In this document: positions 1 through 64,000 of the stretch, piece by piece
How positions within the stretch are numbered: position 1 is the stretch's first letter
Layout of the letters: every line of letters starts with the position of its first letter
DNA from: an uncultured Coriobacteriaceae bacterium
Lineage (GTDB): Bacteria; Actinomycetota; Coriobacteriia; Coriobacteriales; Atopobiaceae
Assembly (NCBI GenBank): GCA_902803315.1
Contig: CADCPM010000057.1
Coordinates: 1 to 64,000 of the forward strand
Length of the DNA: 64,000 nt
Reading direction: 5' to 3'
Made by a program: the position numbers and the translations under genes
The notes under the pieces: generated by a model
Database searches by the model: none
The model's input: only the letters and a program-made list of their open reading frames with translations
Told to the model about the DNA's origin: nothing

Positions 1-650
1 GCATGTGCCAACGCTGCCTTCGCAACTGAAGGTAGCTCGGAAGATCCCAGAAAGGCAATAAGGTCGTCCATGAGAGCTGGCACGTCCTCGGGAACTGGCG
101 GGACATACGCAGCACCGACCGGGTTTACCCGATTGCCGCCAATCCAGTTCTGCTCAGTGCGAATGATGCCCCCCACCCCTTCGAGCCATGTGCCCGCCAG
201 GAGGACCTGGTTGAGCTCACAAATCATGTCGAGGGTTATCGGCATGCCCTCGACAACACGCGAAAGCGACTTTGTAAGGGCGTTAAGGTTCCCGAGCACC
301 TGTGCCTCGGTACCGTCCAAGCGATGCTCCACGCCAAGGCGGTCGAGCTCCTCATACTCCAAAAGCTTCGAGGCGGGCATCTCCAATCCTTCGATCCTAG
401 AAGACGAGACCGCTTCCGCACGAAGCAGGAGACGTGCAAGGGGCTCAGTATCGACGAGAGTCCCGCCTGTGTCGAGGCGCCTCAGCGCCTCTTGGGCGCG
501 AGCTACAGCATCCGCGCACGAAGGAAAGAGCATCATTTCGTAATCTGCAATAGTGTCTGGCAAGTAGGGATGGTATGTGCCGCCCATCCGCTCTACCTTG
601 TTCATGCCATATCCATCCGGCTGCCAGTACCTCGTGAGATAGCTCCCCAT
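1..650 (-). CDS. Fic family protein, C-terminal part outside the window
   Basis: The frame is open from an ATG at 648-650 to the window edge, giving about 216 residues. It starts MGSYLTRYW and carries the N-terminal Fic signatures SSRIEGLEMP and, near the visible end, RTEQNWIGG followed by AAYVPPVPEDVPALMDDL. These match the Fic_N plus Fic-core arrangement of a family that transfers AMP or a related group from a nucleotide to a target protein. The catalytic HPFxDGNGR loop would lie beyond the edge, so activity cannot be judged. A GAAAGG lies 13-8 nt upstream of the start. The upstream region holds two copies of an inverted AAGGTTAT element. The neighbouring genes are conflict systems. Confidence 0.85.
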   Translation of the reverse strand, partial: MGSYLTRYWQPDGYGMNKVERMGGTYHPYLPDTIADYEMMLFPSCADAVARAQEALRRLDTGGTLVDTEPLARLLLRAEAVSSSRIEGLEMPASKLLEYEELDRLGVEHRLDGTEAQVLGNLNALTKSLSRVVEGMPITLDMICELNQVLLAGTWLEGVGGIIRTEQNWIGGNRVNPVGAAYVPPVPEDVPALMDDLIAFLGSSELPSVAKAALAH

Positions 651-652
651 GC

Positions 653-731
653 ATAACCTTTCTTTTGGCCTTTCAAAATGTAAGGTTACACTCATAACCT
701 TTCTTTTTCAAGAATGAAGAAGTAAGGTTAT
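653..731. promoter_or_regulatory. Duplicated inverted AAGGTTAT element upstream of fic gene
   Basis: ATAACCTT occurs at 653-660 and 694-701, and its complement at 682-688 (7 of 8 bases) and 724-731 (8 of 8). The copies of each orientation are 41-42 bp apart. This is a tandem duplication of a unit bounded by inverted half-sites, placed directly before the Fic start. An operator, perhaps for autoregulation, is the simplest inference. No regulator was identified. Confidence 0.45.
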
Positions 732-795
732 GGCTCTTTAGCAAACTCGACCCCAAGAAGTACAAGTAGCGATGGAGCTTGAGGTAGACATCAAA

Positions 796-822
796 CCCCT
801 CGGAGAGCTGCTTGCCGAGGGG
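796..822. terminator. Hairpin after the decayed ABC-3C operon
   Basis: Arms CCCCTCGG (796-803) and CCGAGGGG (815-822) enclose an 11-nt loop. The hairpin lies just beyond the stop of the leftward operon at 843. On the minus strand only a short TTTGATG follows, so it is a weak terminator candidate. Confidence 0.4.
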
Positions 823-842
823 ATTAATGTGCCCGCAGCGAA

Positions 843-1966
843 CTATGCGGAAAGCTCCTCCACCCTGAATAGCTTGCTCTCCTGGGATAGACGCAGAATC
901 ACCTTGCTTTCGAGGTCGAGTCCCTCCGGTAACTTGTCCTGCAAAATAGCCACCACAAGCTGGCAACCGCAACGCCCGACAAGTTCGCTAACGCTCAGTA
1001 GCTGGTTCCCGCGCATAAGCTCCTTGCGATCATTCAGAATAAAGTGAAGGCAGCCGATTCCTTGATCGTCCGCGAACATAACGTAAGCGACGTCGAACGC
1101 GAGCACCTCGCCATGCTTCTTTCCGGCGCTGTAGTTGTTAAGGTCAACCGTGTGGAAGTCGTAGTAGCGCGTGTCACTTCTTGCGTCAGTCTTTATATCG
1201 ACGCCGATCATGTAGGTCTCACCATAAAGTTCCTGCGAAACCTGAGAGAATCGCTTGTTGAATTGGACGACCTTTTCCCGCACCAACTGCTCGTGCTCAG
1301 GCGAATATATGTCCTCCTCGCAGGCATCAATGTCCGCGTCGATTTCTTCGAGCCTAGCCTCGCTTTCCCTGATCTGGGAGATGCGAACCTCATACTCGCC
1401 CTTCTGGCGCATCTTCTCGCCAAGTTCGTTCACGAGCTCATCGATTTGTTCGCTTGTCGGCAACAACGATAGCTCTTCAGAGAGTTCCTGGGTCTCTCGC
1501 ACGAGGACATCCAAGGCCGACTGGGCATCCGAACTCCGTCTTTGCAAGTCCGGGATGTCACGCGACATGAACTCCACACGCTCGTATATCATCGTGTTGT
1601 GGAAGCTAACAAGGTCCTCGAACGAACGTTGCAGGTCGGGAACATATGCCTTCGACTGCTCGTAGAGAGAACGAAGCTCCGAGAGATCCACTTTCGAAAT
1701 GCCACCCAGGAGTTCACGCCGAGCCTCCTCGATGACCGATATGCGCAGTTCGATTTGCGAGACGAGGGCGGAGGCACGACTCAGCTCCATCTTTGCGGCG
1801 TCAAGCTCCTCGAGTTTGGACACATAGTTATCTCCAACGGAAAGGTTTTGTCGCTCGGCCTCGAGTGCGGCCACATCGCGTTCGGTCTGAGCGAGCACCG
1901 TCCGATAGTCCGAGACGGAGTGATCACGATGCTGCCCGCAGTGATTCTGAGGCGTTCTATGAACAT
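843..1966 (-). pseudogene. ABC-three-component ATPase (DUF2326) with its N-terminal ATPase domain deleted
   Basis: Translation in one frame from about 1925 to 843 gives a long coiled coil with LEELDAAKMEL and YVPDLQRSFEDLVSFHNTMI, then the DUF2326 C-terminal domain (FNKRFSQVSQELYGE, KKHGEVLAFDVAYVMFADDQ). This is the C-terminal half of the ABC ATPase of ABC-3C conflict systems. The expected start, ATG at 1966 reading MFIERLRITAG, is in a different frame and is followed within about 15 codons by the coiled coil. The P-loop and several hundred residues are therefore missing. No Walker A is present, so it cannot hydrolyse ATP. The start overlaps the stop of the upstream middle-component gene (ATGTTCATAG), which keeps the original operon coupling. 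Confidence 0.75.
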
Positions 1967-2187
1967 AGGGTGACCCTTCCTTCCTCGTTGACGGCAATCG
2001 CCTGCAGAAGATACAGCCAGTCAAGACCAAGCATAAACGTTGCCGACCCCACGCCGTCATCGCTCTTTACCGTCTCGTACAGGTCGAACAGGGATAAGCC
2101 GTCAGGTTGGTTGCCCAGCGCCTTGAGTATGCATCCGCCACAGCAGTAAGCAGTCATCTCTGGTTTCGTGTCGGTAGAAAGCAGCAT
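1957..2187 (-). CDS. ABC-three-component system short middle component
   Basis: A 76-residue protein with GGCILKALG, LSLFDLYETVK and GSATFMLGLDWLYLLQAI. This resembles the short winged-helix-like middle components (MC6 type, named from memory) that bridge the effector and the ATPase of ABC-3C systems. I chose the ATG at 2187 over an upstream TTG because AGGTGATC precedes it. The gene starts just after the upstream component stops (2193) and ends inside the start of the ATPase gene, so the three were co-translated. This is the only piece of the operon without a visible lesion, but its partners are broken. Confidence 0.65.
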   Translation of the reverse strand: MLLSTDTKPEMTAYCCGGCILKALGNQPDGLSLFDLYETVKSDDGVGSATFMLGLDWLYLLQAIAVNEEGRVTLCS

Positions 2188-2192
2188 GATGA

Positions 2193-2870
2193 TCACCTGC
2201 TCTCCCAAACGCTGGGCCTGTCAAAGATCTTGCAGCGCATAAAGGCGTCGACCACGACGACGGCTACGTAGAACTCGACGTCCTCATAGGTATAGCCAGC
2301 CAGGCGTTCGTTTTCGCACAGCTCCCCGACCACGGCATGGATGATGGCGTCATAGGTTTCGTCGGGACTAAGCCCATCGTCCTTGCAAGCTGACTGCAGA
2401 TGGCGGAACACGGAGCGCGAGCGCCCAATGCCCTCACGCTCATACTCATCGTAGATACCGTCGAGCGGGTAGGTAAGTGCCGACAACTCTTGGATATCGC
2501 TCTTGGAGCGCTTGAGCGAGTTCTTCTGGATCTTCTCGTCGATTCTAAACGCGATAGACGGCTGGTTTTGCCTTTCTTCCGGATTGGCTGTCATGAGAGC
2601 TCCCACGATGTCGGAAAGGATTGGTGCTTACCTGGACGATCGTTCTGTTTAGGTCGTCCACGAGGTCGATGGCCGGTGAGTTGGGAGACGAGACGTTTGC
2701 GCTCTTGAGATGGAGGCTGAATGTGGGGTCAAGCACAGACACCATGATGGCCCCTGCGTAGAAGTGCATGTCCGTCAGGTTGCCAGCGACTCGGATCTCC
2801 AGCCTGTCCCGCAAACCAGTAAGCGCGTTTTCGATTTCGACGCAATACCTTTGCGCATGATTTCAGACAT
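2193..2870 (-). pseudogene. ABC-3C effector component: SMEK-like N-terminus and C-terminal domain with the middle deleted
   Basis: The downstream part (2193-2606) encodes a C-terminal ABC-3C domain with IAFRIDEKIQKNSLKRSKSD and VVVDAFMRCKIFDRP. The upstream part encodes a SMEK-like segment with LEIRVAGNLTDMHFYAG and PAIDLVDDLNRTIVQVS. The two are in different frames and meet near 2610-2625, so the region linking them is gone. A further frame change lies between the best start (ATG at 2870 with GAGGGAA before it) and the SMEK segment. In the family this protein carries the effector or targeting domain. With at least two lesions it is not expected to be functional. Confidence 0.6.
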
Positions 2871-3000
2871 GTGTTCCCTCCTCCGAAAACATGATATCAA
2901 ACGGGGAAGTCCAAAAGACCACGCCCGTTGGCCTTATGTATGCCTCGACGCATTCCAGCTTTTCTACGCTCCATTGCCCACCAAATCCTTCGTCCAATGT
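2863..3000 (-). pseudogene. Possible fragment of a three-Cys-motif partner (TcmP-like) protein
   Basis: A short open stretch reads LDEGFGGQWSVEKLECVEAY and ends within the start of the SMEK gene (stop inside ATGTCTGA). The FGGxWxxEKLE pattern recalls the N-terminus of some TcmP-family methyltransferase-like proteins. Nothing else of such a protein follows. This could equally be chance. I see no ATG; a TTG near 2995 is the only possible start. Confidence 0.25.
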
Positions 3001-3023
3001 GGTGCCGTGGCATCCCCTTCTAA

Positions 3024-3072
3024 CGTACGTTTGTTCGTATTCTAGTATAGTACATGTGTTCTGTTTCTGCAA
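3024..3072 (-). promoter_or_regulatory. Promoter with a LexA-like box before the ABC-3C remnant
   Basis: On the minus strand TTGCAG (3067-3072) and TATACT (3044-3049) are separated by 17 bp, a good sigma-70-type promoter. Just downstream of the -10, at 3024-3037, the plus strand reads CGTACGTTTGTTCG. This matches 12 of 14 positions of the Gram-positive LexA consensus CGAACRNRYGTTYG (mismatches at positions 3 and 8). It would cover the transcription start. SOS control of the conflict operon is inferred. Confidence 0.45.
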
Positions 3073-3125
3073 CGAGCATGTCGGTTTTTCTGACATACAG
3101 AGCGCCATGCTTCATAGACGCACTG

Positions 3126-3400
3126 CTAGAGAGGAGACAGCCGCGACACCGTCTCGAGCAGCGCCCCCACGCTCTCCCCTGCGTTCGCAAGATCGAAAAG
3201 GAACATGTCCACCTGCACGCCGTCGCAGCTCACATGCCTGCCCTCTGGCAGCAGCCAGGGCACAACGCCCTAGTGCCACGGATAGGCCAGCACCACGCGC
3301 TGCATCCCCTCGCCGTCGACGCGATATCTCAGCACGTAGGCTGTCCACGCAAAAGAGACCCCGTTTCGCTTCCAAACTCGCAATTGTTTGAAATTCCAGT
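3126..3400 (-). pseudogene. Remnant of a second McrC-type restriction subunit
   Basis: The minus strand reads RVWKRNGVSFAWTAYVLRYR, then MQRVVLAYPWH, a stop (TAG), then GVVPWLLPEG, GVQVDMFLFDLANAGESVGA and a final stop at 3126. The order, a K-rich strand followed by a YPWH-type strand and an F.DLA strand, matches the C-terminal third of McrC/LlaJI-like PD-(D/E)XK subunits. It contains an in-frame stop and lacks everything before the K-strand. It lies immediately downstream of the intact mcrC gene. Confidence 0.45.
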
Positions 3401-3527
3401 ATCCGTATATGCGGGCTCGCATTTTCGAGCCTCTCACCTGCGGCGATGTGGGGTGCCATAGCGCCCGTGTGGGAAATGCTGCCTCGGATTTCAAACAATT
3501 GGGCCGTTACGGAAGTGAAACGGGGTC
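3357..3527. repeat. Imperfect inverted repeat of about 40 bp inside the McrC remnant
   Basis: Bases 3357-3394 and the complement of 3488-3527 both begin GACCCCGTTTC and end CAATTGTTTGAAAT, with about 30 of 40 positions identical. They enclose some 93 bp. The outer flanks also show partial similarity. It could be an inverted duplication of the remnant or a small non-coding mobile element. No target duplication was seen. Confidence 0.6.
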
Positions 3528-3592
3528 CGTTCTGCGCAAGGTGCGGAGAAGGGCTCGGACGAGCCTGACGGCCTGCTCTCTGCACGGCGAGG

Positions 3593-4678
3593 TCACACGG
3601 TTACGCCTCCCCGCCCCTGCCCGAAGTGTTCCCCCGCAATCCCGTCCAGCTGGGCCGCGATATCCGCAAACTCGCCGCCAAGGTCCAGCGTCTGCACATC
3701 GATCCGGTTGCCGCTCATCGCATACGACTGGTTCGGCTGAACCTCCTCGTTGGTCCGCGCGTAGAGCAGCATCCCGCTCACCTTATGGGGTCGCCCGCCG
3801 AACCCAGCCTCACGATTCTTCACGTAGGTGAATATCTGGTACAGGTTGGCGGAGTGCACACTTCGTGCACCGTAACGCTCCTGCGTGCTGTGGCCGTAGA
3901 ACTTCGCGTCGATGATGAGCACGCGACTCGGGTCGTCCCTCCGCGCAAGCGTGATGTCGCTCCACATTGTGGGTAGCAGCGTCCCCTCGCCGTCGTCGAG
4001 TGCCCACGGGATCTGAGGGGCCGACGCGCGCAGCTCGCGGTGCTCCTTGTCGTAGTAGTTGAGGATGAACTTTTCGTAGAGCCGATGCAGGTGCTGGTCG
4101 TCGATGAAGCTTGCCAGCCGGTGCTCGCCCTCGCTCGTGGTGAGCAGCATTCCCTCTACAACAAGCTGGCAAATCGAAACCAGTATACGATAGCTCTGGT
4201 TGCTGCGCGAAAAGCGAAACGCGTCCCAACGCACCCGCGAAAGCTCGACGTCGGCCACGTTCGAGAAGTACAGCATCTCGCGCCTGAGCGTCGCCCGCCG
4301 ACTCTCGTCTACCTCACCGTGCCGCACCAGCAGCAAGCATGTCGCCTTTATCACCTGGTTGAGCGCATTGTCCTCGGACAGTTCGTCGTATACGCAGGCA
4401 ATCGCTCGCCGACGGGCAAGCCTGGCCGCAACGGTACTCACGACGTCCAACTTGCCGCGCAGCGCAACAAGCTCATCGGCCCTCTCCACATATTCGCGAT
4501 GCAGCCCCTGCTTGAGCTGCTTCCCCACACCCAGGGCAAGAATCGCGGCGAGGAGGTCGTGCACATGGTCGAAGTCCTCGGTCGCAAGCCGCCTGTACTC
4601 CTCTTGCCGAAGCTCCTTGAAGGCATAGGCCAGCATGTGAAAGAGGTTCCTTATGGGGATGTTTGCGCCCTCCCTCAC
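3593..4678 (-). CDS. mcrC: 5-methylcytosine restriction subunit McrC
   Basis: A 361-residue protein. The N-terminal IPIRNLFHMLAYAF and the C-terminal PD-(D/E)XK nuclease core are typical of McrC: WSD at 239-241 and IIDAKFYG with D257 and K259. It supplies the nuclease of the McrBC complex, which cuts DNA carrying modified cytosine. I chose the GTG at 4678 because it overlaps the mcrB stop in a GTGA, a classic translational-coupling junction. The longer frame upstream lies wholly within mcrB. All visible catalytic residues are present, so the enzyme looks intact. Confidence 0.92.
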   Translation of the reverse strand: MREGANIPIRNLFHMLAYAFKELRQEEYRRLATEDFDHVHDLLAAILALGVGKQLKQGLHREYVERADELVALRGKLDVVSTVAARLARRRAIACVYDELSEDNALNQVIKATCLLLVRHGEVDESRRATLRREMLYFSNVADVELSRVRWDAFRFSRSNQSYRILVSICQLVVEGMLLTTSEGEHRLASFIDDQHLHRLYEKFILNYYDKEHRELRASAPQIPWALDDGEGTLLPTMWSDITLARRDDPSRVLIIDAKFYGHSTQERYGARSVHSANLYQIFTYVKNREAGFGGRPHKVSGMLLYARTNEEVQPNQSYAMSGNRIDVQTLDLGGEFADIAAQLDGIAGEHFGQGRGGVTV

Positions 4679-6690
4679 TGGAACACCCCGCGCAATACCG
4701 CCTTCCACCTGTCGACCTTATCCTCGTCGTCGAACCAGTACTCCTCCAGCGTCGGGATGATGTCGAAGTCAACCACCTCGCGCAGCCACTCGTCATCGCA
4801 CGCACTGCGGCCGCACAGGTGGCTGTGACCGATCTCGAACCCCCTTCCTAGCGCCGGGTCACGCCGGATCTCCGCGTTAAGCGCCTGAATCTGCCCCACG
4901 AGCAAGTCTAGCGTATCGCTCTTGAGCCCCTCGCAATACGACCGGAACACTTCCGAGTCGAAACCCGGCCGCATCTCGAAGAACGCGAACCGCCGCCGCA
5001 GCGCGTAGTCGATGAGGGCGAGACTGCGGTCGGCCGTGTTCATCATGCCGATGAGGAAGAGATTCTCGGGCACGCAGAACTCCTCGTCGCGGTATGCCAG
5101 CGTAATCGGCACCCCGCGATAGTCCCTCTCTATGAGCATCATGAGCTCGCCGAACACCTTGGAGAGGTTGCCGCGGTTTATCTCGTCGATAATGAAGAAG
5201 TAAGGCCTGCCCGGATCCTTCTCCGCCCTCTTGCAGAACCGATAGAAAACGCCTTCCTTAAGAGAGAAGCCCTCGCCGTCGGGCTTGTAGCCCATGATGA
5301 AGTCCTCGTAGGAGTAACTCTGGTGAAACTGTACCATCTGGATGCGCGAATCGTCCTTGCTGCCCATGATTGACCAGGCCAGCCGCCTGGCACAGAAGGT
5401 CTTTCCCACACCTGGAGCACCCTGCAGTATGAGGTTCAGCTTGTTGGTGAGGACGCCCCTCAGCCGCTCGTAGCGCTCCTCGCTCATGTACACCTCGGAG
5501 AGAAAGTCCGTCTTTGTGTATGGCTCGGTATCCCCAGCTGCATTGGGCAGACTCGCGGAATTCGCATAGAGCTGCACGTGAGACAGGTCCGCGCGCTCAA
5601 GCGCCGTCCTGAGCTCGGGACGCAGCTTCCAGACGTACGACCCCTCTTCGCCGTCGCCTGACGACTTGCCAACATACAGGATGGGCCACCACCGGGCGCC
5701 CTCGTCTCCCTGTGGCATGACGGGACAGTCGGTCGCCCCCTGCACGCGCTTGGCAAGCCATTGAGATCCGCCGTTATAGAACTGATGAGCCTCGCCGTAC
5801 TTCTCCGATAGCTGCTTGCAGGTAGCCGACCCGCCGCAGTCGAGGATGCGCCGCATGATTTGCAAGCTCCCCTCGTTAAAAACCGACGAATCGTTGAGGA
5901 GGCCAGCCCACCGCTCCACGGTTATTCCCGGGTCGTAGGCGTCGGCGGAGGGAAACCACTCGTCCTTAGGCTTCTTCCCCGGGACGTCTCCCCCATCCCT
6001 CATGTGGTGCCAGACGTAGTGCCCGAAGTCCACCGTCATGGTGTGCAGCGCGTCGTCGTGATCGCAGTCGTCGTCAAGGAGCGAGTCCAGGAGGCCGCGC
6101 AAGTCCGGATCCGCCGCAAGACGGCCGCATATGCCTTCGTACATGGCCTCGTTATTGCGGACGTTCGTCGCGTAGGCACCCTTCTTTATGGGCAGCTCGG
6201 TCTTGAACTGCTGCCACAGCGTGCGAGCGATGCTGTATTTGTATATGTAGTGCCTGGTTGGGTACCTGAGCCAGAGGTACGTCGTTATTGAGTTCTCGTC
6301 CTGGTAATGGCTGTAGTTCTTGCCCTGCGACTCGCTGGGATCCTTGGTTACCTCTCGCAGGCCATCGCTTGCCATCTTGAAGGCGTCTATGCGCTCCCAG
6401 AGATCCTTCCTTTCATCGAAGAGGTCGACGAACATCGCTCTAATGCGATCGGGGTATTTCTCGGCGAATTCGCAAATCATGCCAGCGGGAAACCTGTTTG
6501 TGGTGGTCAGCAGGTTCTCGCATCCAGACAGCGATGCTTCCAGCATGCCCCTTAGGTCCTCGGCATTGATGTCCCAGCTGTCTCCAAAGGTCTTAACCGC
6601 CTTCCATTTGTAGCGCTCCTCGTGCCAAAAGCCAGGCAGGTCGCGCTTGTATGCAAGCAGCCAGTCTTCGAATCGCTTTTCGTCAAACAT
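4675..6690 (-). CDS. mcrB: 5-methylcytosine restriction GTPase McrB
   Basis: A 671-residue protein. Residues 1-400 form a long N-terminal region that would recognise DNA and does not match a domain I can name. The AAA+ GTPase domain has Walker A GAPGVGKT (424-431), the McrB motif QFHQSYSYEDFIMGYKPD (about 454-471), Walker B FFIIDEINRGN with DE at 502-503, and the MNTADRS signature at 550-556. McrB translocates on DNA and activates McrC. The ATG at 6690 has GAGGGGA 6 nt upstream. An in-frame extension upstream is rich in cysteine and arginine and lacks a ribosome site. It forms a two-gene operon with mcrC. Confidence 0.92.
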   Translation of the reverse strand: MFDEKRFEDWLLAYKRDLPGFWHEERYKWKAVKTFGDSWDINAEDLRGMLEASLSGCENLLTTTNRFPAGMICEFAEKYPDRIRAMFVDLFDERKDLWERIDAFKMASDGLREVTKDPSESQGKNYSHYQDENSITTYLWLRYPTRHYIYKYSIARTLWQQFKTELPIKKGAYATNVRNNEAMYEGICGRLAADPDLRGLLDSLLDDDCDHDDALHTMTVDFGHYVWHHMRDGGDVPGKKPKDEWFPSADAYDPGITVERWAGLLNDSSVFNEGSLQIMRRILDCGGSATCKQLSEKYGEAHQFYNGGSQWLAKRVQGATDCPVMPQGDEGARWWPILYVGKSSGDGEEGSYVWKLRPELRTALERADLSHVQLYANSASLPNAAGDTEPYTKTDFLSEVYMSEERYERLRGVLTNKLNLILQGAPGVGKTFCARRLAWSIMGSKDDSRIQMVQFHQSYSYEDFIMGYKPDGEGFSLKEGVFYRFCKRAEKDPGRPYFFIIDEINRGNLSKVFGELMMLIERDYRGVPITLAYRDEEFCVPENLFLIGMMNTADRSLALIDYALRRRFAFFEMRPGFDSEVFRSYCEGLKSDTLDLLVGQIQALNAEIRRDPALGRGFEIGHSHLCGRSACDDEWLREVVDFDIIPTLEEYWFDDEDKVDRWKAVLRGVFQ

Positions 6691-6922
6691 GTGGTCCCCT
6701 CGTCGTGCGGCGGGTATCAGGCATATATTTACAACCATTTTCGCAGAAGAGAAGGGCTTGTGGCGCAGCATATCGATTTGCCGACACCAGAACGCCCGTA
6801 AGATGCCTCTGACGTTTATATAGATGCATCTTGCTGAAAGCTTCTTGCCTGAAAGACGCACTGTGGCATCCTGATTTTATGAACAAATCCTTTGTCAACG
6901 ATTGCCAACGGAAATGGGTCGT

Positions 6923-8086
6923 ATGGACGCAAAAGAGATCGCCGATACGCTGGAGAGATATCAAGCCCTATTGGACTCCGGGGCGCTCAGCCAGGAGGAA
7001 TTCGACGCTCTTAAGGCCAAGCTATTGTTGGATGCAACGGCACATGACGAGGCATCGAAAGAACGAGATGACCCACAGGAGGTGGGTGCCGACGCGGAGG
7101 CAGCCAGCACGCAAGAGGAGCTTCCTCCGCTTGAGGTCGTTATGTCCAGAGTGGAGAAAGGCGACATCGCGACTACAACCGCCAAGATAAAGGACCCTCT
7201 TACCAACGAGGAATGGAAATACCCGAAGAACTACTCCACAAAACTGTCTGAGCATCCAAAGGTCGGATACCATGCGCTGGCAAACATGATAGAGCAGGAC
7301 ACCGGAAGAATAGTAAAAAGGCACTCATCATGGGAAAGAGACGACCGACCCGTAGAGGTATTTTTCGAATGGGGCGAGAATCGCCATCTAGACGCCAGAC
7401 TTAGGCTTCCAGAGGCCAGCGAGGAGATAAGGTACGGGAAGCACTTTGTTTTTCCTAAGAACACCAACCCGAAAGAATTTTGCCAGGGAGTGGCTGGAGA
7501 TATAGAGCGGGATCTTGGCAAGCCAGTAAGGTGGCACGCGCCTGAAGGCAAGGCCGATGTGAGCACGGCGAAGATCATCGGTATCGTGTTTGGATCGGTT
7601 GCTGCGTTGCTTGTTGTGGCTCTTGTTGTAGGATCCATCCTGCCGCCATTGTTAAGCAAGAGTGGCTCTTCCAGCAGTCGGAAGACAACCACAACGACAA
7701 GAAATATCGACACGTCTTACGACTCAGTTGATGCCTATTTAAACGCTAAGGAGTTCGAAACTCTCAAGACCAACATCAAGGTCGCAGGCTCAGATTTAAA
7801 CAAGATAGTTGCAAATGGCGATACTTCAGAGCTCAAACTCAGGAGATCGCTGGTATGGAGCGCTCTACGCGAGTTCGAGGCACTCTCAGTTCCATCTAAA
7901 TGCAAATCTATGCGAGACTACTACATCTACGCATCCGAGGATCTGGTATCCGCATTAGATTACTATTACGATTATTTCGCTAAGTCGAAAAATAGCGGAA
8001 CGTTGGACAATGCGAATGCATGTATCGAAGAGGCGACGAAATATTTAAATATAGCTATGGATAAGGAAGACGATCTGAAGCGCTAG
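6923..8086 (+). CDS. SHOCT-domain single-pass membrane protein of unknown function
   Basis: A 387-residue protein. Its N-terminus has a SHOCT motif (LERYQALLDSGALSQEEFDA), followed by an acidic linker and a globular region with charged WERDDRPVEVFFEWGENRHL. One hydrophobic helix follows (IIGIVFGSVAALLVVALVVG, about residues 217-238), then a Ser/Thr-rich linker and a helical tail. The SHOCT end would face the cytoplasm. GGAA lies 9 nt before the ATG at 6923; an ATG at 6914 is possible. The gene is divergent from mcrBC across 230 bp. SHOCT domains are common in oligomerising proteins. A role linked to the McrBC system is only suggested by position. Confidence 0.7.
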   Translation: MDAKEIADTLERYQALLDSGALSQEEFDALKAKLLLDATAHDEASKERDDPQEVGADAEAASTQEELPPLEVVMSRVEKGDIATTTAKIKDPLTNEEWKYPKNYSTKLSEHPKVGYHALANMIEQDTGRIVKRHSSWERDDRPVEVFFEWGENRHLDARLRLPEASEEIRYGKHFVFPKNTNPKEFCQGVAGDIERDLGKPVRWHAPEGKADVSTAKIIGIVFGSVAALLVVALVVGSILPPLLSKSGSSSSRKTTTTTRNIDTSYDSVDAYLNAKEFETLKTNIKVAGSDLNKIVANGDTSELKLRRSLVWSALREFEALSVPSKCKSMRDYYIYASEDLVSALDYYYDYFAKSKNSGTLDNANACIEEATKYLNIAMDKEDDLKR

Positions 8087-8345
8087 TAGAGGCAGGCAAC
8101 GATGAGCTTGTATCCTAGCTCACGGTGCTACTCAAGTTACTGCTTCCCATCGCGATAATCAATATCTTACGTATACGAACTGCAATATGCATGAGCTTCG
8201 CTTGTATTTGAATATCTAGACGTCCATGTATGGTTTGCGTCAAATCTCAAAATGCGAACATCAAGTGTATATTGCCATAATTCGCCCTTCTCCCCAAGAT
8301 CGCCTACAATGCCATAGTCAAACAAACCAGCCGAGGAGCGCACCC

Positions 8346-8738
8346 ATGAAGACCTACCGCGTCGTAGCCGCGATCATTAAAGAGAACAACCGCATCTTTG
8401 CCACCCAACGCGGCTATGGTGACTATAAGGATGGCTGGGAATTCCCTGGCGGAAAAATCGAGCCCGGCGAGACGCCCGAGCAGGCCCTCGTGCGCGAGAT
8501 CCAGGAGGAGCTCGATATGACCATCGCGGTCGACCGCCACGTGGTCGACGTCTCGTACGACTACCCGCAGTTCCACCTGGAGATGGGTTGCTTCCTCTGC
8601 TCTATCGCAGAAGGAACCCCTCGCCTGCTTGAGCACGAGGCCGCAAAATGGCTCGAAACCAGCGAGATCGACTCAGTCGACTGGCTGCCGGCAGACGTGC
8701 TTGTGGTTGACGTCCTCAAGGAGCAGGGAATCGCGTAG
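8346..8738 (+). CDS. MutT-type Nudix hydrolase, copy 1
   Basis: A 130-residue protein with a complete Nudix box (GKIEPGETPEQALVREIQEE) preceded by GYGDYKDGWEFPGG, as in 8-oxo-dGTP or nucleotide pyrophosphohydrolases of the MutT group. GGAG lies upstream of the ATG at 8346. It converges on the PLD-helicase gene with one base between the stops. A paralogue at 21567 differs at 12 of 130 residues and also sits next to a large helicase. This suggests a role tied to the island rather than general nucleotide sanitation. Confidence 0.9.
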   Translation: MKTYRVVAAIIKENNRIFATQRGYGDYKDGWEFPGGKIEPGETPEQALVREIQEELDMTIAVDRHVVDVSYDYPQFHLEMGCFLCSIAEGTPRLLEHEAAKWLETSEIDSVDWLPADVLVVDVLKEQGIA

Positions 8739-8739
8739 C

Positions 8740-11700
8740 CTATCCCTCCCCCGACGTCAGATAGTCATACAGCTCGTCCTTAACGGGAGTGAGCAGGTCG
8801 TACTCGATCTCTACGGCAGGCTTTGGTGCCTTTCCCTCAACGGGCATCATTATCTGCTCAAACTTCCCCGTCGGCCACATCTCGCCCAGGTAGTAGAACT
8901 CCTTCGACTCCGCATCGCTCTTGTTCTTACGGACGAAGAGGAATATCCGCATCCCAATCTCATCCGCCTGACGCAGCCGCACGATGTCCTTGGAGTCCAT
9001 CTTGCGGTTGCTCTTCGAGATGGCTATCAGCCGCGACGGATTAACGAATCGGTCCTGGTACTTGGTCGTGTCGGATATGTCGTCTTCCTTCTCGTAGTTT
9101 ATGAATACTGGAAACGTATTCGTGTGCTCATCGTACTTGTATCCGCCGATGTTTTGTCCGCTTACGTTTGCCTTCCACTCAAGCAGACGACACACATCTT
9201 CGTACGTGTACTTCTGATACAGCACCAAACTCGTATGGTCGTAGTTATTCGAATAGCGCTTACCGTGAATGAAAATCCCGTACTCCACCACCTCAAGCAG
9301 CTGTCTGCGAAACTCATCGTTTGCAAGCGCCCGCTCAAACGATTCCGTTAATCGGAAGGCGCCACCCCCCTCCTCGATAAACTTGCAGAGCGCATAGGTC
9401 GTTGCCTGCCCACCCGTGAGGAACGAACCGTTAAACGTGTTCCTCACCGACATCGCAGCAACAGGCAATGAGGGCGACACGTCGTGCACGGCTTGCTCGT
9501 AATCCCCTTCCGTCGCTTGCGGTTTCTGCAGAAGCAACCTTAGCAACAACAAATCCTGCACACGCTTGCCCGACGCGAGCTTTTGCGAAACGTACTTGAG
9601 CATCTGCTCCTGCGTCTTGGTAAACGTGTTTTTGTACTCCTTTTCGTACTTGGACAAAAACGCGTGATACGAGCCAAGCGATGTGTTTCCAAACAAAAGC
9701 TGCAGGTCAATCGACCCGTTCTCGTAGAAATCCATGAGTGAAGGAATGCGACCGAGCATGTTCTTGAGTGCCGTATACTCGTTGCGGATGAATCGAATCG
9801 ATCCGAACTTCTGGTCATCCAGCAGATTGTAGATGCGCTTTTCGGACACCTCGTCAAAGTTGATGGTCGAACAACCGGGAATGATGCGGTTACCCTCCTG
9901 AATAAAGCGTCGAATATTGTCCTTGTTGTACGTGCGATCGCCCGAAAGAGCAATGGGGATTAGGTAGCTCTTCTTGTAGTTGCCAATAAAGTCGAGTACG
10001 AGCACGTACTCCTTGCCGTCATGCTTGCGCAGGCCACGACCCAGCTGCTGCACAAAGATGATTGCCGAATCGGTTGGCCGGAGCATCACGACCAGGTTCA
10101 CGGACGGTATGTCCACGCCCTCGTTAAAGATATCTCGTGTAAAGATGAACTCAATCCAATCGTCACGCTCGTCTCTGTTAGCTTCCAGTCTTTGGATGGC
10201 GTCCTCGCGCTCGGCATCCGACGACGAGCCGTCGAGCGCAACGGACTTATAGCCACGCTCGTCGAACAGCTGTGCGAGCGTGTGAGCCTCCTCGATGCTA
10301 GAACAAAACACCAGACCACGTCGCGTACTGTCCACGGTGTAACGTTCCAGCTCCTTGAGCACGTGTTCTACGCGAGCCTCGGAAGTCAGGCGTTTGAAGT
10401 CGGTAAAGTCGTCGATTTCCTCGCCGTCAATCTCCAGGTCATGAATCCCAAAGTAGTGGAACGGAGCCAGCATCTCCTCTTCCTGCGCCTTTTGCAGGGT
10501 AATTTGATAGGCGATGTTGTTGTCAAAGAAGTCGTATACGTTGAACTCGTCATTCCGGCTTGGCGTCGCCGTCATGCCAAGCATAAAGCGTGGCTCAAAG
10601 TGTTTGGCAATCTTTTGGTAGCTTCCGGCGCCTACGTGGTGCGCCTCGTCGAAGATCACATAGTCAAACGTGTGCGGGTCAAAGTCATCCAAGTGCTTGG
10701 CAAGCGACTGGATGGTGCAAAACATGTAGTCGCAGTCATCGTTTCGAGAACCGCCCGTATAGAGGCCAAGGCGTCGACTGGGATTCACGACTTTGCTAAA
10801 GCTCTCCATCGCCTCGCGGGCAATCCTCTCGCGATGAATAACGAACAAGAGCCTGCTCGGATTGACCGATGCAACATCAAATGCCGCAAGGTATGTCTTT
10901 CCCGTACCTGTGGCAGATATGAGCAACGCTCGCTTTGCTCCGTTCGCACGTAGCATCTTGAGGTTTGCGAGCGCCTCGATTTGCATCTTGTTCGGATGAA
11001 TTTGCACTTTACGTGCCGCATGCGCGCTCTTCTCGTCCAGCTCTACCGCCATGGGCGCTTGATACGTTAGCCTCGAGTCCGGGCGCTCCCAACTCTCGCG
11101 GTATGCATCAAGCCACTCGTCGTCCAGGGGCTTTGTTTTGTTGGAGTACCAAAGGCGCTCGAATTCATGCTGCGTAGCATCCCAAATGGCGCCGCGCTCG
11201 TAGGTCTTGACCAAAAGGTTCCATTCGGAATTGGCGAGAAGCGCGCCTTGCGTAAGGTTTGAGCTACCTATCACGAGCGTGCGCATGCCAGCCGAACTAA
11301 AGAGATACCCCTTCGAATGTAGAGGGCCTTCGAACACGCGAAGCTCGATGTTGGCAAAGTCCCGAAGCTTGTTTAGAGCGTCTGGGTCGTTGAACCCCAA
11401 GTAGGTACTCACCAGTACCCTGCCAGGAACGTTGCGATGTTCTAGGTCCAGCAGCGACTTCATAAGAACTGTTACGCCGTCCGTTGTGACAAACGCAACC
11501 GATATGTCAAAGCGATCGCACTTTTGAAACTCCGACTCAAGGGCAGACAGCACGTTTTCCGAGGCCGCCTTGTCGTTGTAGAGGAGGCGTGGCGCATACG
11601 GTGCCGACGGATGAGCGCCCCCATCCATAAATCCCGTTTGCAATGAGCGCAGGTAGTCCTGCTCCCGTTCGTTTGATACGACATGGATATGCTGGTCAAA

Positions 11701-11760
11701 GGCCTGGGCGTTGTATCCCAGCTCGCGATACTCCTGCTCGCGCCGCGCGTGTATTGTCAT
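8740..11760 (-). CDS. PLD nuclease - superfamily 2 helicase - DUF3427 protein
   Basis: A 1,006-residue fusion. Residues 60-190 form a phospholipase D-like nuclease domain with LHSKGYLF (H148, K150) and GSSN (165-168). Residues 255-650 form an SF2 helicase: Walker A SATGTGKT (282-289), DEAH (371-374), GMTATP, and motif VI QQLGRGLRKHDGK. The C-terminal 350 residues match the DUF3427 region (FVQQ...DFIGNYKKSYLIPIAL, then YTYEDVCRLLEW). Such proteins combine DNA unwinding and cleavage and occur in defence islands. No lesion was seen. The start follows a 188-bp spacer shared with the divergent HNH remnant. Confidence 0.88.
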   Translation of the reverse strand: MTIHARREQEYRELGYNAQAFDQHIHVVSNEREQDYLRSLQTGFMDGGAHPSAPYAPRLLYNDKAASENVLSALESEFQKCDRFDISVAFVTTDGVTVLMKSLLDLEHRNVPGRVLVSTYLGFNDPDALNKLRDFANIELRVFEGPLHSKGYLFSSAGMRTLVIGSSNLTQGALLANSEWNLLVKTYERGAIWDATQHEFERLWYSNKTKPLDDEWLDAYRESWERPDSRLTYQAPMAVELDEKSAHAARKVQIHPNKMQIEALANLKMLRANGAKRALLISATGTGKTYLAAFDVASVNPSRLLFVIHRERIAREAMESFSKVVNPSRRLGLYTGGSRNDDCDYMFCTIQSLAKHLDDFDPHTFDYVIFDEAHHVGAGSYQKIAKHFEPRFMLGMTATPSRNDEFNVYDFFDNNIAYQITLQKAQEEEMLAPFHYFGIHDLEIDGEEIDDFTDFKRLTSEARVEHVLKELERYTVDSTRRGLVFCSSIEEAHTLAQLFDERGYKSVALDGSSSDAEREDAIQRLEANRDERDDWIEFIFTRDIFNEGVDIPSVNLVVMLRPTDSAIIFVQQLGRGLRKHDGKEYVLVLDFIGNYKKSYLIPIALSGDRTYNKDNIRRFIQEGNRIIPGCSTINFDEVSEKRIYNLLDDQKFGSIRFIRNEYTALKNMLGRIPSLMDFYENGSIDLQLLFGNTSLGSYHAFLSKYEKEYKNTFTKTQEQMLKYVSQKLASGKRVQDLLLLRLLLQKPQATEGDYEQAVHDVSPSLPVAAMSVRNTFNGSFLTGGQATTYALCKFIEEGGGAFRLTESFERALANDEFRRQLLEVVEYGIFIHGKRYSNNYDHTSLVLYQKYTYEDVCRLLEWKANVSGQNIGGYKYDEHTNTFPVFINYEKEDDISDTTKYQDRFVNPSRLIAISKSNRKMDSKDIVRLRQADEIGMRIFLFVRKNKSDAESKEFYYLGEMWPTGKFEQIMMPVEGKAPKPAVEIEYDLLTPVKDELYDYLTSGEG

Positions 11761-11948
11761 GGCAGCCCCTCACGTTCGCATTGGCTACCGGCCAGGATAC
11801 TTAAAGAATGCAACGGCCTCGGCAACCGATCCACAGCCGGATCGTACGCCTCCGGGGGCGGGTGGTTGTCATATCCGCTAACCGAAACGACCGAATGCGT
11901 TGGGCTTTGGTCTAATAGCCTAGTCATAGCTCAATCGGAGGCACACGC

Positions 11949-12721
11949 ATGCCAGCACGACGCGACTGGACAAGGGATGAAGAGTTGAGGGCGTTCGCCC
12001 TCTACCTCCTGCTGCCGACGCGTCTGCATGTAAAGACCAACGCCGACGTGATCGCCCTCGCGCGCGACATCGACCGCACGCCATCTTCCGTTGCCCTAAA
12101 GCTCGGCAACATCAAGGCGTTCGACCCCATGCGCAAGGGCAAGGGCTTGTCGCACGCGAGCAAGCTCGATCAGCAGATTTGGTAGGACTACAAGGAACAA
12201 GGAGACGCGCTTACCGCACGCGCCATGGACCTTCTCTTTGAGCCTGCGAAGCGCAGGGAGAACCCCGGCATGACGCTTGAGTACATTGGCCGAGAGCTCC
12301 CCGAAGGCAAGGAGCGCAAGGTAATCGCGACGGCTCGTGCCAACCAATCCTACTTCCGCCATGAATTCTCAACAACTACGACCGCAAGTGCTGCCTTACC
12401 GGACTCGGCATCGAGCCGCTGCTCATCGCAAGCCACATCAAGCCATGGAGGGACGCCGACCCTGCCGTGGAACGACTCTCACCCGAGAACGGGCTGCTGC
12501 TCAACGCCCTGCATGACCGCGCGTTTGACCAAGGGCTTATAACCATCGACCGCGACCTGCGCGTTGTCGTCTCGCGACAGGTGCCCAGGCGCGCGAATGT
12601 CGGCATGCCGGAATACGACTACCTCTGGAGCTTTAACGGCAGGCGCATAGACGTACCAGGCCCCTTCCGTCCGCGCCGCGAGTTCATCGAATACCACAAC
12701 GACGTGGTGTTTAGGGGATGA
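11949..12721 (+). pseudogene. HNH endonuclease (COG3440-like) broken by a stop and a frameshift
   Basis: The first part (11949-12185) reads MPARRDWTRDEELRAFALYL and TPSSVALKLGNIKAFDP, then meets TAG at 12183. The frame continues with FEPAKRRENPGMTLEYIG and shifts near 12370. The next frame supplies LTGLGIEPLLIASHIKPWRD and NGLLLNALHDRAFDQGLITI, the HNH core. Joined together these make a complete predicted restriction endonuclease of about 255 residues. It has a good ribosome site (CGGAGG) and intact HNH residues, so inactivation looks recent. Confidence 0.8.
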
Positions 12722-12738
12722 AGGCGTCGTCTTTGTCG

Positions 12739-12978
12739 TTAGTGCGAGCAATGCGTAACGGCTTGGATCTCCCACCTTCCTCCGGCCGCTAAGGCGAGCC
12801 TTTCGGGCAGTCGCTTCACGGTCACGGTAAACTGGTTTCTCAACCCCTTAACACTCTCAAGGCCTTCGTCCTCATTCGCGCGGTTGTCGTCAGCAATCAT
12901 GGGATGGCCCCTCATGAGCAATGCCGCCAGCGTGGCGAGAGCCGTCACCAGCTTGATTGTCTCCGTCAACAGTTCCTT
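12739..12978 (-). pseudogene. Degenerate small-toxin module 1, chimeric
   Basis: The peptide LLTETIKLVTALATLAALLM matches the intact toxin at 14787-14906, and its leader (GATCGGGCGACGCCTCC and GGGAGGGAAGTGAAAGCC) is conserved. The start codon position (12976-12978) reads AAG instead of ATG. After about 30 codons the frame continues into a sequence similar to the other toxin type (TVKRLPERLALA...). It appears to be two modules fused by deletion. Confidence 0.55.
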
Positions 12979-13091
12979 AAGGCTTTCACTTCCCTCCCAG
13001 GAGGCGTCGCCCGATCGCGGGACTTACGCGCTTTTTACTCGTCCCAATCGAAAACCCGTTGCCCGCGGGCGGGCAACGGGTATAATGATAC

Positions 13092-13180
13092 GTGCCAGCA
13101 AAGCCCGCTTTCGGTTAACAGGTCACGGGCGGCGCCGGTTTATTACTAATGGGGACCCGGTTGCCGCCGGGTCTTCCCAT
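13092..13180 (+). ncRNA. Predicted antisense RNA of toxin module 2
   Basis: TTGCCC (13059-13064), 16 bp and a perfect TATAAT (13081-13086) form a strong promoter. The predicted RNA starts near 13092, runs about 85 nt and ends at a hairpin GACCCGG/CCGGGTC (13154-13173). It converges on the toxin gene at 13201-13332. Its first bases (CGTGCCAGCAAAGCCCGC) nearly repeat the 5' end of the predicted toxin mRNA. The -35 sits in a perfect palindrome GTTGCCCGC/GCGGGCAAC (13059-13078). Confidence 0.45.
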
Positions 13181-13200
13181 GTTTACCCAACGTCATCCTT

Positions 13201-13332
13201 TCACTCGCGCTTATGTTTCTTCCACCATCCGCAGGTCGCCAGGGCGAGCCTGGCGAGCAGTCGGATTACGGTCACCGAGTCTGCGGCCAGGGCCGCGACC
13301 GACAGTGCAACAAGAATTTCACAGATAGGCAT
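13201..13332 (-). CDS. Small hydrophobic peptide, putative type I toxin (type A)
   Basis: A 43-residue peptide starting MPICEILVALSVAALAADSV and ending with basic WWKKHKRE: one hydrophobic helix followed by a positively charged tail. This is the usual build of membrane-active type I toxins. AAAGGAGGG lies just before the ATG at 13332. The leader begins near a TAGAAT -10 (about 13391-13396) and shares its 5' sequence with the convergent RNA at 13092. Degenerate relatives lie at 15151 and in the tail of 12739. The toxin role is inferred from architecture. Confidence 0.5.
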   Translation of the reverse strand: MPICEILVALSVAALAADSVTVIRLLARLALATCGWWKKHKRE

Positions 13333-13459
13333 ATCGCCCTCCTTTCGAAGGGCGCCGCCCGCGCGCGGACTCTGCTGGCACGTGCGAGACATTCTAGCAC
13401 GACGACGAACAACACAGCTAAGCCAAACATAAGTGTGCCATATTACTTACAATTAGCCC

Positions 13460-13490
13460 TTGACTGCAGAGCCGTGGATGTGGGTATAAT
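13460..13490 (+). promoter_or_regulatory. Promoter of degenerate toxin module 3
   Basis: TTGACT (13460-13465), a 19-bp spacer and TATAAT (13485-13490), followed by GGGGTCGTCAGCGCAG. The segment closely matches the promoters at 14682 and 15734 and precedes TTCGGGCGACGCCTCG, so it once drove a convergent antisense RNA. Confidence 0.55.
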
Positions 13491-13565
13491 GGGGTCGTCA
13501 GCGCAGTCCGCTCTGGTGTTCGGGCGACGCCTCGTTTATGAGCGTGAAGGTTCTGTCCTCAAAAC

Positions 13566-13655
13566 CTATTTTTCTTCGCCCTCTTTCGCACGGCCATCGT
13601 CCGCGATTTTTGAATGGCCCCTCCTATGCAATGCCGCCAGCGTAACGATTTGCAC
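13566..13655 (-). pseudogene. Degenerate toxin remnant, module 3
   Basis: The minus strand reads IVTLAALHRRGHSKIADDGR and a short acidic tail, then stops at 13566. This is the C-terminal two thirds of the type B toxin (compare ATLAALLKRDHPTIADD at 14787-14906). The N-terminus and start are lost and the shared hairpin terminator is gone. Confidence 0.5.
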
Positions 13656-13794
13656 TTAGGAGGGACGCTCTTTGCCACAGCATTTGTGAGATCATGACGA
13701 GAGAGCCCATTGCCCACGCGCGGGCAAAGACAATGGCTATGCCATTTGGCTTACGTTTTCCCTTGTCTGCGAAGCCTAGTTAAACCAAGTATAA

Positions 13795-14589
13795 GTGTGC
13801 CGCTCGCTGACCTCCGGTATCATCGACGGCACATACGTCCGCTGTCGATCGGAGCCGCCGTTGCCCGCGTCACCGCCCTCCCCTCTCCCCAGCCCCGCCG
13901 ACCTCGTCCCCGTGCCGGACGAGCTCTTCTCGGCGACGGCCACCTCCCAGCTCCTCTTCGACATGCGAGGCATGACCGACGAGACCATGGAGGAGTTCAA
14001 CGGCCTGCACGACGCCCGCGGCAACCGAAACTGGGCCGGCTGCGTCGAGCTCGTGGCGCGCGAGGGCATAGAGCCCACCTTCATTGGATGCAAGAGCGAG
14101 GCGATGGAAGACAACCTCTTCTGCATCCGCGAGTCCATGGCGGAGATCCTGGCCTGGATGTACCGCGAGCGCCTGCTAGTCGACACCAGTACCAAGGGCA
14201 TTGCGACGCTCTGCGCACACATGGCGCACGTCAATCCCCTGGGTTGGCGACGGCCCCGCCTGTACGAGAAGGTGGTCAAGGACTTCCTCTTCGCGTCCTT
14301 CTCCGGCATGACGGGGTCGCGCCCCTGGGACGGCTCGGAGCAGGTTAATGGCGGATACATTGTGGTGCTTCCCGATGGCGAGGTGCTCTGCTACCACGCC
14401 AGCGACCGGGAGCAGTTCCGCGACTACCTGTTCCACAACACGTTCATCGAGTACGTGAGCTGCAAGAAGTACCGATGGGGCTACGTGGAGAAGAACAACC
14501 AGGGGCGCTACGTGCTGCCGCTCAACGGGGCCATCCGCTTTAACAAAATCTCCCAGCTGCGTTACGCGCGAGAGTATGGTGGAGCCTAG
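13795..14589 (+). pseudogene. HpaII-family restriction endonuclease, N-terminally truncated
   Basis: From about residue 50 the frame matches the C-terminal two thirds of HpaII-type type II endonucleases: EEFNGLHDARG, FIGCKSEAMEDNL, MAEILAWM, SRPWDGSEQVNGGYIVVLPD and GEVLCYHASDREQFRDYLF. The family is normally about 350 residues. Here the first 100-140 are replaced by a Pro/Ser-rich stretch that I do not recognise, starting at a dispersed GTGTGCC repeat. No cytosine methyltransferase is present anywhere in the window, so the host would be unprotected if the enzyme were active. Truncation is the likelier reading. It lies between two toxin modules. Confidence 0.7.
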
Positions 14590-14671
14590 CCAGTGGCCTA
14601 AAGCCAAAGCACGCCTTAAATCTCGGCAACATCAAGGCGTTCAGCCCCTGCAGTAAGCCCTTGCAGTAGGC

Positions 14672-14866
14672 CATTTTCTCCTTGACTGCGAACCTGTGGA
14701 TGTGGGTATAATGGGGTCGACGGCGCAGCCCGCGCTGGTACTCGGGCGACGCCTCGAGTTATCTTAAGAAGGCCCTAGGTTGCAGCCTAGCGGCCTTCCT
14801 CCTTCTCTTTGCTGTCGTCCGCGATCGTGGGATGGTCCCTCTTGAGCAATGCCGCCAGCGTGGCAA
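14672..14866. repeat. Direct repeat, copy 1 (second copy 15722-15918)
   Basis: About 195 bp covering promoter, antisense RNA, terminator and the C-terminal half of the toxin recurs about 1,052 bp further on with only scattered substitutions. Sequences CTTGACTGCGAAC, GTGGATGTGGGTATAA and CCTAGCGGCCTTCCTCC are shared exactly. The second copy is cut at the toxin N-terminus next to the helicase gene. This shows the array grew by duplication. Confidence 0.8.
14719..14805 (+). ncRNA. Predicted antisense RNA of toxin module 4
   Basis: TTGACT (14682-14687), 19 bp and TATAAT (14707-14712). The predicted RNA begins near 14719 and ends at the hairpin AAGGCC-CTAGG/CCTAG-c-GGCCTT (14769-14797). That hairpin contains the stop codon of the convergent toxin gene, so both transcripts share it as a two-way terminator. 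Its 5' part (GGTCGACGGCGCAGCCCGCG, then TCGGGCGACGCCTC) repeats the leader of the toxin mRNA. Confidence 0.55.
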
Positions 14867-14906
14867 TAGCCGTCACCAGCTTGATTATCTCCGTCAACAG
14901 TTCCAT
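14787..14906 (-). CDS. Small hydrophobic peptide, putative type I toxin (type B)
   Basis: A 39-residue peptide starting MELLTEIIKLVTAIATLAAL, followed by LKRDHPTIADDS and a charged KEKEEGR end. It has one hydrophobic helix and a short charged tail, close in size and order to Fst/Ldr-type toxins. GGGAGGGAGGTGAAAGCCC precedes the ATG at 14906. Its stop lies inside the hairpin at 14769-14797 shared with the antisense RNA. Three other copies in the array are degenerate, which points to repeated duplication and loss. No cognate protein antitoxin gene is present. Confidence 0.55.
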   Translation of the reverse strand: MELLTEIIKLVTAIATLAALLKRDHPTIADDSKEKEEGR

Positions 14907-15097
14907 GGGCTTTCACCTCCCTCCCGGGAGGCGTCGCCCGATCGCGGGGCTTACGCGCCGCCGACCTTGTCGAAAACTATAGCACTGCGCGTCCTGAATT
15001 TGTTGAAAATTCGTCTCGCTTTTTCATCACCAATGATGATGTAGGCCGTCGTCACCGCACCGCCACAGCCTTTACCGCATGCAATAATTATGACCAC

Positions 15098-15262
15098 AAT
15101 GGGGACCCGGTGGCTGCCGGGTCTTCCCATGTTTATCCAACGTCAACCATTCACTCGCGCTTATGTTTCTTCCACCGTCCGCAGGTCCCCATGGCGAGCC
15201 TGGCGAGCAGTCGCTTCACGGTCGCGGTCGACTGGTTTCTCAACCTCTTAGCACTCTCAACC
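15098..15262 (-). pseudogene. Degenerate type A toxin remnant with terminator, module 5
   Basis: The minus strand from about 15262 reads TATVKRLLARLAMGTCGRWK and ends KKHKRE at a stop at 15151. It matches the C-terminal half of the toxin at 13201-13332. The type A terminator hairpin (GACCCGG...CCGGGTC) follows at about 15100-15123. The start, ribosome site and antisense promoter are absent. Confidence 0.5.
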
Positions 15263-15323
15263 GATCGGCGATTGCCAATTCAGTTACGTTTGACGCCCTC
15301 GTCCATATGGGTATAATGAAGGT

Positions 15324-15410
15324 AAACGGTGAAGCCCGTCGGGATGAGCTGGGCCGCGCCGTTCTAACTTTTCGGGCCGGGATTCCGTGCGTGGGACATC
15401 TCGGCCTTAC
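15324..15410 (+). ncRNA. Predicted antisense RNA of toxin module 6
   Basis: TTGACG (15290-15295), 16 bp and TATAAT (15312-15317). The RNA would begin GGTAAACGGTGAAGCCCGTC and reach GCTGGGCCGCGCC, and both segments recur in the toxin leader. A hairpin GGCCGGGATTCC/GGGACATCTCGGCC (15375-15406) abuts the toxin stop and can end both transcripts. Confidence 0.5.
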
Positions 15411-15526
15411 TCGTCTTCCTGGTCATCTGGCCCGTCCGCCTCGGACGTGGACCTGAGCTTGAGAACTGCCACTGCGAGCAGCACGAGGGCTGTTGCGAGC
15501 TTGAGGAACTCCGTCAGTGTATCCAT
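15407..15526 (-). CDS. Small hydrophobic peptide, putative type I toxin (type C)
   Basis: A 39-residue peptide starting MDTLTEFLKLATALVLLAVA and ending with acidic GPDDQEDE. It has the same length and layout as the peptide at 14787 but differs in sequence, sharing mainly the xLTExxKLxTA pattern. GAGGAGGTGG lies 6 nt before the ATG at 15526. The leader (GGTAAGCGGTG, AGTCCCGTTCCGCTGGGCCG) repeats the 5' end of the convergent RNA at 15324. The module is complete: two promoter-like regions, ORF and central hairpin. Confidence 0.55.
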   Translation of the reverse strand: MDTLTEFLKLATALVLLAVAVLKLRSTSEADGPDDQEDE

Positions 15527-15733
15527 GGGGCACCACCTCCTCTTCGAGGCACGGCCCAGCGGAACGGGACTTACACACCGCTTACCGGACTCCCAGTGTA
15601 TCACGTCTTATCCATTTTGGAGTGTCTATTTGCTTACAAACCGCTCCCGCTCTCCTGCGCCTCGCCCCTGCTTCGATGATGCTGTACCCATCACGCTCAA
15701 CGCCGTTAGGCAGTTAGGCAGCCTATTCTCTCC

Positions 15734-15930
15734 TTGACTGCGAACCCGTGGATGTGGGTATAACGGGGTCGACGGCGCAGCCCGCGTGGCAGTTCGGGCG
15801 ACGCCTCGAAATATCGTTAGAAGGACCTAGGTTACAGCCTAGCGGCCTTCCTCCTTCTCTTTGCTGTCGTCCGCGATCGTGGGATGGTCCCTCTTGAGCA
15901 ATGCCGCCAGCGTGGCAATGGCTGTCGCCC
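15734..15930 (-). pseudogene. Truncated toxin module 7
   Basis: The promoter TTGACT-19-TATAAC (15734-15764) faces right, a hairpin lies at 15821-15849, and the toxin C-terminus (ATLAALLKRDHPTIADDS) stops at 15839. The toxin N-terminus and leader are missing. Similarity to module 4 ends at about 15920, 30-40 bp before the stop of the helicase gene. This junction probably marks where the helicase block joined the array. Confidence 0.6.
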
Positions 15931-15957
15931 ATTATGAGACACCTCATATCAAACGCT

Positions 15958-18186
15958 TTACCGCAAAAAGTCAGAGTAGTACTTAACCAAAAGCTCTGGA
16001 GGAGCGTCCTTATATCGTATGTACAGTCGCTTGCGCGCCCTCGTAAAGTGAACGTAGCGGAGCCTCTTCTCCTCCTCTTCGTCTTCGCTCACTCGCTTCG
16101 TGTAGTCCACAACCACATTGTCAAACTCAAGGCCCTTGCCCATCCATTCGGTAATTACGTATAGACCTGGCGCAAAATAGTCCTCGGTCCCCGAGCCCTT
16201 GAAATTCACACCTGCATCCTTAAGTCGCTGGTACCAGGTACGTCTTCCGCTAATGAGCGCGGTCGTCTCGTTCCTGCTTGGCTCAGAGAGTCTCTTGAGC
16301 AGCTCTACGACCCTATCATCGCCCGCAGCCTGAACGTAAACCCAGTGATCTGCTTCCTCATGCGATGACGGGCTGCCCCAAAGCCTGTCGCTAAAGCAGC
16401 GGATCGCGTCAGAGTTGCGCTTGTTCTCCCTAAGCGTTATCGTGTGGCCCTTCAAGCCCTCGTCGAGCTCCTTCCACGTAAAGTCTCGTTGGTATATCTT
16501 CTGATTCTCGTCCCCAGACAGGTACACTCTCGACTGTTCGCTGCGGCGGAATCGTAAGAGCAGCCGTATCGAGGCAAGCGAGAAATCCTGCACCTCATCG
16601 ATTGCGATCACGTCATACGATGGCAGGCTATTCGACGACATCAACCGTTTTGTCGCTTGCTCAATGGTGTACCTGTCGTTGGCATCCAGCAGGCGGTTTA
16701 GCTCTGTGCGCACCTCAAGGATGATGCGACGGATGTCCGCGCTCGGCCTGCGCCTGGTACCGCGACCAACTCGCTCCGCACTTGGGTATCTTCTCTCGGC
16801 ATCCCCGTCATCCGAAAAGCGCTCCTCGATCCAGCGCAGCTCATCCTTTAGCCATTCGAAGCCTTCTTCGTCTTCCGAATTCAAGTAGTATTCTCCTGCA
16901 CGTTCCGGATGCTGCGATGCGACGGTCTTTTCGGCCGTCTCCAGAAGACTGCAATAGAATTCGTCAAACCCGTAGATAATGCGAGACCGCTCGTATCGGA
17001 CGTCACGCGCGTAGTCCTCCAGGTATTCGTAACCCCTCTTTGGTCTATTGCGAACCAGCTGGTTAATGAACTCGTCGTAATGCGTGACGGTAATACCTTT
17101 TACGTCTCCCTCGTATCCAGCAAGAATTCCTCGCACATACGACGCAAGCCTCTTGTTAAAGCATATGAACAACGCGTTCTTGCGCTGATCCTCGAACAGG
17201 GTCGTTTGCACACCACCATCGACTTCGGCGATTATCTTGGCAAGCAGGCAAAGCGTTTTTCCCGTGCCAGCGCCACCAGCAATCTGCAGGATGTTGGTAA
17301 CGGCGTTTGAGCCTCTTGGAAAGGCCATTACGTCAAACTGCCTGTCGGTCGCGCGCTTGTCTCCCTTAAGCAGCCTCCTTATAAAGTCGTGCTCGCTCAG
17401 TATCTCAGTTATCTCGGCGTTGACCTCATCGACTTTGCTCTCTATGGGCTTTCTCTCCACCTTGAGCATTTCCAGGTTTTTGTCACACTGGGTAAGGAGC
17501 GTGTCGATGGCTTTCGCAGCGTCGTCCTTTTGGCGAGCTCCAACCGACGCGCCGATCTCCTGGGCACGCGCTATGAGCGATGCCATCTCTGCCAGGCTTT
17601 CCTTGCTCGACTCATCGTACGCCGCTGCTTGCTTTTTGACCTTCTGGGCCTTCCTCTCAATATCCTTATCGTTTGCCAACGATGACGCGAGCTTTGCCTT
17701 CTTGGACATCGAGGCAACCTCCGCATCTGGCATTACGATGAATATGGGGTCGTCTGCAGTCGCAGTTGTGCCCTCTGGAATAAGCTTGAGCCTCTCCGCG
17801 TTCCATCGAAGGAAGTCATCGAGTAGATCGAGCGACATCTGCGCGTCTATTGCCTTTACGGACTCGTGATCGTGGGCACCTTTGTTCCCCTTCACGCGAA
17901 GCTCGTGGCACTTTAGGGCCATGTTCCGATCAAGAATTCCGTCGTCTTCCGCGCAGTCGATGAGCTCCACGAGCCTCAAATGATCGTTTGGCGATAGCCC
18001 CACAAGCACTTTGAGCGCCTTTTCAACGACGCCCCTGCATCCAACAAGTGCGACTTCGGGGTGATCCATTCCTGAGCGTCGCCAATAGTCGACGTCGCTC
18101 GAAAGGTCGCTTAGGCCCAGTTCGCGCTCCAAGTCAACCGCATGCTCCGTTAGGTAATCAAAATGCTTGCTCTTTGTGTTTGCCAT
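15958..18186 (-). CDS. DUF4145 - UvrD-like superfamily 1 helicase
   Basis: A 742-residue protein. Residues 1-130 resemble DUF4145, a HEPN-like domain, with the motif R97xxGNxxxH105. A coiled linker (150-290) follows. The helicase core has GGAGTGKT (304-311), IAIDEVQDF, YLSGDENQKIYQRDF and a C-terminal VHFTRARKRLYI motif. DUF4145 often heads restriction or conflict helicases. The gene is divergent from the helicase-nuclease at 18443 across about 255 bp, suggesting that the pair works as a unit. No lesion was seen. The specific system name is unknown to me. Confidence 0.85.
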   Translation of the reverse strand: MANTKSKHFDYLTEHAVDLERELGLSDLSSDVDYWRRSGMDHPEVALVGCRGVVEKALKVLVGLSPNDHLRLVELIDCAEDDGILDRNMALKCHELRVKGNKGAHDHESVKAIDAQMSLDLLDDFLRWNAERLKLIPEGTTATADDPIFIVMPDAEVASMSKKAKLASSLANDKDIERKAQKVKKQAAAYDESSKESLAEMASLIARAQEIGASVGARQKDDAAKAIDTLLTQCDKNLEMLKVERKPIESKVDEVNAEITEILSEHDFIRRLLKGDKRATDRQFDVMAFPRGSNAVTNILQIAGGAGTGKTLCLLAKIIAEVDGGVQTTLFEDQRKNALFICFNKRLASYVRGILAGYEGDVKGITVTHYDEFINQLVRNRPKRGYEYLEDYARDVRYERSRIIYGFDEFYCSLLETAEKTVASQHPERAGEYYLNSEDEEGFEWLKDELRWIEERFSDDGDAERRYPSAERVGRGTRRRPSADIRRIILEVRTELNRLLDANDRYTIEQATKRLMSSNSLPSYDVIAIDEVQDFSLASIRLLLRFRRSEQSRVYLSGDENQKIYQRDFTWKELDEGLKGHTITLRENKRNSDAIRCFSDRLWGSPSSHEEADHWVYVQAAGDDRVVELLKRLSEPSRNETTALISGRRTWYQRLKDAGVNFKGSGTEDYFAPGLYVITEWMGKGLEFDNVVVDYTKRVSEDEEEEKRLRYVHFTRARKRLYIRYKDAPPELLVKYYSDFLR

Positions 18187-18383
18187 TGTCCAGCTCGCAA
18201 CCCCTCATGACCAAAAGCGCAAGTGCAACTGTATTTGGCCAAAGAACGAGAACTGCATATGCACTTCAATCAATAATAACCTAGGGTTACCGCTGCAAGT
18301 TATCCCACCGCCCATCGGTCGTTTTACGGGACTTTAGATGCACGTTACTCAGTCTTGGGCACACCGCATTCGTTCCATTTATC

Positions 18384-18413
18384 TTGCAAACGCAAATCGT
18401 GATAGAGTATACA
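18384..18413 (+). promoter_or_regulatory. Promoter of the helicase-nuclease gene
   Basis: TTGCAA (18384-18389), an 18-bp spacer and TATACA (18408-18413), followed by AGGAGA before the ATG at 18443. The rest of the 255-bp divergent spacer shows no further recognisable element. Confidence 0.45.
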
Positions 18414-18442
18414 TGTATCCAATAGCAACCCAGGAGATTTAT

Positions 18443-21400
18443 ATGGGTTCCGTCACACGCGACATTTTTAAGGCCATTCATGAGCAGAAGTGTCTTAGCG
18501 TGGAGTACCGCAACAAGCAAGAGCAGGTCACTCGCTATTGGATAGGCATTAACGACCTTAACCCTCAAACGGGCAAAATCGATGGTGACGGGCTGCATCT
18601 GGGCACCTACACGCAACGACAGCTCACCCTCTACGTGGATTCGATTCTCTCCTCTTCCGTCGTCGAAGGCTCGTTTCATAAAACGCCCGATCGTTTACTC
18701 AAGGCCATCGAAGAGGATGAGCGATACGAGAAGGTCTTTGGATCCGTACCCAACCTCAAGGTGCTTGACTATCTCTTTGATTGTGCAAAACTCAACAATA
18801 GCCCCTATGTTAAGGATTTTGCCCTCATATCGCGTGTGGACGAGCAGTCGTTCGCCAACCATGCCGTAAGGCTGGATGACGAGCAGTACGGACAAATGGT
18901 TCGCCTCCTGCAGGGCAACGCAAGTAAGAGCGCGTCCAAGAACTCCATAGCGTCAAGCAAGCAGATCGCCCTCAATGCCCTGAGCATCCATACGCGTCAG
19001 GGCCTCTACGTGCTTGCCTACCGAGAGCTTCGACTCGATGTAAAAGAGCGCGTCCTAGCCATAGGCAACAACGTCTTGCTTTGCCGAGAGTTCACGGTTG
19101 TAAACGGTAGGGCACACGAACAACATTCCATAACCCGATATTTGGACGAAAGCGAGCTACATCTGCTCGACGACTACCAAACCAATAAAGAAATTATTAA
19201 AGACAGCATAATGGAGCGTTGCGGCGATTCGGTACGTGTAGATGACGAACCACACGTATATTCAATCAGGCGTCATGTGCCTAGCTACCTGCAGGGTGAG
19301 TACGACGCAATAGCGGATATGTGCAACACCGGAAAACCCACCCAACCCATCAAGGCTTTCTTCGGAAATCTTATACGGAGACCAATCCGTCGCAAGGAAT
19401 ATCCTCTCTCGCTTGTAAACCAGCACGCAAATCTCGACCAACTGCTGGCCATAAACCAGGCAATAAAGTACCCACTCACCTATGTGCAAGGACCGCCGGG
19501 GACGGGTAAGACCAGCACGATTGTGAATACCATAGTCAACGCATACTGCAATAGGCGCACGGTACTATTCGCCTCGTACAACAACCATCCTGTTGACGGG
19601 GTATTCCAGCAACTCACCTCGATCGCATACGGAGACCTCAACATCCCCTTCCCCATTCTGCGACTCGGGAACAAGGGGGTCGTTGCCCAGGCGCTTGACT
19701 ACATTCGGGATCTTTACCTGCAAGTAAAGGATATGAATGCCCCACGCACGGAACCGATGTTGGGCAACGAAGAGAGCGTCAACCGCGCCCAAACCCTGAC
19801 TTCGTTGCTCAAGGAGTACGAGGTGCAGGTTGACTTGCTCGAACGTCAGGATTGCATCAAGGCGCTTGCGGCCACGAGTGACAACTTCAGCTTTAAAGTG
19901 GAACTCGAGGGCAAGCAACTGCCGGCAATCACAAACCAAATTGACGCAATGCCCTTTTTGGACGAGCTTCTCGTACGCGCGCAGCAACTGACAACAGGTG
20001 ACTACGACGTACTCATGCAGTTCTTGCTTGGCGATTCGCTTTATAGGATTCAGGAACTTGGGAAGCCACGTTACGCCGAGCTGCTCGACATCGTCATGTC
20101 CAAAGGAAATGACGAGGAGCGCGTGCAAAGGTTCAACGCATATGTAGCCAACCAAAAAGGCCTGCACATGCTACAGAGGATCTTTCCCGTAATCGCAACC
20201 ACCTGCATCTCCGCTCATATGCTTGGACCAGCCGAGCCTTCGTTCGACATTACCATCATCGACGAGGCGAGCCAATGCGATACCGCAACGGCGCTCGTAC
20301 CCATTCTACGCGGCAAGAATCTCCTGCTGGTTGGCGATCCCCAGCAATTGAATCCCGTTGTTACGCTGGACAAAAGCGACAACATGGCACTGCGTCGCGC
20401 CTACAACGTCGGCGACGAGTACGACTACATAGAAAACTCGGTATATAAGACGTTCTTGGCGTGCGATTCCATAAGCAACGAGATCTTGTTGCATGCTCAC
20501 TATCGATGCGACGAACGCATTATCGACTTCAATAATAAAAAGTATTACGCCAACAAGCTTCAGATAAAGACTGGCAGAAAGCTTCCCGAAGCGCTCGAAT
20601 TCATCGACGTCGAGTACGACCCCACCTCCATTAAGAATGCCGCGCCCGCAGAGGCCGACGAAATCGTACGCTACGCCAAAGAGCATCCTGAACAAAGCAT
20701 AGGAGTAATAACGCCCTTCGCAAACCAACGCGCCACCATCCAGCAGGCCCTCGATCGCTCAGGCGTAGCAAATGCGACGTGCGGAACGGTGCACGCATTT
20801 CAAGGTGACGAAAAAGACGTTGTGCTATTCTCACTAGCACTGACCAGCCGTACGTCGTCGGGAACATACAAATGGCTCACGGAAAACCGGCAACTCATTA
20901 ACGTCGCTACCTCCCGTGCCCGCAACAAGCTTGTCATAGTTTCGAACAGGGAGGAGCTCAAACGTTTGCACGACACACGCGAGGATGCTGACGACATCTA
21001 TGAGCTTGCGGAATACGTTCGAACAAACGGCGTATCGCACGTAACACCGCGTGGGGTCTCATCGCGTGCGCTCGGGGTAAAGCCATATAGCACCAAGACC
21101 GAGGACGAGTTCCTCGAGTTGCTCAATCACGCACTGGGCAACATCTTTGTTTCTGGAGCAAAGCATACCGTCCAACACGAGGTTCCCATTGCGGCCGTAT
21201 TTGACGAGGACATGCCACCTGAGTTCCTATTCTATAGCGGGCGGTTCGACTTTGTGGTGTACGAGGTGCAGCCCGACAGGTCGGAGCTGCCCGTCCTGGC
21301 CATAGAGCTCGACGGCAAGGAGCACATCTCCGACGAGGCAGTGCGTGCACGCGATCGCAAGAAGGAGGCCATCTGCGAGCGCCACGGGTTCCAACTCATC

Positions 21401-21475
21401 CGCGTGGAGAACTCCTATGCCCGTCGATACCACTATATAAAGGAAATACTGGTCGAATACTTTAGGGGAAAGTAG
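18443..21475 (+). CDS. Superfamily 1 (DNA2/NAM7-like) helicase with C-terminal nuclease domain
   Basis: A 1,010-residue protein. The first 330 residues are a region I cannot assign. The helicase core carries QGPPGTGKTST (349-359), DITIIDEASQCDTATAL, LVGDPQQLNPV and the C-terminal GTVHAFQGDEKDVVLFS and NVATSRARNKLVIVS. The last 130 residues contain LAIELDGKEH, then DRKKEAICERHGFQLIRV, which matches an MTES_1575/DUF2726-type PD-(D/E)XK fold with E and K in place. The ATG at 18443 has AGGAGA upstream. A MutT gene follows 91 bp downstream on the same strand. Confidence 0.85.
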   Translation: MGSVTRDIFKAIHEQKCLSVEYRNKQEQVTRYWIGINDLNPQTGKIDGDGLHLGTYTQRQLTLYVDSILSSSVVEGSFHKTPDRLLKAIEEDERYEKVFGSVPNLKVLDYLFDCAKLNNSPYVKDFALISRVDEQSFANHAVRLDDEQYGQMVRLLQGNASKSASKNSIASSKQIALNALSIHTRQGLYVLAYRELRLDVKERVLAIGNNVLLCREFTVVNGRAHEQHSITRYLDESELHLLDDYQTNKEIIKDSIMERCGDSVRVDDEPHVYSIRRHVPSYLQGEYDAIADMCNTGKPTQPIKAFFGNLIRRPIRRKEYPLSLVNQHANLDQLLAINQAIKYPLTYVQGPPGTGKTSTIVNTIVNAYCNRRTVLFASYNNHPVDGVFQQLTSIAYGDLNIPFPILRLGNKGVVAQALDYIRDLYLQVKDMNAPRTEPMLGNEESVNRAQTLTSLLKEYEVQVDLLERQDCIKALAATSDNFSFKVELEGKQLPAITNQIDAMPFLDELLVRAQQLTTGDYDVLMQFLLGDSLYRIQELGKPRYAELLDIVMSKGNDEERVQRFNAYVANQKGLHMLQRIFPVIATTCISAHMLGPAEPSFDITIIDEASQCDTATALVPILRGKNLLLVGDPQQLNPVVTLDKSDNMALRRAYNVGDEYDYIENSVYKTFLACDSISNEILLHAHYRCDERIIDFNNKKYYANKLQIKTGRKLPEALEFIDVEYDPTSIKNAAPAEADEIVRYAKEHPEQSIGVITPFANQRATIQQALDRSGVANATCGTVHAFQGDEKDVVLFSLALTSRTSSGTYKWLTENRQLINVATSRARNKLVIVSNREELKRLHDTREDADDIYELAEYVRTNGVSHVTPRGVSSRALGVKPYSTKTEDEFLELLNHALGNIFVSGAKHTVQHEVPIAAVFDEDMPPEFLFYSGRFDFVVYEVQPDRSELPVLAIELDGKEHISDEAVRARDRKKEAICERHGFQLIRVENSYARRYHYIKEILVEYFRGK

Positions 21476-21486
21476 GTCCACAGTAG

Positions 21487-21519
21487 GTGGCACACTTATA
21501 CTTGGCATAACTGTGCCAC
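21487..21519. repeat. GTGGCACA palindrome, terminator-like
   Basis: Arms GTGGCACA (21487-21494) and TGTGCCAC (21512-21519), with inner TTAT/ATAA, sit between the helicase-nuclease and MutT copy 2. The same arrangement recurs at 24208-24238 (11-bp perfect arms) and 38101-38142. Single arms ATAAGTGTGCC occur near 13430 and 13786. Confidence 0.6.
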
Positions 21520-21566
21520 TTACCCAATGCCATCCATTCATTCACACTTGACCAAGGAGCACGTCC

Positions 21567-21959
21567 ATGAGGACCTACCACGTCGTAGCAGCCATCATAG
21601 TGGAGAACGACCGCATCTTTGCCACGCAGCGCGGCTACGGCGACCACAAGGATGGCTGGGAGTTCCCCGGCGGAAAGATTGAGTCCGGCGAGACGCCCGA
21701 GCAGGCGCTCGTACGCGAGATCGGAGAGGAGCTCGACATGGCGATTGCCGTAGACCGCCACGTGGTCGACGTCTCGTACGACTACCCGCAGTTCCACCTG
21801 GAGATGGGCTGCTACCTCTGCTCAATCGCGGAAGGCACCCCGCGCCTGCTCGAGCACGAGGCCGCGAAGTGGCTCGAGGCCAGCGAGATCGACTCCGTCG
21901 ATTGGCTGCCTGCGGACGTGCTCGTGGTAAACGCCCTCAAGGAGCAGGGGATCGCGTAA
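21567..21959 (+). CDS. MutT-type Nudix hydrolase, copy 2
   Basis: A 130-residue protein with Nudix box GKIESGETPEQALVREIGEE. It is 118/130 identical to the protein at 8346. Differences are spread evenly and spare the catalytic E residues. GGAG lies upstream of the ATG. It follows the SF1 helicase-nuclease on the same strand. Retention of two near-identical copies, each beside a defence helicase, suggests co-inheritance with those helicases. Confidence 0.9.
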   Translation: MRTYHVVAAIIVENDRIFATQRGYGDHKDGWEFPGGKIESGETPEQALVREIGEELDMAIAVDRHVVDVSYDYPQFHLEMGCYLCSIAEGTPRLLEHEAAKWLEASEIDSVDWLPADVLVVNALKEQGIA

Positions 21960-22146
21960 TCACGTTCAACGTTCAATAGGTTTGTATAGTCTACTCCCCG
22001 TCGAGCGACCGCACGAAACCGAGTATCGTGATGCGGTCCTCCCCTACCGCATAAAGAATGTCGCAGGAGGAAAGTAGAACTTCCTTACAGGCTTATCCAG
22101 CCCATCGTATACTTAGCATGTAAACGCCAGGCATAAGAGAGTAACC

Positions 22147-22758
22147 ATGCAGTATGAGCAGATAGAGAATCGCCTGAAGGCTTACCTCGCCAACAGAGAC
22201 ACGCCACGCGAGGCGGCGGTGCTTATCCCGCTGATCGAGGGCCCCTCTGGCATCGAAATCCTGCTCGAGGTGCGTGCGAAATCGCTTTCCGTGCAACCTG
22301 GCGAGGTTTGCCTGCCGGGCGGAGGCATAGAGCGGGGGGAGACGCCGCGTGAGACTGCAGTGCGCGAAACGTGCGAGGAGCTGCTCGTCTCCCCCGCCCA
22401 GATCGAGATGCTGGGGTCGATGGGAGCGGAGCCAGGGCCAGGCGGTATACCGCTCCACGTGTTCGTGGGAAAACTAAGCGGCTACGAGGGGAGTTTCTCG
22501 CCCGACGAGGTGGACCGCACCTTTACGCTGCCTCTCCGTTGGCTCATGAGTCACAAGCCGCAGCTCTACGACGTGCGCATGCAACCGACCTACCCTGCTG
22601 ACTTCCCTTGGGAGCTGGTCCCAGGCGGCAGGGAGTATCGCTGGCGCACGCCGTCCAGCACCGTCCCGTTCTACACGGAAACCGACCCCGTGGTCTGGGG
22701 TGCCACCGCACGCGTGCTCGTGAGGTTCGCAAACATCCTTCGTCCGCAAACGAACTGA
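22147..22758 (+). CDS. CoA pyrophosphatase-type Nudix hydrolase
   Basis: A 203-residue protein with the CoA-Nudix pattern: LLEVRAKSLSVQPGEVCLPG, then GGGIERGETPRETAVRETCE. In the family the LxxR...QPGExxxPGG element precedes the Nudix box and marks enzymes that split coenzyme A. The C-terminal Trp-rich region (FPWELVPGGREYRWRTP) resembles that of characterised members. It is separated from the defence block by about 190 bp. Confidence 0.8.
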   Translation: MQYEQIENRLKAYLANRDTPREAAVLIPLIEGPSGIEILLEVRAKSLSVQPGEVCLPGGGIERGETPRETAVRETCEELLVSPAQIEMLGSMGAEPGPGGIPLHVFVGKLSGYEGSFSPDEVDRTFTLPLRWLMSHKPQLYDVRMQPTYPADFPWELVPGGREYRWRTPSSTVPFYTETDPVVWGATARVLVRFANILRPQTN

Positions 22759-22929
22759 CGGGATCAACAACCAAGTGGGGTCAGGCCTCTTGCAGGCCGA
22801 TCAATGGCACGCAAGTGCCTTTAGAATTTGTTTTATGTTATTACCCAGTGCCAGATGGCGTCATAGCGCTTGGGATGCACATGCTGTATGTCTGCCATGG
22901 TGTGAGCGTGATGCTCCCCGCGACGCGAT

Positions 22930-23086
22930 AGTGTGATTTTGGGTAATAAATTTCGGTATTATCCCAGTTGGGCGAGGAGCGCATTTCCCCAAAATCGCAC
23001 TGGCTATTTTATGCAGTGTGATTTTGGGAAAATCGGCAGAGCAAAACCCCAGGTAAGCACGAGGCTCGCTTCCCCAAAATCACACT
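22930..23086. repeat. Pair of 72-bp palindromic units (GTGTGATTTTGGG type)
   Basis: Two units (22930-23001 and 23015-23086) each start AGTGTGATTTTGGG and end CCCCAAAATCRCACT, so each can fold into a long hairpin. The second has the core GCAAAACCCCAGGTAAGC. A second family at 28046-28200 has different arms but the same length, pairing and CAAAACC-C-CAGG core. They occupy most of the 470-bp gap after the CoA Nudix gene; nothing else was recognised there except a TATAAT at 23187-23192. Confidence 0.7.
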
Positions 23087-23229
23087 AGTCGCAATCTCGT
23101 CACGACGATGCGGCCTTGGGGGCTCTCTTTGCGCCCATCGGAGTCCGCTCTTTGCGTGCCTTTGGGGCACGGGCAGGTAACGCAGCTATAATTGCTGCAC
23201 ATACCCATAAAGAGAAACGTAGAAAAACC

Positions 23230-24200
23230 GTGAGGAGCACCATAGAAAATGACGTCCTTACCATCTTTCTGGAGGGAAAGATAACCTCCGCCAATGCCCA
23301 AGAGCTCTCCGAAAACATGACCTCCCTCGTCGCCTAGGCAAAGCCTGCCAGCGTGGTGCTGGACGCCTCGGTCCTAAAGTACATCTCGAGCGCCGGCCTT
23401 CGCGCGGTCATGCCCTCGCAAAGACGGTGCGAGAGCTCACGGTAGTCGAAGCCTCGCACGAGGTTTACGAGGTATTTGACGCAACGGGATTCACCCAGAT
23501 CATCGACGTGCAAAAGGCACGCAGGAGACTGTCGGTCGAAGGCTGCCCCGTCATTGGACAGGGCGCGGAAGGAACCGTCTATCGCCTAGGTCCCGAGACG
23601 ATTGTAAAGGTCTACCGCGAGGGAACGGACATCAACACGGTGTTGAACGAAAAGCGCCGTGCGCAGACTGCCTTCCTGGAGGGAATTCCCACGGCAATCT
23701 CCTACGACGTGGTGGACGTGGACGGATGCGCGGGTGTCGTGTACGAGCTGCTCGACGCTCGCAACCTCGCCGAGCTCGTGGAGAGCGAGCCCGACTCGCA
23801 TTGCTTCACCCATGGAGATGCGCACGTGGGCAACGTAATGGTGCAAGGCGACGAAATGCTCTTCATCGACATGGCCCACATTGGCATGGGCCATCCCGTC
23901 TTCGACCTCATGAGCATGTTCCTGCTCTTCAAACAGCAGGCAAAGCGGCGCCTCGAAAAGGGCACGCTTACCTTGGAGGAGCGATATCACGTATGGGACG
24001 TGTTCCTACGCACGTATTTGGACACCGACGACGAGGCCCTGCTCGCAAAGGCGGAGGGGCAGGTGGCCACGTTCGCGTGTGCCCGTCTTCTGACGGCAGC
24101 GCTGTTCCTGCCTGGCGTGGTGCCGCCCGAGGAGATCGAAGGCCTCAAGGCCGTTCCCATCGCCGCCTACGACAAGAGCCTCGAGCTGCTCTGCTTCTAA
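23230..24200 (+). pseudogene. STAS domain - TIGR02172-type kinase fusion, broken
   Basis: From a GTG at 23230 the frame reads NDVLTIFLEGKITSANAQEL and meets TAG at 23335. It continues as VVLDASVLKYISSAGLRAVM, a STAS anti-sigma-antagonist core. A frameshift near 23420 then leads into VIGQGAEGTVYRLGPETIVK, a phosphotransferase fold, and FTHGDAHVGNVMVQGDEMLF with ID as catalytic residues. Between LVESEPD and the HGD motif about 70 residues usual in the family are missing. One stop, one shift and one deletion make function unlikely. The 3' half has an open frame from 23427. Confidence 0.65.
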
Positions 24201-24207
24201 CGTCGCG

Positions 24208-24238
24208 TGGCACGCTTACTTCTGGTATAAGCGTGCCA
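24208..24238. repeat. TGGCACGCTTA palindrome
   Basis: Perfect 11-bp arms TGGCACGCTTA (24208-24218) and TAAGCGTGCCA (24228-24238) with a 9-nt loop directly follow the STAS-kinase remnant. It belongs to the family at 21487 and 38101. Confidence 0.6.
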
Positions 24239-24257
24239 TCTGACACGCGCTGCAAAT

Positions 24258-24290
24258 AAGGGCGCCGAAACCACTGGTCTCGGCGCCCTT
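24258..24290. terminator. Two-way terminator between STAS-kinase remnant and lipoprotein gene
   Basis: Perfect 11-bp arms AAGGGCGCCGA (24258-24268) and TCGGCGCCCTT (24280-24290) lie between convergent genes. No long T run follows on either strand. Confidence 0.6.
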
Positions 24291-24341
24291 CAAATAAAGT
24301 CTGTACCATGCGCTAAAGCGAATGGATACTACGCGTCTTCC

Positions 24342-25211
24342 TTACTTGGCTTCCTTTGACAAGTCGTTTACAAGCTGCTCGGCCTGGTTGGCAACGTCGC
24401 CACCGGTAACAGGCTTCAGATCAACCTTGCCGTATCCTTCGATGTCGAGCGACGTGCCCTTGTCGTCAGAGGACACCACGGTAAAGGTAATGGTCTTCTT
24501 CGACTCGTTGTCCGTGATGGTGGACTTGCCGTTTTCTACCTTGACCTTGCCAGACCACACATTGCCGTCCGACATGTCTGCCTTAACGACGGAAAGGGTG
24601 GCTTCCTTGGCCGCGGCGTCATCCATGTAGTCGACTGTCGAGCCATCGGAGAGCGTGCCCTCCCAGTACATGGTGGTCTTGGAGATGGCGTCAGCTGCCT
24701 CGGCAGCGGCCTCGGCGGCAGCGGTAGTGATGTAGCCCTCGGCCGCCTTGTTAAACTCGCCCTGGGTAATCGGCTTCATGTTGATGTCGCCGTAGCCCTC
24801 GACATTGACCTTGAGGGAGTTGCCATCGGCAGCGGCTTCCACGACGGTGAGGGTTACGGCCTTGTTGGTCGACTCATCAGTGATGGTGATCTTGTCGTCG
24901 GCTACGGTGGTCTTTCCGGACCAGCCCTGGCCATCGGAAGCGTCGCTCTTTACGATCACGAGGGAAGCCGTCTTGGAGTCGTCGTCATTCATGTACACAG
25001 CTTCCTGGCCGTCGGAAGTCGTGCCCTGCCAATAGATAATCTTGGCGGCCTCCGCAGCCTCCTTTGCCTGCTCGGTCGCGCTTGAGCTAGCCGTGGCCTC
25101 AGAGGAGCTGGCAGACGAGCTAGCAGCAGGCTGGCCACCGCAAGCCACGAGTCCAGCGGACATGGTGAGTACGCCAGTAAGGCCAACGGCAACAATCTTG
25201 TTCTTAAGCAT
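24342..25211 (-). CDS. Secreted lipoprotein with two tandem repeats
   Basis: A 289-residue protein. The signal peptide MLKNKIVAVGLTGVLTMSAG ends in the lipobox LVAC-GG, and an Ala/Ser-rich linker follows. Two repeats of about 100 residues then share YWxGTxSDG, Y-M-D-D, VVKxDxSDGxxWSGK, TITD and KPITQG/KPVTGG. Each looks like a small beta-rich domain. I do not recognise the fold or ligand. The ATG at 25211 has AAGGGAA upstream. It would be anchored to the outer face of the membrane. Confidence 0.8.
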   Translation of the reverse strand: MLKNKIVAVGLTGVLTMSAGLVACGGQPAASSSASSSEATASSSATEQAKEAAEAAKIIYWQGTTSDGQEAVYMNDDDSKTASLVIVKSDASDGQGWSGKTTVADDKITITDESTNKAVTLTVVEAAADGNSLKVNVEGYGDINMKPITQGEFNKAAEGYITTAAAEAAAEAADAISKTTMYWEGTLSDGSTVDYMDDAAAKEATLSVVKADMSDGNVWSGKVKVENGKSTITDNESKKTITFTVVSSDDKGTSLDIEGYGKVDLKPVTGGDVANQAEQLVNDLSKEAK

Positions 25212-25310
25212 AGCTTTCCCTTCTGATGGAGATGAAGTGCCTTGGTTCAGAATTGTATAACAATCTGAGCGTGCAGGCTGCGGATAGCAGACAAACGGCA
25301 TGTTCATATA

Positions 25311-26681
25311 TCAACTTTTTACCTGGAACCCGATGTCGCTCACAGTTCCGCCAGTAGCCACTGAGCCGTTGTAACTCTCGTTGGAGACCACCAACGTGTT
25401 GCCCCGCACCTCGTACTTGCCGTTCCATCCGTCCACGAGCTCGATCGGCTCGTCAAACGGCACCTCGATTTGCCAGGAGTCGCAGGCCTCCCCCTCGTTC
25501 TTGATCGCAAGGTCGTACTGCGTACAGGTCTTGCTGTCCGCAGGCCACGAGGTCTTCTTCGTAAGCGTGTACGAGAAGGATCCCGACGTCCGGACCGGCG
25601 GCTTCTCGACCTTATGCAGCCGCGACGCGTCGCCCAACAGCGTGGCGCGAAGCCAGCGCCCCGCAAAGCTCAGGTCATCGTCCGCAAAGCCCGACACCTT
25701 GCTGCAGCCAGCGGCGATGGCCGACGACGACTCGTCCTTGTTCGACAAGTTCCACATCACATAGCTCACGCCCAGCTCGTCCATGGCCGCGACCCATGCC
25801 GCCGCCGATTCCTCGTCGATGTTTCCGTTGCCGCTGGCGTCACAGATGCCAAACTCGCTCACGAACACGGGAAGGCCGCTCGCATGCGCCTCCCTCATGC
25901 GATTGCGCAGGTCATCCTTGTGGGTCGCCGCATAGAAATGCAGCGTGTACATGACGTTCTTGTCGGCCAACGGGTCGGCGGCGGCCTGGTCGACGCGTTG
26001 GGACCACTCGGGCGTTCCCACGAGGATCACGGCGTCGGGGTCGTTCGCACGGATTACGGGAATGATGCGCTCGGCATAGGCCTTCACGTCCGCCCAGGTA
26101 GTGGAGCCGTTGGGCTCGTTGCAGATCTCGTACAGCACGTTGGTGTGGTCGGCGAGCGCAGCAGACACGTTTGCAAAGAAGTCCTGCGCCTCGTCGGCAT
26201 GCTCGAGCGGATTGTTGTCTGAGAGTATGTGCCAGTCCACGATCGCATACAGCTTGGCGTCGGTCGCGTACCCAACCCCGTCGAGCACGAGCTGACGAAG
26301 CTGCTCCTTGTTGCCGTCGGTGCAGTAGCCGCCGCCCTCCGCCGTATACATGGCAAGCCTCACGGTGTTGGCGCCCCAATCGCGCGCCAACTCGCCAAAG
26401 AGCTCGGGGTTCACGTACTGGGGAAACCACGACAACCCGTGCGTCGAGATTCCTTTGAGCTGCACTGCCTCGCCCTCGTTGTTTACGAGCTGGGCGCCTT
26501 CAACGCGAAGCGGCGCCGGAGACTGGGCTGCGACGGGCTCCTTCGCGGGCTCCTTCGCGGGCTCTTGCGCTGATCCTTGCGTGGCGTTTTGCGCCGGCTC
26601 CTGCGCCGGCAACCCACCACAGCCAACGAGCGCCACCATGCACGCCACGACAAATGCCAAGAGACAAAACCTTTTCCTCAT
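25311..26681 (-). CDS. GH5 endoglucanase lipoprotein with C-terminal carbohydrate-binding module
   Basis: A 456-residue protein. The lipobox is LVGC (Cys21), and a Pro/Gln/Ala-rich linker follows (24-55). The catalytic domain of glycoside hydrolase family 5 (58-340) has VQLKGISTHGLSWF, acid/base E189 in YEICNEPNG and nucleophile E276 in VFVSEFGIC. The last 100 residues (SFSYTLTKKTSWPADSKTCT, WQIEVPFDEPIELVDGWNGK) resemble a family 2-like cellulose-binding module. It would cut beta-glucans at the cell surface. It lies 99 bp upstream of the repeat lipoprotein on the same strand, so the two may be co-transcribed. Confidence 0.88.
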   Translation of the reverse strand: MRKRFCLLAFVVACMVALVGCGGLPAQEPAQNATQGSAQEPAKEPAKEPVAAQSPAPLRVEGAQLVNNEGEAVQLKGISTHGLSWFPQYVNPELFGELARDWGANTVRLAMYTAEGGGYCTDGNKEQLRQLVLDGVGYATDAKLYAIVDWHILSDNNPLEHADEAQDFFANVSAALADHTNVLYEICNEPNGSTTWADVKAYAERIIPVIRANDPDAVILVGTPEWSQRVDQAAADPLADKNVMYTLHFYAATHKDDLRNRMREAHASGLPVFVSEFGICDASGNGNIDEESAAAWVAAMDELGVSYVMWNLSNKDESSSAIAAGCSKVSGFADDDLSFAGRWLRATLLGDASRLHKVEKPPVRTSGSFSYTLTKKTSWPADSKTCTQYDLAIKNEGEACDSWQIEVPFDEPIELVDGWNGKYEVRGNTLVVSNESYNGSVATGGTVSDIGFQVKS

Positions 26682-26700
26682 GCCAGGCCCCCTTCATAAG

Positions 26701-26771
26701 CTGACAAGTGACCTGTCCCCTTGTCAGCCTTCGCCACAAAAAAGCTGACAAGGGGACAGGTCACTTGTCAG
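26701..26771. repeat. Two copies of the CTGACAAG palindrome, opposite orientation
   Basis: A 27-bp unit with arms CTGACAAG and CTTGTCAG and the asymmetric centre TGACCTGTCCC occurs at 26701-26727 and, inverted, at 26745-26771. Other copies lie at 27984, 28234, 28281 and 31040. The pair fills the space between the endoglucanase start and the flavodoxin-like stop. Confidence 0.85.
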
Positions 26772-26805
26772 CTTTTGTCTGCTTTGATAACTCGTCTGCT
26801 TTCTC

Positions 26806-27357
26806 CTACGAGCGCAGTTTGAACAGGCGCCTCGCCACAACGACGCTCACAATAACAACGGCGCTAAACGCCGCCACGGAAGCCGCCTCCACGGCGAACT
26901 CCTTCACGCGGCTGCCCTTGTCGGCCGGAGCCTCATGCTCCGCCGCCTCGGCAATCTGCGCGGCCTTTTCCGCCGCCTCGCGCGCGTATGCGCGAGCGGA
27001 GGCCTTGCTCTGGCCGATTGCCGCCATGTGCGCATAAAAGTGGCCGGGCGCCACGCGAATCCCACGCTCCTCGAGCTTCACGCGCATGCCAATCGCCGTG
27101 CGATGCGACCAGTTGGACGTCGTAAACAGCACGACGCAGCCCACCATGTTGGGATCCAGGCCGTTCACGTACTCCTCGAGCGCAGGGTCCATGATCGAAA
27201 GATACGGCGCCCCGCCCAAAAACAGCACGTCAACATGCTCTTTGAGCACGGGCTCGTCAACAACGGAGCTGGCCTTAACGCCCAGCTCGTCTGCCATCTC
27301 CTCGGCGATGGTCTTGGTCCTGCCAAACTGGGAATAGTACCTCACTGCAATGTTCAT
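26806..27357 (-). CDS. Flavodoxin-like protein with C-terminal membrane helix
   Basis: A 183-residue protein. MNIAVRYYSQFGRTKTIAEE matches the FMN phosphate-binding loop of flavodoxins, although Y/S are arranged atypically. FLGGAPYLS and VVLFTTSNWS correspond to the later flavin contacts. After residue 120 an Ala-rich charged helix leads to a hydrophobic segment (AASVAAFSAVVIVSVVVARR), so the domain would be tethered to the membrane. GAGGGG lies 10 nt before the ATG. The redox partner is unknown. Confidence 0.75.
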   Translation of the reverse strand: MNIAVRYYSQFGRTKTIAEEMADELGVKASSVVDEPVLKEHVDVLFLGGAPYLSIMDPALEEYVNGLDPNMVGCVVLFTTSNWSHRTAIGMRVKLEERGIRVAPGHFYAHMAAIGQSKASARAYAREAAEKAAQIAEAAEHEAPADKGSRVKEFAVEAASVAAFSAVVIVSVVVARRLFKLRS

Positions 27358-27486
27358 GCGAAGCCCCTCTCGTTGCTCATGCGTCCACAGGCGTCGTCGC
27401 CTTGTCTCCTTTTACCGTTATCGAAACAGTATAGTTGTACGCATATCGTATTATCAACATGGCAATCCGCCCAGCGAAGGAGTTCC

Positions 27487-27987
27487 ATGACCACCCTCTT
27501 TATTGACGCAGACGCGTGTCCCGTAACACGCGACGCACTCGACTGCGCGCGAAAGGCCCGCATACCGTGTGTCATTGCCGGCGACTCCGGACATAACCTG
27601 ATCAAGCATGTACGCGCGTCCGACCCAACCGACCCGCGCGACGGCTTTTGGGTGTCCACGATCTGCGTACAGCAAGGACAAGACTCGGCCGACTTCGCCA
27701 TCGTGTGCGAGCTGGAGCCAGGGGACGTTGTGGTGACGCAGGACATGGGTCTGGCAGCGATGGCCCTCGGGCGCGGTGCCCAGGCCATTGGGGTTCGAGG
27801 CGAGGTGTACGACAAGTACACCATCGACGCCCTTCTGCTGGTACGTCATGCCGAGAAGGAGGCGCGACGCAATCAGCGTCGGCACTCAACACCCAAGGGT
27901 GGGCCACGGTCGTTCACGGATGCCGACCGCAGGCGCTTCCGCGCGCGTCTTGCGGAGCTTCTGGGCGAGCTCCAAGCAAAAAGCTGA
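27487..27987 (+). CDS. DUF188 (YaiI/YqxD family, UPF0178) protein
   Basis: A 166-residue protein with LFIDADACPVTRDALDCARK, DSGHNLIKHV and GDVVVTQDMGLAAMALGRGA, the three signatures of the family, which is thought to be a PIN-like nuclease fold. Asp residues of DADACP and TQD are present. The stop is followed at once by a CTGACAAG palindrome (27984), which overlaps the last codon. Confidence 0.88.
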   Translation: MTTLFIDADACPVTRDALDCARKARIPCVIAGDSGHNLIKHVRASDPTDPRDGFWVSTICVQQGQDSADFAIVCELEPGDVVVTQDMGLAAMALGRGAQAIGVRGEVYDKYTIDALLLVRHAEKEARRNQRRHSTPKGGPRSFTDADRRRFRARLAELLGELQAKS

Positions 27988-28010
27988 CAAGTGACCTGTC
28001 CCCTTGTCAG
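27984..28010. repeat. CTGACAAG palindrome at the DUF188 stop
   Basis: A full 27-bp unit. It begins inside the stop codon region of the DUF188 gene, showing that the element is tolerated at gene ends. Confidence 0.85.
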
Positions 28011-28045
28011 CCTTTCGAAGGGGTATGCTTTTTCATTATAATTTA

Positions 28046-28200
28046 ATGGGAAATGAATCGGTTCAAAAATGCAAAACCGCAGGATTCGCTAAAACACTGT
28101 CCGTTCATTTCCCACTGCATATTTTATCTAACGGGAAATGAATCTGTTCAAAAACGCAAAACCCCAGGATTCGGTCGCAAGGGGCAAATTCATTTCCCAT
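28046..28200. repeat. Pair of about 70-bp palindromic units (GGGAAATGAAT type)
   Basis: Units at 28046-28115 and 28132-28200 start TGGGAAATGAAT or CGGGAAATGAAT and end TTCATTTCCCA. Inside are GTTCAAAAA, GCAAAACCGCAGGATTCG and GCAAAACCCCAGGATTCG. The architecture and core match the pair at 22930-23086 despite unrelated arms. Confidence 0.75.
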
Positions 28201-28233
28201 TATTCTTACAGCTATCTGAAACCTTGCGCCTAG

Positions 28234-28307
28234 CTGACAAGGGGACAGGTCACTTGTCAGCTTTTTCAAATCTTACTACCCTGACAAGGGGACAGGTCAC
28301 TTGTCAG
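28234..28307. repeat. Two CTGACAAG palindromes plus a half copy
   Basis: Full units at 28234-28260 and 28281-28307 are in the same orientation. A half copy (CATTTGTCAGC) follows at about 28313. They lie directly after the 70-bp pair and before the GGDEF gene stop. Confidence 0.85.
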
Positions 28308-28327
28308 CTGGTCATTTGTCAGCTTTT

Positions 28328-29506
28328 TTAGTCCTCGCGTACGGCCTTCATGGCCTTCTTGTTCATGTACATCTTCTCGTCCGCTCGCTTGAGGACGTCC
28401 TGCGTCGACGCGTCGATGGCGGAATCGTACACGGCCATACCCGTCGCAACCGAGACGCGCTCCCACGGCTTGAGGTCCTTGTCCACCGCCTGTAGGCGCA
28501 CCGCCTTCCTAAAGTCATAGAGCATGTCGTGCGCATCCACGAGCTCGTTGCCTTTCAGCACCACCACGAACTCGTCTCCCCCATACCTGTACACGTGCTC
28601 TTGTCCGAAGACCTTGCACATGAGGCCACAGCACGCGAGCAGGTAGTCGTCTCCACGCTCGTGCCCGTGCTCGTCGTTCACGCGCTTGAGGAAGTTGACA
28701 TCGAGCATAAATATCGCAAACACCGCGTTGCCGTTGCCAATGGCCTCGTCCAGCTGCTTGGCCCGCTCCTCATAGGCGGTCTTGTTCTTTACGCCCGTAA
28801 GCCCGTCATGATACGCCTGGTCCTCCACGCGATTCATGGGCCGCACGATGCGTCGCTCGGTAATAAAATACCCAACCACCATAAAGCCGATGATAAAGAC
28901 TGCCGAAACCGCCGCCACGCTGAGCAGCACTTGCTGCACATACGCGTCGATCTCGCCCATAAGGAAGTCCACCGCCACGTAGCACACGCAATCGCCGTTC
29001 TTGTCGTAGACCGGATCGTACACGGTGAGCAGGTGACCGAACTTGTCATCGGAGATAACCGGCTCCACCGCCTTGCCTGCCAGCAGGTCGCCAAGGTGCG
29101 CGCTAAACGATCGGTCGAACTCCACCACGTCGCCCGGCTTGCCGGCAGGCACCTCATCGGTGTCCAGGTCGAACACCACGTGGCAGCCGTCTGGCTCGAT
29201 CCTATACACATACAGAAACTCGACGTTGGGAAACGCGTCCCGCAGACGATAGAGTCGCGACAGAACCTCGTCGTAGCCAGGGGCGGCGTGTCCCTTTTGC
29301 AGGTATTCGTCCACCTTGGACGGGTCTATCTCCTCGGCCACGAGGCTGTTTATGCCGTGGGCGTACTCAACCCGATCCTCCACCTCGTACTGCCTAAACA
29401 GGCTACTGCTGCTCACGGCCACGGTGGTCAGAACGACGGCGATGCAAAGCAGAAGAGCCACAAAGACCCTCTGTCCCATGGTTATAGAACGAGCCTTTCG
29501 CCTCAA
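28328..29506 (-). CDS. Membrane diguanylate cyclase (GGDEF)
   Basis: A 392-residue protein. A first membrane helix (VFVALLLCIAVVLTTVAV), an extracytoplasmic sensor of about 170 residues (VEFLYVYRIEPDGCHVVFDL, VYDPVYDKNGDCVCYVAVD, dCache-like) and a second helix (VAAVSAVFIIGFMVVGYFI) precede the GGDEF domain. That domain has DGLTGVKNKTAY, FMLDVNFLKRVND and an intact YRYGGDEFVVVL active site. It should make cyclic di-GMP in response to an outside signal. The frame begins with TTG at 29506 after GAGGGG. An ATG at 29479 is the alternative. No EAL or PilZ partner is in the window. Confidence 0.87.
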   Translation of the reverse strand: MRRKARSITMGQRVFVALLLCIAVVLTTVAVSSSSLFRQYEVEDRVEYAHGINSLVAEEIDPSKVDEYLQKGHAAPGYDEVLSRLYRLRDAFPNVEFLYVYRIEPDGCHVVFDLDTDEVPAGKPGDVVEFDRSFSAHLGDLLAGKAVEPVISDDKFGHLLTVYDPVYDKNGDCVCYVAVDFLMGEIDAYVQQVLLSVAAVSAVFIIGFMVVGYFITERRIVRPMNRVEDQAYHDGLTGVKNKTAYEERAKQLDEAIGNGNAVFAIFMLDVNFLKRVNDEHGHERGDDYLLACCGLMCKVFGQEHVYRYGGDEFVVVLKGNELVDAHDMLYDFRKAVRLQAVDKDLKPWERVSVATGMAVYDSAIDASTQDVLKRADEKMYMNKKAMKAVRED

Positions 29507-29577
29507 TGCCCCTCACCGCCTATGCGAATCACTTGCACGCCTTCGTGCCTCGATTATATCAAGCATCTGGACGACGC

Positions 29578-29610
29578 ACCCTAACTTGGGAACTGTCCCT
29601 TAGTTAGGGT
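29578..29610. repeat. Palindrome ACCCTAACT/AGTTAGGGT with inner GGGA-TCCC
   Basis: Perfect 9-bp arms (29578-29586, 29602-29610). The centre reads TGGGAACTGTCCCTT. Short GGGGAC/GTCCCC palindromes of this type also occur near 36492 and at 43630-43648. Confidence 0.55.
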
Positions 29611-29723
29611 CGTTCGGTTTTGTCGATAACGAACATTCTAATAGTGTCATAACCGCAGGTATTGACCACCGTTCAATCGCCCCATACCATTGACTCCAAA
29701 ATCTCGAACGACAAGGACATGCC

Positions 29724-31028
29724 ATGGCAAACGAAGATTACACCGCAACGAACCGCAATCGCCTGATCGCGTTCTTCGAGTCCGGAGCCAAGAAGGCCAC
29801 CGATCTGGGCAACCTGGGCGTGGAGGTCGAGCACTTTGTGGTGACGCAGGACGGCTCGCCCATAGCCTACGAACCCACTGGTTCCAACATAGGCATCCGA
29901 GACGTACTCGAATACCTTGCCGCCTGGTATCCGCACAAGGCGTTCAACTCTCGGCATGACCTTCTTGGACTGGACGGCGAGGACGGCTCCATAACTTTGG
30001 AGCCCGCCGCGCAGCTGGAGCTTTCGGCAGCGCCCTACAAACGCATAGCCGAGGTCAAGGGAGCATACGATCGCTTTCGCACGCGCGTCGACTCGTTCCT
30101 TGGGGCCAACGGCGCCCACATCCAGACGGGCGGGTACCATCCCACCCGCCGCGCGCAGGAGATGACCCTCATTCCCAAGGAACGCTATGCCTACATGGAC
30201 AGCTACTTCGCGCGCATAGGCACCCACGGGGACCGCATGATGAGGGCCTCCGCGTCCACGCAGGTGTCGGTCGACTACGTGGACGAGGCCGACGCCGTGC
30301 GCAAGATGCGCGTTGCAGCTGCACTCGCGCCCATTCTTGCCGCCATATGCGACAACACCCGCACCTACGAGGCCGAAGACAATAACGTGCCCATTCGCAG
30401 GCTCACTCTTTGGCGCGAGGTCGACGGGCTGAGGTGTGGCACCATTCCCCACATCTTCGAGGAGGGATTTGGCTTTGCCGCCTATGCGGACTGGCTGCTT
30501 GGCGTCCCGCCGATCTTTGTCACGCGTCCCGCGAGGAACGACCCGCATGGCGCGCGGGTTCGTCCCTTCTTCGTGCAGTCGGCGGCCGAGGCGTATGCGG
30601 ACGCACCCATGGACGACGCCGACGTTGAGCATCTTATCTCCATGTTCTGGCCCGACGTGCGTCTCAAGCGCTTTGTGGAGATTCGCCCAGCCGACTGCAT
30701 TCCCCAAGAGCAGGTCCTCGGGTATACGGCGCTCATCAAGGGCATCTTCTATAGCGAGGAGTCGCTGTCAGCCATCGAGGAGGAGCTGGGCGTCGATTCC
30801 CAATCGCGCGTCACTCGCGGTGCGTGGAACCTCACGAGCGAGGACGTCGCGGACGCCATCGCGCAGATTCAGGCGCATGGGCTTGCGGCAGACGTCTACG
30901 GCAAGCACATTATGGCCTGGGAGCGGCAGCTCTTCTCACTCGCCTACAGCGCGCTGCCCGCGGACGAGCGCGACTACCTTGCCCCACTGGAATCCTTTGC
31001 CGCAGACAAGCCCTGGTGGAAAAGCTGA
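29724..31028 (+). CDS. Glutamate-cysteine ligase family protein (GCS2)
   Basis: A 434-residue protein with LGVEVEHFVVTQDGSPI (ATP/Glu-binding start of the GCS2 fold), LEPAAQLELSAAPYKRI, MMRASASTQVSVDYVDEADA and RFVEIRPADCIP. These match the plant/actinobacterial type glutamate-cysteine ligases that make gamma-glutamylcysteine. AAGGA lies upstream of the ATG. The final codons (WKS, stop) run into a CTGACAAG repeat. No glutathione synthetase gene lies nearby. Confidence 0.85.
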   Translation: MANEDYTATNRNRLIAFFESGAKKATDLGNLGVEVEHFVVTQDGSPIAYEPTGSNIGIRDVLEYLAAWYPHKAFNSRHDLLGLDGEDGSITLEPAAQLELSAAPYKRIAEVKGAYDRFRTRVDSFLGANGAHIQTGGYHPTRRAQEMTLIPKERYAYMDSYFARIGTHGDRMMRASASTQVSVDYVDEADAVRKMRVAAALAPILAAICDNTRTYEAEDNNVPIRRLTLWREVDGLRCGTIPHIFEEGFGFAAYADWLLGVPPIFVTRPARNDPHGARVRPFFVQSAAEAYADAPMDDADVEHLISMFWPDVRLKRFVEIRPADCIPQEQVLGYTALIKGIFYSEESLSAIEEELGVDSQSRVTRGAWNLTSEDVADAIAQIQAHGLAADVYGKHIMAWERQLFSLAYSALPADERDYLAPLESFAADKPWWKS

Positions 31029-31066
31029 CAAGGGGACAGCTGACAAGGGGACAGGTCACTTGTCAG
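31025..31066. repeat. CTGACAAG palindrome with a partial copy
   Basis: A partial unit (31025-31039) overlaps the glutamate-cysteine ligase stop, and a full unit follows at 31040-31066. The adjoining reductase fragment ends at this element, so the repeat marks a breakpoint. Confidence 0.85.
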
Positions 31067-31069
31067 CTC

Positions 31070-31408
31070 GTTGGCGTTCCACAGGCGCTCGGCGCTTTGG
31101 GTGACGCCCACCTCGGCCGCCGCGTGGATTACGATGGTTGCGTCTTTGGCGAGCTTGGCGTAGTGGTCCGGCGATATTGCGAGCAGGTCTCGTTCGATAT
31201 CGGCCGCCACGGATTGTATGCGTGTGCCCAGGGCCTCGCGCAGGAGGGGCCGTTCGAACCAGAGAGACTCGAGGCGCTGGTATGGGGTGCGCGAGGCCTT
31301 GGGGCGGACCAAGGCTAAGATGCGAGCGTCCGTGGTTCGCATGAGCTCCTCGGCAATGGCCGAGCCCAAGAACCCCGTTGCACCGGATAATACGACCACG
31401 TTACCCAT
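31070..31408 (-). pseudogene. Thioester-reductase-like SDR, N-terminal fragment
   Basis: About 112 residues: MGNVVVLSGATGFLGSAIAE (Rossmann GxxGFLG), ILALVRPKASRTPYQRLESL, a Y.KLA strand and IVIHAAAEVGVTQSAERLWN. This is the N-terminal quarter of a terminal/thioester reductase (NAD-binding_4) domain. At the point where family members continue with NVEGT the sequence passes straight into the repeat at 31040, and translation then only reads repeat DNA. The substrate-binding part is absent. Confidence 0.75.
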
Positions 31409-31524
31409 ATGCGCCTCCTTCAGCCCTGTTTCATGCTCAAATTGTATGTCAACGAGGCGGCCGGCCGAGCTAGAGAGCGATACCTTCGCACGGAGGTTGC
31501 GTCAATCTGCCCGATTTCCCCCGC

Positions 31525-31908
31525 AAAGTCTGTACCGCCCCGCCCAAAGTCTGTACCGCCCTGCACAAAGTCTGTAATCCTTCTCGCAAAGTCTGTAGTT
31601 CCTCAGATAAAGTCTGTAATCCAAGACGCAATGTCTGTAGCTTTTCGAGCTTTGTTAGAAACCGACAAGCCCTCTAGCTGGGACTTTGTCAAAACAGCCT
31701 TTTCAGACCTACAGACTTTATCGGGAGCGTTACAGACTTTGCGGGCCGGGCTACAGACTTTGCGCTGAGGATTACAGACTTTGTTGGAGCGGCTACAGAC
31801 TTTACGGATGGGATTACAGACTTTGTTGGCGCGGCTACAGACTTTGCGCTGAGGATTACAGACTTTGCGGGCCAGGCTACAGACTTTGTTGGGAGAGCTA
31901 CAGACTTT
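31525..31908. repeat. Sixteen-copy array at exact 21-bp period, in two inverted blocks
   Basis: AAAGTCTGTA begins at 31525, 31546, 31567, 31588, 31609 and 31630 (the last as AATGTCTGTA). After a 70-bp centre (31640-31709), the complement TACAGACTTT begins at 31710 and every 21 bp to 31899, ten copies. Spacing is 21 bp in every interval, while the 11-bp spacers vary and often read GC or AT before TACAG. Two helical turns per repeat would place every motif on the same DNA face. The array fills the space between the reductase fragment and the nrdG stop. In one frame it reads as heptapeptides, which I treat as a by-product. Confidence 0.95.
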
Positions 31909-31931
31909 GCGCGACGGCGGACGGAGAGCGG

Positions 31932-32609
31932 TTAGGCGCGACGAAACTCGTAGTGCTCAAAAAGCGCCGCCAGCTCTGCAGGAACGTCCGAGGGATACAC
32001 CGTCTTTTGGGCCAGCTCGCCCGTCGTGCCCTCGTGCCTGTACGCCTGCACGGCCCACGTTCGCACGCCACGCGCCGCAAGGTCGCGCGCGATGCGCGAA
32101 ACGTCCTCCGCGCTGAGCAGATCGGGATGCCACGTGGTGCGCGTCTCCAGCTCCACACCGGCCTCAAGAGCCGCCTCAAGGCTGGCAAGCGCGAGCTCCC
32201 CCGCACCCGCAACGCCACAGACGCGCTCATAGGAGTCCCAAGGCGCCTTTACGTCGAGCCCCACCCAATCCACGAACGGCAGCACCTCGCGAAGCCGATC
32301 GGGATACGCGCCACACGTATGGAGCCCCACCAAAAAGCCCATCTCGCGCGCACGCCGTGCCGCCTGGACGGCGCCCTCCTGCGCCAGTGGCTCTCCCCCG
32401 CTCAGCACCACGCCATCGAGCAACCCCTTCCGCTGCTCCAAGAACGCAAACAGGTCGGCATCCGTATACGAAGCCGACCTTGCGCTTTGCAACTCATAGT
32501 TCTGGCAATACGGACAAGCCCACGGGCAGCCCGCCAAAAAGGCGACGCACGCGAGCTTGCCCGGCCAGTCAACCGTAGAGAAGGGCGTTATGCCTGCTAT
32601 GCGCAGCAT
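31932..32609 (-). CDS. nrdG: Anaerobic ribonucleotide reductase activating protein
   Basis: A 225-residue radical-SAM enzyme. MLRIAGITPFSTVDWPGKLA and the cluster motif CPWACPYC (C-x3-C-x2-C), followed by DGVVLSGGEPL, identify the activase that places a glycyl radical on class III reductase. The ATG at 32609 overlaps the stop of the upstream 65-residue glycyl-radical gene by 13 bp, so the two are translationally coupled. The length is typical of the long NrdG variety. Confidence 0.92.
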   Translation of the reverse strand: MLRIAGITPFSTVDWPGKLACVAFLAGCPWACPYCQNYELQSARSASYTDADLFAFLEQRKGLLDGVVLSGGEPLAQEGAVQAARRAREMGFLVGLHTCGAYPDRLREVLPFVDWVGLDVKAPWDSYERVCGVAGAGELALASLEAALEAGVELETRTTWHPDLLSAEDVSRIARDLAARGVRTWAVQAYRHEGTTGELAQKTVYPSDVPAELAALFEHYEFRRA

Positions 32610-32794
32610 GCACCCGGCTCCACGAACTCAACGCGCTCGTGGAACTCGCCCTTTTTGCCCGTGTTGTAGAACGAGACGGGACGATAGTAGCCCATCACGC
32701 GCGTCCACACCTCGCAGGGCTGACGCTCGTCGTTGGAAAGCTCCACGCCGTCCACCACAACGCCCGTGCTCGTAAGCTCTTCTCTGTTAACCAT
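32597..32794 (-). CDS. Stand-alone glycyl-radical domain of class III ribonucleotide reductase
   Basis: A 65-residue protein. CEVWTRVMGYYRPVSFYNTG followed by KKGEFHERVEF matches the extreme C-terminus of NrdD, with the radical glycine in RVMGY (Gly35). The large subunit at 32882 stops after its zinc-binding CPIC segment and lacks this part. AGAAGGAGATAGGAAC precedes the ATG. The gene has its own promoter (32827-32854) and is coupled to nrdG. In most characterised reductases this domain is fused to NrdD. Here it must dock as a separate chain. Confidence 0.85.
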   Translation of the reverse strand: MVNREELTSTGVVVDGVELSNDERQPCEVWTRVMGYYRPVSFYNTGKKGEFHERVEFVEPGACCA

Positions 32795-32826
32795 GTTCCT
32801 ATCTCCTTCTATATTGTAGTACGTCT

Positions 32827-32854
32827 ATTATACGCATACCACATCTTGTGTCCA
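32827..32854 (-). promoter_or_regulatory. Promoter of glycyl-radical gene and nrdG
   Basis: On the minus strand TGGACA (32849-32854), 16 bp and TATAAT (32827-32832) lie inside the 87-bp gap after the large-subunit stop. It allows the activator pair to be made independently of the large subunit. Confidence 0.65.
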
Positions 32855-32881
32855 GCGCAGTTTTTGTGACAAACCCAACCT

Positions 32882-34894
32882 CTACGCCCCAGCCTTCGCG
32901 CGCTTGGCCGCAGCCAGCTCCTCGTCGCAGATCGGGCAGTATGCGTGCTCGCCCGCGATATAGCCGTGCTTGGGGCAGATGGAGAACGTAGGCGTAACCG
33001 TTATGTAGGGCAAGCGGTAGTTCTCCAGCGAGCGTCGCACCAACTGCTTGCAGGCCTGCGCACTCGAGACGCGCTCGCCCAGGTACAGGTGCAACACGGT
33101 ACCGCCAGTGTACTTCTTCTGCAGGTCCTCCTGCTCGGCAAGCGCCTGGAACGGGTCGGCCGTGTATCCCACCGGAAGCTGGGACGAGTTGGTGTAGTAC
33201 GGCTCCTCCGGCGTGCCCGCCTGAAGGATGCCCTCATAGCGCTTGAGGTCCTCGCGCGCAAAGCGATAGGTGGTGCCCTCCGCAGGCGTGGCCTCCAGGT
33301 TGTACATGTGGCCCGTCTCCTCCTGGAACTCCACCATCTTCTGACGCACGCGATCGAGCGCGCGCACGGCAAGCTCGTGGCCCTCAGGCGTCGTGATGTC
33401 GTAGGCATCGCCACTGAAGTTGCGGATCATCTCGTTGATGCCGTTGACGCCAATCGTGGAGAAGTGGTTGCGCAGCGTGCCCAAATAGCGCTTGGTATAC
33501 GGGAACAGCCCAGCGTCCATGAGCCGCTGGATCTCCTTGCGCTTGAGCTCCAGCGACACCTTGGCGAGCACCAGCAGGTAATCCAGCTCTTCGAACAGCG
33601 CCGCCTCGTCGTTGGCGTGCTTGTAGCCCAAACGCGCCATGTTTATGGTAACCACGCCAATGGAGCCGGTTTGCTCCGCGGAGCCAAACAGGCCGTTGCC
33701 GCGCTTGAGCAACTCGCGCAAATCCAGCTGGAGACGGCAGCACATGGAGCGCACCATGTTGGGCTCCAAATCGGAGTTCACGAAGTTCTGGAAATACGGC
33801 AAGCCGTATTTGGCCGTCATCTCGAACATGAGGTCCGCGTTGGCGGAATCCCACGGGAAGTCCTTCGTAATGTTGTACGTGGGAATGGGGAACGTGAACA
33901 CGCGGCCGCGTTGGTCGCCCTCGGTCATCACCTCAATGAAGGCGCGGTTGATCATGTCCATCTCTTCCTGCAGGTCGCCGTAGGTAAAGTCCACGGGCTC
34001 CCCGCCGACCAGCGGCACCTGGTCGCGGATGTCTTCCGGACACGTCCAGTCGAACGTGAGGTTAGAGAAGGGCGTCTGCGTTCCCCAGCGGCTGGGCACG
34101 TTCATGTTGTACACAAAGCCCTGCATCTCCTGCTTCACCTGCTCGTAGCTGAGGTTGTCCACGCGGACGAAGGGCGCAAGGTAGGTGTCGGTGGAGCTAA
34201 ACGCCTGCGCACCAGCCCACTCGTTCTGCAGGGTGCCCAGGAAGTTGACCATCTGCCCCATGGCAGCCGAGAGGTGCTTGGGAGGGGCGGACTCAACCTT
34301 GTTGGCAACCCCGTTAAAGCCCTCGTTGAGCAGGGTGCGCAAGCTCCAGCCCGCGCAATAGCCCGAGAGCATGTCCAGGTCGTGGATGTGCACGGCGCCC
34401 GAACGGTGCGCCTCCCCCACCGCAGGTGGATACACATGGCTGAGCCAGTAGTTGGCAATCACCTTTCCCGACACGTTGAGGATAAGGCCGCCAAGCGAGT
34501 AGCCCTGGTTCGCGTTGGCGTTCACGCGCCAGTCCGCACGGCTCAGGTACTCGTTTACGGAGCTGGTTACGTCTATGTAGGTCTCGCGATCGCGACGCGT
34601 CTGGGTGCGCTTCTCGCGATACACAATGTAGGCGCGCGCGGTATTGAAGTGGTTTGCCGAAATGAGCGTCTGCTCCACGATGTCTTGGATCTCCTCCACC
34701 GTGGGAGAGGCGCCGTTAAAGCGATGCGCGATCACCTTGCACACCTGGCCGGAGAGGATGGCAGCCTCCTCCGGCCCGAACTCGCCCGTGGCGCCGCCAG
34801 CGCTTTCGATGGCGGAGGTTATCTTTGACTGCTTAAAGCTTGTAAGGGTTCCATCCCTTTTTATAATCGATGTGGGATACGCAATGGGCGACAT
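32882..34894 (-). CDS. nrdD: Anaerobic ribonucleoside-triphosphate reductase large subunit
   Basis: A 670-residue protein. An ATP-cone (IIKRDGTLTSFKQSKITSAI, about 9-100) leads into the catalytic barrel with GGLILNVSGKVIANYWLSHV, DLDMLSGYCAGWSLRTLLNE and NMVRSMCCRLQLDLREL, which holds the active-site cysteine. The C-terminus has the zinc motif CPKHG...CPIC and stops 14 residues later. Family members usually continue for some 45 residues with the radical motif RVxGY, encoded here by the next gene. GGAGG lies before the ATG. It is preceded by likely NrdR boxes. Confidence 0.92.
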   Translation of the reverse strand: MSPIAYPTSIIKRDGTLTSFKQSKITSAIESAGGATGEFGPEEAAILSGQVCKVIAHRFNGASPTVEEIQDIVEQTLISANHFNTARAYIVYREKRTQTRRDRETYIDVTSSVNEYLSRADWRVNANANQGYSLGGLILNVSGKVIANYWLSHVYPPAVGEAHRSGAVHIHDLDMLSGYCAGWSLRTLLNEGFNGVANKVESAPPKHLSAAMGQMVNFLGTLQNEWAGAQAFSSTDTYLAPFVRVDNLSYEQVKQEMQGFVYNMNVPSRWGTQTPFSNLTFDWTCPEDIRDQVPLVGGEPVDFTYGDLQEEMDMINRAFIEVMTEGDQRGRVFTFPIPTYNITKDFPWDSANADLMFEMTAKYGLPYFQNFVNSDLEPNMVRSMCCRLQLDLRELLKRGNGLFGSAEQTGSIGVVTINMARLGYKHANDEAALFEELDYLLVLAKVSLELKRKEIQRLMDAGLFPYTKRYLGTLRNHFSTIGVNGINEMIRNFSGDAYDITTPEGHELAVRALDRVRQKMVEFQEETGHMYNLEATPAEGTTYRFAREDLKRYEGILQAGTPEEPYYTNSSQLPVGYTADPFQALAEQEDLQKKYTGGTVLHLYLGERVSSAQACKQLVRRSLENYRLPYITVTPTFSICPKHGYIAGEHAYCPICDEELAAAKRAKAGA

Positions 34895-34921
34895 GAACTC
34901 CTCCTCAAAAGATGTGAGTTA

Positions 34922-34969
34922 CCACAATACCTTGTATCTTCATCTACATCAAGACCCAAGATACTGGGC
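34922..34969 (-). promoter_or_regulatory. Tandem NrdR-like boxes over the nrdD promoter
   Basis: Two palindromic 16-mers, CCACAATACCTTGTAT (34922-34937) and ACCCAAGATACTGGGC (34954-34969), are exactly 32 bp apart, as expected for cooperative NrdR binding. On the minus strand TTGATG-17-TATTGT lies across them. NrdR represses reductase genes when dATP is high. The rest of the 305-bp gap up to 35200 shows no recognisable element. Confidence 0.6.
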
Positions 34970-35200
34970 ATAAAAGTCTCCTTACTTCCAACTACCTCTA
35001 CGCTGTCGGTAACGTAGATGCTAGCGGAAGCAGTGGACACGAATTCAATCTCGGAATGGCTCGTTTTGTCTTCGGCGCAACGGCTCTAGATAATAGATGA
35101 AATCGCGGTGGTAATCTAGCTCAATAATCATCCGTTTTTCGTCATTACCTGCAGCGCTTTAGCTGGTGCCCCAGCGCTAGCGCAGACAAGATCTTGCAGC

Positions 35201-35839
35201 TCACGCCATCCAAAAACGCGAGGGCGCATCCGCAAACTCCACCGGATCGCCAACGCGCATGCACACACAGATTGCATGCCCCGGCCGCTCGGACTCACAG
35301 AATTCCACGCCTTCCTCGGGCGACGCGCCTGGCATCGCCTCGAACGACAGCGCGTCCTTGGAAAGGCCGGTGCCCAGCAGCTTGAGGTAGCTCTCCTTGC
35401 GCGCCCATAGGCGGGTAAAGGCCCAGTCGGCGTCGTCCTGCGCCGCAATCCAGCGCTGCTCCGCCGCGGTATAGCAGATTCTCGCGACGCCCGCGTCGTT
35501 GGCATGGAGCTCCTGCACGTCGGCCCCCACGCTCTCGCCCGACACCGCGCAAATGACGAACGTACCGCTGTGCGAGAGGTTGTAGTGCAGATGCGGCACG
35601 TGCGCGAGATAGGGCTTCTTGTGCGGGCCCAGTGCCAACTCAAGGTCCGAGGCGCCTGCCTGCCTAAGAGACCACGCGCACAGAAGGCCGGCTCCCAGGC
35701 TCAATCGGCGGTCCTTGTCAAACCTTAGGCGCTCGACCTTGTTTCTTCGCTCCTTCCACGGAAGCGCCGCCACGCCAGCACGAAAGAGCTCCTCGCTCTC
35801 GAGCTCAGTTACGTCGTAGATCCAGCAGGTAGTGCCCAC
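35201..35839 (-). CDS. 4'-phosphopantetheinyl transferase, Sfp type
   Basis: About 212 residues with GPHKKPYLAHVPHLHYNLSH, GESVGADVQ (metal-binding Asp) and RLWARKESYLKLLG, the three motifs of Sfp/Gsp-type transferases that attach the phosphopantetheine arm to carrier proteins. I chose the GTG at 35839 (GTTCWIYDVTELE) because AGAGAGG precedes it and family members start this way. A TTG at 35914 would add 25 residues and overlap the upstream gene. No carrier-protein synthase lies in the window. The thioester-reductase fragment at 31070 hints at a lost pathway. Confidence 0.85.
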   Translation of the reverse strand: MGTTCWIYDVTELESEELFRAGVAALPWKERRNKVERLRFDKDRRLSLGAGLLCAWSLRQAGASDLELALGPHKKPYLAHVPHLHYNLSHSGTFVICAVSGESVGADVQELHANDAGVARICYTAAEQRWIAAQDDADWAFTRLWARKESYLKLLGTGLSKDALSFEAMPGASPEEGVEFCESERPGHAICVCMRVGDPVEFADAPSRFWMA

Positions 35840-35886
35840 GGCTGGCCTCTCTTGCTTAATGGAAAGTGCCTTCAATACGCTAAAAG

Positions 35887-36393
35887 CTACATCCTCGGCG
35901 CAGGATCGTTGCAAATGCTACGCGCGATCCTCTCGGCTCTGGGAGCCCAGAAAAACGCCACGAGGAAGCCCACCAGGTAGCAGGACAAAAAGCTTCCCAA
36001 AAAGCCAGGCAAAAACGCCTGGATGGGGGCGCCGTTAAGCACGCAGGCGTTTACGTACGTAAGGATTGACGAGTTGAAGATAACGTACACGAGGTTGATC
36101 ACGGCCGTCATAACAAGGCCGAACTTCACGCCATCACGCGGGGTGAGGCCGAGCTTTCCCGCCAATGCCATGCCCCACTTGGGCGCAGGAATGAACATGC
36201 CCACAAAGAAGGAAATGATGTACGACATGATAATGTTCAAGCCAACCGACTTAAGGTACACACCCATAAAAGCCTCGGGTGGGATGGGCTGGCCCCTGAG
36301 GCCCAAATAACTTGCCACAGCCGAAAGGCAAATGGCCATGGGTATGTTCATAATCAATACATTAATGAGTTTCGTCTTCGGTTGCATGGGCAT
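35887..36393 (-). CDS. Four-helix membrane protein of unknown function
   Basis: A 168-residue protein with about four hydrophobic segments: LINVLIMNIPMAICLSAVAS, VGLNIIMSYIISFFVGMFI, FGLVMTAVINLVYVIFNSSI and FLPGFLGSFLSCYLVGFLVA. A short basic tail follows. The layout recalls DUF2798-type small membrane proteins, but I cannot assign it firmly. It lies upstream of the transferase on the same strand and probably shares its transcript. Confidence 0.65.
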   Translation of the reverse strand: MPMQPKTKLINVLIMNIPMAICLSAVASYLGLRGQPIPPEAFMGVYLKSVGLNIIMSYIISFFVGMFIPAPKWGMALAGKLGLTPRDGVKFGLVMTAVINLVYVIFNSSILTYVNACVLNGAPIQAFLPGFLGSFLSCYLVGFLVAFFWAPRAERIARSICNDPAPRM

Positions 36394-36586
36394 GGCAGCT
36401 GTCCTCTCCCTTATATGCTGCAGTATTCACCTACCGCATGACCCGCTTACCATACACCAGCGAGCATAGCCGTTGCAACTTGTAATCGTACAAGGGGCCG
36501 TCCCCTTTCGCGTCCCTTTGGACATGTCCACTCCGAATGATACAATTGTTCGGGTCACGACGAACGAGGCTGGAGGTGACAAGGGC

Positions 36587-37462
36587 ATGCACGACATATG
36601 GAACCCGTGGCACGGGTGCAAGAAGTGCAGCGAGGGCTGCCAGAACTGCTACATGTACTACCTAGACGGGCTGCGACAGCAGGACGGGTCGGAGATCTAT
36701 CGCACCAAGGCCGGGTTTCGCTATCCCCTCGCGCGCACCCGCGACGGCCGCCTTAAGGTCCAGTCTGGTGAGATGCTGCGCGTTTGCATGACCTCCGACT
36801 TCTTCTTGGAGGAGGCCGACCAATGGCGCGACGAGGCGTGGGACATAATCGCGCAACGCCCCGACGTCAAGTTCTTCCTGCTCACCAAGCGTCCGCAACG
36901 CGTGGCGTCGTGTTTGCCGCACGACTGGGGCGACGGATGGGAGAACGTCTTCTTCAACGTGACGTGCGAGAACCAGAGGCGCGCGGACGAGCGCATCCCG
37001 CTGCTCCTCTCGCTCCCCTTCAAGCACAAGGGCATAATGTGCGCACCCTTTATTGGCCCCGTGAGCATAAAGGAGTATTTGCCCGCAGGCCAGATCGAGC
37101 AGGTTCTGTGCGACGGCGAGAATTACGGCGGCGCGCGCCCCTGCCACTACGAGTGGGTAGTGGCACTTCGCGACGAATGCGTGGAGCACAACGTAACCTT
37201 CGTGTTCTGCGGTACGGGCCGGCGGTTCGTAAAGGACGGCAAGACGTATAGCCTTGAGGGAAACGCCCTGCAAAGCCAACAGGCGCACAAGTCGGGCCTG
37301 AGCTTTAAGGGGGCGCCCATCAAATTCAAGCTCACCGACCCGCTGGGCATCCCGCTTACCGAGGACGAGCTGTACAAGCCCTACTTTGGACCGCGCTGCC
37401 AAACGTGTGGGATGCGCCTTGCCTGCAACGGGTGCAGTCGCTGCGGGAGGTGCGGGCAGTGA
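36587..37462 (+). CDS. DUF5131 (phage Gp37/Gp68-like) cysteine-motif protein
   Basis: A 291-residue protein opening MHDIWNPWHGCKKCSEGCQN with CYMYYLD, the cysteine cluster that defines this radical-SAM-like family. KFFLLTKRPQRVASCLP and VFFNVTCENQRRADERIPLL follow. The C-terminus adds a second Cys-rich cluster (CQTCGMRLACNGCSRCGRCG), probably a metal site. TGGAGGTGACA precedes the ATG at 36587. Members occur in phages and near DNA-modifying genes; the substrate is not known. Its stop overlaps the next start in GTGA. Confidence 0.8.
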   Translation: MHDIWNPWHGCKKCSEGCQNCYMYYLDGLRQQDGSEIYRTKAGFRYPLARTRDGRLKVQSGEMLRVCMTSDFFLEEADQWRDEAWDIIAQRPDVKFFLLTKRPQRVASCLPHDWGDGWENVFFNVTCENQRRADERIPLLLSLPFKHKGIMCAPFIGPVSIKEYLPAGQIEQVLCDGENYGGARPCHYEWVVALRDECVEHNVTFVFCGTGRRFVKDGKTYSLEGNALQSQQAHKSGLSFKGAPIKFKLTDPLGIPLTEDELYKPYFGPRCQTCGMRLACNGCSRCGRCGQ

Positions 37463-38091
37463 GGGGCCCGTCCGCATCCGCCCGAAGGCTGTGCGCAGCC
37501 TGTGCCCTCGCCATCGCGCTGCAGATTCCGTGCGGGCTCTGCGCCTGTGCGGGCCAACCGCATGCGGCTTCGAGCAGCAGCGAGCAGGCAAGCAGCTCAG
37601 TCGCACGACAAGAGTCCAGCTCCCCCGAGCCCAGCGAGTCCAAACCCGAGCCCGAGCCCAGCCAAGAGCAGCAGGACGAACAATCCCAACAGAAGTCGAC
37701 GTCGCTGCTCTTGTCTCCCGCAGACATCGGCCTCCACCCCCTCGACTGGGAGCATGACTGGGGCCAGTACTACGCGTTTACCTACGCAGACGAGCAGTTT
37801 GACGTGTACTACGAGCCCGACAACTGGAAGGTCTTTGACTCATACAAGATCAGCGACCACGACGACCTTGTCACAATTTGCACGGCGCTCCTGGACGAGC
37901 ACCCCATCCACGGCAGCGACCTGCAGTCGTATAGAACTGCCGAGGACATGGCCTTTGAGTGGGAGCAACACAACCTGGCGTATCGCCTGCTTCCCGACGA
38001 CAGCTCGTGGAAAGAGAGCGCTCAGAACGTCGACCTCGACCCCGACGACCAAGGCAAGACCTTCGCGGAGATGTACGCAAGCCGCCAGTAA
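37459..38091 (+). CDS. Secreted lipoprotein of unknown function
   Basis: A 210-residue protein. A basic start and hydrophobic segment (ACALAIALQIPCGLCAC) end in a lipobox-like LCAC, followed by a long Ser/Glu/Pro/Gln linker. A C-terminal domain follows with YAFTYADEQFDVYYEPDNWK and HDDLVTICTALLDEHPIHGS, rich in aromatic and acidic residues. The GTG start shares GTGA with the stop of the DUF5131 gene, so the two are translationally coupled despite seemingly different sites of action. Confidence 0.6.
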   Translation: MRGPSASARRLCAACALAIALQIPCGLCACAGQPHAASSSSEQASSSVARQESSSPEPSESKPEPEPSQEQQDEQSQQKSTSLLLSPADIGLHPLDWEHDWGQYYAFTYADEQFDVYYEPDNWKVFDSYKISDHDDLVTICTALLDEHPIHGSDLQSYRTAEDMAFEWEQHNLAYRLLPDDSSWKESAQNVDLDPDDQGKTFAEMYASRQ

Positions 38092-38100
38092 CCCAACCAA

Positions 38101-38142
38101 GCGGCACGGCTATATCTAGTTATCCTAGTATAAATGTGCCGC
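38101..38142. repeat. GCGGCAC/GTGCCGC palindrome
   Basis: Arms GCGGCAC (38101-38107) and GTGCCGC (38136-38142) with inner TATA/TATA lie exactly between the convergent stops of the lipoprotein and amylase genes. It belongs to the family at 21487 and 24208 and is well placed to end both transcripts. Confidence 0.6.
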
Positions 38143-39762
38143 CTAGAAGCTCCGCACCCAGTTGAGCAGCGAGTCAGTCCACACGTTGTCCGTCACATCG
38201 CGGCGCATCTGGTCGGTAACGGGACCGTTGGCGGCCATCTTTGCCAAAATCGCCGCCTGGAGCTCCTCCACGCTCATCTGCTCGTAGGGGATGTTGGGCA
38301 CCTCTACCTCGTCCAACTGGTCGCCCGCCTGTCCAGACTCGCCCTTCCTCACGGGCTCATTCTCGGGAATTCTGGCCGCGAACAAGGCGGCAACCTGCTC
38401 GAGCGCTGCCTTCTTCGACTCGTCCGCGGGCACGTAGTCGGAAGGCGCAAAGATGTCGCCCCCACAGGGAGGCAGCTCGATCTCCAGCTTGCCACCAACG
38501 ACCTCAATCGTCTTGCCGCCAAGGAGGCCCACATAGGAGCCAGCCGGAGCGCTAACGCTCAGGTGCCCCTCCCCCTCCGCGTTGTTAACGGCCACGATCA
38601 GGTTGCCACGCTCAAAGGCATACTGCTCGGTGGTGAGGGCAAGCTCGCGATAGTCTCCCCACGACAGGTCGTCGCTATATTCGGCATGTATCCTGCCCAG
38701 TGCGGCGATGAGCTTGGTGCAGGGGTTCTTCTCATAGTCGTCCGCGTGCTCGGCCAAATCGATGCAAGGCCGCAGCGAGTCGTCCGAGAAGCGCTCCTTC
38801 TTACCCTCGATGCCAAACTCGCTGCCGTAGTAGACCGACGGAATGCCGGGCAAGGTGTAGAGCAGAATATGTACGGGCAGGTAGTGTGCCTTGTTGCGCA
38901 ACTTGGTGCTAATGCGCTCCACGTCGTGGTTGTCCACGAAGTTGTAGAGCTTGATGTGGGGCGGCACCATGCCCAGGGTACGGCGCACGGTGTGGGCAAT
39001 CTCGAAGTAGTTGTGCTCGTTATGGCCGCTGTAGAGGCCCTTGTGCAGGGCATAGTCGGTTACGCTGTGCAGCGTGCGCTCGTTTGCCCAGCGGGAATAG
39101 TCGCCGTGGATCACCTCGCCCATAAGCCAGAAGTCGGGCTTCACCTCGTCGGCGGTCCTGCGCAGGTCGCACATAAAGTCAAAGTCAAGCACGTCGGCGG
39201 CGTCCAGTCGGATGCCGTCCACGTCGAACTCGCTCACCCAAAAGCGCACGACGTCGCATATGTAGTCACGCACGGCCGGGTTGCGCTGATTGAGCTTGGC
39301 AAGCAAGTCGTAGCCACCCCAGTTGTCGTAGCTAAAGCCGTCGTTGTACTCGTTGTTGCCCCAAAAGTTCACGTTGCAGTACCAGTCGCAATACGGCGAG
39401 TTCTCGCGGTTCTGCCGAATGTTTGCAAAGGCAAAGAAGTCGCGGCCCGTGTGGTTAAACACGCCGTCGAAGACCACCTTTATTCCCGCCTCGTGACAAG
39501 CGCGCACGAAGTCGACAAGGTCTTCGTTGGTGCCCAATCGCGAGTCCAGCGTGCGGTAGTCGGTGGTCTCGTAGCCATGGCCGACGCTCTGGAACAGCGG
39601 ACCAATATAGAGGGCGGTAAAGCCAAGCTTCCGTATATGCTCGATCCAGGGAAGCAGCTTGGGCAGGCGATGGACGGGCTCGCTGTAGTCGTTTTGCTTG
39701 GGCGCGCCAGCAAGGCCCAGGGGATAGATGTGATAGAAAACCGCCTCGTCATACCATGCCAT
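38143..39762 (-). CDS. GH13 alpha-amylase family enzyme
   Basis: A 539-residue cytoplasmic protein (no signal peptide). The GH13 regions are in order: VVFDGVFNHTG (I), DGIRLDAAD with nucleophile D187 (II), LMGEVIHG with acid E216 (III) and NFVDNHD with D280 (IV). After the barrel comes a beta domain and an unusual 80-residue tail (ESKKAALEQVAALFAARIPE...VEELQAAILAKMAANGPVTD) that looks helical. It would act on maltodextrins or glycogen. GAGGAG precedes the ATG. Confidence 0.88.
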   Translation of the reverse strand: MAWYDEAVFYHIYPLGLAGAPKQNDYSEPVHRLPKLLPWIEHIRKLGFTALYIGPLFQSVGHGYETTDYRTLDSRLGTNEDLVDFVRACHEAGIKVVFDGVFNHTGRDFFAFANIRQNRENSPYCDWYCNVNFWGNNEYNDGFSYDNWGGYDLLAKLNQRNPAVRDYICDVVRFWVSEFDVDGIRLDAADVLDFDFMCDLRRTADEVKPDFWLMGEVIHGDYSRWANERTLHSVTDYALHKGLYSGHNEHNYFEIAHTVRRTLGMVPPHIKLYNFVDNHDVERISTKLRNKAHYLPVHILLYTLPGIPSVYYGSEFGIEGKKERFSDDSLRPCIDLAEHADDYEKNPCTKLIAALGRIHAEYSDDLSWGDYRELALTTEQYAFERGNLIVAVNNAEGEGHLSVSAPAGSYVGLLGGKTIEVVGGKLEIELPPCGGDIFAPSDYVPADESKKAALEQVAALFAARIPENEPVRKGESGQAGDQLDEVEVPNIPYEQMSVEELQAAILAKMAANGPVTDQMRRDVTDNVWTDSLLNWVRSF

Positions 39763-39914
39763 GCTGGGCTCCTCTCAGTCGCTCGCCACGCACCGACCGT
39801 CGCAGATTGCGACAACAATAATACTCCGACTCGTGCGGTCTGGCTTTCTCAAAGGACAATGGAGCCACAGAGGGCACCTTTAGGCCACCGCTCGCACCTT
39901 GCGCCCGCGTCCGT

Positions 39915-39974
39915 GCCCGCATGCGGCTCCGCGCTCGCCTCGCTCGCTCACTTCGTGAGTCGCCGCTTGCGGGC
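39915..39974. repeat. Hairpin with CTCACTTCGTGAGTC apex, copy 1
   Basis: Arms GCCCGCATGCGGC and GCCGCTTGCGGGC (12 of 13 pair) enclose TCCGCGCTCGC...CTCACTTCGTGAGT. The same apex appears at 61316-61340 with completely different arms. It lies between the amylase start and the HAD stop. Confidence 0.7.
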
Positions 39975-40030
39975 AGGGGCGTGGGTGCGGGGTGGCCTCT
40001 TCGGCAGGCTTAAACCGTTGAGGCTCCTCG

Positions 40031-40828
40031 TTACGCGTCGATCGTCGCCAGATACGCGGCTAGGCCGTCCTCCACCACGCTCTTGCACACCACGTCCGCC
40101 TGCGCCTTTAGCTCGTCGCAGGCGTTGCCCATGGCCACGCCCGTGCCCGCGAAGCGTATCATCTCCAGGTCGTTCGCCCCGTCGCCAAAGGCGTAGCACT
40201 CCTGTCGCGGCGTGCCAAAGCGCTCCATCACCTTCTGCATTCCCACCGCCTTGCTCATGGTGGGCGAATAGAGCTCGAATACGTTGTAGCCACCGTTGTT
40301 GTCTACGTTTACGGTATATCCCAGGCCAGCGCTCTTCGCCTCGGCAAGCAGGCGCTCGCGACACTCCCCCGCCACGTCGGCCTCGAGCTTGAGGGCGCGA
40401 CGTAGCACGTCGTCGCGCTCGAAGTCGAAGGTGAATATGTTCCCGCTGTTGAAGCTCCGGAAGAACGCCTGGATCCCACCATAGTCCCGATTGAGGTATA
40501 TGTGCTTCGTCGTCTCGACCATGTACTCGCAGCCGAGTCTCTCGAACAGGTTCGCGTAATAGCGTGTCACCTCGTAGTCCATGGTGCTGGCAAAGATGGT
40601 GTTGCCGTCCACCATAACGTGTGCCCCGTTGCACATAACGTATGCGTCAAACAGGGGCAGGCGCAGACGCGCGTCTATCATGGCAAAGGGACGACCGCTG
40701 CAGATCGCGAGCTTGTGACCCAGGCCATGCAGTCGCTCGAGCTGCGCGACCACCGTGAGCGGGATGCTCGTAATGCCGTTATGTCCGTCTATGAGGGTGC
40801 CGTCTATGTCAAAGAAGAGCGTCGCCAT
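40031..40828 (-). CDS. Cof-type HAD-IIB phosphatase
   Basis: A 265-residue protein. LFFDIDGTLIDG (motif I, nucleophile and acid Asp), LAICSGRP (motif II), the C2-type cap, and YAFGDGANDLEMIRFAG (motif IV) are all intact. Such enzymes dephosphorylate sugar phosphates or pyridoxal phosphate. The specific substrate cannot be told. The short spacer to the cupin gene at 40961 carries divergent promoters. Confidence 0.87.
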   Translation of the reverse strand: MATLFFDIDGTLIDGHNGITSIPLTVVAQLERLHGLGHKLAICSGRPFAMIDARLRLPLFDAYVMCNGAHVMVDGNTIFASTMDYEVTRYYANLFERLGCEYMVETTKHIYLNRDYGGIQAFFRSFNSGNIFTFDFERDDVLRRALKLEADVAGECRERLLAEAKSAGLGYTVNVDNNGGYNVFELYSPTMSKAVGMQKVMERFGTPRQECYAFGDGANDLEMIRFAGTGVAMGNACDELKAQADVVCKSVVEDGLAAYLATIDA

Positions 40829-40960
40829 TGCCTTGCCTTACCGTTTGTGGTCCCTCACCTGCATTATATCGACAAGAGCAGCGATTGTGACCACTTCCTG
40901 CATATAGTATAAAAAGTGTATTTGCCATTTGGAACGAATAAGGAATGAGGAGAAGAACCC

Positions 40961-41380
40961 ATGATCGACGAGAGAATCGGACAAGAACTGAGCCCCTTTC
41001 CCATTGGCGACGTAAACCCCGTATCCGAGTACTTTAGCGGCGTGACCTACCTTGCCCCGCTCACCAACGAGCAGGTCCCCGCCTTCAACGTGACGTTTGC
41101 TCCAGGCTGCCGCAACAACTGGCACGTGCATCACGCCTCCTCCGGCGGCGGACAGATGCTCATCTGCGTGTATGGCCGCGGCTGGTATCAGGAGTGGGGC
41201 AAGCCCGCTCGCGAGCTCTTTGCCGGCGACGTGGTGAACATCCCCGCCAACGTGAAGCACTGGCACGGCGCCGCTGCCGACTCCTGGTTCCAGCACATCG
41301 GCCTGGAGATCGAGGGCGAGGATGCCTCGAACGAATGGCTCGAGCCCGTGAGCGACGAGGACTACGAGAAGCTTCGCTAA
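40961..41380 (+). CDS. Cupin-domain protein
   Basis: A 139-residue protein with NVTFAPGCRNNWHVHHASSG (cupin motif 1, His metal ligands) and GDVVNIPANVKHWHGAAADS (motif 2). The pattern is that of small carboxymuconolactone-decarboxylase-associated cupins. GGAGAAG lies upstream of the ATG. Function beyond metal binding cannot be assigned. Confidence 0.82.
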   Translation: MIDERIGQELSPFPIGDVNPVSEYFSGVTYLAPLTNEQVPAFNVTFAPGCRNNWHVHHASSGGGQMLICVYGRGWYQEWGKPARELFAGDVVNIPANVKHWHGAAADSWFQHIGLEIEGEDASNEWLEPVSDEDYEKLR

Positions 41381-41469
41381 CCTGCATGTACGAGCGGCGC
41401 TTCGCTTGGCGAGGGACGACGAGGGGCGGGATGAGCTCCGCGTGCTCTAGCAGCGCTTCGCTTGACGAG

Positions 41470-41544
41470 GGGGAGACGGAAGTCCCCGTGCTCAAACAGT
41501 CCGCGCTTCGCGCGGAAACTGCGCGCGGGGACTTCCGTCTCCCC
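41470..41544. repeat. Hairpin with CTCAAACAG...TTCGCGCGG apex, copy 1
   Basis: Perfect 18-bp arms (41470-41487 and 41527-41544, GGGGAGACGGAAGTCCCC and its complement) enclose a 39-nt apex with GTGCTCAAACAGTCCGCG and CTTCGCGCGGAAACTGC. A relative at 63607-63702 has the same apex inverted and unrelated arms. It lies downstream of the cupin gene. Confidence 0.75.
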
Positions 41545-41637
41545 ATTCCCCCCCCTCCCGGCGCAAGTGGGTGCTTTCCTCCCAAGTCGCGGACGCCCCA
41601 CCCGGGGTATCCTCATGTTTTATCTTCACACGCCGTC

Positions 41638-41691
41638 TACCTGCGGATATATAAATTCATGCGGATACCCCCACCCGGGGTATCCGCAGGT
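41638..41691. repeat. Nested palindrome over the CPBP protease start
   Basis: Outer arms ACCTGCGGATA (41638-41648) and TATCCGCAGGT (41681-41691) enclose an inner palindrome GGATACCCC/CGGGGTATCC. A direct copy of CACCCGGGGTATCC lies at about 41600-41613. The element supplies the start codon and first ten codons of the next gene. Confidence 0.75.
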
Positions 41692-42558
41692 GTGGTCGGC
41701 CTGCCAAGAAGCCTTACGAGCACCGAGGTCGCACTGATAGGATCCGGCGGAGCGACCGCGCAGGAGCTTACCGGCGCCCCAGCCTACCTGGTCTTTGCGT
41801 CCATGTATCTTGGTACCATCGGCGTTTGGATCGTGTTCCCCCTCGCAATGCTCATTCCGCCTGCGAACAGACGGATGCTCCAGAAGATGATCTTCGTCAG
41901 GGACCGGAGGGGCCTCGCGATGGCGTGCATCGGGGCGCTCCTGGGATTTGCCATCAACAGTGCTTGTGTGGGCGCGTCCGTGCTCTTGGGTAACCTGCGG
42001 CTCCATTTTGAGCACTTCGAGATAGGCCCGTTTTTGCTGCTGCTCTTTGCCGTCTTCGTCCAGTCGGGGTCGGAGGAGATCGTCATGCGCCATTACCTGT
42101 ACCAGAAGCTGACGCGCAGGTACCGCCACCCGGCCGTCGCCGTTGTGGGGTCCTCGGTATTCTTTACGTTGCTCCATGGGCTCAATCCGGGCATGACGTG
42201 GCTGGCCGTCGTTCAGCTCATGACCATGAGCCTCCTGTGTTGCGTGCTCGTGCACTACTACGACGCGCTTGGCGCGTGCGTTGCGATGCATACGGCGTGG
42301 AACTTCACGCAGAGCATTGTCTATGGCCTTCCCAACAGCGGCGGTGGCTCGCTCTACTCCGTGTTCGGGCTGGACGCCGCCTCGAACGGCCCCTTCTTCG
42401 ACACCGTGTTCGGCGTCGAGGGCAGCATTGGGTCCGTCGTGCTCATGCTGCTGGCGTGCGCAGGGCTCTTTGTCTACGCCAAGCGTCGTGGCCTTAGGGC
42501 ACCGGACCTTTGGGAAGACGAGGAGGGCAAGGCGGACGCTCCCGACCTCGCTGCATGA
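41659..42558 (+). CDS. CPBP (Abi) family intramembrane protease with replaced N-terminus
   Basis: About 299 residues with several membrane helices. The CPBP motifs are present: SGSEEIVMRHYLYQKL (EExxxR), FFTLLHGLNPG (His) and MHTAWNFTQSI (HxxxN). Members cleave membrane substrates, and some are linked to bacteriocin self-immunity. The frame can start at the ATG at 41659, but residues 1-12 are encoded by a palindromic repeat and residues 13-40 lack a membrane helix. The original start was probably displaced. An ATG at 41803 is an alternative. Its 3' end abuts a ClC fragment. Confidence 0.7.
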   Translation: MRIPPPGVSAGVVGLPRSLTSTEVALIGSGGATAQELTGAPAYLVFASMYLGTIGVWIVFPLAMLIPPANRRMLQKMIFVRDRRGLAMACIGALLGFAINSACVGASVLLGNLRLHFEHFEIGPFLLLLFAVFVQSGSEEIVMRHYLYQKLTRRYRHPAVAVVGSSVFFTLLHGLNPGMTWLAVVQLMTMSLLCCVLVHYYDALGACVAMHTAWNFTQSIVYGLPNSGGGSLYSVFGLDAASNGPFFDTVFGVEGSIGSVVLMLLACAGLFVYAKRRGLRAPDLWEDEEGKADAPDLAA

Positions 42559-43195
42559 GGGTTTTGGCATTCGTGACAGCACAATGGCGTGACAAATGCC
42601 TTGAGGACGCCCGTTGCGAGCAGCACCGCTGCAGGCATGACGCCCCACGTCTCCATGAGCTCGTGGCTCTGCTCCTCGCCCGGGAACAGCACCAGCGGCA
42701 ACGCGAGCGCGATCGAGCCCAGCAGCACGCCCGCGATCACGGGACGGGCTACGACCCCGTGGGGCCGGCTCTCCAGATAATGGCTCACGAACTTGGCGAC
42801 CTTCTCGGTGCCGCGGAATACGAGGAGCAACACGTAGGCGGCTACCAGCGCGAGCAAGCCCCAGAGCAGTCCCAGGCCATGCGCCCCGATTGCCTCGAAG
42901 CGAGGGAAGCCGCCCGACCCACCAAAGATTCTGCCGAAGACCACAATGCCACCGAACGACCCTATAGCCGCCGCCAGGTACAGCACGAGCTTGGCCTCGC
43001 GCCGCAGGCTGTAGTCGTCCACGCTGCCGAGCTCGGTTTGCAGGGCCTCGTCGCTCTCGCTCTCGAATCCGCCCACGAGGCCTGCAAGCGGTGTGGCGAA
43101 TATGGCCGAGAGGCTCGCGGCGATGGTAACGTCGGCAATGCTCGCGGCACGAAGGCCCGCGACCTTGAGCCGGTCGCGTATCCAGCAGCATCCAG
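42474..43195 (-). pseudogene. ClC-type chloride channel, internal fragment
   Basis: The frame from about 43195 reads WIRDRLKVAGLRAASIADVT, IFATPLAGLVGGFESES, several hydrophobic helices, and PLVLFPGEEQSHELMETWG with LLATGVLKAFVT. This is the central part of a ClC channel/antiporter. The N-terminal helices with the GSGIP filter are missing, and after VLKAFVT the frame runs into the end of the CPBP gene in antisense. Both ends are therefore lost. Confidence 0.7.
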
Positions 43196-43607
43196 CGGTT
43201 ATGACACGTATGCCGTGCGGGGAAGGGTCCTGGTTCTGCTCGACCGTCTGCTTCGATCAAAGGAGTTCAGCATCCACGGCATGGACGAGCATACGGCAGA
43301 GATTGTGGAGCGCATCGAGCGAGAGTGTTCGACCATTACGGCATCCCAGCTTGCACGCGAGCTGGGTTACAACGAGAGCTACTTCTCGCAGCTCATGCGG
43401 GCACGAACCGGGCTCACGTCAATTGCGCTCATCACCAACGCCCGCATGCGGAAAGCACGTACGCTGCTTTCTGAAACAGACCTCTCTGTGACCGATGTCG
43501 CACGCGAAGTTGGATACCAGGGCTACAGCCACTTTCACAAGCTCTACACCCGCACCTTTGGCGTTACCCCAGCCATGTCACGCGACTTTTTGCAGCTCTC
43601 GCAATAG
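43195..43607 (+). pseudogene. AraC-family regulator, C-terminal DNA-binding fragment
   Basis: The frame reads YDTYAVRGRVLVLLDRLLRS, then a complete double helix-turn-helix: ITASQLARELGYNESYFSQL and SVTDVAREVGYQGYSHFHKL, ending FGVTPAMSRDF. The N-terminal sensor of about 150 residues is absent. The frame joins the ClC fragment at 43195, where ATCCAGC is repeated (ATCCAGCAGCATCCAGC). A short protein from the ATG at 43281 (109 residues) could still bind DNA. Confidence 0.65.
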
Positions 43608-43629
43608 CGCCACATGGCAAGAGTGTAAA

Positions 43630-43648
43630 CAGGGGGACTGTCCCCCTG
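43630..43648. terminator. CAGGGGGAC/GTCCCCCTG palindrome
   Basis: A near-perfect 9-bp palindrome between the convergent AraC fragment and the Cna-B gene stop (43650). It is a likely shared terminator, without a T run. Confidence 0.5.
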
Positions 43649-43649
43649 C

Positions 43650-46600
43650 TTACCTTGTTGTCGCGCGAGAGCTCGGGCGACGACGACGCCACGCGAAGCC
43701 GATCAGCACAAGGCCACAGAGCGCCATGCGCAGCTGTGCCTCGGGCGCCAGAGAGCCGTCTGCCGTACGAGCGAGGGGTTGCGTGCCCATATGGTCGGCA
43801 GGGCTAGCGGGGTTGCTCGGGTCGATTGGCTTATCTGGCACTGTGGGGTCATCGGAAGGTTCGTCGGGCGGCACGGGCGTGGGTGTCGGCGCCTTCCTCC
43901 ACTGTGCCACGAAGGTGTGGTCCTCCAGCACCGTGTACGCGTCGCCCGGCTGGTACGAGGAGCCCTTCCAGTAGTCGAACTCATAGCCCGCGCGCTCGGG
44001 CTTCTCGTGGATGGAAATCTGTTCTCCGTGAAGATGCGTCTCCTTGATATTTTCGGCGCTGCCCTGGTAGGTGCCGCCGTTGAGGTCGTAGGTGATCACG
44101 TGCCGCAGGGGGACGTGCCTGTTGGTGAGCGTGGTTACGGTGCCTTCGGTCGCCGTGCCTGCCAACTCGTAACCAGCGGGCACCTCCTCTTCCGCCCAGG
44201 CATAGGCAACCTCCTTGCCGTCTGCGTACTTGGGCAGGTCGCGCACCGTGGCGGTCCAGCCGTTGCCCTCGCTCAGCGTGACCCTCGTCCCGTCGGACAG
44301 CGTCGCCGCGAGCTCGCTCGGCCTGCTGCCGTCGAGGTTTTCCTCGTCGTCCCATACCTTGCGCACCGTGGCCTCGGTGGTCGCGGGAACATGCGTGTTG
44401 GTAATACGGAAGCCCTCTTCCAGGCTGCCCGTGATCGTGGTCTCGTACCCCTCCACCGGGCGCTCGCCCACGGTGTAGGCTATCGGCTTTCCGCGGTTGC
44501 TCTTCAACATGCCCTCGAACTGCCACGTCCAGTTGTCGGCCGCCGTGACGGTGCGGGACGCTTCTTCCTTACCGTCGGCATAGAGCACCACCTCGATGGC
44601 CTCGGGGCGCACGCCGTCTCGGTCGTTGTCGTCGTCCCAGATTTTCGTCCCGCGGATGGTGACGTGGTCTTCCCCGTGCGTGTTCACGAGGGTGAAGCCG
44701 CTCCTCATGTCGCCTTGAACCTCGCACGCATAGCCGTCGACCTCGTCCTCGGTCACGGTGTAGTCAATCGGCTCGCCGTCCTTGGCCACGTCCAGGCCGG
44801 TGAAGATGCCGCGCCAGTCGTCTTGTGCGCTGAGCTCGAGGGTCCTGCCCGTGTCCTCGCCGTTCGCAAGGAGGTGCACCGTCACGGATGCGGGGCGGAT
44901 ACCCTCCCAGTCGTCCTGGTCTTCCCAGACCTTATGTACTTCCACATAGGTTTTGCCGGGCGTATACGTATTCGTAATGTCGTACCCGCTGTAGTCGGGG
45001 GTGAACTGTGGCACCGCGTCCTCGCTCACGGTGTATGCGACCTTCTTGCCGTTGCGATACACGGGGAAGTCCTCGAAGGACCACTTCCAGTTGTTCGCGG
45101 CACTCACCTCCTGGTAGGCAATGCGCATGCCGTCCGAATGCAGCCACACCAGAATGCTCTCGGGATGCTCGACATTCTGTTCGCCTGCATCGTCCCAGGT
45201 CTTGGTACCCGAAATGGTGACCCGCGGCCCCTCGTGAGCGTTCCATACAAAGTAGAAGGTCGTGTCCTCGTTTTCAACTGTTTGTACCGTTGTCTCGTAC
45301 TCAGGCACCACGTCTTCCGTCACGGTATACGCAATCGGCTCGCCCGCCTCGTACTTCTTGCAGTCCTCAAGGGAACCATGCCACGCGTTGTCTTCGCTCA
45401 GCGTGAGCGACTTACCCGTATCGGCGCCATTCGCCTGAAGGTGTACGGTCACCGACGCAGGACGCAGGCCTTCCTCGTTACCCCAGTCGTCCCACACCTT
45501 GTATACGTGCAGGTCCGCAAGCTCGGGCTCGTGGGTGTTGGTAATAACGAAGCCGTCTGTCACGTTACCCGTAATCTGCGTCGTGTAACCATCCACCGCG
45601 TCCTCTTCCACGGTATAGACCGCCGTCTCTCCGCCCAGCTTCTTGGGGAAGTCCTCGAACTTCCATTCCCAGTTGTCATCGGCTGTTACGTCCTTCCACC
45701 CTATGCGCGTACCATTGGCCACAAGCCACACACGCACGCTCTGGGGCCGCACGCCGTCGCGGTCGTTATCGTCGTCCCACACCTTCTTGCCCGCAATGTC
45801 CACGCCTGCAGGCTCGTGGTAGTTCATTAGAATGCAATAGGTACCCGTCTCATCCTCATAGCTTTGGTGCATGATCTCCTCATAGCCCGTAACGGGCTGT
45901 TCCTGCACAGCGTAGGCAACGGGCTTGCCTCCCGCGTTCTTGTAGAGGCCTGTTATGGTTCCCTGCCAGGCGGCGCTGTCGCCGGAGCCCTGCGTTGCAG
46001 CAAGCTGCAGGGTACGTCCCGTAAAGGTACCGTTGGCATAAAGTGCCACCGAAAGCGACAAGGGCCTGCTTCCGTCCTCGTTCTCGCGGTCGCTCCAGAG
46101 CTTGTAGACCGTCACCTGGGTCGTCTCGGGATAGTGTGTGTTGGTTATGGTGAAGCCGTCTTGGACATTGCCCGAAACCGAGGTCGTATAGCCGTCCACG
46201 GGGTCTTCGGCCACGGTGTAGACGACCTTCTTGCCGCCGCGATACTCGGGGAACTCCTCGAACGTCCACGACCAGCCATCGGCGGCCGTCACGTCCTTGT
46301 ACGAGATGGGCAGGCCGTCGGAGAGGAGCCACAGGCGCACGCTTTCTGGGCGCAGGCCATCTCGATCGTCGCCGTCGTCCCAGACCTTCTGCACAGAGAT
46401 GTCCACGTCTGGCGTCTCGTGCGTGTTGGTTACCATGAAGACGTTCTTGAGCTCGCCCTCACCACGCTCGATCTTAGTCGTGTAGTCTGCGACTTCGTCC
46501 TCTGTCACGGTGTAGTTGATCTCCCGCCCGTCCTTGTTCTTGTCGAGAAGATCGAACGTCCCACACCAGCCGTTGCCTTCGTTGAGCACAAGCTCCTTGC

Positions 46601-49600
46601 CCGTATCGGCACCATTGGCTTGCAGGTGAACCGTCGCGCTCGAAGGCCGCTTGCCCTCGGCATTGCTCCAGTCGTCCCACAGCTTGAACACATGCACCTG
46701 CGTCTTGTCTGGCGTGCGTGTGTTGGTGATGTTGTAGCCGTTTATTGTCGTCGTGTAGTCTTCGATGGGATCCTCGCTCACGGTGTAGACTATGCGCTCG
46801 CCGTTGCGGAATACAGGCTGGGCACCGAAGTTCCACGCCCAGCCGTCGTTGGCCGTGACGGTCTTGGTATCCACCACTTCCCCGTTGGCGCGCAGGTGCA
46901 CGGTTATGCGTGCGGGTCGCTTGCCGTCCTGGTTGTTCGCGTCGTCCCACGTCTTGGTGCCTGAAATGGGGGCAGTCAGAGGCGCATGGGTGTTGGTTAC
47001 CACGAAGCCGGTTTCGGCAGTTCCGTCCACCTTGGTGGTGTATTCCGCCACCGCATCTTCGGTGAGCGTGTACGCAATCTCTTGCCCGTTCGCATACTTG
47101 GGAAGGCCGCTCCAGCTATGCCGCCAGTTCTTTCCAATCGTTATGTTGGCGCTCTGCACCTCGGTCCCATTGGCAAGGAGGCGAACCGTCACGCTTCTGG
47201 GCCTCTTGCCGTCCTGGTTATATGCGTCGTCCCACATCTTGGTTACCGTAACGGTCATGGTCTCGGGAACGTGCGTGTTGGTTACGTTGTAGCCGTCCAC
47301 TTTGGTGGTGTAGCCCTCTACGGCGTCCTCCACGATCCTGTAGGATATCTCCTTCCCGTCCCTGTACTTGGGAAGGTCGTCGAAGCTCCAGGTCCAGTTC
47401 TGGCCCTGGCCCACGGTGGCGGTACGTACCTCGCTGTCGTTCGCCAAGAGGCGCACCGTCACGCTTTCAGGCCGCTTGCCGTCCTGGTCGTTCGCATCGA
47501 CCCAAGTCTTCGAGCCAGAGATCGTCACGACCTCGGGAACATGCGTGTTCGTTATGGTGAAGCCATCCTGCATGTTGCCAGAGATCACGGGTGCGGCATA
47601 GTCCTCCACGGGGTCTTCGACCACAGTGTAGGCAATTTCTTGCCTGCCATTGTTTTTGGGGACGTTCGTGAACTCCCACCGCCAGCCACTGGCCGCGTTC
47701 ACCCGCCGCGTCTGCACCACGTCACTGCCGTCCATGAGCTTCACGGTAATGGAGTCGGGCCGCTTGCCGTCCTGATCGTTGTTGTCGGACCACACCTTGG
47801 TGCCCCTTACCGTTATGGTCTCGGGCTTGTGCTTGTTGGTGATAACAAAACCATTCGCCACATCGCCCGAAATAGACGGCGTGTAGCCCTCTACTGGCTC
47901 TTCCGCAATCGTGTACACATAATCCTGGCCATTTTTCTTCTTGTACTGTTCGCTGAACTGCCACGCCCAGTTGTCGGTCTCCGAAACCGTCGTGCGCTCG
48001 ACCTCCTCGCCATTCCTGTACAGGATTACATCGATGGAATTGGGCCGTATGCCGTCGCGGTCGTTGTCGTCGTCCCACACCTTTGTGCCATGAACCCGTA
48101 CGGTCTCGGGCTCATGTGTATTTGTAACGTCGAACCGCTTGCTCACATTCGACAACTCCGTGAGCTCGATTGCCGTCGCGTAGCCGTCAATCGCGTCCTC
48201 GGTAAGGGTGTAATCGATCTCGCTACCCTGCTTCAACTTTAAGACTGTGTCGAACTTTGCCTGCCAGCCGTTCTTTGCGGTAAGAGTGCGACTCTGCACC
48301 ATCTCGCCGTCTGCCCACAAGTGCACGGTTACGCCTTGCGGGCGAATGCCGTCGCGATCGTTGCTATCGTCCCAGCGTTTTGCGGCAGAGAAGGCCACCC
48401 GTGCGGGCTCGTGGGTGTTCGTGATGTCGAGGATGTAGTCGTCGCCTCGCTGTACCGGTTCCGCATACGTCGTGGTGTAGCCCTCTATGGGATTGTCCAC
48501 AAACGAATCTCCGCTCCCCTCGGGCACATCTTCACGCACGGTGTACGTTACCTCTTTGCCGTCACGCCAAGCCGGGAACTCGCCGAAGTCGTATGTCCAG
48601 GCGCCGTTTTCGTCGGGAACCACAAGTTGCCAGGCAATGGGCAGGCCATCGGAGAGGAGCCACACCTTGACGCTGTCTGGCCTCATGCCGTCGTTGTTTT
48701 CGGCATCGTCCCACGTCTTGGTGCCGCTGATGTTCACGTAGCTCGTCTTGTGCGTGTTGGTAAGCGCTATGAGGGTCCGGGGGTCGTCCGTAGGATTGTT
48801 TGACTCCAGCACGTACCTGAGCGTGTTGGTAAGCGTGTAGCCAATGGGCTGCTCTTCCTCCACGGTATAGGCAATGGTTGTGCCCGCCTCGTTCTTGGGA
48901 AGGTTTGTAAACCGGCACGTCCAGCTGTTCTGGGCGCTCAGTACCTGTTGCCTGCCTGTTCGCACACCGTTCGCACAGAGGTACACCGTAAGGGATTGGG
49001 GTCGCACGCCCTCTGCATCGTTGCGATCGTCCCAAACCTTGTACAGTTCCACGTCGGTGGTCTCCCACACATGCGTATTGGCGATGTCCAGCACGTAGTC
49101 GTTGCCTTGGGCCGACAAGGGCGCGTAGGTTGTGGTATAGCCCTCTATGGGATTGTTGGAGAAGGTCTCACCCGTACCGTCCAAGGTGTCCTCGCGCACG
49201 GAGTAGGTGACTTCGTTACCATCGCGATACTTGGGGAACTCCCCGAAGTCATATGTCCAGGCGCCATCCTCGCCTGCGGAAACCACCTGCCAGGCAATGG
49301 GCGTATTGTTGGAGAGCAGCCACACCTTCACGCTATGCGGGCGGACGCCGTCGCGGTCGTTGCCATCGTTCCACGTTTTGATACCCGTAATATGGACATC
49401 GGTGGTCTCATGCGTGTTGGTAACAAAGAACGTGTCCCTGAAGGCCTTCGCGACCTCTTCCGAATCGCCGACGATGGGTTTCCAGAATTCGGCACCAGTT
49501 TGTGTCTGCGTCGTATAGCCCTCTACGGCATCCTCGGCCACGGTGTATGCGATTTCCTTGCCGCCTGCGTTCTTGTCTAAGTCGGTGAACGTTCCCGTCC

Positions 49601-52600
49601 AGGAGTTGCCCTCGTTCAGGGTCAGCGTCTTGCCCTGCACCGGCTGCCCGTTCGCAAGGAGCCGCACGGTAACCGAGATTGGACGCACGCGCTCGCGGTC
49701 GTCCTCGTCGTCCCACACCTTGTATACGCTTACCTGGGTCTTCTGCGGCGTGTACGAATTGGTTATAGTGAAGCCTTCCGTCGTGTTACCCGATACCGCC
49801 GTGGTATACAGGTCCACCGCGTCCTCGGCAACGGTGTAGGCGATCTGTTTGCCGGCCGCGTTCTTGTCCAAGCCGGTGAACGTGCCCTTCCAGGAGTCGC
49901 CCTCGTTTAGGGTCAGCGTCTTGCCCTGCACCGGCTGCCCGTTCGCAAGGAGCCGCACGGTAACGGAAGCAGGCCGCTTACCGTCTTGGTTGTTGGAATC
50001 GACCCACACCTTGGCGACGCCGGCATCGAGCGTCTCGGGAACGTGCGTGTTGGTGACCGTGAGATTGTTGCCCTCTTTGCTCTCGGTCTTGGTATAGCCC
50101 GAGGGCACATTCGGCTCAACCAGGGCGTACGAAATCTCCGTGCCGTTCTCGTACTTAGGAAGGACGTAGGTGGACTCCCAGTCGTGCTGGGTGTCGATGA
50201 CGTTGAACGTCTTCACCGCGGTACCGTTTGCCATCAGCTGCAACGCGACTTGGTCGGGACGCACGCCATCCTGATCGTTCGCATCTTCCCAGTGCTTGGT
50301 CAGCGTAAGGCTCACCGTCTCGGGCACGTGGGTGTTGGTAATGGTGAAGCCAGCTTCCGCGGTACCCGTTACCGTTGCCGTATAGCCGTCCACGGCGTCT
50401 TCCGTTACGGTGTAGGCGATGGCCTTCCCCTGCTCGTTCTTGTACCTGCTTTCAAACGACCAGGTCCAGCCGCCTTCAGCGGTTGCGGTGGTATGGGCAA
50501 CCTCCACCCCGTTGGCCAGCAAGTGCACCGTTACGGAATCGGGCCGCTTGCCGTCGCGGTCGTTGTCGTCGTCCCACACCTTCTTGCCGGAAATCGTGAT
50601 TCTCTGAGGTACATGAGTGTTGGTAATGCGCAGCCCAGATGAGTCGATGGACTTCGTATAGCCCGTGGGCACGGTTTTCTCGTCGACGGAATACGTTACC
50701 TCCTTGCCCGCGTCATACTTGGGTGCCAACGATATGGGCCGTTTGTCCGAGTTCGTGCTTATTTGGAACTCGCGCACGACCTCGCCGTTGCCCTTCAGCT
50801 GCATGGTGATCTGAGGAGGCCGCAGGCCGTCGCGGTTGTTGTCGTCGTTCCAATGCTTTAATGAATTGATTCTTATCTGTTGAGGAGAATGGGTATTGGT
50901 TATGGTGAATCCCGTGGCAGCGCTTCCCGTAATCTTCGTCCTATAGCCACTCACCGCACTCTCGCTCACCGTGTAGGTGATCTGCTTGCCGTTGCGATAC
51001 TTGGGCACGCCCGCAAATGTGTGCTGCCAGCTATCGGAGGCGCCAATCGACTTTGTTTCCGCCACATCCCCGTTGGCAAGCAGCTGCACGGTAACCGCCT
51101 CTGGGCGCAAAGCGTCGCGGTTGTTGTCATCGTTCCACACCTTGGTTACGCTTATGTTGAGCGTCTCGGGCGTATGGGTGTTGGTGACCGTGAGATGAGT
51201 GCCCTCTTTGCTCTCGGTCTTGGTATAGCCGACGGGCACAGACGGCTCGACCAGGGTGTACTTAATCTCCTGTCCGTTCTCGTACCTAGGCACGACGACG
51301 GTTTTTTGCCAGTCCTGGTCTGTCCCAATGGTATACGTGCGCACACTCCCATCAGAGCCCTGCAAATTCAAGTCGAGGGATTGGGGTCGCTTGCCGTCTT
51401 GGTTGTTGGCATCGTCCCAGTGCTTTGAGAGCGTGAGGGTAGTGGTACCAACCTCGTGTCGGTTGACGATGCCCAGCTTGGTCGAGGTTTGCCCCGCATA
51501 GGGCAACGCGGTGTATTGTTCTGGCGCGGAGACCTCTTCTGCGGTGTAGGCAATCTCCTGGCCATCATCGCCGTACTTGAGGTACGTGCCTATGTTCCAC
51601 GTCCACCCCTCGTTCGCGGTTACGGTGTGCGTATCCACCACCTTGCCATCGGCAAGAAGGTTTACCTCTACGCTATCTGGCCGCACGCCGTCACGGTTGT
51701 CGCCATCGTCCCAGTACTTCGTGAACGTGAGGTCCACGGTCTCAAGCTTATTGGTTATGTCGTAGCCGTTATAGCTCGTGCTGTAGCCCGCAACTGGCTC
51801 CTCCTCCACCGAATAGGTAATGGGGTTGCCGTTGTCGTCCGTCGTGGGCCTGCCTACGAAGCTGTAGCGCCAGTTGCCCAGCTGCGACGTCTCCGCATAC
51901 ACGTCGTTGCCGTCGTCGTCCTTCACGCGCTGGCCGTTGGCCAGCAGGTAGATCTTGACCGTTTGAGGACGCTTGCCGAACTTGTTGTCTTGGTCATCCC
52001 ACGTCTTCTTGCCGTACACGGAGCCGGTTGGGTAGCCGGTCGGATTGTCGGGAATATCCCAGTCCACCTTTATGTTGAAGACGTTGGACATAAGGTGATA
52101 GTCCGTAAGAATCGTGCTCCAGCTGGGATTGGCGAAGTCGTTGGGTGTCAGCTCCTTGGCCTTGTTTATCACACGCTGTTCAAGATCTTTCAAGTCGGTC
52201 AGCTGCTCGATGTCGGTGATCCCCAGTACCGTAGGTATGGCCTTGGTGGGGATGCTTATGTAGCCGCCGAACGGGTTGAACGACACCGGAGAGTCAATGA
52301 AGCCGTTGGTAAGGTACTTCACGATGAGGCGGATGATCTCGCTGGTGAGCTCGGCACCCTTGTAGTCCATGGGGATGCCCGCCGTGTACTTGCTGTCCAC
52401 CACCGTGAAGCGCCAGTTGTCTTCCTTGGTGACCCTCTTCATGGCCAGCTCGGGAATCTTGATGCCAAAGAGTGCCTTGGCCAGCTTCCCAATCAAGCTG
52501 AGGTCCAGACCCAGCGCCATCTTACCCAGGATGGTTATGGGATCTTGGCCCCCCTCTATGGGATTGATCACGGGAAACTCGTAGTCCAGCACGCCACCCA

Positions 52601-55600
52601 GGTCTATGCCCGCCGCGCTTGCCAGGCCCTTTGCCGCGTCGAGCGCGCCTTCCTTCGGCTTGCACATAAGCACCAGCCAGGCAGAGTCGGGCATGTCCTT
52701 TTCGTCCACACCAATGCCGATCCAACGCTTGATGACGTCGATCTCCACGATGGCCTTGTTGGTGATGGAGAAGGACTGCGTGTCATCATCCTTTTCGGAG
52801 TCATAGCTTACCTGGTACTTCGTGTTGTGGGCACGCTCGTTGCCCGTCAGTACCGATACATAGGCCTCCACGTGGTGAATGACCTCGTTCGTCGTGGATT
52901 CGCCCTTGTCTGAATCCTTGCTGTCGTAGACGATGCGGGAGGTGTCGGTGTTAAAGCCAAGCTGCTCCATCAGTTTGGACGCAAGGTCTTCCAACGAGCT
53001 AGCGCCCAACGAGCTTTGCAGACTCGCCATGCCCTCCTCGGCGGCACTTTGCACATTCGAGGGCAAGCTGGCATAGAAACCGTTCGACTTGAGCTCGTTC
53101 AGCCAGTTTCTATAGGCGGCATCACCTTGCCCGGCAAGGTCTTTCACCTTGTCCACTATTGACTGCAGGACCGTCTGGTCCTTCAGCTCGCGCACGCGGA
53201 AGGTCGTGTTCTCGTCCGTACCGTCCGGATAGCGCAGGTTCTTCTTCCAATCGTTGCTATCGTTGAGCTCGACCGTTTGCACCGTCGTCCAAGTGCCGCC
53301 GTCTTGCTTCTGCAGCACGACCTCCACCTTTGCGGGCTTGTCTTTGTCTTCGAGGTCGATGTCCCACTTCTTTTCGATGCTGAGTCCACGGTACTTGTTG
53401 GTGAACTCCACGGTGTTGGTCTGGTCGCCATTCAGAGCCTCTAGCAGTGCAGCCTGATTGCCATCTGAGCTCACATTGGGATTGGTTGTACTGGAGGGAT
53501 CCAACGCCTTGTCGGCCTCTTGCTGAGTCTTCTCGTTGTAGTCTCCCACATAGCATTTGAACGTGGGGTTGCCCTCGTCGTCGGTGGTCTTCACAATGAG
53601 CACCAGCCGCTTGGCCGTGTCGTACTTGCAGGAGTCGTCGTTGCCTTTTATTTCTTTCACGACGTAGAAGTACAGGCCGTCGCTCTTGAACTTAAGCGGA
53701 ACCTGAACCGTTCCCTCGCCCTTTATGGAGACCTCCTGGCTCTGCGGGTTATCGTCGTTTGCCCTGTTCGGCTGGGCCTTTTCCACCGTGAACCGGTAGG
53801 TCTCGGCATCGCCTTCGTGCACGCCGGCGATCTTCTTCTTAAGATTGAGGTTGAACGCCCCCGTGAGTTTGTTGGTAACGTTGCAGGTCCAGGTGCGGGT
53901 CTGCTCGTCGTAGGTGTTTTCGTACGTGGTGGTGTAGTAGTCAACGTGGTCTTGCAGCACCTCGTAGGTGGCGGTTTCCTTCTGGGCGTTCTTCCCGGGA
54001 AGGTAGGTTGCCTCGAACTTCCCGTCTCCCGAGGTGGGCACGTCGAGCGACCGCACGTACTCGCCGTCGCCGTTGACCACCGAAAGGTGCGCATTCTGTG
54101 GCCTAAGGGACTCCATGCCTTCGTCCCCCACCCAACTGACCGTGCCCTTCACGGTCTGGTAGTCCGACCCAACCCAGGTGTTGCGCACAACGAAGCCCAT
54201 CTTCGGGTCGCTGGACTGCTCCGACACCTGTGCACGCAAGACGGTTGTGGTGAAGCCCGGCACGGGATCCTGCGTTACGGTGTAAAGGTACTCATGCCCC
54301 GATTCCGAGACGCGATAGAGGTCATGCCCTTGGTCGTCTTTGGTAATTCGAGGCGTGCTCCATTGCCCGTCCTGGCCCTTCGTGATCTGGGTCGTGGCAA
54401 TCTCTTCGCCGTCACGGAAGACGTGCACGGTCAGTTTATCTGGATAGACCGTCGACGCGTCCACGTTTTCCCAAATGCTCGAAATGTCGATCTCCATCTT
54501 CTTCCGCGAGGTGTAATACACCGTGTAGTTGTAGGTGAGGTTTTCTCCCGACACATACACGACCGGGTCACGGTAGAGGCGCACGGTGTTCGGCAGCGCA
54601 GGTGCCTCTATGTGGTAAGCGGATGCGTCTTGCACCGGCCGGTCCAAGAAGGTGTGGTTCGACCAGTCCTGAGGCGCGAGCCTCAGGGGGTTGCCCAAAG
54701 TGGCTCCGTTGGAGTTCTTGAAACTCACGTTGAGCTCACTTGGCTGAGCCACCTCGTCGTCGAAGCCCGCGCGCACGTCGACTATGACTGACCTGTCGCT
54801 CCCGTACGCGCTGTTCAGGATATCGAGGCCGTGGGTCTCCGTGATCCATCTGTTGCCATCCGTGCCCGTGAACTCCTCCCAAACCTGGTAGTCGTTCTCG
54901 GGGTTTATATCGGCGTTCGACAGCGTCCAGGTCCATTCGGTTGGATTGGCGTAGCTCGCCTTGTTCAACGTAAGGACAGAAACGTCCGTGCCATTGTGGG
55001 TTACGTGGACCTTCACGCTCTGCGGTATGCTTCCCGTATTCTCCCCATAGGGAACCCAGCGAACCGTGCCACCTATGGTGTTTAGCCGGTTGTCGTGGTT
55101 GACGACGTTCGCGTCGAGCTCGTAGTCTGCCCTGTTTCTGAAGGCTATGCCCGGTATGCAGGTAAACGTGTTGGGGTTCGCAACGCTCACCTTCGCCTGC
55201 AGGTCATACTCGTGAATGAGGAAGCTGTTTAGAACGGTGTCGCTGAGGTCAATTGCTTGAAAGCGCATCTTCACGCCGTTGCGATACTTGGGCACCCGGA
55301 AGGTCGTGCTCCACGAGTTGGAGGCATCCACCTTCGCGACGGTAAGCGGAATGTCGCCTACGGTCAGAAGGCTGTCTGCGGAGGAGACGGCACCAGCGGC
55401 CCTCAGCTGGTTCAGGCTGTTCGCGTTGTTGGAGAGCGGGTTGCGCACGAGCAGCCAATTCAAGGAAACGTTTTGCGCGGCGGCCACGTAATCCCAGCCG
55501 TCCTCGGGACTCTGCGTAAGGGCAAGGTAGACCGAATCCGGCTGCTTGGAGCCACTCGAGAGCATCCACTGCTTGTGCAGGGCAACGTCGACCACCGGGG

Positions 55601-58600
55601 TCTGGGTTATGGTTGTGGTGTAGCTGCCGTTCTGGTTCTTGTCTTCATACTCTGTGTAGTAGTTGTTAAGGTGAGGGGGCTCAGTCTCGCCCGCGGCGTT
55701 CACGTAGCTTGCGGTGCCCAGCTGCGTGTACGGCCCAAGCTCCGAGTCTTCGGCAACAACGTATCCGTTCATGGTGGCACGCACGCGGTACTCGTACAGC
55801 ATCGTGTTTCCGTTCACGGTGCCGTACATCTCCTCTTCGCTCGAGAACTCCCATCCTTGCGCGGCAGACACCTGGTACGGATAGCAGTCCTCCCACGCGC
55901 CCGCACCACCCAGGCGGCGCTGGACTACGATGCTTTCCTCCATTGGCATGTCGAGGCCCTTGGTGTCTGCGTTCCAGTTGAAGGCAACCCGTACCGTAGT
56001 CGTGTTCTTGGGTCCAACCACTATGTGCACCGTGTCGTTGGCCCGTCGCTCAACATGTCCCTCGGTCGAACCGATAACGAACTGCCCATTGAGGTTTCCA
56101 TTGGCAAGGTAGGTGTAATACCTAGCGCGATAGGGCAGGTAGATGGTTGCCTGTCCGTTACTGTCGGTAGTGTCAGTCGTGAGCTTGTAGGGATCGCCGG
56201 TAAGGCCCGCGACGTTGTCGTTCACCATCACCCTCATGTTGGCCGCAGGCTTTGTGTGGGCCTCGTCTTGCCACACGGTCACGGGCACTTTGTACATGAT
56301 GTAGGGGCATATGCCCTCCTTCAGGCCCGTGTTGAACGTCAGCGAGTTGTAGTAGTCTGCCTCCGCAAGGTCGTTGTGCTTGTTCCTGATGCTCCACGTC
56401 CAGCTCTTGAAGTAGAGGTCGAGCTTCACGTTGTAGTCGTAGTCCGACGAACCCTTGGTGTGTATGCAGTAGCAACCCGGATCGTTCTTCCCCGCGCAGG
56501 CATGTACCGAATCGGGCGTCCGGTCGAAGGTGTCTACGTCGTACTGGTCTTTGTCCAACCGCGCGGTGTAGTACGTTCCGCCCTGCGAGAGCTGATTGAG
56601 CGACACGAGCGGGCCTATCTCGATGTCCCAGAAGCCTAGGTCCAAGCTCAGGCCCAAAAAGCTCTGGTTAATGGTGAAGCCCGTTCCCAGGTAGCAGTTG
56701 AAATCCTTGTTTTTGTCACGCTCGGGGTTGGTGAGTTCGAAGGTCTTAAGGGTTATAGGCGTCTTGAAGTTCTGGATGGAAAAGCCGAACAGGGGATTCA
56801 TGTGGAACTCCATGCTGGGGTTCATCCTGCCCGCAATGTGCACGGGTGTGCTATCGAACTCAGCCTCGAACAGGGCAGCGTAATGCAGGGTGAAGAGCTC
56901 GATGGGAATATCGACGCCAATGACCTCCACGGATTCGCGCTTACCAGAGGCACCGGTGGACTTCACGTCGAAGTCGAAACCCATGGCCATCTCTGCCACC
57001 AGGTCGAACTTGAGGTCCCAGATGTCGATGTCCACGCGCGCGCCCACATGGTCGATGGACACGCTGTCGTAGGCGATGGTGGCCTCCCAGTTGGTGCCTT
57101 TCGGGAAGGGATGCAGTATGGGCTTGGCAGATCCACTTGCTCGCAATGCTGGGGCAGCCAACGTGGCTTGGGATCGCAGTCCCTTCCGAGCTACCGGAGC
57201 ACTCTGTGGCACGAGGGTGTTCTGTATTCCCAGAGCGTTAACGGACCCATGTGGCTCGTCGTCTGCTATAACGAAGTCGCCCGGGCCTAAGCTCGAAGGC
57301 CCGCTGTACTCCGCCGACATGCTCAGGCTGCCGTCGCTGAAAAGCTGGTAAAGAGAGATGTTCTGCGTAGCCTCGAGCGGTACCACCAACGTGTCGCCCT
57401 CGAGCGTGGGAGCCTGTCCTTCGGCGAACACCAGCACCACGTCTGTGCCCACGTTCTCCTGCAACAGCACGATTCCCATCTTGCCCTCAAGCAGCGTTGG
57501 GTCAATGGCGGGCATCACATATGCCGTGAGCCCGTCTTCGGACCACGTAACGTTGTAGTTGGCGCTGTCCTCCCGCGATACCAAGAAAAGCGTGTCGCGA
57601 TACACCAAAAAGCCCGCATCTGTGCCGTCCGCTGTGGTAAGTTTGCGCAAGCGGTCCGAGCCATCGTAATACGACTCGTCGTGGCTCTCGGTGGGGTAGT
57701 TCTCCTGATCGTGACGCTCGGGGTCGCTCGTAGCCTCGCCCAAGCCCGTCTGCTGCTCCAGAGCCTCGTTCGCCGCGTTGGCAAAGACCTCGCCCACGAT
57801 GTTTTCGGTAGCGGACTGGGCAACTATCTCGGTCTTGGTAGAAGGCTCCGCTTCGGTGGAGGTGTCGGTCTGCGCGGAAGGCTTGTCCTGATTCGCTGTC
57901 CCTGCGTCTGGTGCAGGCACTTCGGTTACGCCTTCGTTCACTTCAGGACCATTCTGACCATTGGTAGATGAGCCTGCGGGTGCAGCATCCTCCGCATGCT
58001 CCGACCCCTCCTCGGGCGGAGCGTTGCCTCCCTGCGACACGGCCAGCGGATCCTCACGAGGGACGAACACCACCACGAAAGGCCCAAGCTCATCAACCTC
58101 AAACGTAACGGTACCTGCTTCGGCGTCCTCTGTTGTTTCTACGAGAGTCGCTGTTGCATGCGAAACATCGGTCACGTCGTTCTGGGAATTGACGGTGGCC
58201 TCCTGAATGGCCTCTTCGTTGGGAATCTCTTCCTCTTGGGACTCTTCGGCGATTCCATAGACCAGTGCCTGGAGCTTTTCGTCCTTCGCCTCTGCCAGGC
58301 CAAGCGCCACCGTGACCTTCTGCCCTTCCTTGGGTTGAAGCTCGTTGCCATTGGCGTCGCACACCCACACGTCCAAGGCATGCGAGGAAACATGCTCTTC
58401 TTCGCCTTCTCGCGCCAGCGCGACGGCCGCAACGGCCGCATCCTCCCGCTCGCCCGCAAGGAGGTCCGCCTTAAGGGTGGCATCGGTTGGGAACGCGCCC
58501 TCCCCCGCCTTAACAGACACTTCGATATCCTCCATCGTTAACGCTTGGTCGAAGACGGCGTTCGGAAGAGCCTCCTCTTGCACGTCCACATCTGACGCGC

Positions 58601-58703
58601 CAATTCGGTTGGCTTCGGCCAATGCTTCTAGGGGAATGAGACTCAGCACCAAGTGGGCCGAGACAACGACGGAAAGGATTTGGTTGAATCTATTGCGTTT
58701 CAT
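43650..58703 (-). CDS. Giant Cna-B repeat surface protein (5,017 residues)
   Basis: A single unbroken frame. The signal peptide ends LEALA (about residue 29). An acidic region and a unique domain follow (SFLIHEYDL..., TTTVRVAFNW...), then several divergent Cna-B-like domains and an alpha-helical insertion. Next come 27 canonical Cna-B domains of 80-100 residues, each opening K-x-W-x-D...DGxRP, with YTVxE and ending TNTH. The Lys, Glu and Asn needed for isopeptide crosslinks are kept in most. The C-terminus has an InlB-type repeat (ITYDLNGGTY...YWKG), a Pro-rich stalk, LARTADG, a hydrophobic stretch and RRRR. LARTA stands where LPxTG is expected, so it may be a class E-like or variant sorting signal. 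No sortase gene is in the window. It would form a long, rigid, protease-resistant adhesin stalk. Confidence 0.93.
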   Translation of the reverse strand: MKRNRFNQILSVVVSAHLVLSLIPLEALAEANRIGASDVDVQEEALPNAVFDQALTMEDIEVSVKAGEGAFPTDATLKADLLAGEREDAAVAAVALAREGEEEHVSSHALDVWVCDANGNELQPKEGQKVTVALGLAEAKDEKLQALVYGIAEESQEEEIPNEEAIQEATVNSQNDVTDVSHATATLVETTEDAEAGTVTFEVDELGPFVVVFVPREDPLAVSQGGNAPPEEGSEHAEDAAPAGSSTNGQNGPEVNEGVTEVPAPDAGTANQDKPSAQTDTSTEAEPSTKTEIVAQSATENIVGEVFANAANEALEQQTGLGEATSDPERHDQENYPTESHDESYYDGSDRLRKLTTADGTDAGFLVYRDTLFLVSREDSANYNVTWSEDGLTAYVMPAIDPTLLEGKMGIVLLQENVGTDVVLVFAEGQAPTLEGDTLVVPLEATQNISLYQLFSDGSLSMSAEYSGPSSLGPGDFVIADDEPHGSVNALGIQNTLVPQSAPVARKGLRSQATLAAPALRASGSAKPILHPFPKGTNWEATIAYDSVSIDHVGARVDIDIWDLKFDLVAEMAMGFDFDVKSTGASGKRESVEVIGVDIPIELFTLHYAALFEAEFDSTPVHIAGRMNPSMEFHMNPLFGFSIQNFKTPITLKTFELTNPERDKNKDFNCYLGTGFTINQSFLGLSLDLGFWDIEIGPLVSLNQLSQGGTYYTARLDKDQYDVDTFDRTPDSVHACAGKNDPGCYCIHTKGSSDYDYNVKLDLYFKSWTWSIRNKHNDLAEADYYNSLTFNTGLKEGICPYIMYKVPVTVWQDEAHTKPAANMRVMVNDNVAGLTGDPYKLTTDTTDSNGQATIYLPYRARYYTYLANGNLNGQFVIGSTEGHVERRANDTVHIVVGPKNTTTVRVAFNWNADTKGLDMPMEESIVVQRRLGGAGAWEDCYPYQVSAAQGWEFSSEEEMYGTVNGNTMLYEYRVRATMNGYVVAEDSELGPYTQLGTASYVNAAGETEPPHLNNYYTEYEDKNQNGSYTTTITQTPVVDVALHKQWMLSSGSKQPDSVYLALTQSPEDGWDYVAAAQNVSLNWLLVRNPLSNNANSLNQLRAAGAVSSADSLLTVGDIPLTVAKVDASNSWSTTFRVPKYRNGVKMRFQAIDLSDTVLNSFLIHEYDLQAKVSVANPNTFTCIPGIAFRNRADYELDANVVNHDNRLNTIGGTVRWVPYGENTGSIPQSVKVHVTHNGTDVSVLTLNKASYANPTEWTWTLSNADINPENDYQVWEEFTGTDGNRWITETHGLDILNSAYGSDRSVIVDVRAGFDDEVAQPSELNVSFKNSNGATLGNPLRLAPQDWSNHTFLDRPVQDASAYHIEAPALPNTVRLYRDPVVYVSGENLTYNYTVYYTSRKKMEIDISSIWENVDASTVYPDKLTVHVFRDGEEIATTQITKGQDGQWSTPRITKDDQGHDLYRVSESGHEYLYTVTQDPVPGFTTTVLRAQVSEQSSDPKMGFVVRNTWVGSDYQTVKGTVSWVGDEGMESLRPQNAHLSVVNGDGEYVRSLDVPTSGDGKFEATYLPGKNAQKETATYEVLQDHVDYYTTTYENTYDEQTRTWTCNVTNKLTGAFNLNLKKKIAGVHEGDAETYRFTVEKAQPNRANDDNPQSQEVSIKGEGTVQVPLKFKSDGLYFYVVKEIKGNDDSCKYDTAKRLVLIVKTTDDEGNPTFKCYVGDYNEKTQQEADKALDPSSTTNPNVSSDGNQAALLEALNGDQTNTVEFTNKYRGLSIEKKWDIDLEDKDKPAKVEVVLQKQDGGTWTTVQTVELNDSNDWKKNLRYPDGTDENTTFRVRELKDQTVLQSIVDKVKDLAGQGDAAYRNWLNELKSNGFYASLPSNVQSAAEEGMASLQSSLGASSLEDLASKLMEQLGFNTDTSRIVYDSKDSDKGESTTNEVIHHVEAYVSVLTGNERAHNTKYQVSYDSEKDDDTQSFSITNKAIVEIDVIKRWIGIGVDEKDMPDSAWLVLMCKPKEGALDAAKGLASAAGIDLGGVLDYEFPVINPIEGGQDPITILGKMALGLDLSLIGKLAKALFGIKIPELAMKRVTKEDNWRFTVVDSKYTAGIPMDYKGAELTSEIIRLIVKYLTNGFIDSPVSFNPFGGYISIPTKAIPTVLGITDIEQLTDLKDLEQRVINKAKELTPNDFANPSWSTILTDYHLMSNVFNIKVDWDIPDNPTGYPTGSVYGKKTWDDQDNKFGKRPQTVKIYLLANGQRVKDDDGNDVYAETSQLGNWRYSFVGRPTTDDNGNPITYSVEEEPVAGYSTSYNGYDITNKLETVDLTFTKYWDDGDNRDGVRPDSVEVNLLADGKVVDTHTVTANEGWTWNIGTYLKYGDDGQEIAYTAEEVSAPEQYTALPYAGQTSTKLGIVNRHEVGTTTLTLSKHWDDANNQDGKRPQSLDLNLQGSDGSVRTYTIGTDQDWQKTVVVPRYENGQEIKYTLVEPSVPVGYTKTESKEGTHLTVTNTHTPETLNISVTKVWNDDNNRDALRPEAVTVQLLANGDVAETKSIGASDSWQHTFAGVPKYRNGKQITYTVSESAVSGYRTKITGSAATGFTITNTHSPQQIRINSLKHWNDDNNRDGLRPPQITMQLKGNGEVVREFQISTNSDKRPISLAPKYDAGKEVTYSVDEKTVPTGYTKSIDSSGLRITNTHVPQRITISGKKVWDDDNDRDGKRPDSVTVHLLANGVEVAHTTATAEGGWTWSFESRYKNEQGKAIAYTVTEDAVDGYTATVTGTAEAGFTITNTHVPETVSLTLTKHWEDANDQDGVRPDQVALQLMANGTAVKTFNVIDTQHDWESTYVLPKYENGTEISYALVEPNVPSGYTKTESKEGNNLTVTNTHVPETLDAGVAKVWVDSNNQDGKRPASVTVRLLANGQPVQGKTLTLNEGDSWKGTFTGLDKNAAGKQIAYTVAEDAVDLYTTAVSGNTTEGFTITNSYTPQKTQVSVYKVWDDEDDRERVRPISVTVRLLANGQPVQGKTLTLNEGNSWTGTFTDLDKNAGGKEIAYTVAEDAVEGYTTQTQTGAEFWKPIVGDSEEVAKAFRDTFFVTNTHETTDVHITGIKTWNDGNDRDGVRPHSVKVWLLSNNTPIAWQVVSAGEDGAWTYDFGEFPKYRDGNEVTYSVREDTLDGTGETFSNNPIEGYTTTYAPLSAQGNDYVLDIANTHVWETTDVELYKVWDDRNDAEGVRPQSLTVYLCANGVRTGRQQVLSAQNSWTCRFTNLPKNEAGTTIAYTVEEEQPIGYTLTNTLRYVLESNNPTDDPRTLIALTNTHKTSYVNISGTKTWDDAENNDGMRPDSVKVWLLSDGLPIAWQLVVPDENGAWTYDFGEFPAWRDGKEVTYTVREDVPEGSGDSFVDNPIEGYTTTYAEPVQRGDDYILDITNTHEPARVAFSAAKRWDDSNDRDGIRPQGVTVHLWADGEMVQSRTLTAKNGWQAKFDTVLKLKQGSEIDYTLTEDAIDGYATAIELTELSNVSKRFDVTNTHEPETVRVHGTKVWDDDNDRDGIRPNSIDVILYRNGEEVERTTVSETDNWAWQFSEQYKKKNGQDYVYTIAEEPVEGYTPSISGDVANGFVITNKHKPETITVRGTKVWSDNNDQDGKRPDSITVKLMDGSDVVQTRRVNAASGWRWEFTNVPKNNGRQEIAYTVVEDPVEDYAAPVISGNMQDGFTITNTHVPEVVTISGSKTWVDANDQDGKRPESVTVRLLANDSEVRTATVGQGQNWTWSFDDLPKYRDGKEISYRIVEDAVEGYTTKVDGYNVTNTHVPETMTVTVTKMWDDAYNQDGKRPRSVTVRLLANGTEVQSANITIGKNWRHSWSGLPKYANGQEIAYTLTEDAVAEYTTKVDGTAETGFVVTNTHAPLTAPISGTKTWDDANNQDGKRPARITVHLRANGEVVDTKTVTANDGWAWNFGAQPVFRNGERIVYTVSEDPIEDYTTTINGYNITNTRTPDKTQVHVFKLWDDWSNAEGKRPSSATVHLQANGADTGKELVLNEGNGWCGTFDLLDKNKDGREINYTVTEDEVADYTTKIERGEGELKNVFMVTNTHETPDVDISVQKVWDDGDDRDGLRPESVRLWLLSDGLPISYKDVTAADGWSWTFEEFPEYRGGKKVVYTVAEDPVDGYTTSVSGNVQDGFTITNTHYPETTQVTVYKLWSDRENEDGSRPLSLSVALYANGTFTGRTLQLAATQGSGDSAAWQGTITGLYKNAGGKPVAYAVQEQPVTGYEEIMHQSYEDETGTYCILMNYHEPAGVDIAGKKVWDDDNDRDGVRPQSVRVWLVANGTRIGWKDVTADDNWEWKFEDFPKKLGGETAVYTVEEDAVDGYTTQITGNVTDGFVITNTHEPELADLHVYKVWDDWGNEEGLRPASVTVHLQANGADTGKSLTLSEDNAWHGSLEDCKKYEAGEPIAYTVTEDVVPEYETTVQTVENEDTTFYFVWNAHEGPRVTISGTKTWDDAGEQNVEHPESILVWLHSDGMRIAYQEVSAANNWKWSFEDFPVYRNGKKVAYTVSEDAVPQFTPDYSGYDITNTYTPGKTYVEVHKVWEDQDDWEGIRPASVTVHLLANGEDTGRTLELSAQDDWRGIFTGLDVAKDGEPIDYTVTEDEVDGYACEVQGDMRSGFTLVNTHGEDHVTIRGTKIWDDDNDRDGVRPEAIEVVLYADGKEEASRTVTAADNWTWQFEGMLKSNRGKPIAYTVGERPVEGYETTITGSLEEGFRITNTHVPATTEATVRKVWDDEENLDGSRPSELAATLSDGTRVTLSEGNGWTATVRDLPKYADGKEVAYAWAEEEVPAGYELAGTATEGTVTTLTNRHVPLRHVITYDLNGGTYQGSAENIKETHLHGEQISIHEKPERAGYEFDYWKGSSYQPGDAYTVLEDHTFVAQWRKAPTPTPVPPDEPSDDPTVPDKPIDPSNPASPADHMGTQPLARTADGSLAPEAQLRMALCGLVLIGFAWRRRRPSSRATTR

Positions 58704-58777
58704 GGTCGCTGCCTTACCGTAAATAAAGTGGGTTTTTATCTTGTATTATACGAGAGCTGCAGCTTGGCATCCTGAAA

Positions 58778-58806
58778 TGTCAAAAGGGGCGAGACCCCTT
58801 TTGACA
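58778..58806. repeat. TGTCAAAAGGGG hairpin in the gap upstream of the Cna-B gene
   Basis: Perfect 12-bp arms (58778-58789 and 58795-58806) around a 5-nt loop. The remainder of the 323-bp gap between the Cna-B start and the GH1 start shows no other recognisable element apart from AT-rich promoter-like DNA near 58735-58750. Confidence 0.6.
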
Positions 58807-59026
58807 ACAAAACCTGCAAAGGAGAGATCCGGGGTGCGCGTGCGTCGCGCCCCCATCCAGCTTATTCGCGGCCAGCCTGGGTGGGACGGTTATGCCACTC
58901 TCCCTGTTACGAGGTCCGTACGGCCCCACACGACATGTCGGCATCCCGTCCGCCAGATCTGCATTACCTCAACAAGCATTCGATATTCGGCTCGTAAAAG
59001 CAACAACTACAAGATAGGAGAGTAAC

Positions 59027-60166
59027 ATGGCTTTTCCGAAGGACTTCATGTGGGGCGGCGCCGTCTCGGCCGGCCAGTACGAGGGCGGCTGGCAAGAGGA
59101 TGGTCGCGGCCCGTGCCGCATGGACTACACCACGGGCGGCACACGCACCAAAGCGCGCTACGTCACCTACGAGCTGGCCGACGGCACGCCGATGAAGGGC
59201 GACCGCGAGGATCGTCTGCCCCAGGGCGCTCGGTGGGCCTCTCTTCCCGAATGCTACTACCCCAACCAGGTGGCAGTGGACGGGTATCATCGCATCTTCG
59301 ATGACATAGAGCTCATGGCGCAGATGGGCTTCACGTGCTACCGCATGTCTATTGGCTGGAGTCGCCTGTTCCCCACGGGTACCGAGCGCACGCCCAACCG
59401 CGAGGGCGTGGAGTACTACCGTCGCGTGTTCGAGTGCCTGCGTGCGCACAACATTGAGCCCGTGGTAACGCTGCTGCACTTCGACACCCCGCTAGGACTG
59501 GAGGAATCGTGCGGTGGCTGGGAGAACCGCGAGCTCATAGACCACTTCGTCCGATTCTGCACCACGTGTTTCATGGAGTACAAGGGGCTGGTGCGCTACT
59601 GGCTCACGATCAACGAGATCAACAACCTGCTCTCCCTCATCGACTTTATGGTCGACGGGTCCGATGCGAGCTATCAGCACGCATACCAGCAGCTTCACCA
59701 CCAGTTCGTGGCGAGCGCCAAGGCAGTGCAGGTGGGACATGCCATCGACTCTGCAAACCGCATTGGCTGCATGATTGCGAGCGCAGCCACTTATCCGCAC
59801 ACCTGCGACCCGGCGGACATCCTGGCAGCCGACCACAAGCGGCAGGAGAATGCCTACTACTGCGGCGACGTGCAGGTGTTCGGCCGCTATCCCACCTATG
59901 CTCGGCGCTTGTGGGGCGAGCACGACGTGGAGCTTGCGATTGCGGACGGCGACATGGACGACCTAGCTGCCGGAACGGTGGACTTCTACACGTTCAGCTA
60001 CTACAACTCGAACGTGGTGACCACCCATAAGGTGACCGACACCGTAGGCGGCAACTTCCAGGTGGGGGCCCGCAACGAGTACCTTACCTACTCCGACTGG
60101 GGTTGGGCCATGGACCCCACCGGTCTACAGTGGCAGCTAGAGACGCTCTACGACCGCTACCAGGTG
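59027..60166 (+). pseudogene. GH1 6-phospho-beta-glucosidase, C-terminally truncated
   Basis: About 380 residues of family 1 fold: FPKDFMWGGAVSAGQYEGGW, MGFTCYRMSIGWSRLFPTGT, VVTLLHFDTPLGLEE and YWLTINEINN (acid/base Glu). It reaches DPTGLQWQLETLYDRYQVP, where family members continue with the nucleophile motif xENG. Here homology stops at about 60166 and the frame continues antisense to the next gene. Without the nucleophile the enzyme cannot act. AGATAGGAGAG before the ATG shows it was once well expressed. Confidence 0.85.
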
Positions 60167-60255
60167 CCCCCTCTGCCGTCACTTTGCGAACTGCGCACGC
60201 AGAGCTCAATCCCGTCCCGCCCCTCGCCGTCCACGGTCGCTGCGCGACCTGCGCG

Positions 60256-61215
60256 CTACATGGCCGCACGCACTGCGTCCAGGATGGCGGCGCAGCGCAC
60301 GGACGAGGCGAGCGACATGACGTCCGACTCCGTTTTGTCACTCTCCACGAGGTCCACGAAGTGGCGGACCTCGCCAAAGAAGTCGTCCACCTCGTACGGC
60401 GCGTCTATTGTCTGCTCTTCGGCACCGTCGATGCGCAGCACCGCGGCTTGCGGGCGATGGAGCTCATCCACTACCACGGTTCCGCGCGTACCCACGATGG
60501 TTGCCTTGCGCTGCTTGGCGCGGTCGAAGGCACATTCCAGACGGGCCTCTATGCCACCGCAATCCATACGGGCATCCACGTATACGTCGACGCCGTCCTT
60601 GCGAACGCATTCCGCCCGCAGCACTTCGGGATCTTGCGCGCACAGGTCCTCGATCCAGCTCGCGCAGTAGGTTCCGCAATCCAAGAGGACGCCCGCACCA
60701 GGCCCTGGCGCCATGTGATACGAGCCCGCTCCCTCCACGAGGCCGAGCATGTCATTGCACAGCGTGGCCTCAACGCTACGCAACTCGCCGATCTTGTCTA
60801 TGGCCTGCCTGACCTTTGGGTAGATTGCAGTGAAGCGAGGCTTCATCGCCTCCATGAAGAGCACGCCCTCGTCGAGCGACGCCCGAGCCACTTCCTCCAT
60901 CTGCGCCGCAGAAAGCATCGCGGGCTTCTCGCAGAGCACCGCCTTTCCCGCACGTAGCGCCCGGAGCGCCCACTCATGGTGCAGGTCGTGAGGCAACGCG
61001 AGATAGATGGCATCGACGCCGTCGTCTGACAAGAGCTCGTCGTGGCTGCCGTACGCACGGGCGCCCTCATTGTGCGGCACGCCATCCAAAAACGCCGCAG
61101 CCTTGCTCGTCGTGCGACAGCTTGCCGCCACCAGCGATGCGCGATCCTCATGCGCCAAGCTCGCCGCAAAGCGACGGGCGATATTGCCTGCCCCCAGGAT
61201 TCCAAAACGTACCAT
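60256..61215 (-). CDS. Gfo/Idh/MocA family oxidoreductase
   Basis: A 319-residue protein. MVRFGILGAGNIARRFAASL (NAD(P) Rossmann loop), AIYLALPHDLHHEWALRALR and AGKAVLCEKPAML (EKP motif with catalytic Lys) are typical, as is the C-terminal beta-sheet domain (GAGVLLDCGTYCASWIEDLC). GGGAGGCGGAAC lies before the ATG at 61215. It is probably a sugar-alcohol or aminosugar dehydrogenase. The neighbouring GH1 remnant suggests a lost glycoside pathway. Confidence 0.87.
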   Translation of the reverse strand: MVRFGILGAGNIARRFAASLAHEDRASLVAASCRTTSKAAAFLDGVPHNEGARAYGSHDELLSDDGVDAIYLALPHDLHHEWALRALRAGKAVLCEKPAMLSAAQMEEVARASLDEGVLFMEAMKPRFTAIYPKVRQAIDKIGELRSVEATLCNDMLGLVEGAGSYHMAPGPGAGVLLDCGTYCASWIEDLCAQDPEVLRAECVRKDGVDVYVDARMDCGGIEARLECAFDRAKQRKATIVGTRGTVVVDELHRPQAAVLRIDGAEEQTIDAPYEVDDFFGEVRHFVDLVESDKTESDVMSLASSVRCAAILDAVRAAM

Positions 61216-61291
61216 GTTCCGCCTCCCATTCGTTTGCTTGCCAATCACTTACAAGTCGCCAAAGTGTCGTTGACGTTATTCTCGTCCACGT

Positions 61292-61364
61292 GCCTACGAC
61301 GCGCTTGCAGATGGCTCCGCGCTCGCTCACTTCGTGAGTCGCCATCTGCAAGCGCGTCGTAGGC
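61292..61364. repeat. Hairpin with CTCACTTCGTGAGTC apex, copy 2
   Basis: Perfect 24-bp arms (61292-61315 and 61341-61364) enclose a 25-nt loop TCCGCGCTCGCTCACTTCGT plus GAGTC. The loop matches the hairpin at 39915-39974. The arms (GCCTACGACGCGCTTGCAGA...) do not. It fills part of the 350-bp spacer between divergent genes; no other element was recognised there. Confidence 0.85.
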
Positions 61365-61565
61365 ATAGGTATAAGAACACGACGTTTACCAAAAGGCTTG
61401 GCAAGCGTGCCCGACACTGCCGTATACTCTTGCAGTCATCATACCTTCTGAGGGGGTCAATTCACGGGAATTTAGGCAACGACATCGCGGTTGACGGGTT
61501 TCTCACCACAAGATGAGGCCCTTACGCAGCTGGCACACAAACGATTTTGAGAGGGAGCTTTTTGC

Positions 61566-62666
61566 ATGAACTACTACATGCCCACAAGACTGTACACCGG
61601 CAGCGACTGCATCGCCCAACACGGGGATGCGCTCAAGGCGCTTGGCAAACGCTGCCTTTTGGTTACCGAGCGCGTGGCCGCCAGTAAGAGCGGCGCCCTG
61701 GAGGATGTGGAGCGCGTGCTCTCGTCGCACGGAATCGAACGCGACGTATGGGACGGCGTCACCGCTAATCCCCCACTGAGCTCCTGCATGGAAGCCGGCA
61801 AGCTGGCAGCCCAGTGCAACGCCCAGTTTGTGGTGGGCATCGGCGGCGGTTCCTCGCTCGACGCGGCAAAGGCCGTTGCGGTGTTTGCCGCAAACCCCAC
61901 GCTCGACGAGGTGGGCTTCTATGCGCTGGCCTGGGAACGCGACCCCTTGCCCATCGTGCTGGTGGGCACCACGGCGGGCACCGGCAGCGAGGTTACCAAG
62001 GTGTCGGTCCTCACCGACAGCTCCCTGCGCAAGCACAGCATCCACGACGACAGGCTGTACGCGACCTTGTCCTTTGGTGACAGCCGCCACACGCACACCT
62101 GTCCTGCGGCGGTTACGCTCTCGTGTGGCGTGGACGTTCTGGCGCATGCGACGGAGAGCTACTTTAGCCACAAGGCTGACGAGATATCCAGGGCCTTCTC
62201 GGTGCGCGCGATTCGGCTGGCATGCGGCCCGCTGAGCGTGGCGGCTGCCGGCGAGGAGCTGGACGACGAGCAGCGCCGATTGCTGTACGAGGCCTCCATC
62301 CTGGGCGGGCTCGCCATAAACACCACGGGGACCTGCTTCCCGCACAACGTGGGCTACTACCTCACCGAGAACTACGGCGTTCCGCACGGGTTTGCCAGCG
62401 CTGTATTCATGCCGCATATGTTGGAGTACGCGAACGAGTTCGACCCGTCCTATGCGCAGGCGTTCTACGACGAGATCGGAATGAGCCGGCAGACGTACGT
62501 GCGCCTGGTGAGGGACTGCCTCCCCGCCTTCGAATTCCGCATGGACTCCGAGGAAATCGAGCGCGCGCTTCCGCGCTGGGAAGGCAACGGATCAGTGCAA
62601 AACACGCGGGCTCGTGTTACGCTCAGTAACATCCGCGAGGTTCTTACAAGCACGTTTGGCCAATAG
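61566..62666 (+). CDS. Iron-containing alcohol dehydrogenase
   Basis: A 366-residue protein. VVGIGGGSSLDAAKAVAVFA (NAD-binding), VGTTAGTGSEVTKVSVLTD, and metal ligands in CGVDVLAHATESYFS and GVPHGFASAVFMPHMLEY match the group III family. It would interconvert an aldehyde and an alcohol. The ribosome site is GAGAGGGAG, with the ATG at 61566. A small cupin gene follows 14 bp downstream and is likely co-transcribed. Confidence 0.88.
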   Translation: MNYYMPTRLYTGSDCIAQHGDALKALGKRCLLVTERVAASKSGALEDVERVLSSHGIERDVWDGVTANPPLSSCMEAGKLAAQCNAQFVVGIGGGSSLDAAKAVAVFAANPTLDEVGFYALAWERDPLPIVLVGTTAGTGSEVTKVSVLTDSSLRKHSIHDDRLYATLSFGDSRHTHTCPAAVTLSCGVDVLAHATESYFSHKADEISRAFSVRAIRLACGPLSVAAAGEELDDEQRRLLYEASILGGLAINTTGTCFPHNVGYYLTENYGVPHGFASAVFMPHMLEYANEFDPSYAQAFYDEIGMSRQTYVRLVRDCLPAFEFRMDSEEIERALPRWEGNGSVQNTRARVTLSNIREVLTSTFGQ

Positions 62667-62680
62667 AAGGGAGAATTCGG

Positions 62681-63025
62681 ATGATTCGCAAGAAGGAAGA
62701 CCAGGCAATCGAGCACAAGTGCATCCGCGACGGCATCGGCGAGGTGGAGATGCACAAGATCTGCGAGAGCGTTGAGGAACTGTACGGCAAGGGCCGCCTG
62801 TTCAATCGCATGATCATTGCCCCAGGCAACAGCATTGGCGAGCACAAGCACGAGGGAGACAACGAGATCTTCTACTTCCTCTCGGGCACGGGCGAGTACA
62901 ACGACAACGGCACCAAGGTTCAGGTTGGCCCTGGCGACACCACCGTCTGCAACGACGGCGAGATGCATGGCCTAGTGAACACCGGTGACGTGCCCCTCGA
63001 GTTCATCGCGCTCATTCTGTACTAG
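62681..63025 (+). CDS. Small cupin protein
   Basis: A 114-residue single cupin: FNRMIIAPGNSIGEHKHEGD with NEIFYFLSGTG (motif 1) and GDTTVCNDGEMHGLVNTGDV (motif 2) keep the His/Glu metal ligands. GAAGGGAGAA precedes the ATG. It forms an operon with the alcohol dehydrogenase and may be an isomerase or sensor for the same metabolite. Confidence 0.85.
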   Translation: MIRKKEDQAIEHKCIRDGIGEVEMHKICESVEELYGKGRLFNRMIIAPGNSIGEHKHEGDNEIFYFLSGTGEYNDNGTKVQVGPGDTTVCNDGEMHGLVNTGDVPLEFIALILY

Positions 63026-63049
63026 AGCGGCGACAAATGCGTTGGAGCG

Positions 63050-63093
63050 CCCTCCTTGGCGTCGTGGACTACGACGTTAGGGAGGGTTTCTTA
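63050..63093 (+). terminator. Terminator after the dehydrogenase-cupin operon
   Basis: CCCTCC (63050-63055) pairs with GGGAGGG (63080-63086), with inner CGTCGT/ACGACG, followed by TTTCTTATT. It overlaps the stop of the leftward glycosylase gene. Confidence 0.75.
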
Positions 63094-63573
63094 TTGGAAG
63101 ATGACCGCATAGGCTTCCAAGAGCTTGTCCATGCCACACGCGGCGTTGGCGGGGCTCGTTGAGGGAAGCCGTGTGGCGGGAAGGCCGCACTCCTGCTCGC
63201 AGCCCAAGCGACGATACAGCTCGAACGCCTTGGCACCCGTGCAGTACACGGCCTCTATGGGTGCGGCCGTGGTGATGAGCGAGAGCTTGTTGGGCTTTGC
63301 GTTGCGAATGCTCGCGTCGGACGCTCCCTGGATGTCGCACTCCGCAACGACGTCCCAAAGCGCGATGCCATGGCGCAGGCAAAGGTCGCGCTTCTGTTCG
63401 TTGGTCGTGGGCAGGTCCTCTTCCGCAAGCGTGGAGAGCACGCGCCAGAACCTATTTTGCGGATGACCGTAGTTGTACTGGCCCTCGCGAGACTTGGGGC
63501 TGGGAAACGATCCGAGCACGAGGACGCGGCTGTGCTCGTCGTAGGTGGGCGGAATGGTGTGTGTGAGGTGCAT
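63091..63573 (-). CDS. DNA-deoxyinosine glycosylase (uracil-DNA glycosylase superfamily)
   Basis: A 160-residue protein. VLVLGSFPSPKSREGQYNYG and HPQNRFWRVL hold the water-activating and base-pocket residues, and LPSTSPANAACGMDKL is the DNA-binding loop. This fits the deoxyinosine/mismatch-type branch that removes hypoxanthine or uracil from DNA. The ATG at 63573 is the start of homology; an upstream extension runs into a hairpin repeat. Confidence 0.82.
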   Translation of the reverse strand: MHLTHTIPPTYDEHSRVLVLGSFPSPKSREGQYNYGHPQNRFWRVLSTLAEEDLPTTNEQKRDLCLRHGIALWDVVAECDIQGASDASIRNAKPNKLSLITTAAPIEAVYCTGAKAFELYRRLGCEQECGLPATRLPSTSPANAACGMDKLLEAYAVIFQ

Positions 63574-63606
63574 GGTCGGTCCTCTGGCCTTAGTGGGATC
63601 ATTCGA

Positions 63607-63702
63607 ATCCCGATGCGTGCGGACAAGAAGCAGTTTCCCGCGTGCAGTTCGCGAAGCGCTGTTTGAGCACGGGAAGCTCTTCGCGCCCGCACGCATCGGG
63701 AT
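63607..63702. repeat. Hairpin with CTGTTTGAGCAC apex, copy 2
   Basis: Perfect 16-bp arms ATCCCGATGCGTGCGG (63607-63622) and its complement (63687-63702), with AAGAAGC/GCTCTTC inside. The apex GTTCGCGAAGCGCTGTTTG with AGCACGGG is the inverse of the apex at 41489-41526. The arms are unrelated to that copy. Confidence 0.75.
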
Positions 63703-63770
63703 GTGCGTCCGTTAGCTCTTTTCGTCAATCGCGGGTGTTGCTGGAAGCTGGACTCATCCTCACGTTGATT

Positions 63771-64000
63771 CTACAGGACGGGACGGCCGTGCTTTGCCAA
63801 CAGCTTGCGAGCGGCAACGCACGCAGCACAGAAGCAGTACTTGTCTCCCCTCTTCTTGGCATCGTTGGCGAGGGCAAGCATGTCGGCTGCGGCCTTTGCG
63901 CCCAGCATGGTCTTTGCGGGTCCCTGCGCGAAGGTAATGACCTCGTCAATCGTGGTGTGACGCTCGTCGATCGCGTCGAGGAGTTTCTTTGTCGCCTCGT
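63771..64000 (-). CDS. Unrecognised protein, C-terminal part only
   Basis: The frame enters from the window edge and stops at 63771, giving 76 residues. KKLLDAIDERHTTIDEVITF is helical, and YCFCAACVAARKLL near the end places three cysteines as C-x-C-x2-C before a basic RPVL terminus. That suggests a metal site or redox centre. I do not recognise the family. The rest lies outside the window. Confidence 0.6.
   Translation of the reverse strand, partial: EATKKLLDAIDERHTTIDEVITFAQGPAKTMLGAKAAADMLALANDAKKRGDKYCFCAACVAARKLLAKHGRPVL

Follow-up and report, generated by a model that had tools for sequence, protein, structure and literature searches.

The array at positions 31525–31908 of the window (the whole stretch of 64,000 nucleotides analysed here) belongs to a family of dispersed repeats and is one of its solitary copies. 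We predict that it is a non-coding, multi-site protein-binding element belonging to a gene–repeat system of cognate nuclease-like proteins, an assignment that we regard as probable. This system is family-wide: each paralog has its own inverted-repeat unit, with paralog-specific arms around a shared (A/T)CCTGCGGTTTTG-like core, and units occur beside the cognate gene as well as in the form of solitary copies elsewhere.

The array consists of two opposed blocks of the motif TACAGACTTT, one read on the minus strand (31525–31639) and one on the plus strand (31710–31908), around an asymmetric core of 70 bp (31640–31709, plus strand) that was recognised in an alignment of 26 cores. In the left block, AAAGTCTGTA starts at 31525, 31546, 31567, 31588 and 31609, and a sixth copy at 31630, AATGTCTGTA, carries one mismatch. 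The right block holds ten exact copies of TACAGACTTT from 31710 to 31899. In both blocks each step is 21 bp. The sequence-only reading had described sixteen motifs at an exact 21-bp period in two opposed blocks; this was confirmed, including the 70-bp centre, and the six-copy left block stands in position and phase with the qualification that its innermost copy is inexact. The centre itself, said to hold a lone GACTTTG (31683) and no motif copy, turned out to be a conserved core in which GACTTTG is the local version of the core element GGTTTTG. Within it we located the elements GACAAGCC (31664–31671), AGCTGG (31676–31681) at the ACCTGC position and GACTTTGTCAAAA (31683–31695) at the GGTTTTGTCAAAA position. 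Placed between nrdG (31932–32609, minus strand) and a truncated reductase gene (30974–31408, minus strand), the array is 24 bp past the stop codon of the former and 116 bp upstream of the latter. No open frame runs through it, with stops in all six frames, and no known RNA family was found in the window. A lone AAAGTCTGTA without partner copies is present at 24296–24305, right after a terminator-like hairpin.

A search for the motif pair at 21-bp phase gave 122 matches in the genome from which the window comes (G000, a gut bacterium; 2.95 Mb, 87% complete) and none for the reversed, uncomplemented control pattern. G000 harbours 12 arrays, counting the contig ends C84 and C89 as one split array, and its sister species G065 (Atopobiaceae bacterium RGIG5826, from sheep gut) has 13. 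Among 140 genomes of the bacterial family, the exact motif occurred in only two others, G065 and G068 (Coriobacteriales bacterium S14M_St_23), both of the same genus; the few arrays of G068 are built of TACAGACTTY. This search of related genomes at 21-bp spacing had been proposed together with the sequence-only reading, and it demonstrated that the array is not unique to one strain. In all three species the arrays always comprise two opposed blocks round a core of 70 bp, rarely 68–69 bp, with 2 to 10 copies per block. Successive motif distances equalled 21 in 213 of 216 cases (25 arrays, two species), and 247 of 263 motif copies were exact, corresponding to 0.7% mismatch per base (22 arrays, two species), while four-fold synonymous sites of nrdG are 79% identical between G000 and G065; the motif is evidently under strong constraint. 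The spacers, in contrast, change (153 of 213 distinct), although they are not entirely free to vary as had been supposed: positions 1, 10 and 11 are R, R and Y and the remainder is G-rich (consensus GCGnGnGGGGY). Conservation of motif and phase rather than of spacer sequence, as originally noted, fits proteins bound on one face of the helix. Spacers recur inside an array at 21- or 42-bp steps, suggesting that units are gained and lost whole. Copy number varies in whole steps of 21 or 42 bp, as in a simple tandem repeat, but the motif within each unit is kept.

All 12 arrays of G000 could be matched by their neighbouring genes to arrays at the same place in G065. Core identity averaged 66% at matched loci compared to 53% between non-matching ones (nine pairs), and the counterpart core was the closest core in 9 of 12 matched pairs. 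At C119:9975, the G000 core shares only 30 of 70 positions with its G065 counterpart but shows 80% identity to a core from a different locus, which suggests replacement or copying between loci. Arrays occur at convergent 3' ends as well as in co-directional and in divergent gaps; at the convergent site C36/L059 the array overlaps the stop codons of both genes. The adjoining genes (nrdG, DegV, glycosyltransferase, kinase, isomerase and others) share no common function. The proposed association with replication or partition genes was thus not borne out, and the dispersal of 12–13 copies at unrelated genes, together with a nuclease-fold protein encoded between paired copies, speaks against an iteron, centromere or silencing site. 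In other species the array is absent from nrdG, where the gene order differs. No plasmid matched the array, phage records gave no match, and viral contigs gave three single, chance-like ones. Each unit tested has a counterpart at the corresponding site of the sister species, and no empty sites were found. A candidate empty site for array L058 of G065 was rejected: the place is occupied in G000 by an 885-bp insert (C39:14696–15582) flanked by GGGGATACTCCCC inverted repeats and shows no clean insertion footprint. By appearance the insert carries a degraded transposase-type ORF, and the fragment scanned had no Pfam match.

The 26 cores can be aligned gap-free to GnTTTTnGAAnnnnnTTnAAAAnnGACAAGCCCnTGAnCTGCGGTTTTGTnAAnAnG...; A9, A37, C39 and G41 are invariant, and the consensus reads ...CAAGCCnnTGA(C/G)CTG(C/G)GGTTTTGT. 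RNAalifold found no conserved base pair among them, and a structured RNA was rejected on this ground. The AT tract at positions 44–48 appears as TTTT in most cores and as AAA in others, which we read as a DNA-shape feature more than an RNA stem. A coding function was also discarded, since the G068 cores seemed open in one frame but those of G000 and G065 have stops in that frame, as was a BspMI-type site at ACCTGC, since AGCTGC, ACCAGG and AACTGC occur at the same place. A core model built from sequence only was then run on the 16 genomes of the genus and matched species without TACAGACTTT. In these, the inner core (CAAGCC..TGACCTGCGGTTTTGT) is located between inverted copies of quite different motifs. 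The core matches in G072, G067 and G071 occur in pairs around one gene, which is homologous to C37:1039–2106 of G000 and L057:5065–6120 of G065, the genes enclosed by paired arrays in those two species.

The C37 gene is itself enclosed by two arrays, with the same array–core–array unit on both sides, and encodes a protein of 355 aa for which structural models indicate two domains, one AbiEi-like and one with a Vsr/EDxHD nuclease fold. In the AlphaFold2 model (pLDDT 91), residues 184–303 matched the catalytic domain of I-Bth0305I (3r3p) with Z 9.2 over 96 of 97 residues, and E. coli Vsr (1vsr) with Z 7.2. A profile search of PDB sequences ranked two endonuclease chains first, although weakly (3hrl, E 0.016; 3r3p, I-Bth0305I, E 0.037). 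The candidate active-site residues E188 and D233 are kept in 38 of 38 sequences, and H251 in 37 of 38. When the N-terminal 182 residues were modelled alone, the best match was the C-terminal domain of AbiEi (6y8q, Z 7.7), followed by Rv2827c (Z 5.5). These two belong to the same family and rank above the remaining matches; the Z values are middling, that of 7.7 lies within a range in which chance arrangements occur, and the AbiEi match concerns the C-terminal antitoxicity domain, not the winged helix. Along the protein, conservation is lowest in the N-terminal third and among the highest in the nuclease block.

Genomes of the genus contain 5–16 members of this nuclease-fold family, and a survey of the bacterial family detected it in 132 of 140 genomes and 32 of 35 genera, with up to 15 copies each; E-values in this survey are inflated for members used in the query. 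In several paralogs the nuclease block weakly matched the profiles PF04480 (DUF559) and PF18741 (REase_MTES_1575), for the most part with scores under the curated cut-offs. That of PF04480, 20.6, is exceeded in one or two paralogs (25.9, 20.8), and the array-linked C37 protein matched neither profile. NCBIfam had no match for the family, PADLOC returned only weak nuclease-domain matches for one paralog, and an HUH/Y1 Pfam match was absent from every family protein scanned.

The association between genes and units was examined for 75 distinct family genes, with an inverted repeat defined by 12-bp arms and a loop of 40–110 within 600 bp of the gene. Such repeats were present near 66 genes (8–18 with shuffled flanks) and on both sides of 35 (shuffled, 0–2), and ACCTGC lay in the loop at 40 (shuffled, 0–2; inside the gene, 3). 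At nrdG-type loci, which served as natural controls, the corresponding counts were 10, 3 and 2 of 21. A plain inverted repeat is therefore less telling than a core-bearing one (p = 3e-4 for family genes against controls). By the criteria used, 35 of the 75 genes had no ACCTGC-containing unit. In 27 of 35 genes the left arm has a 9-mer in common with the right arm, compared to 50 of 1190 combinations (4.2%) from different genes. Between genes, arm sharing followed protein identity, being seen in 23 of 33 pairs at ≥60%, in 16 of 102 at 40–60% and in 17 of 2010 below 40%; the pairs are not independent, so that the p-values are indicative only. The arms are gene-specific and track protein identity; the ACCTGC-type core is shared.

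As predicted for units that follow their gene, the arms AAGTGCGTAAC, noted beside genes of G066, G072 and G074, formed units in these three alone of the 16 genomes searched, exactly the carriers of the cognate gene. Two units flank each gene and four are solitary, all with ACCTGCG-type cores. G068 is an exception: it has TACAGACTTY arrays, yet its 88% complete genome yielded no family gene close to that of C37, the nearest one being 28% identical and lying about 3.4 kb from one array. Beside the single Collinsella homolog examined, no unit was seen. At L140 (G075:C16:63512 and 65229), a core pair with TCGCATTTACTATCGC-type arms flanks a SLFN_AlbA_2/HATPase_c_4 gene instead of a family nuclease. 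A further paralog, L194 (G075:C18), is bordered on either side by several ACCTGCGGTTTTGCGG cores that alternate with arrayed arms (TTTCGCGCGCCAC...), indicating that arm amplification arose more than once.

Two further families of units are represented in the window. A family B unit, GGGAAATGAAT...GTTCATTTCCC around a CAAAACCGCAGG core, occupies 28048–28113, followed in tandem by a second at 28133–28198 with the exact arms GGGAAATGAAT-N44-ATTCATTTCCC and the core CAAAACCCCAGG; the cognate paralog is located on G000:C107. G000 contains 16 exact 66-bp units of this family, among them the one at 28133–28198 and another 64 bp from the C107 gene. The family C unit at 23016–23085 (GTGTGATTTTGGG...CCCAAAATCACAC, core CAAAACCCCAGGT) has its cognate paralog on G000:C112, and a less perfect tandem neighbour at 22930–23002, read directly from the sequence, is joined to it by the linker GGCTATTTTATGC. 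An arm search within the genus placed family C arms in G000 only, where a pair of units directly follows the C112 gene downstream and three others are solitary, including that at 23016–23085. Empty sites for families B and C were not found in G065, units being present there too. Together with the array, the units at 23016–23085 and 28133–28198 mean that three families cognate to three paralogs coexist in the window.

Some other repeat features were observed in the same region. Tandem B and C units share a linker resembling GCATAAAATACGC despite their different arms (L254, L256, L257, L260, L262 and window 28114–28132). Comparison of window 27650–28700 with G065:C110:101015–109268 revealed that in G065 the flanks of the family B unit are separated by 7 kb with B units at both ends; the difference is consistent with recombination between B units having deleted the intervening DNA in G000. 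The compact palindrome GACAAGTGACCTGTCCCCTTGTC occurs in six exact copies in both orientations (26703, 26747, 27986, 28236, 28283 and 31042); it is REP-like, contains TGACCTG and has more than 30 near copies in G065. The reductase gene next to the array is cut to 144 aa, compared to 932 aa (NAD_binding_4 + AMP-binding) for its counterpart in G065. Copies of the GACAAG palindrome are present at the break, which suggests a deletion between these repeats.

These observations can be set against several other explanations. The arrays could be operator sites of a regulon, in which a nuclease-dead or nuclease-silent AbiEi-like repressor would control the transcription adjoining each array. In favour of this, AbiEi and Rv2827c are autoregulators that bind inverted repeats (PMC7319586), there is a resemblance between their C-terminal domain and the N-terminal model, and each flanked gene has one unit upstream. 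Nevertheless, we consider a regulon unlikely, as the arrays occupy convergent, co-directional and divergent sites alike, their neighbours have no common function and the active-site residues are retained; moreover, a repressor needs neither the core nor a second unit downstream of the gene. Still more doubtful is a role as chromosome-organising or segregation sites of the host, bound by this protein and kept in place by selection. Such sites would account for the same-place counterparts of all 12 arrays and for a motif that is nearly invariant where four-fold sites have diverged by 21%, but the motif is altogether missing from the majority of the 16 species in the genus, several unrelated arm families exist in one genome, and one locus carries clearly different cores in two species (30/70), the G000 core being 80% like that of another locus.

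Inverted, phased sites also recall the transposase-binding arrays at the ends of Tn7- and Mu-type elements. The units might be MITE-like ends of an ordinary transposon with its transposase elsewhere and the nuclease-like gene as a passenger. We found neither a constant terminus nor a target duplication outside the last motif, and only genes of the nuclease-fold family recur between units, with arms that match and across many genera, which makes a passenger role highly improbable. Least credible of all is a tandem repeat of passive origin or a translated heptapeptide repeat, the latter having been named beforehand as an outcome that would overturn the sequence-only reading. The recurrence of spacers at 21- or 42-bp steps within an array speaks for this explanation, but two opposed blocks, a fixed 70-bp core at 12 or more loci, conservation of the motif without the spacer, and stops in all frames of the window array refute it.

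We therefore return to the gene–repeat system, and infer that the element is bound, and was probably once spread, by its cognate nuclease-like protein, which would also cleave DNA and may bring some benefit to the host. Binding to the arms would be cooperative, with protomers lined up along one face of the helix and several of them loaded by phased arrays, and the two opposed blocks would place the nuclease domains over the core. Since the arms vary and the core is shared, and since the N-terminal third is the least and the nuclease block among the most conserved parts of the protein, the simplest reading is that arm recognition falls to the variable part, while the nuclease domain common to all would act on the core. 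The arm distances, which are fixed within a family (70, 44 and others), would fit simultaneous binding of both arms. A nick or cut at the core could then be repaired by recombination, which may copy units to new places and gain or lose 21-bp steps, and gene and repeats would persist together, as RAYTs and REPINs do.

RAYT genes are flanked by REPs and coevolve with them, and RAYT presence correlates with REP number (PMC2817692, PMC3116915). The system described here is alike in outline: the C37 gene and many, though not all, paralogs are flanked by two units of their own, solitary units are numerous, repeats are species-specific, and the repeat type tracks the protein and occurs where the gene occurs, G068 excepted. 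RAYTs, however, are HUH/Y1 proteins, whereas the protein here combines an AbiEi-like domain with a Vsr/EDxHD nuclease fold; it is not an HUH transposase, and the system is therefore not a member of the RAYT/REPIN group. REPs are hairpins of 20–40 bp; the arms here are 44–110 bp apart around a shared core, for which no conserved RNA or hairpin structure was found (0 conserved pairs in 26 cores), although the inverted arms themselves might pair when single-stranded. In one family, moreover, the arms have grown into arrays phased at 21 bp. I-Bth0305I, an EDxHD/Vsr-like homing endonuclease, is the best structural match of the C-terminal domain and resembles the present case in its free-standing gene and possible drive by cutting and repair, but here no intron or intein is involved, the cognate repeats are many, dispersed and non-coding, and the N-terminal domain differs. 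With AbiEi and Rv2827c of the AbiE type IV toxin–antitoxin system, the N-terminal half shares a resemblance to their C-terminal domain only; a winged helix was not found, and fusion to a nuclease fold sets the protein apart. The similarity to DUF559 and REase_MTES_1575 is that of weak profile matches at the nuclease block, and among open-licence papers we found none linking that family to repeats. Iterons and ParR/parC-type centromeres also have helically phased repeated sites; in contrast to them, the arrays are dispersed genome-wide, inverted around a core and have no replication or partition gene alongside.

Among open-licence papers, nothing was found on this pairing of gene and repeat. 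Tentatively, we propose that it could represent a new class of bacterial repeat–nuclease dyad. An AbiEi-like/Vsr-fold protein would recognise the inverted arms that belong to it, act on the core that all units share, and spread and renew its non-coding units by cutting and recombination, with many mutually distinct pairs per genome and arm recognition diversifying by duplication. The pairing offers a lead to the function of an orphan protein family of large size and, at the same time, accounts for several intergenic repeats that lack annotation. As many paralogs have their own recognition sequence alongside, they provide a readable and directly testable table of protein–DNA specificities. The system would be a second, independent solution to the partnership between a gene and its dispersed repeats that is known from RAYTs and REPINs.
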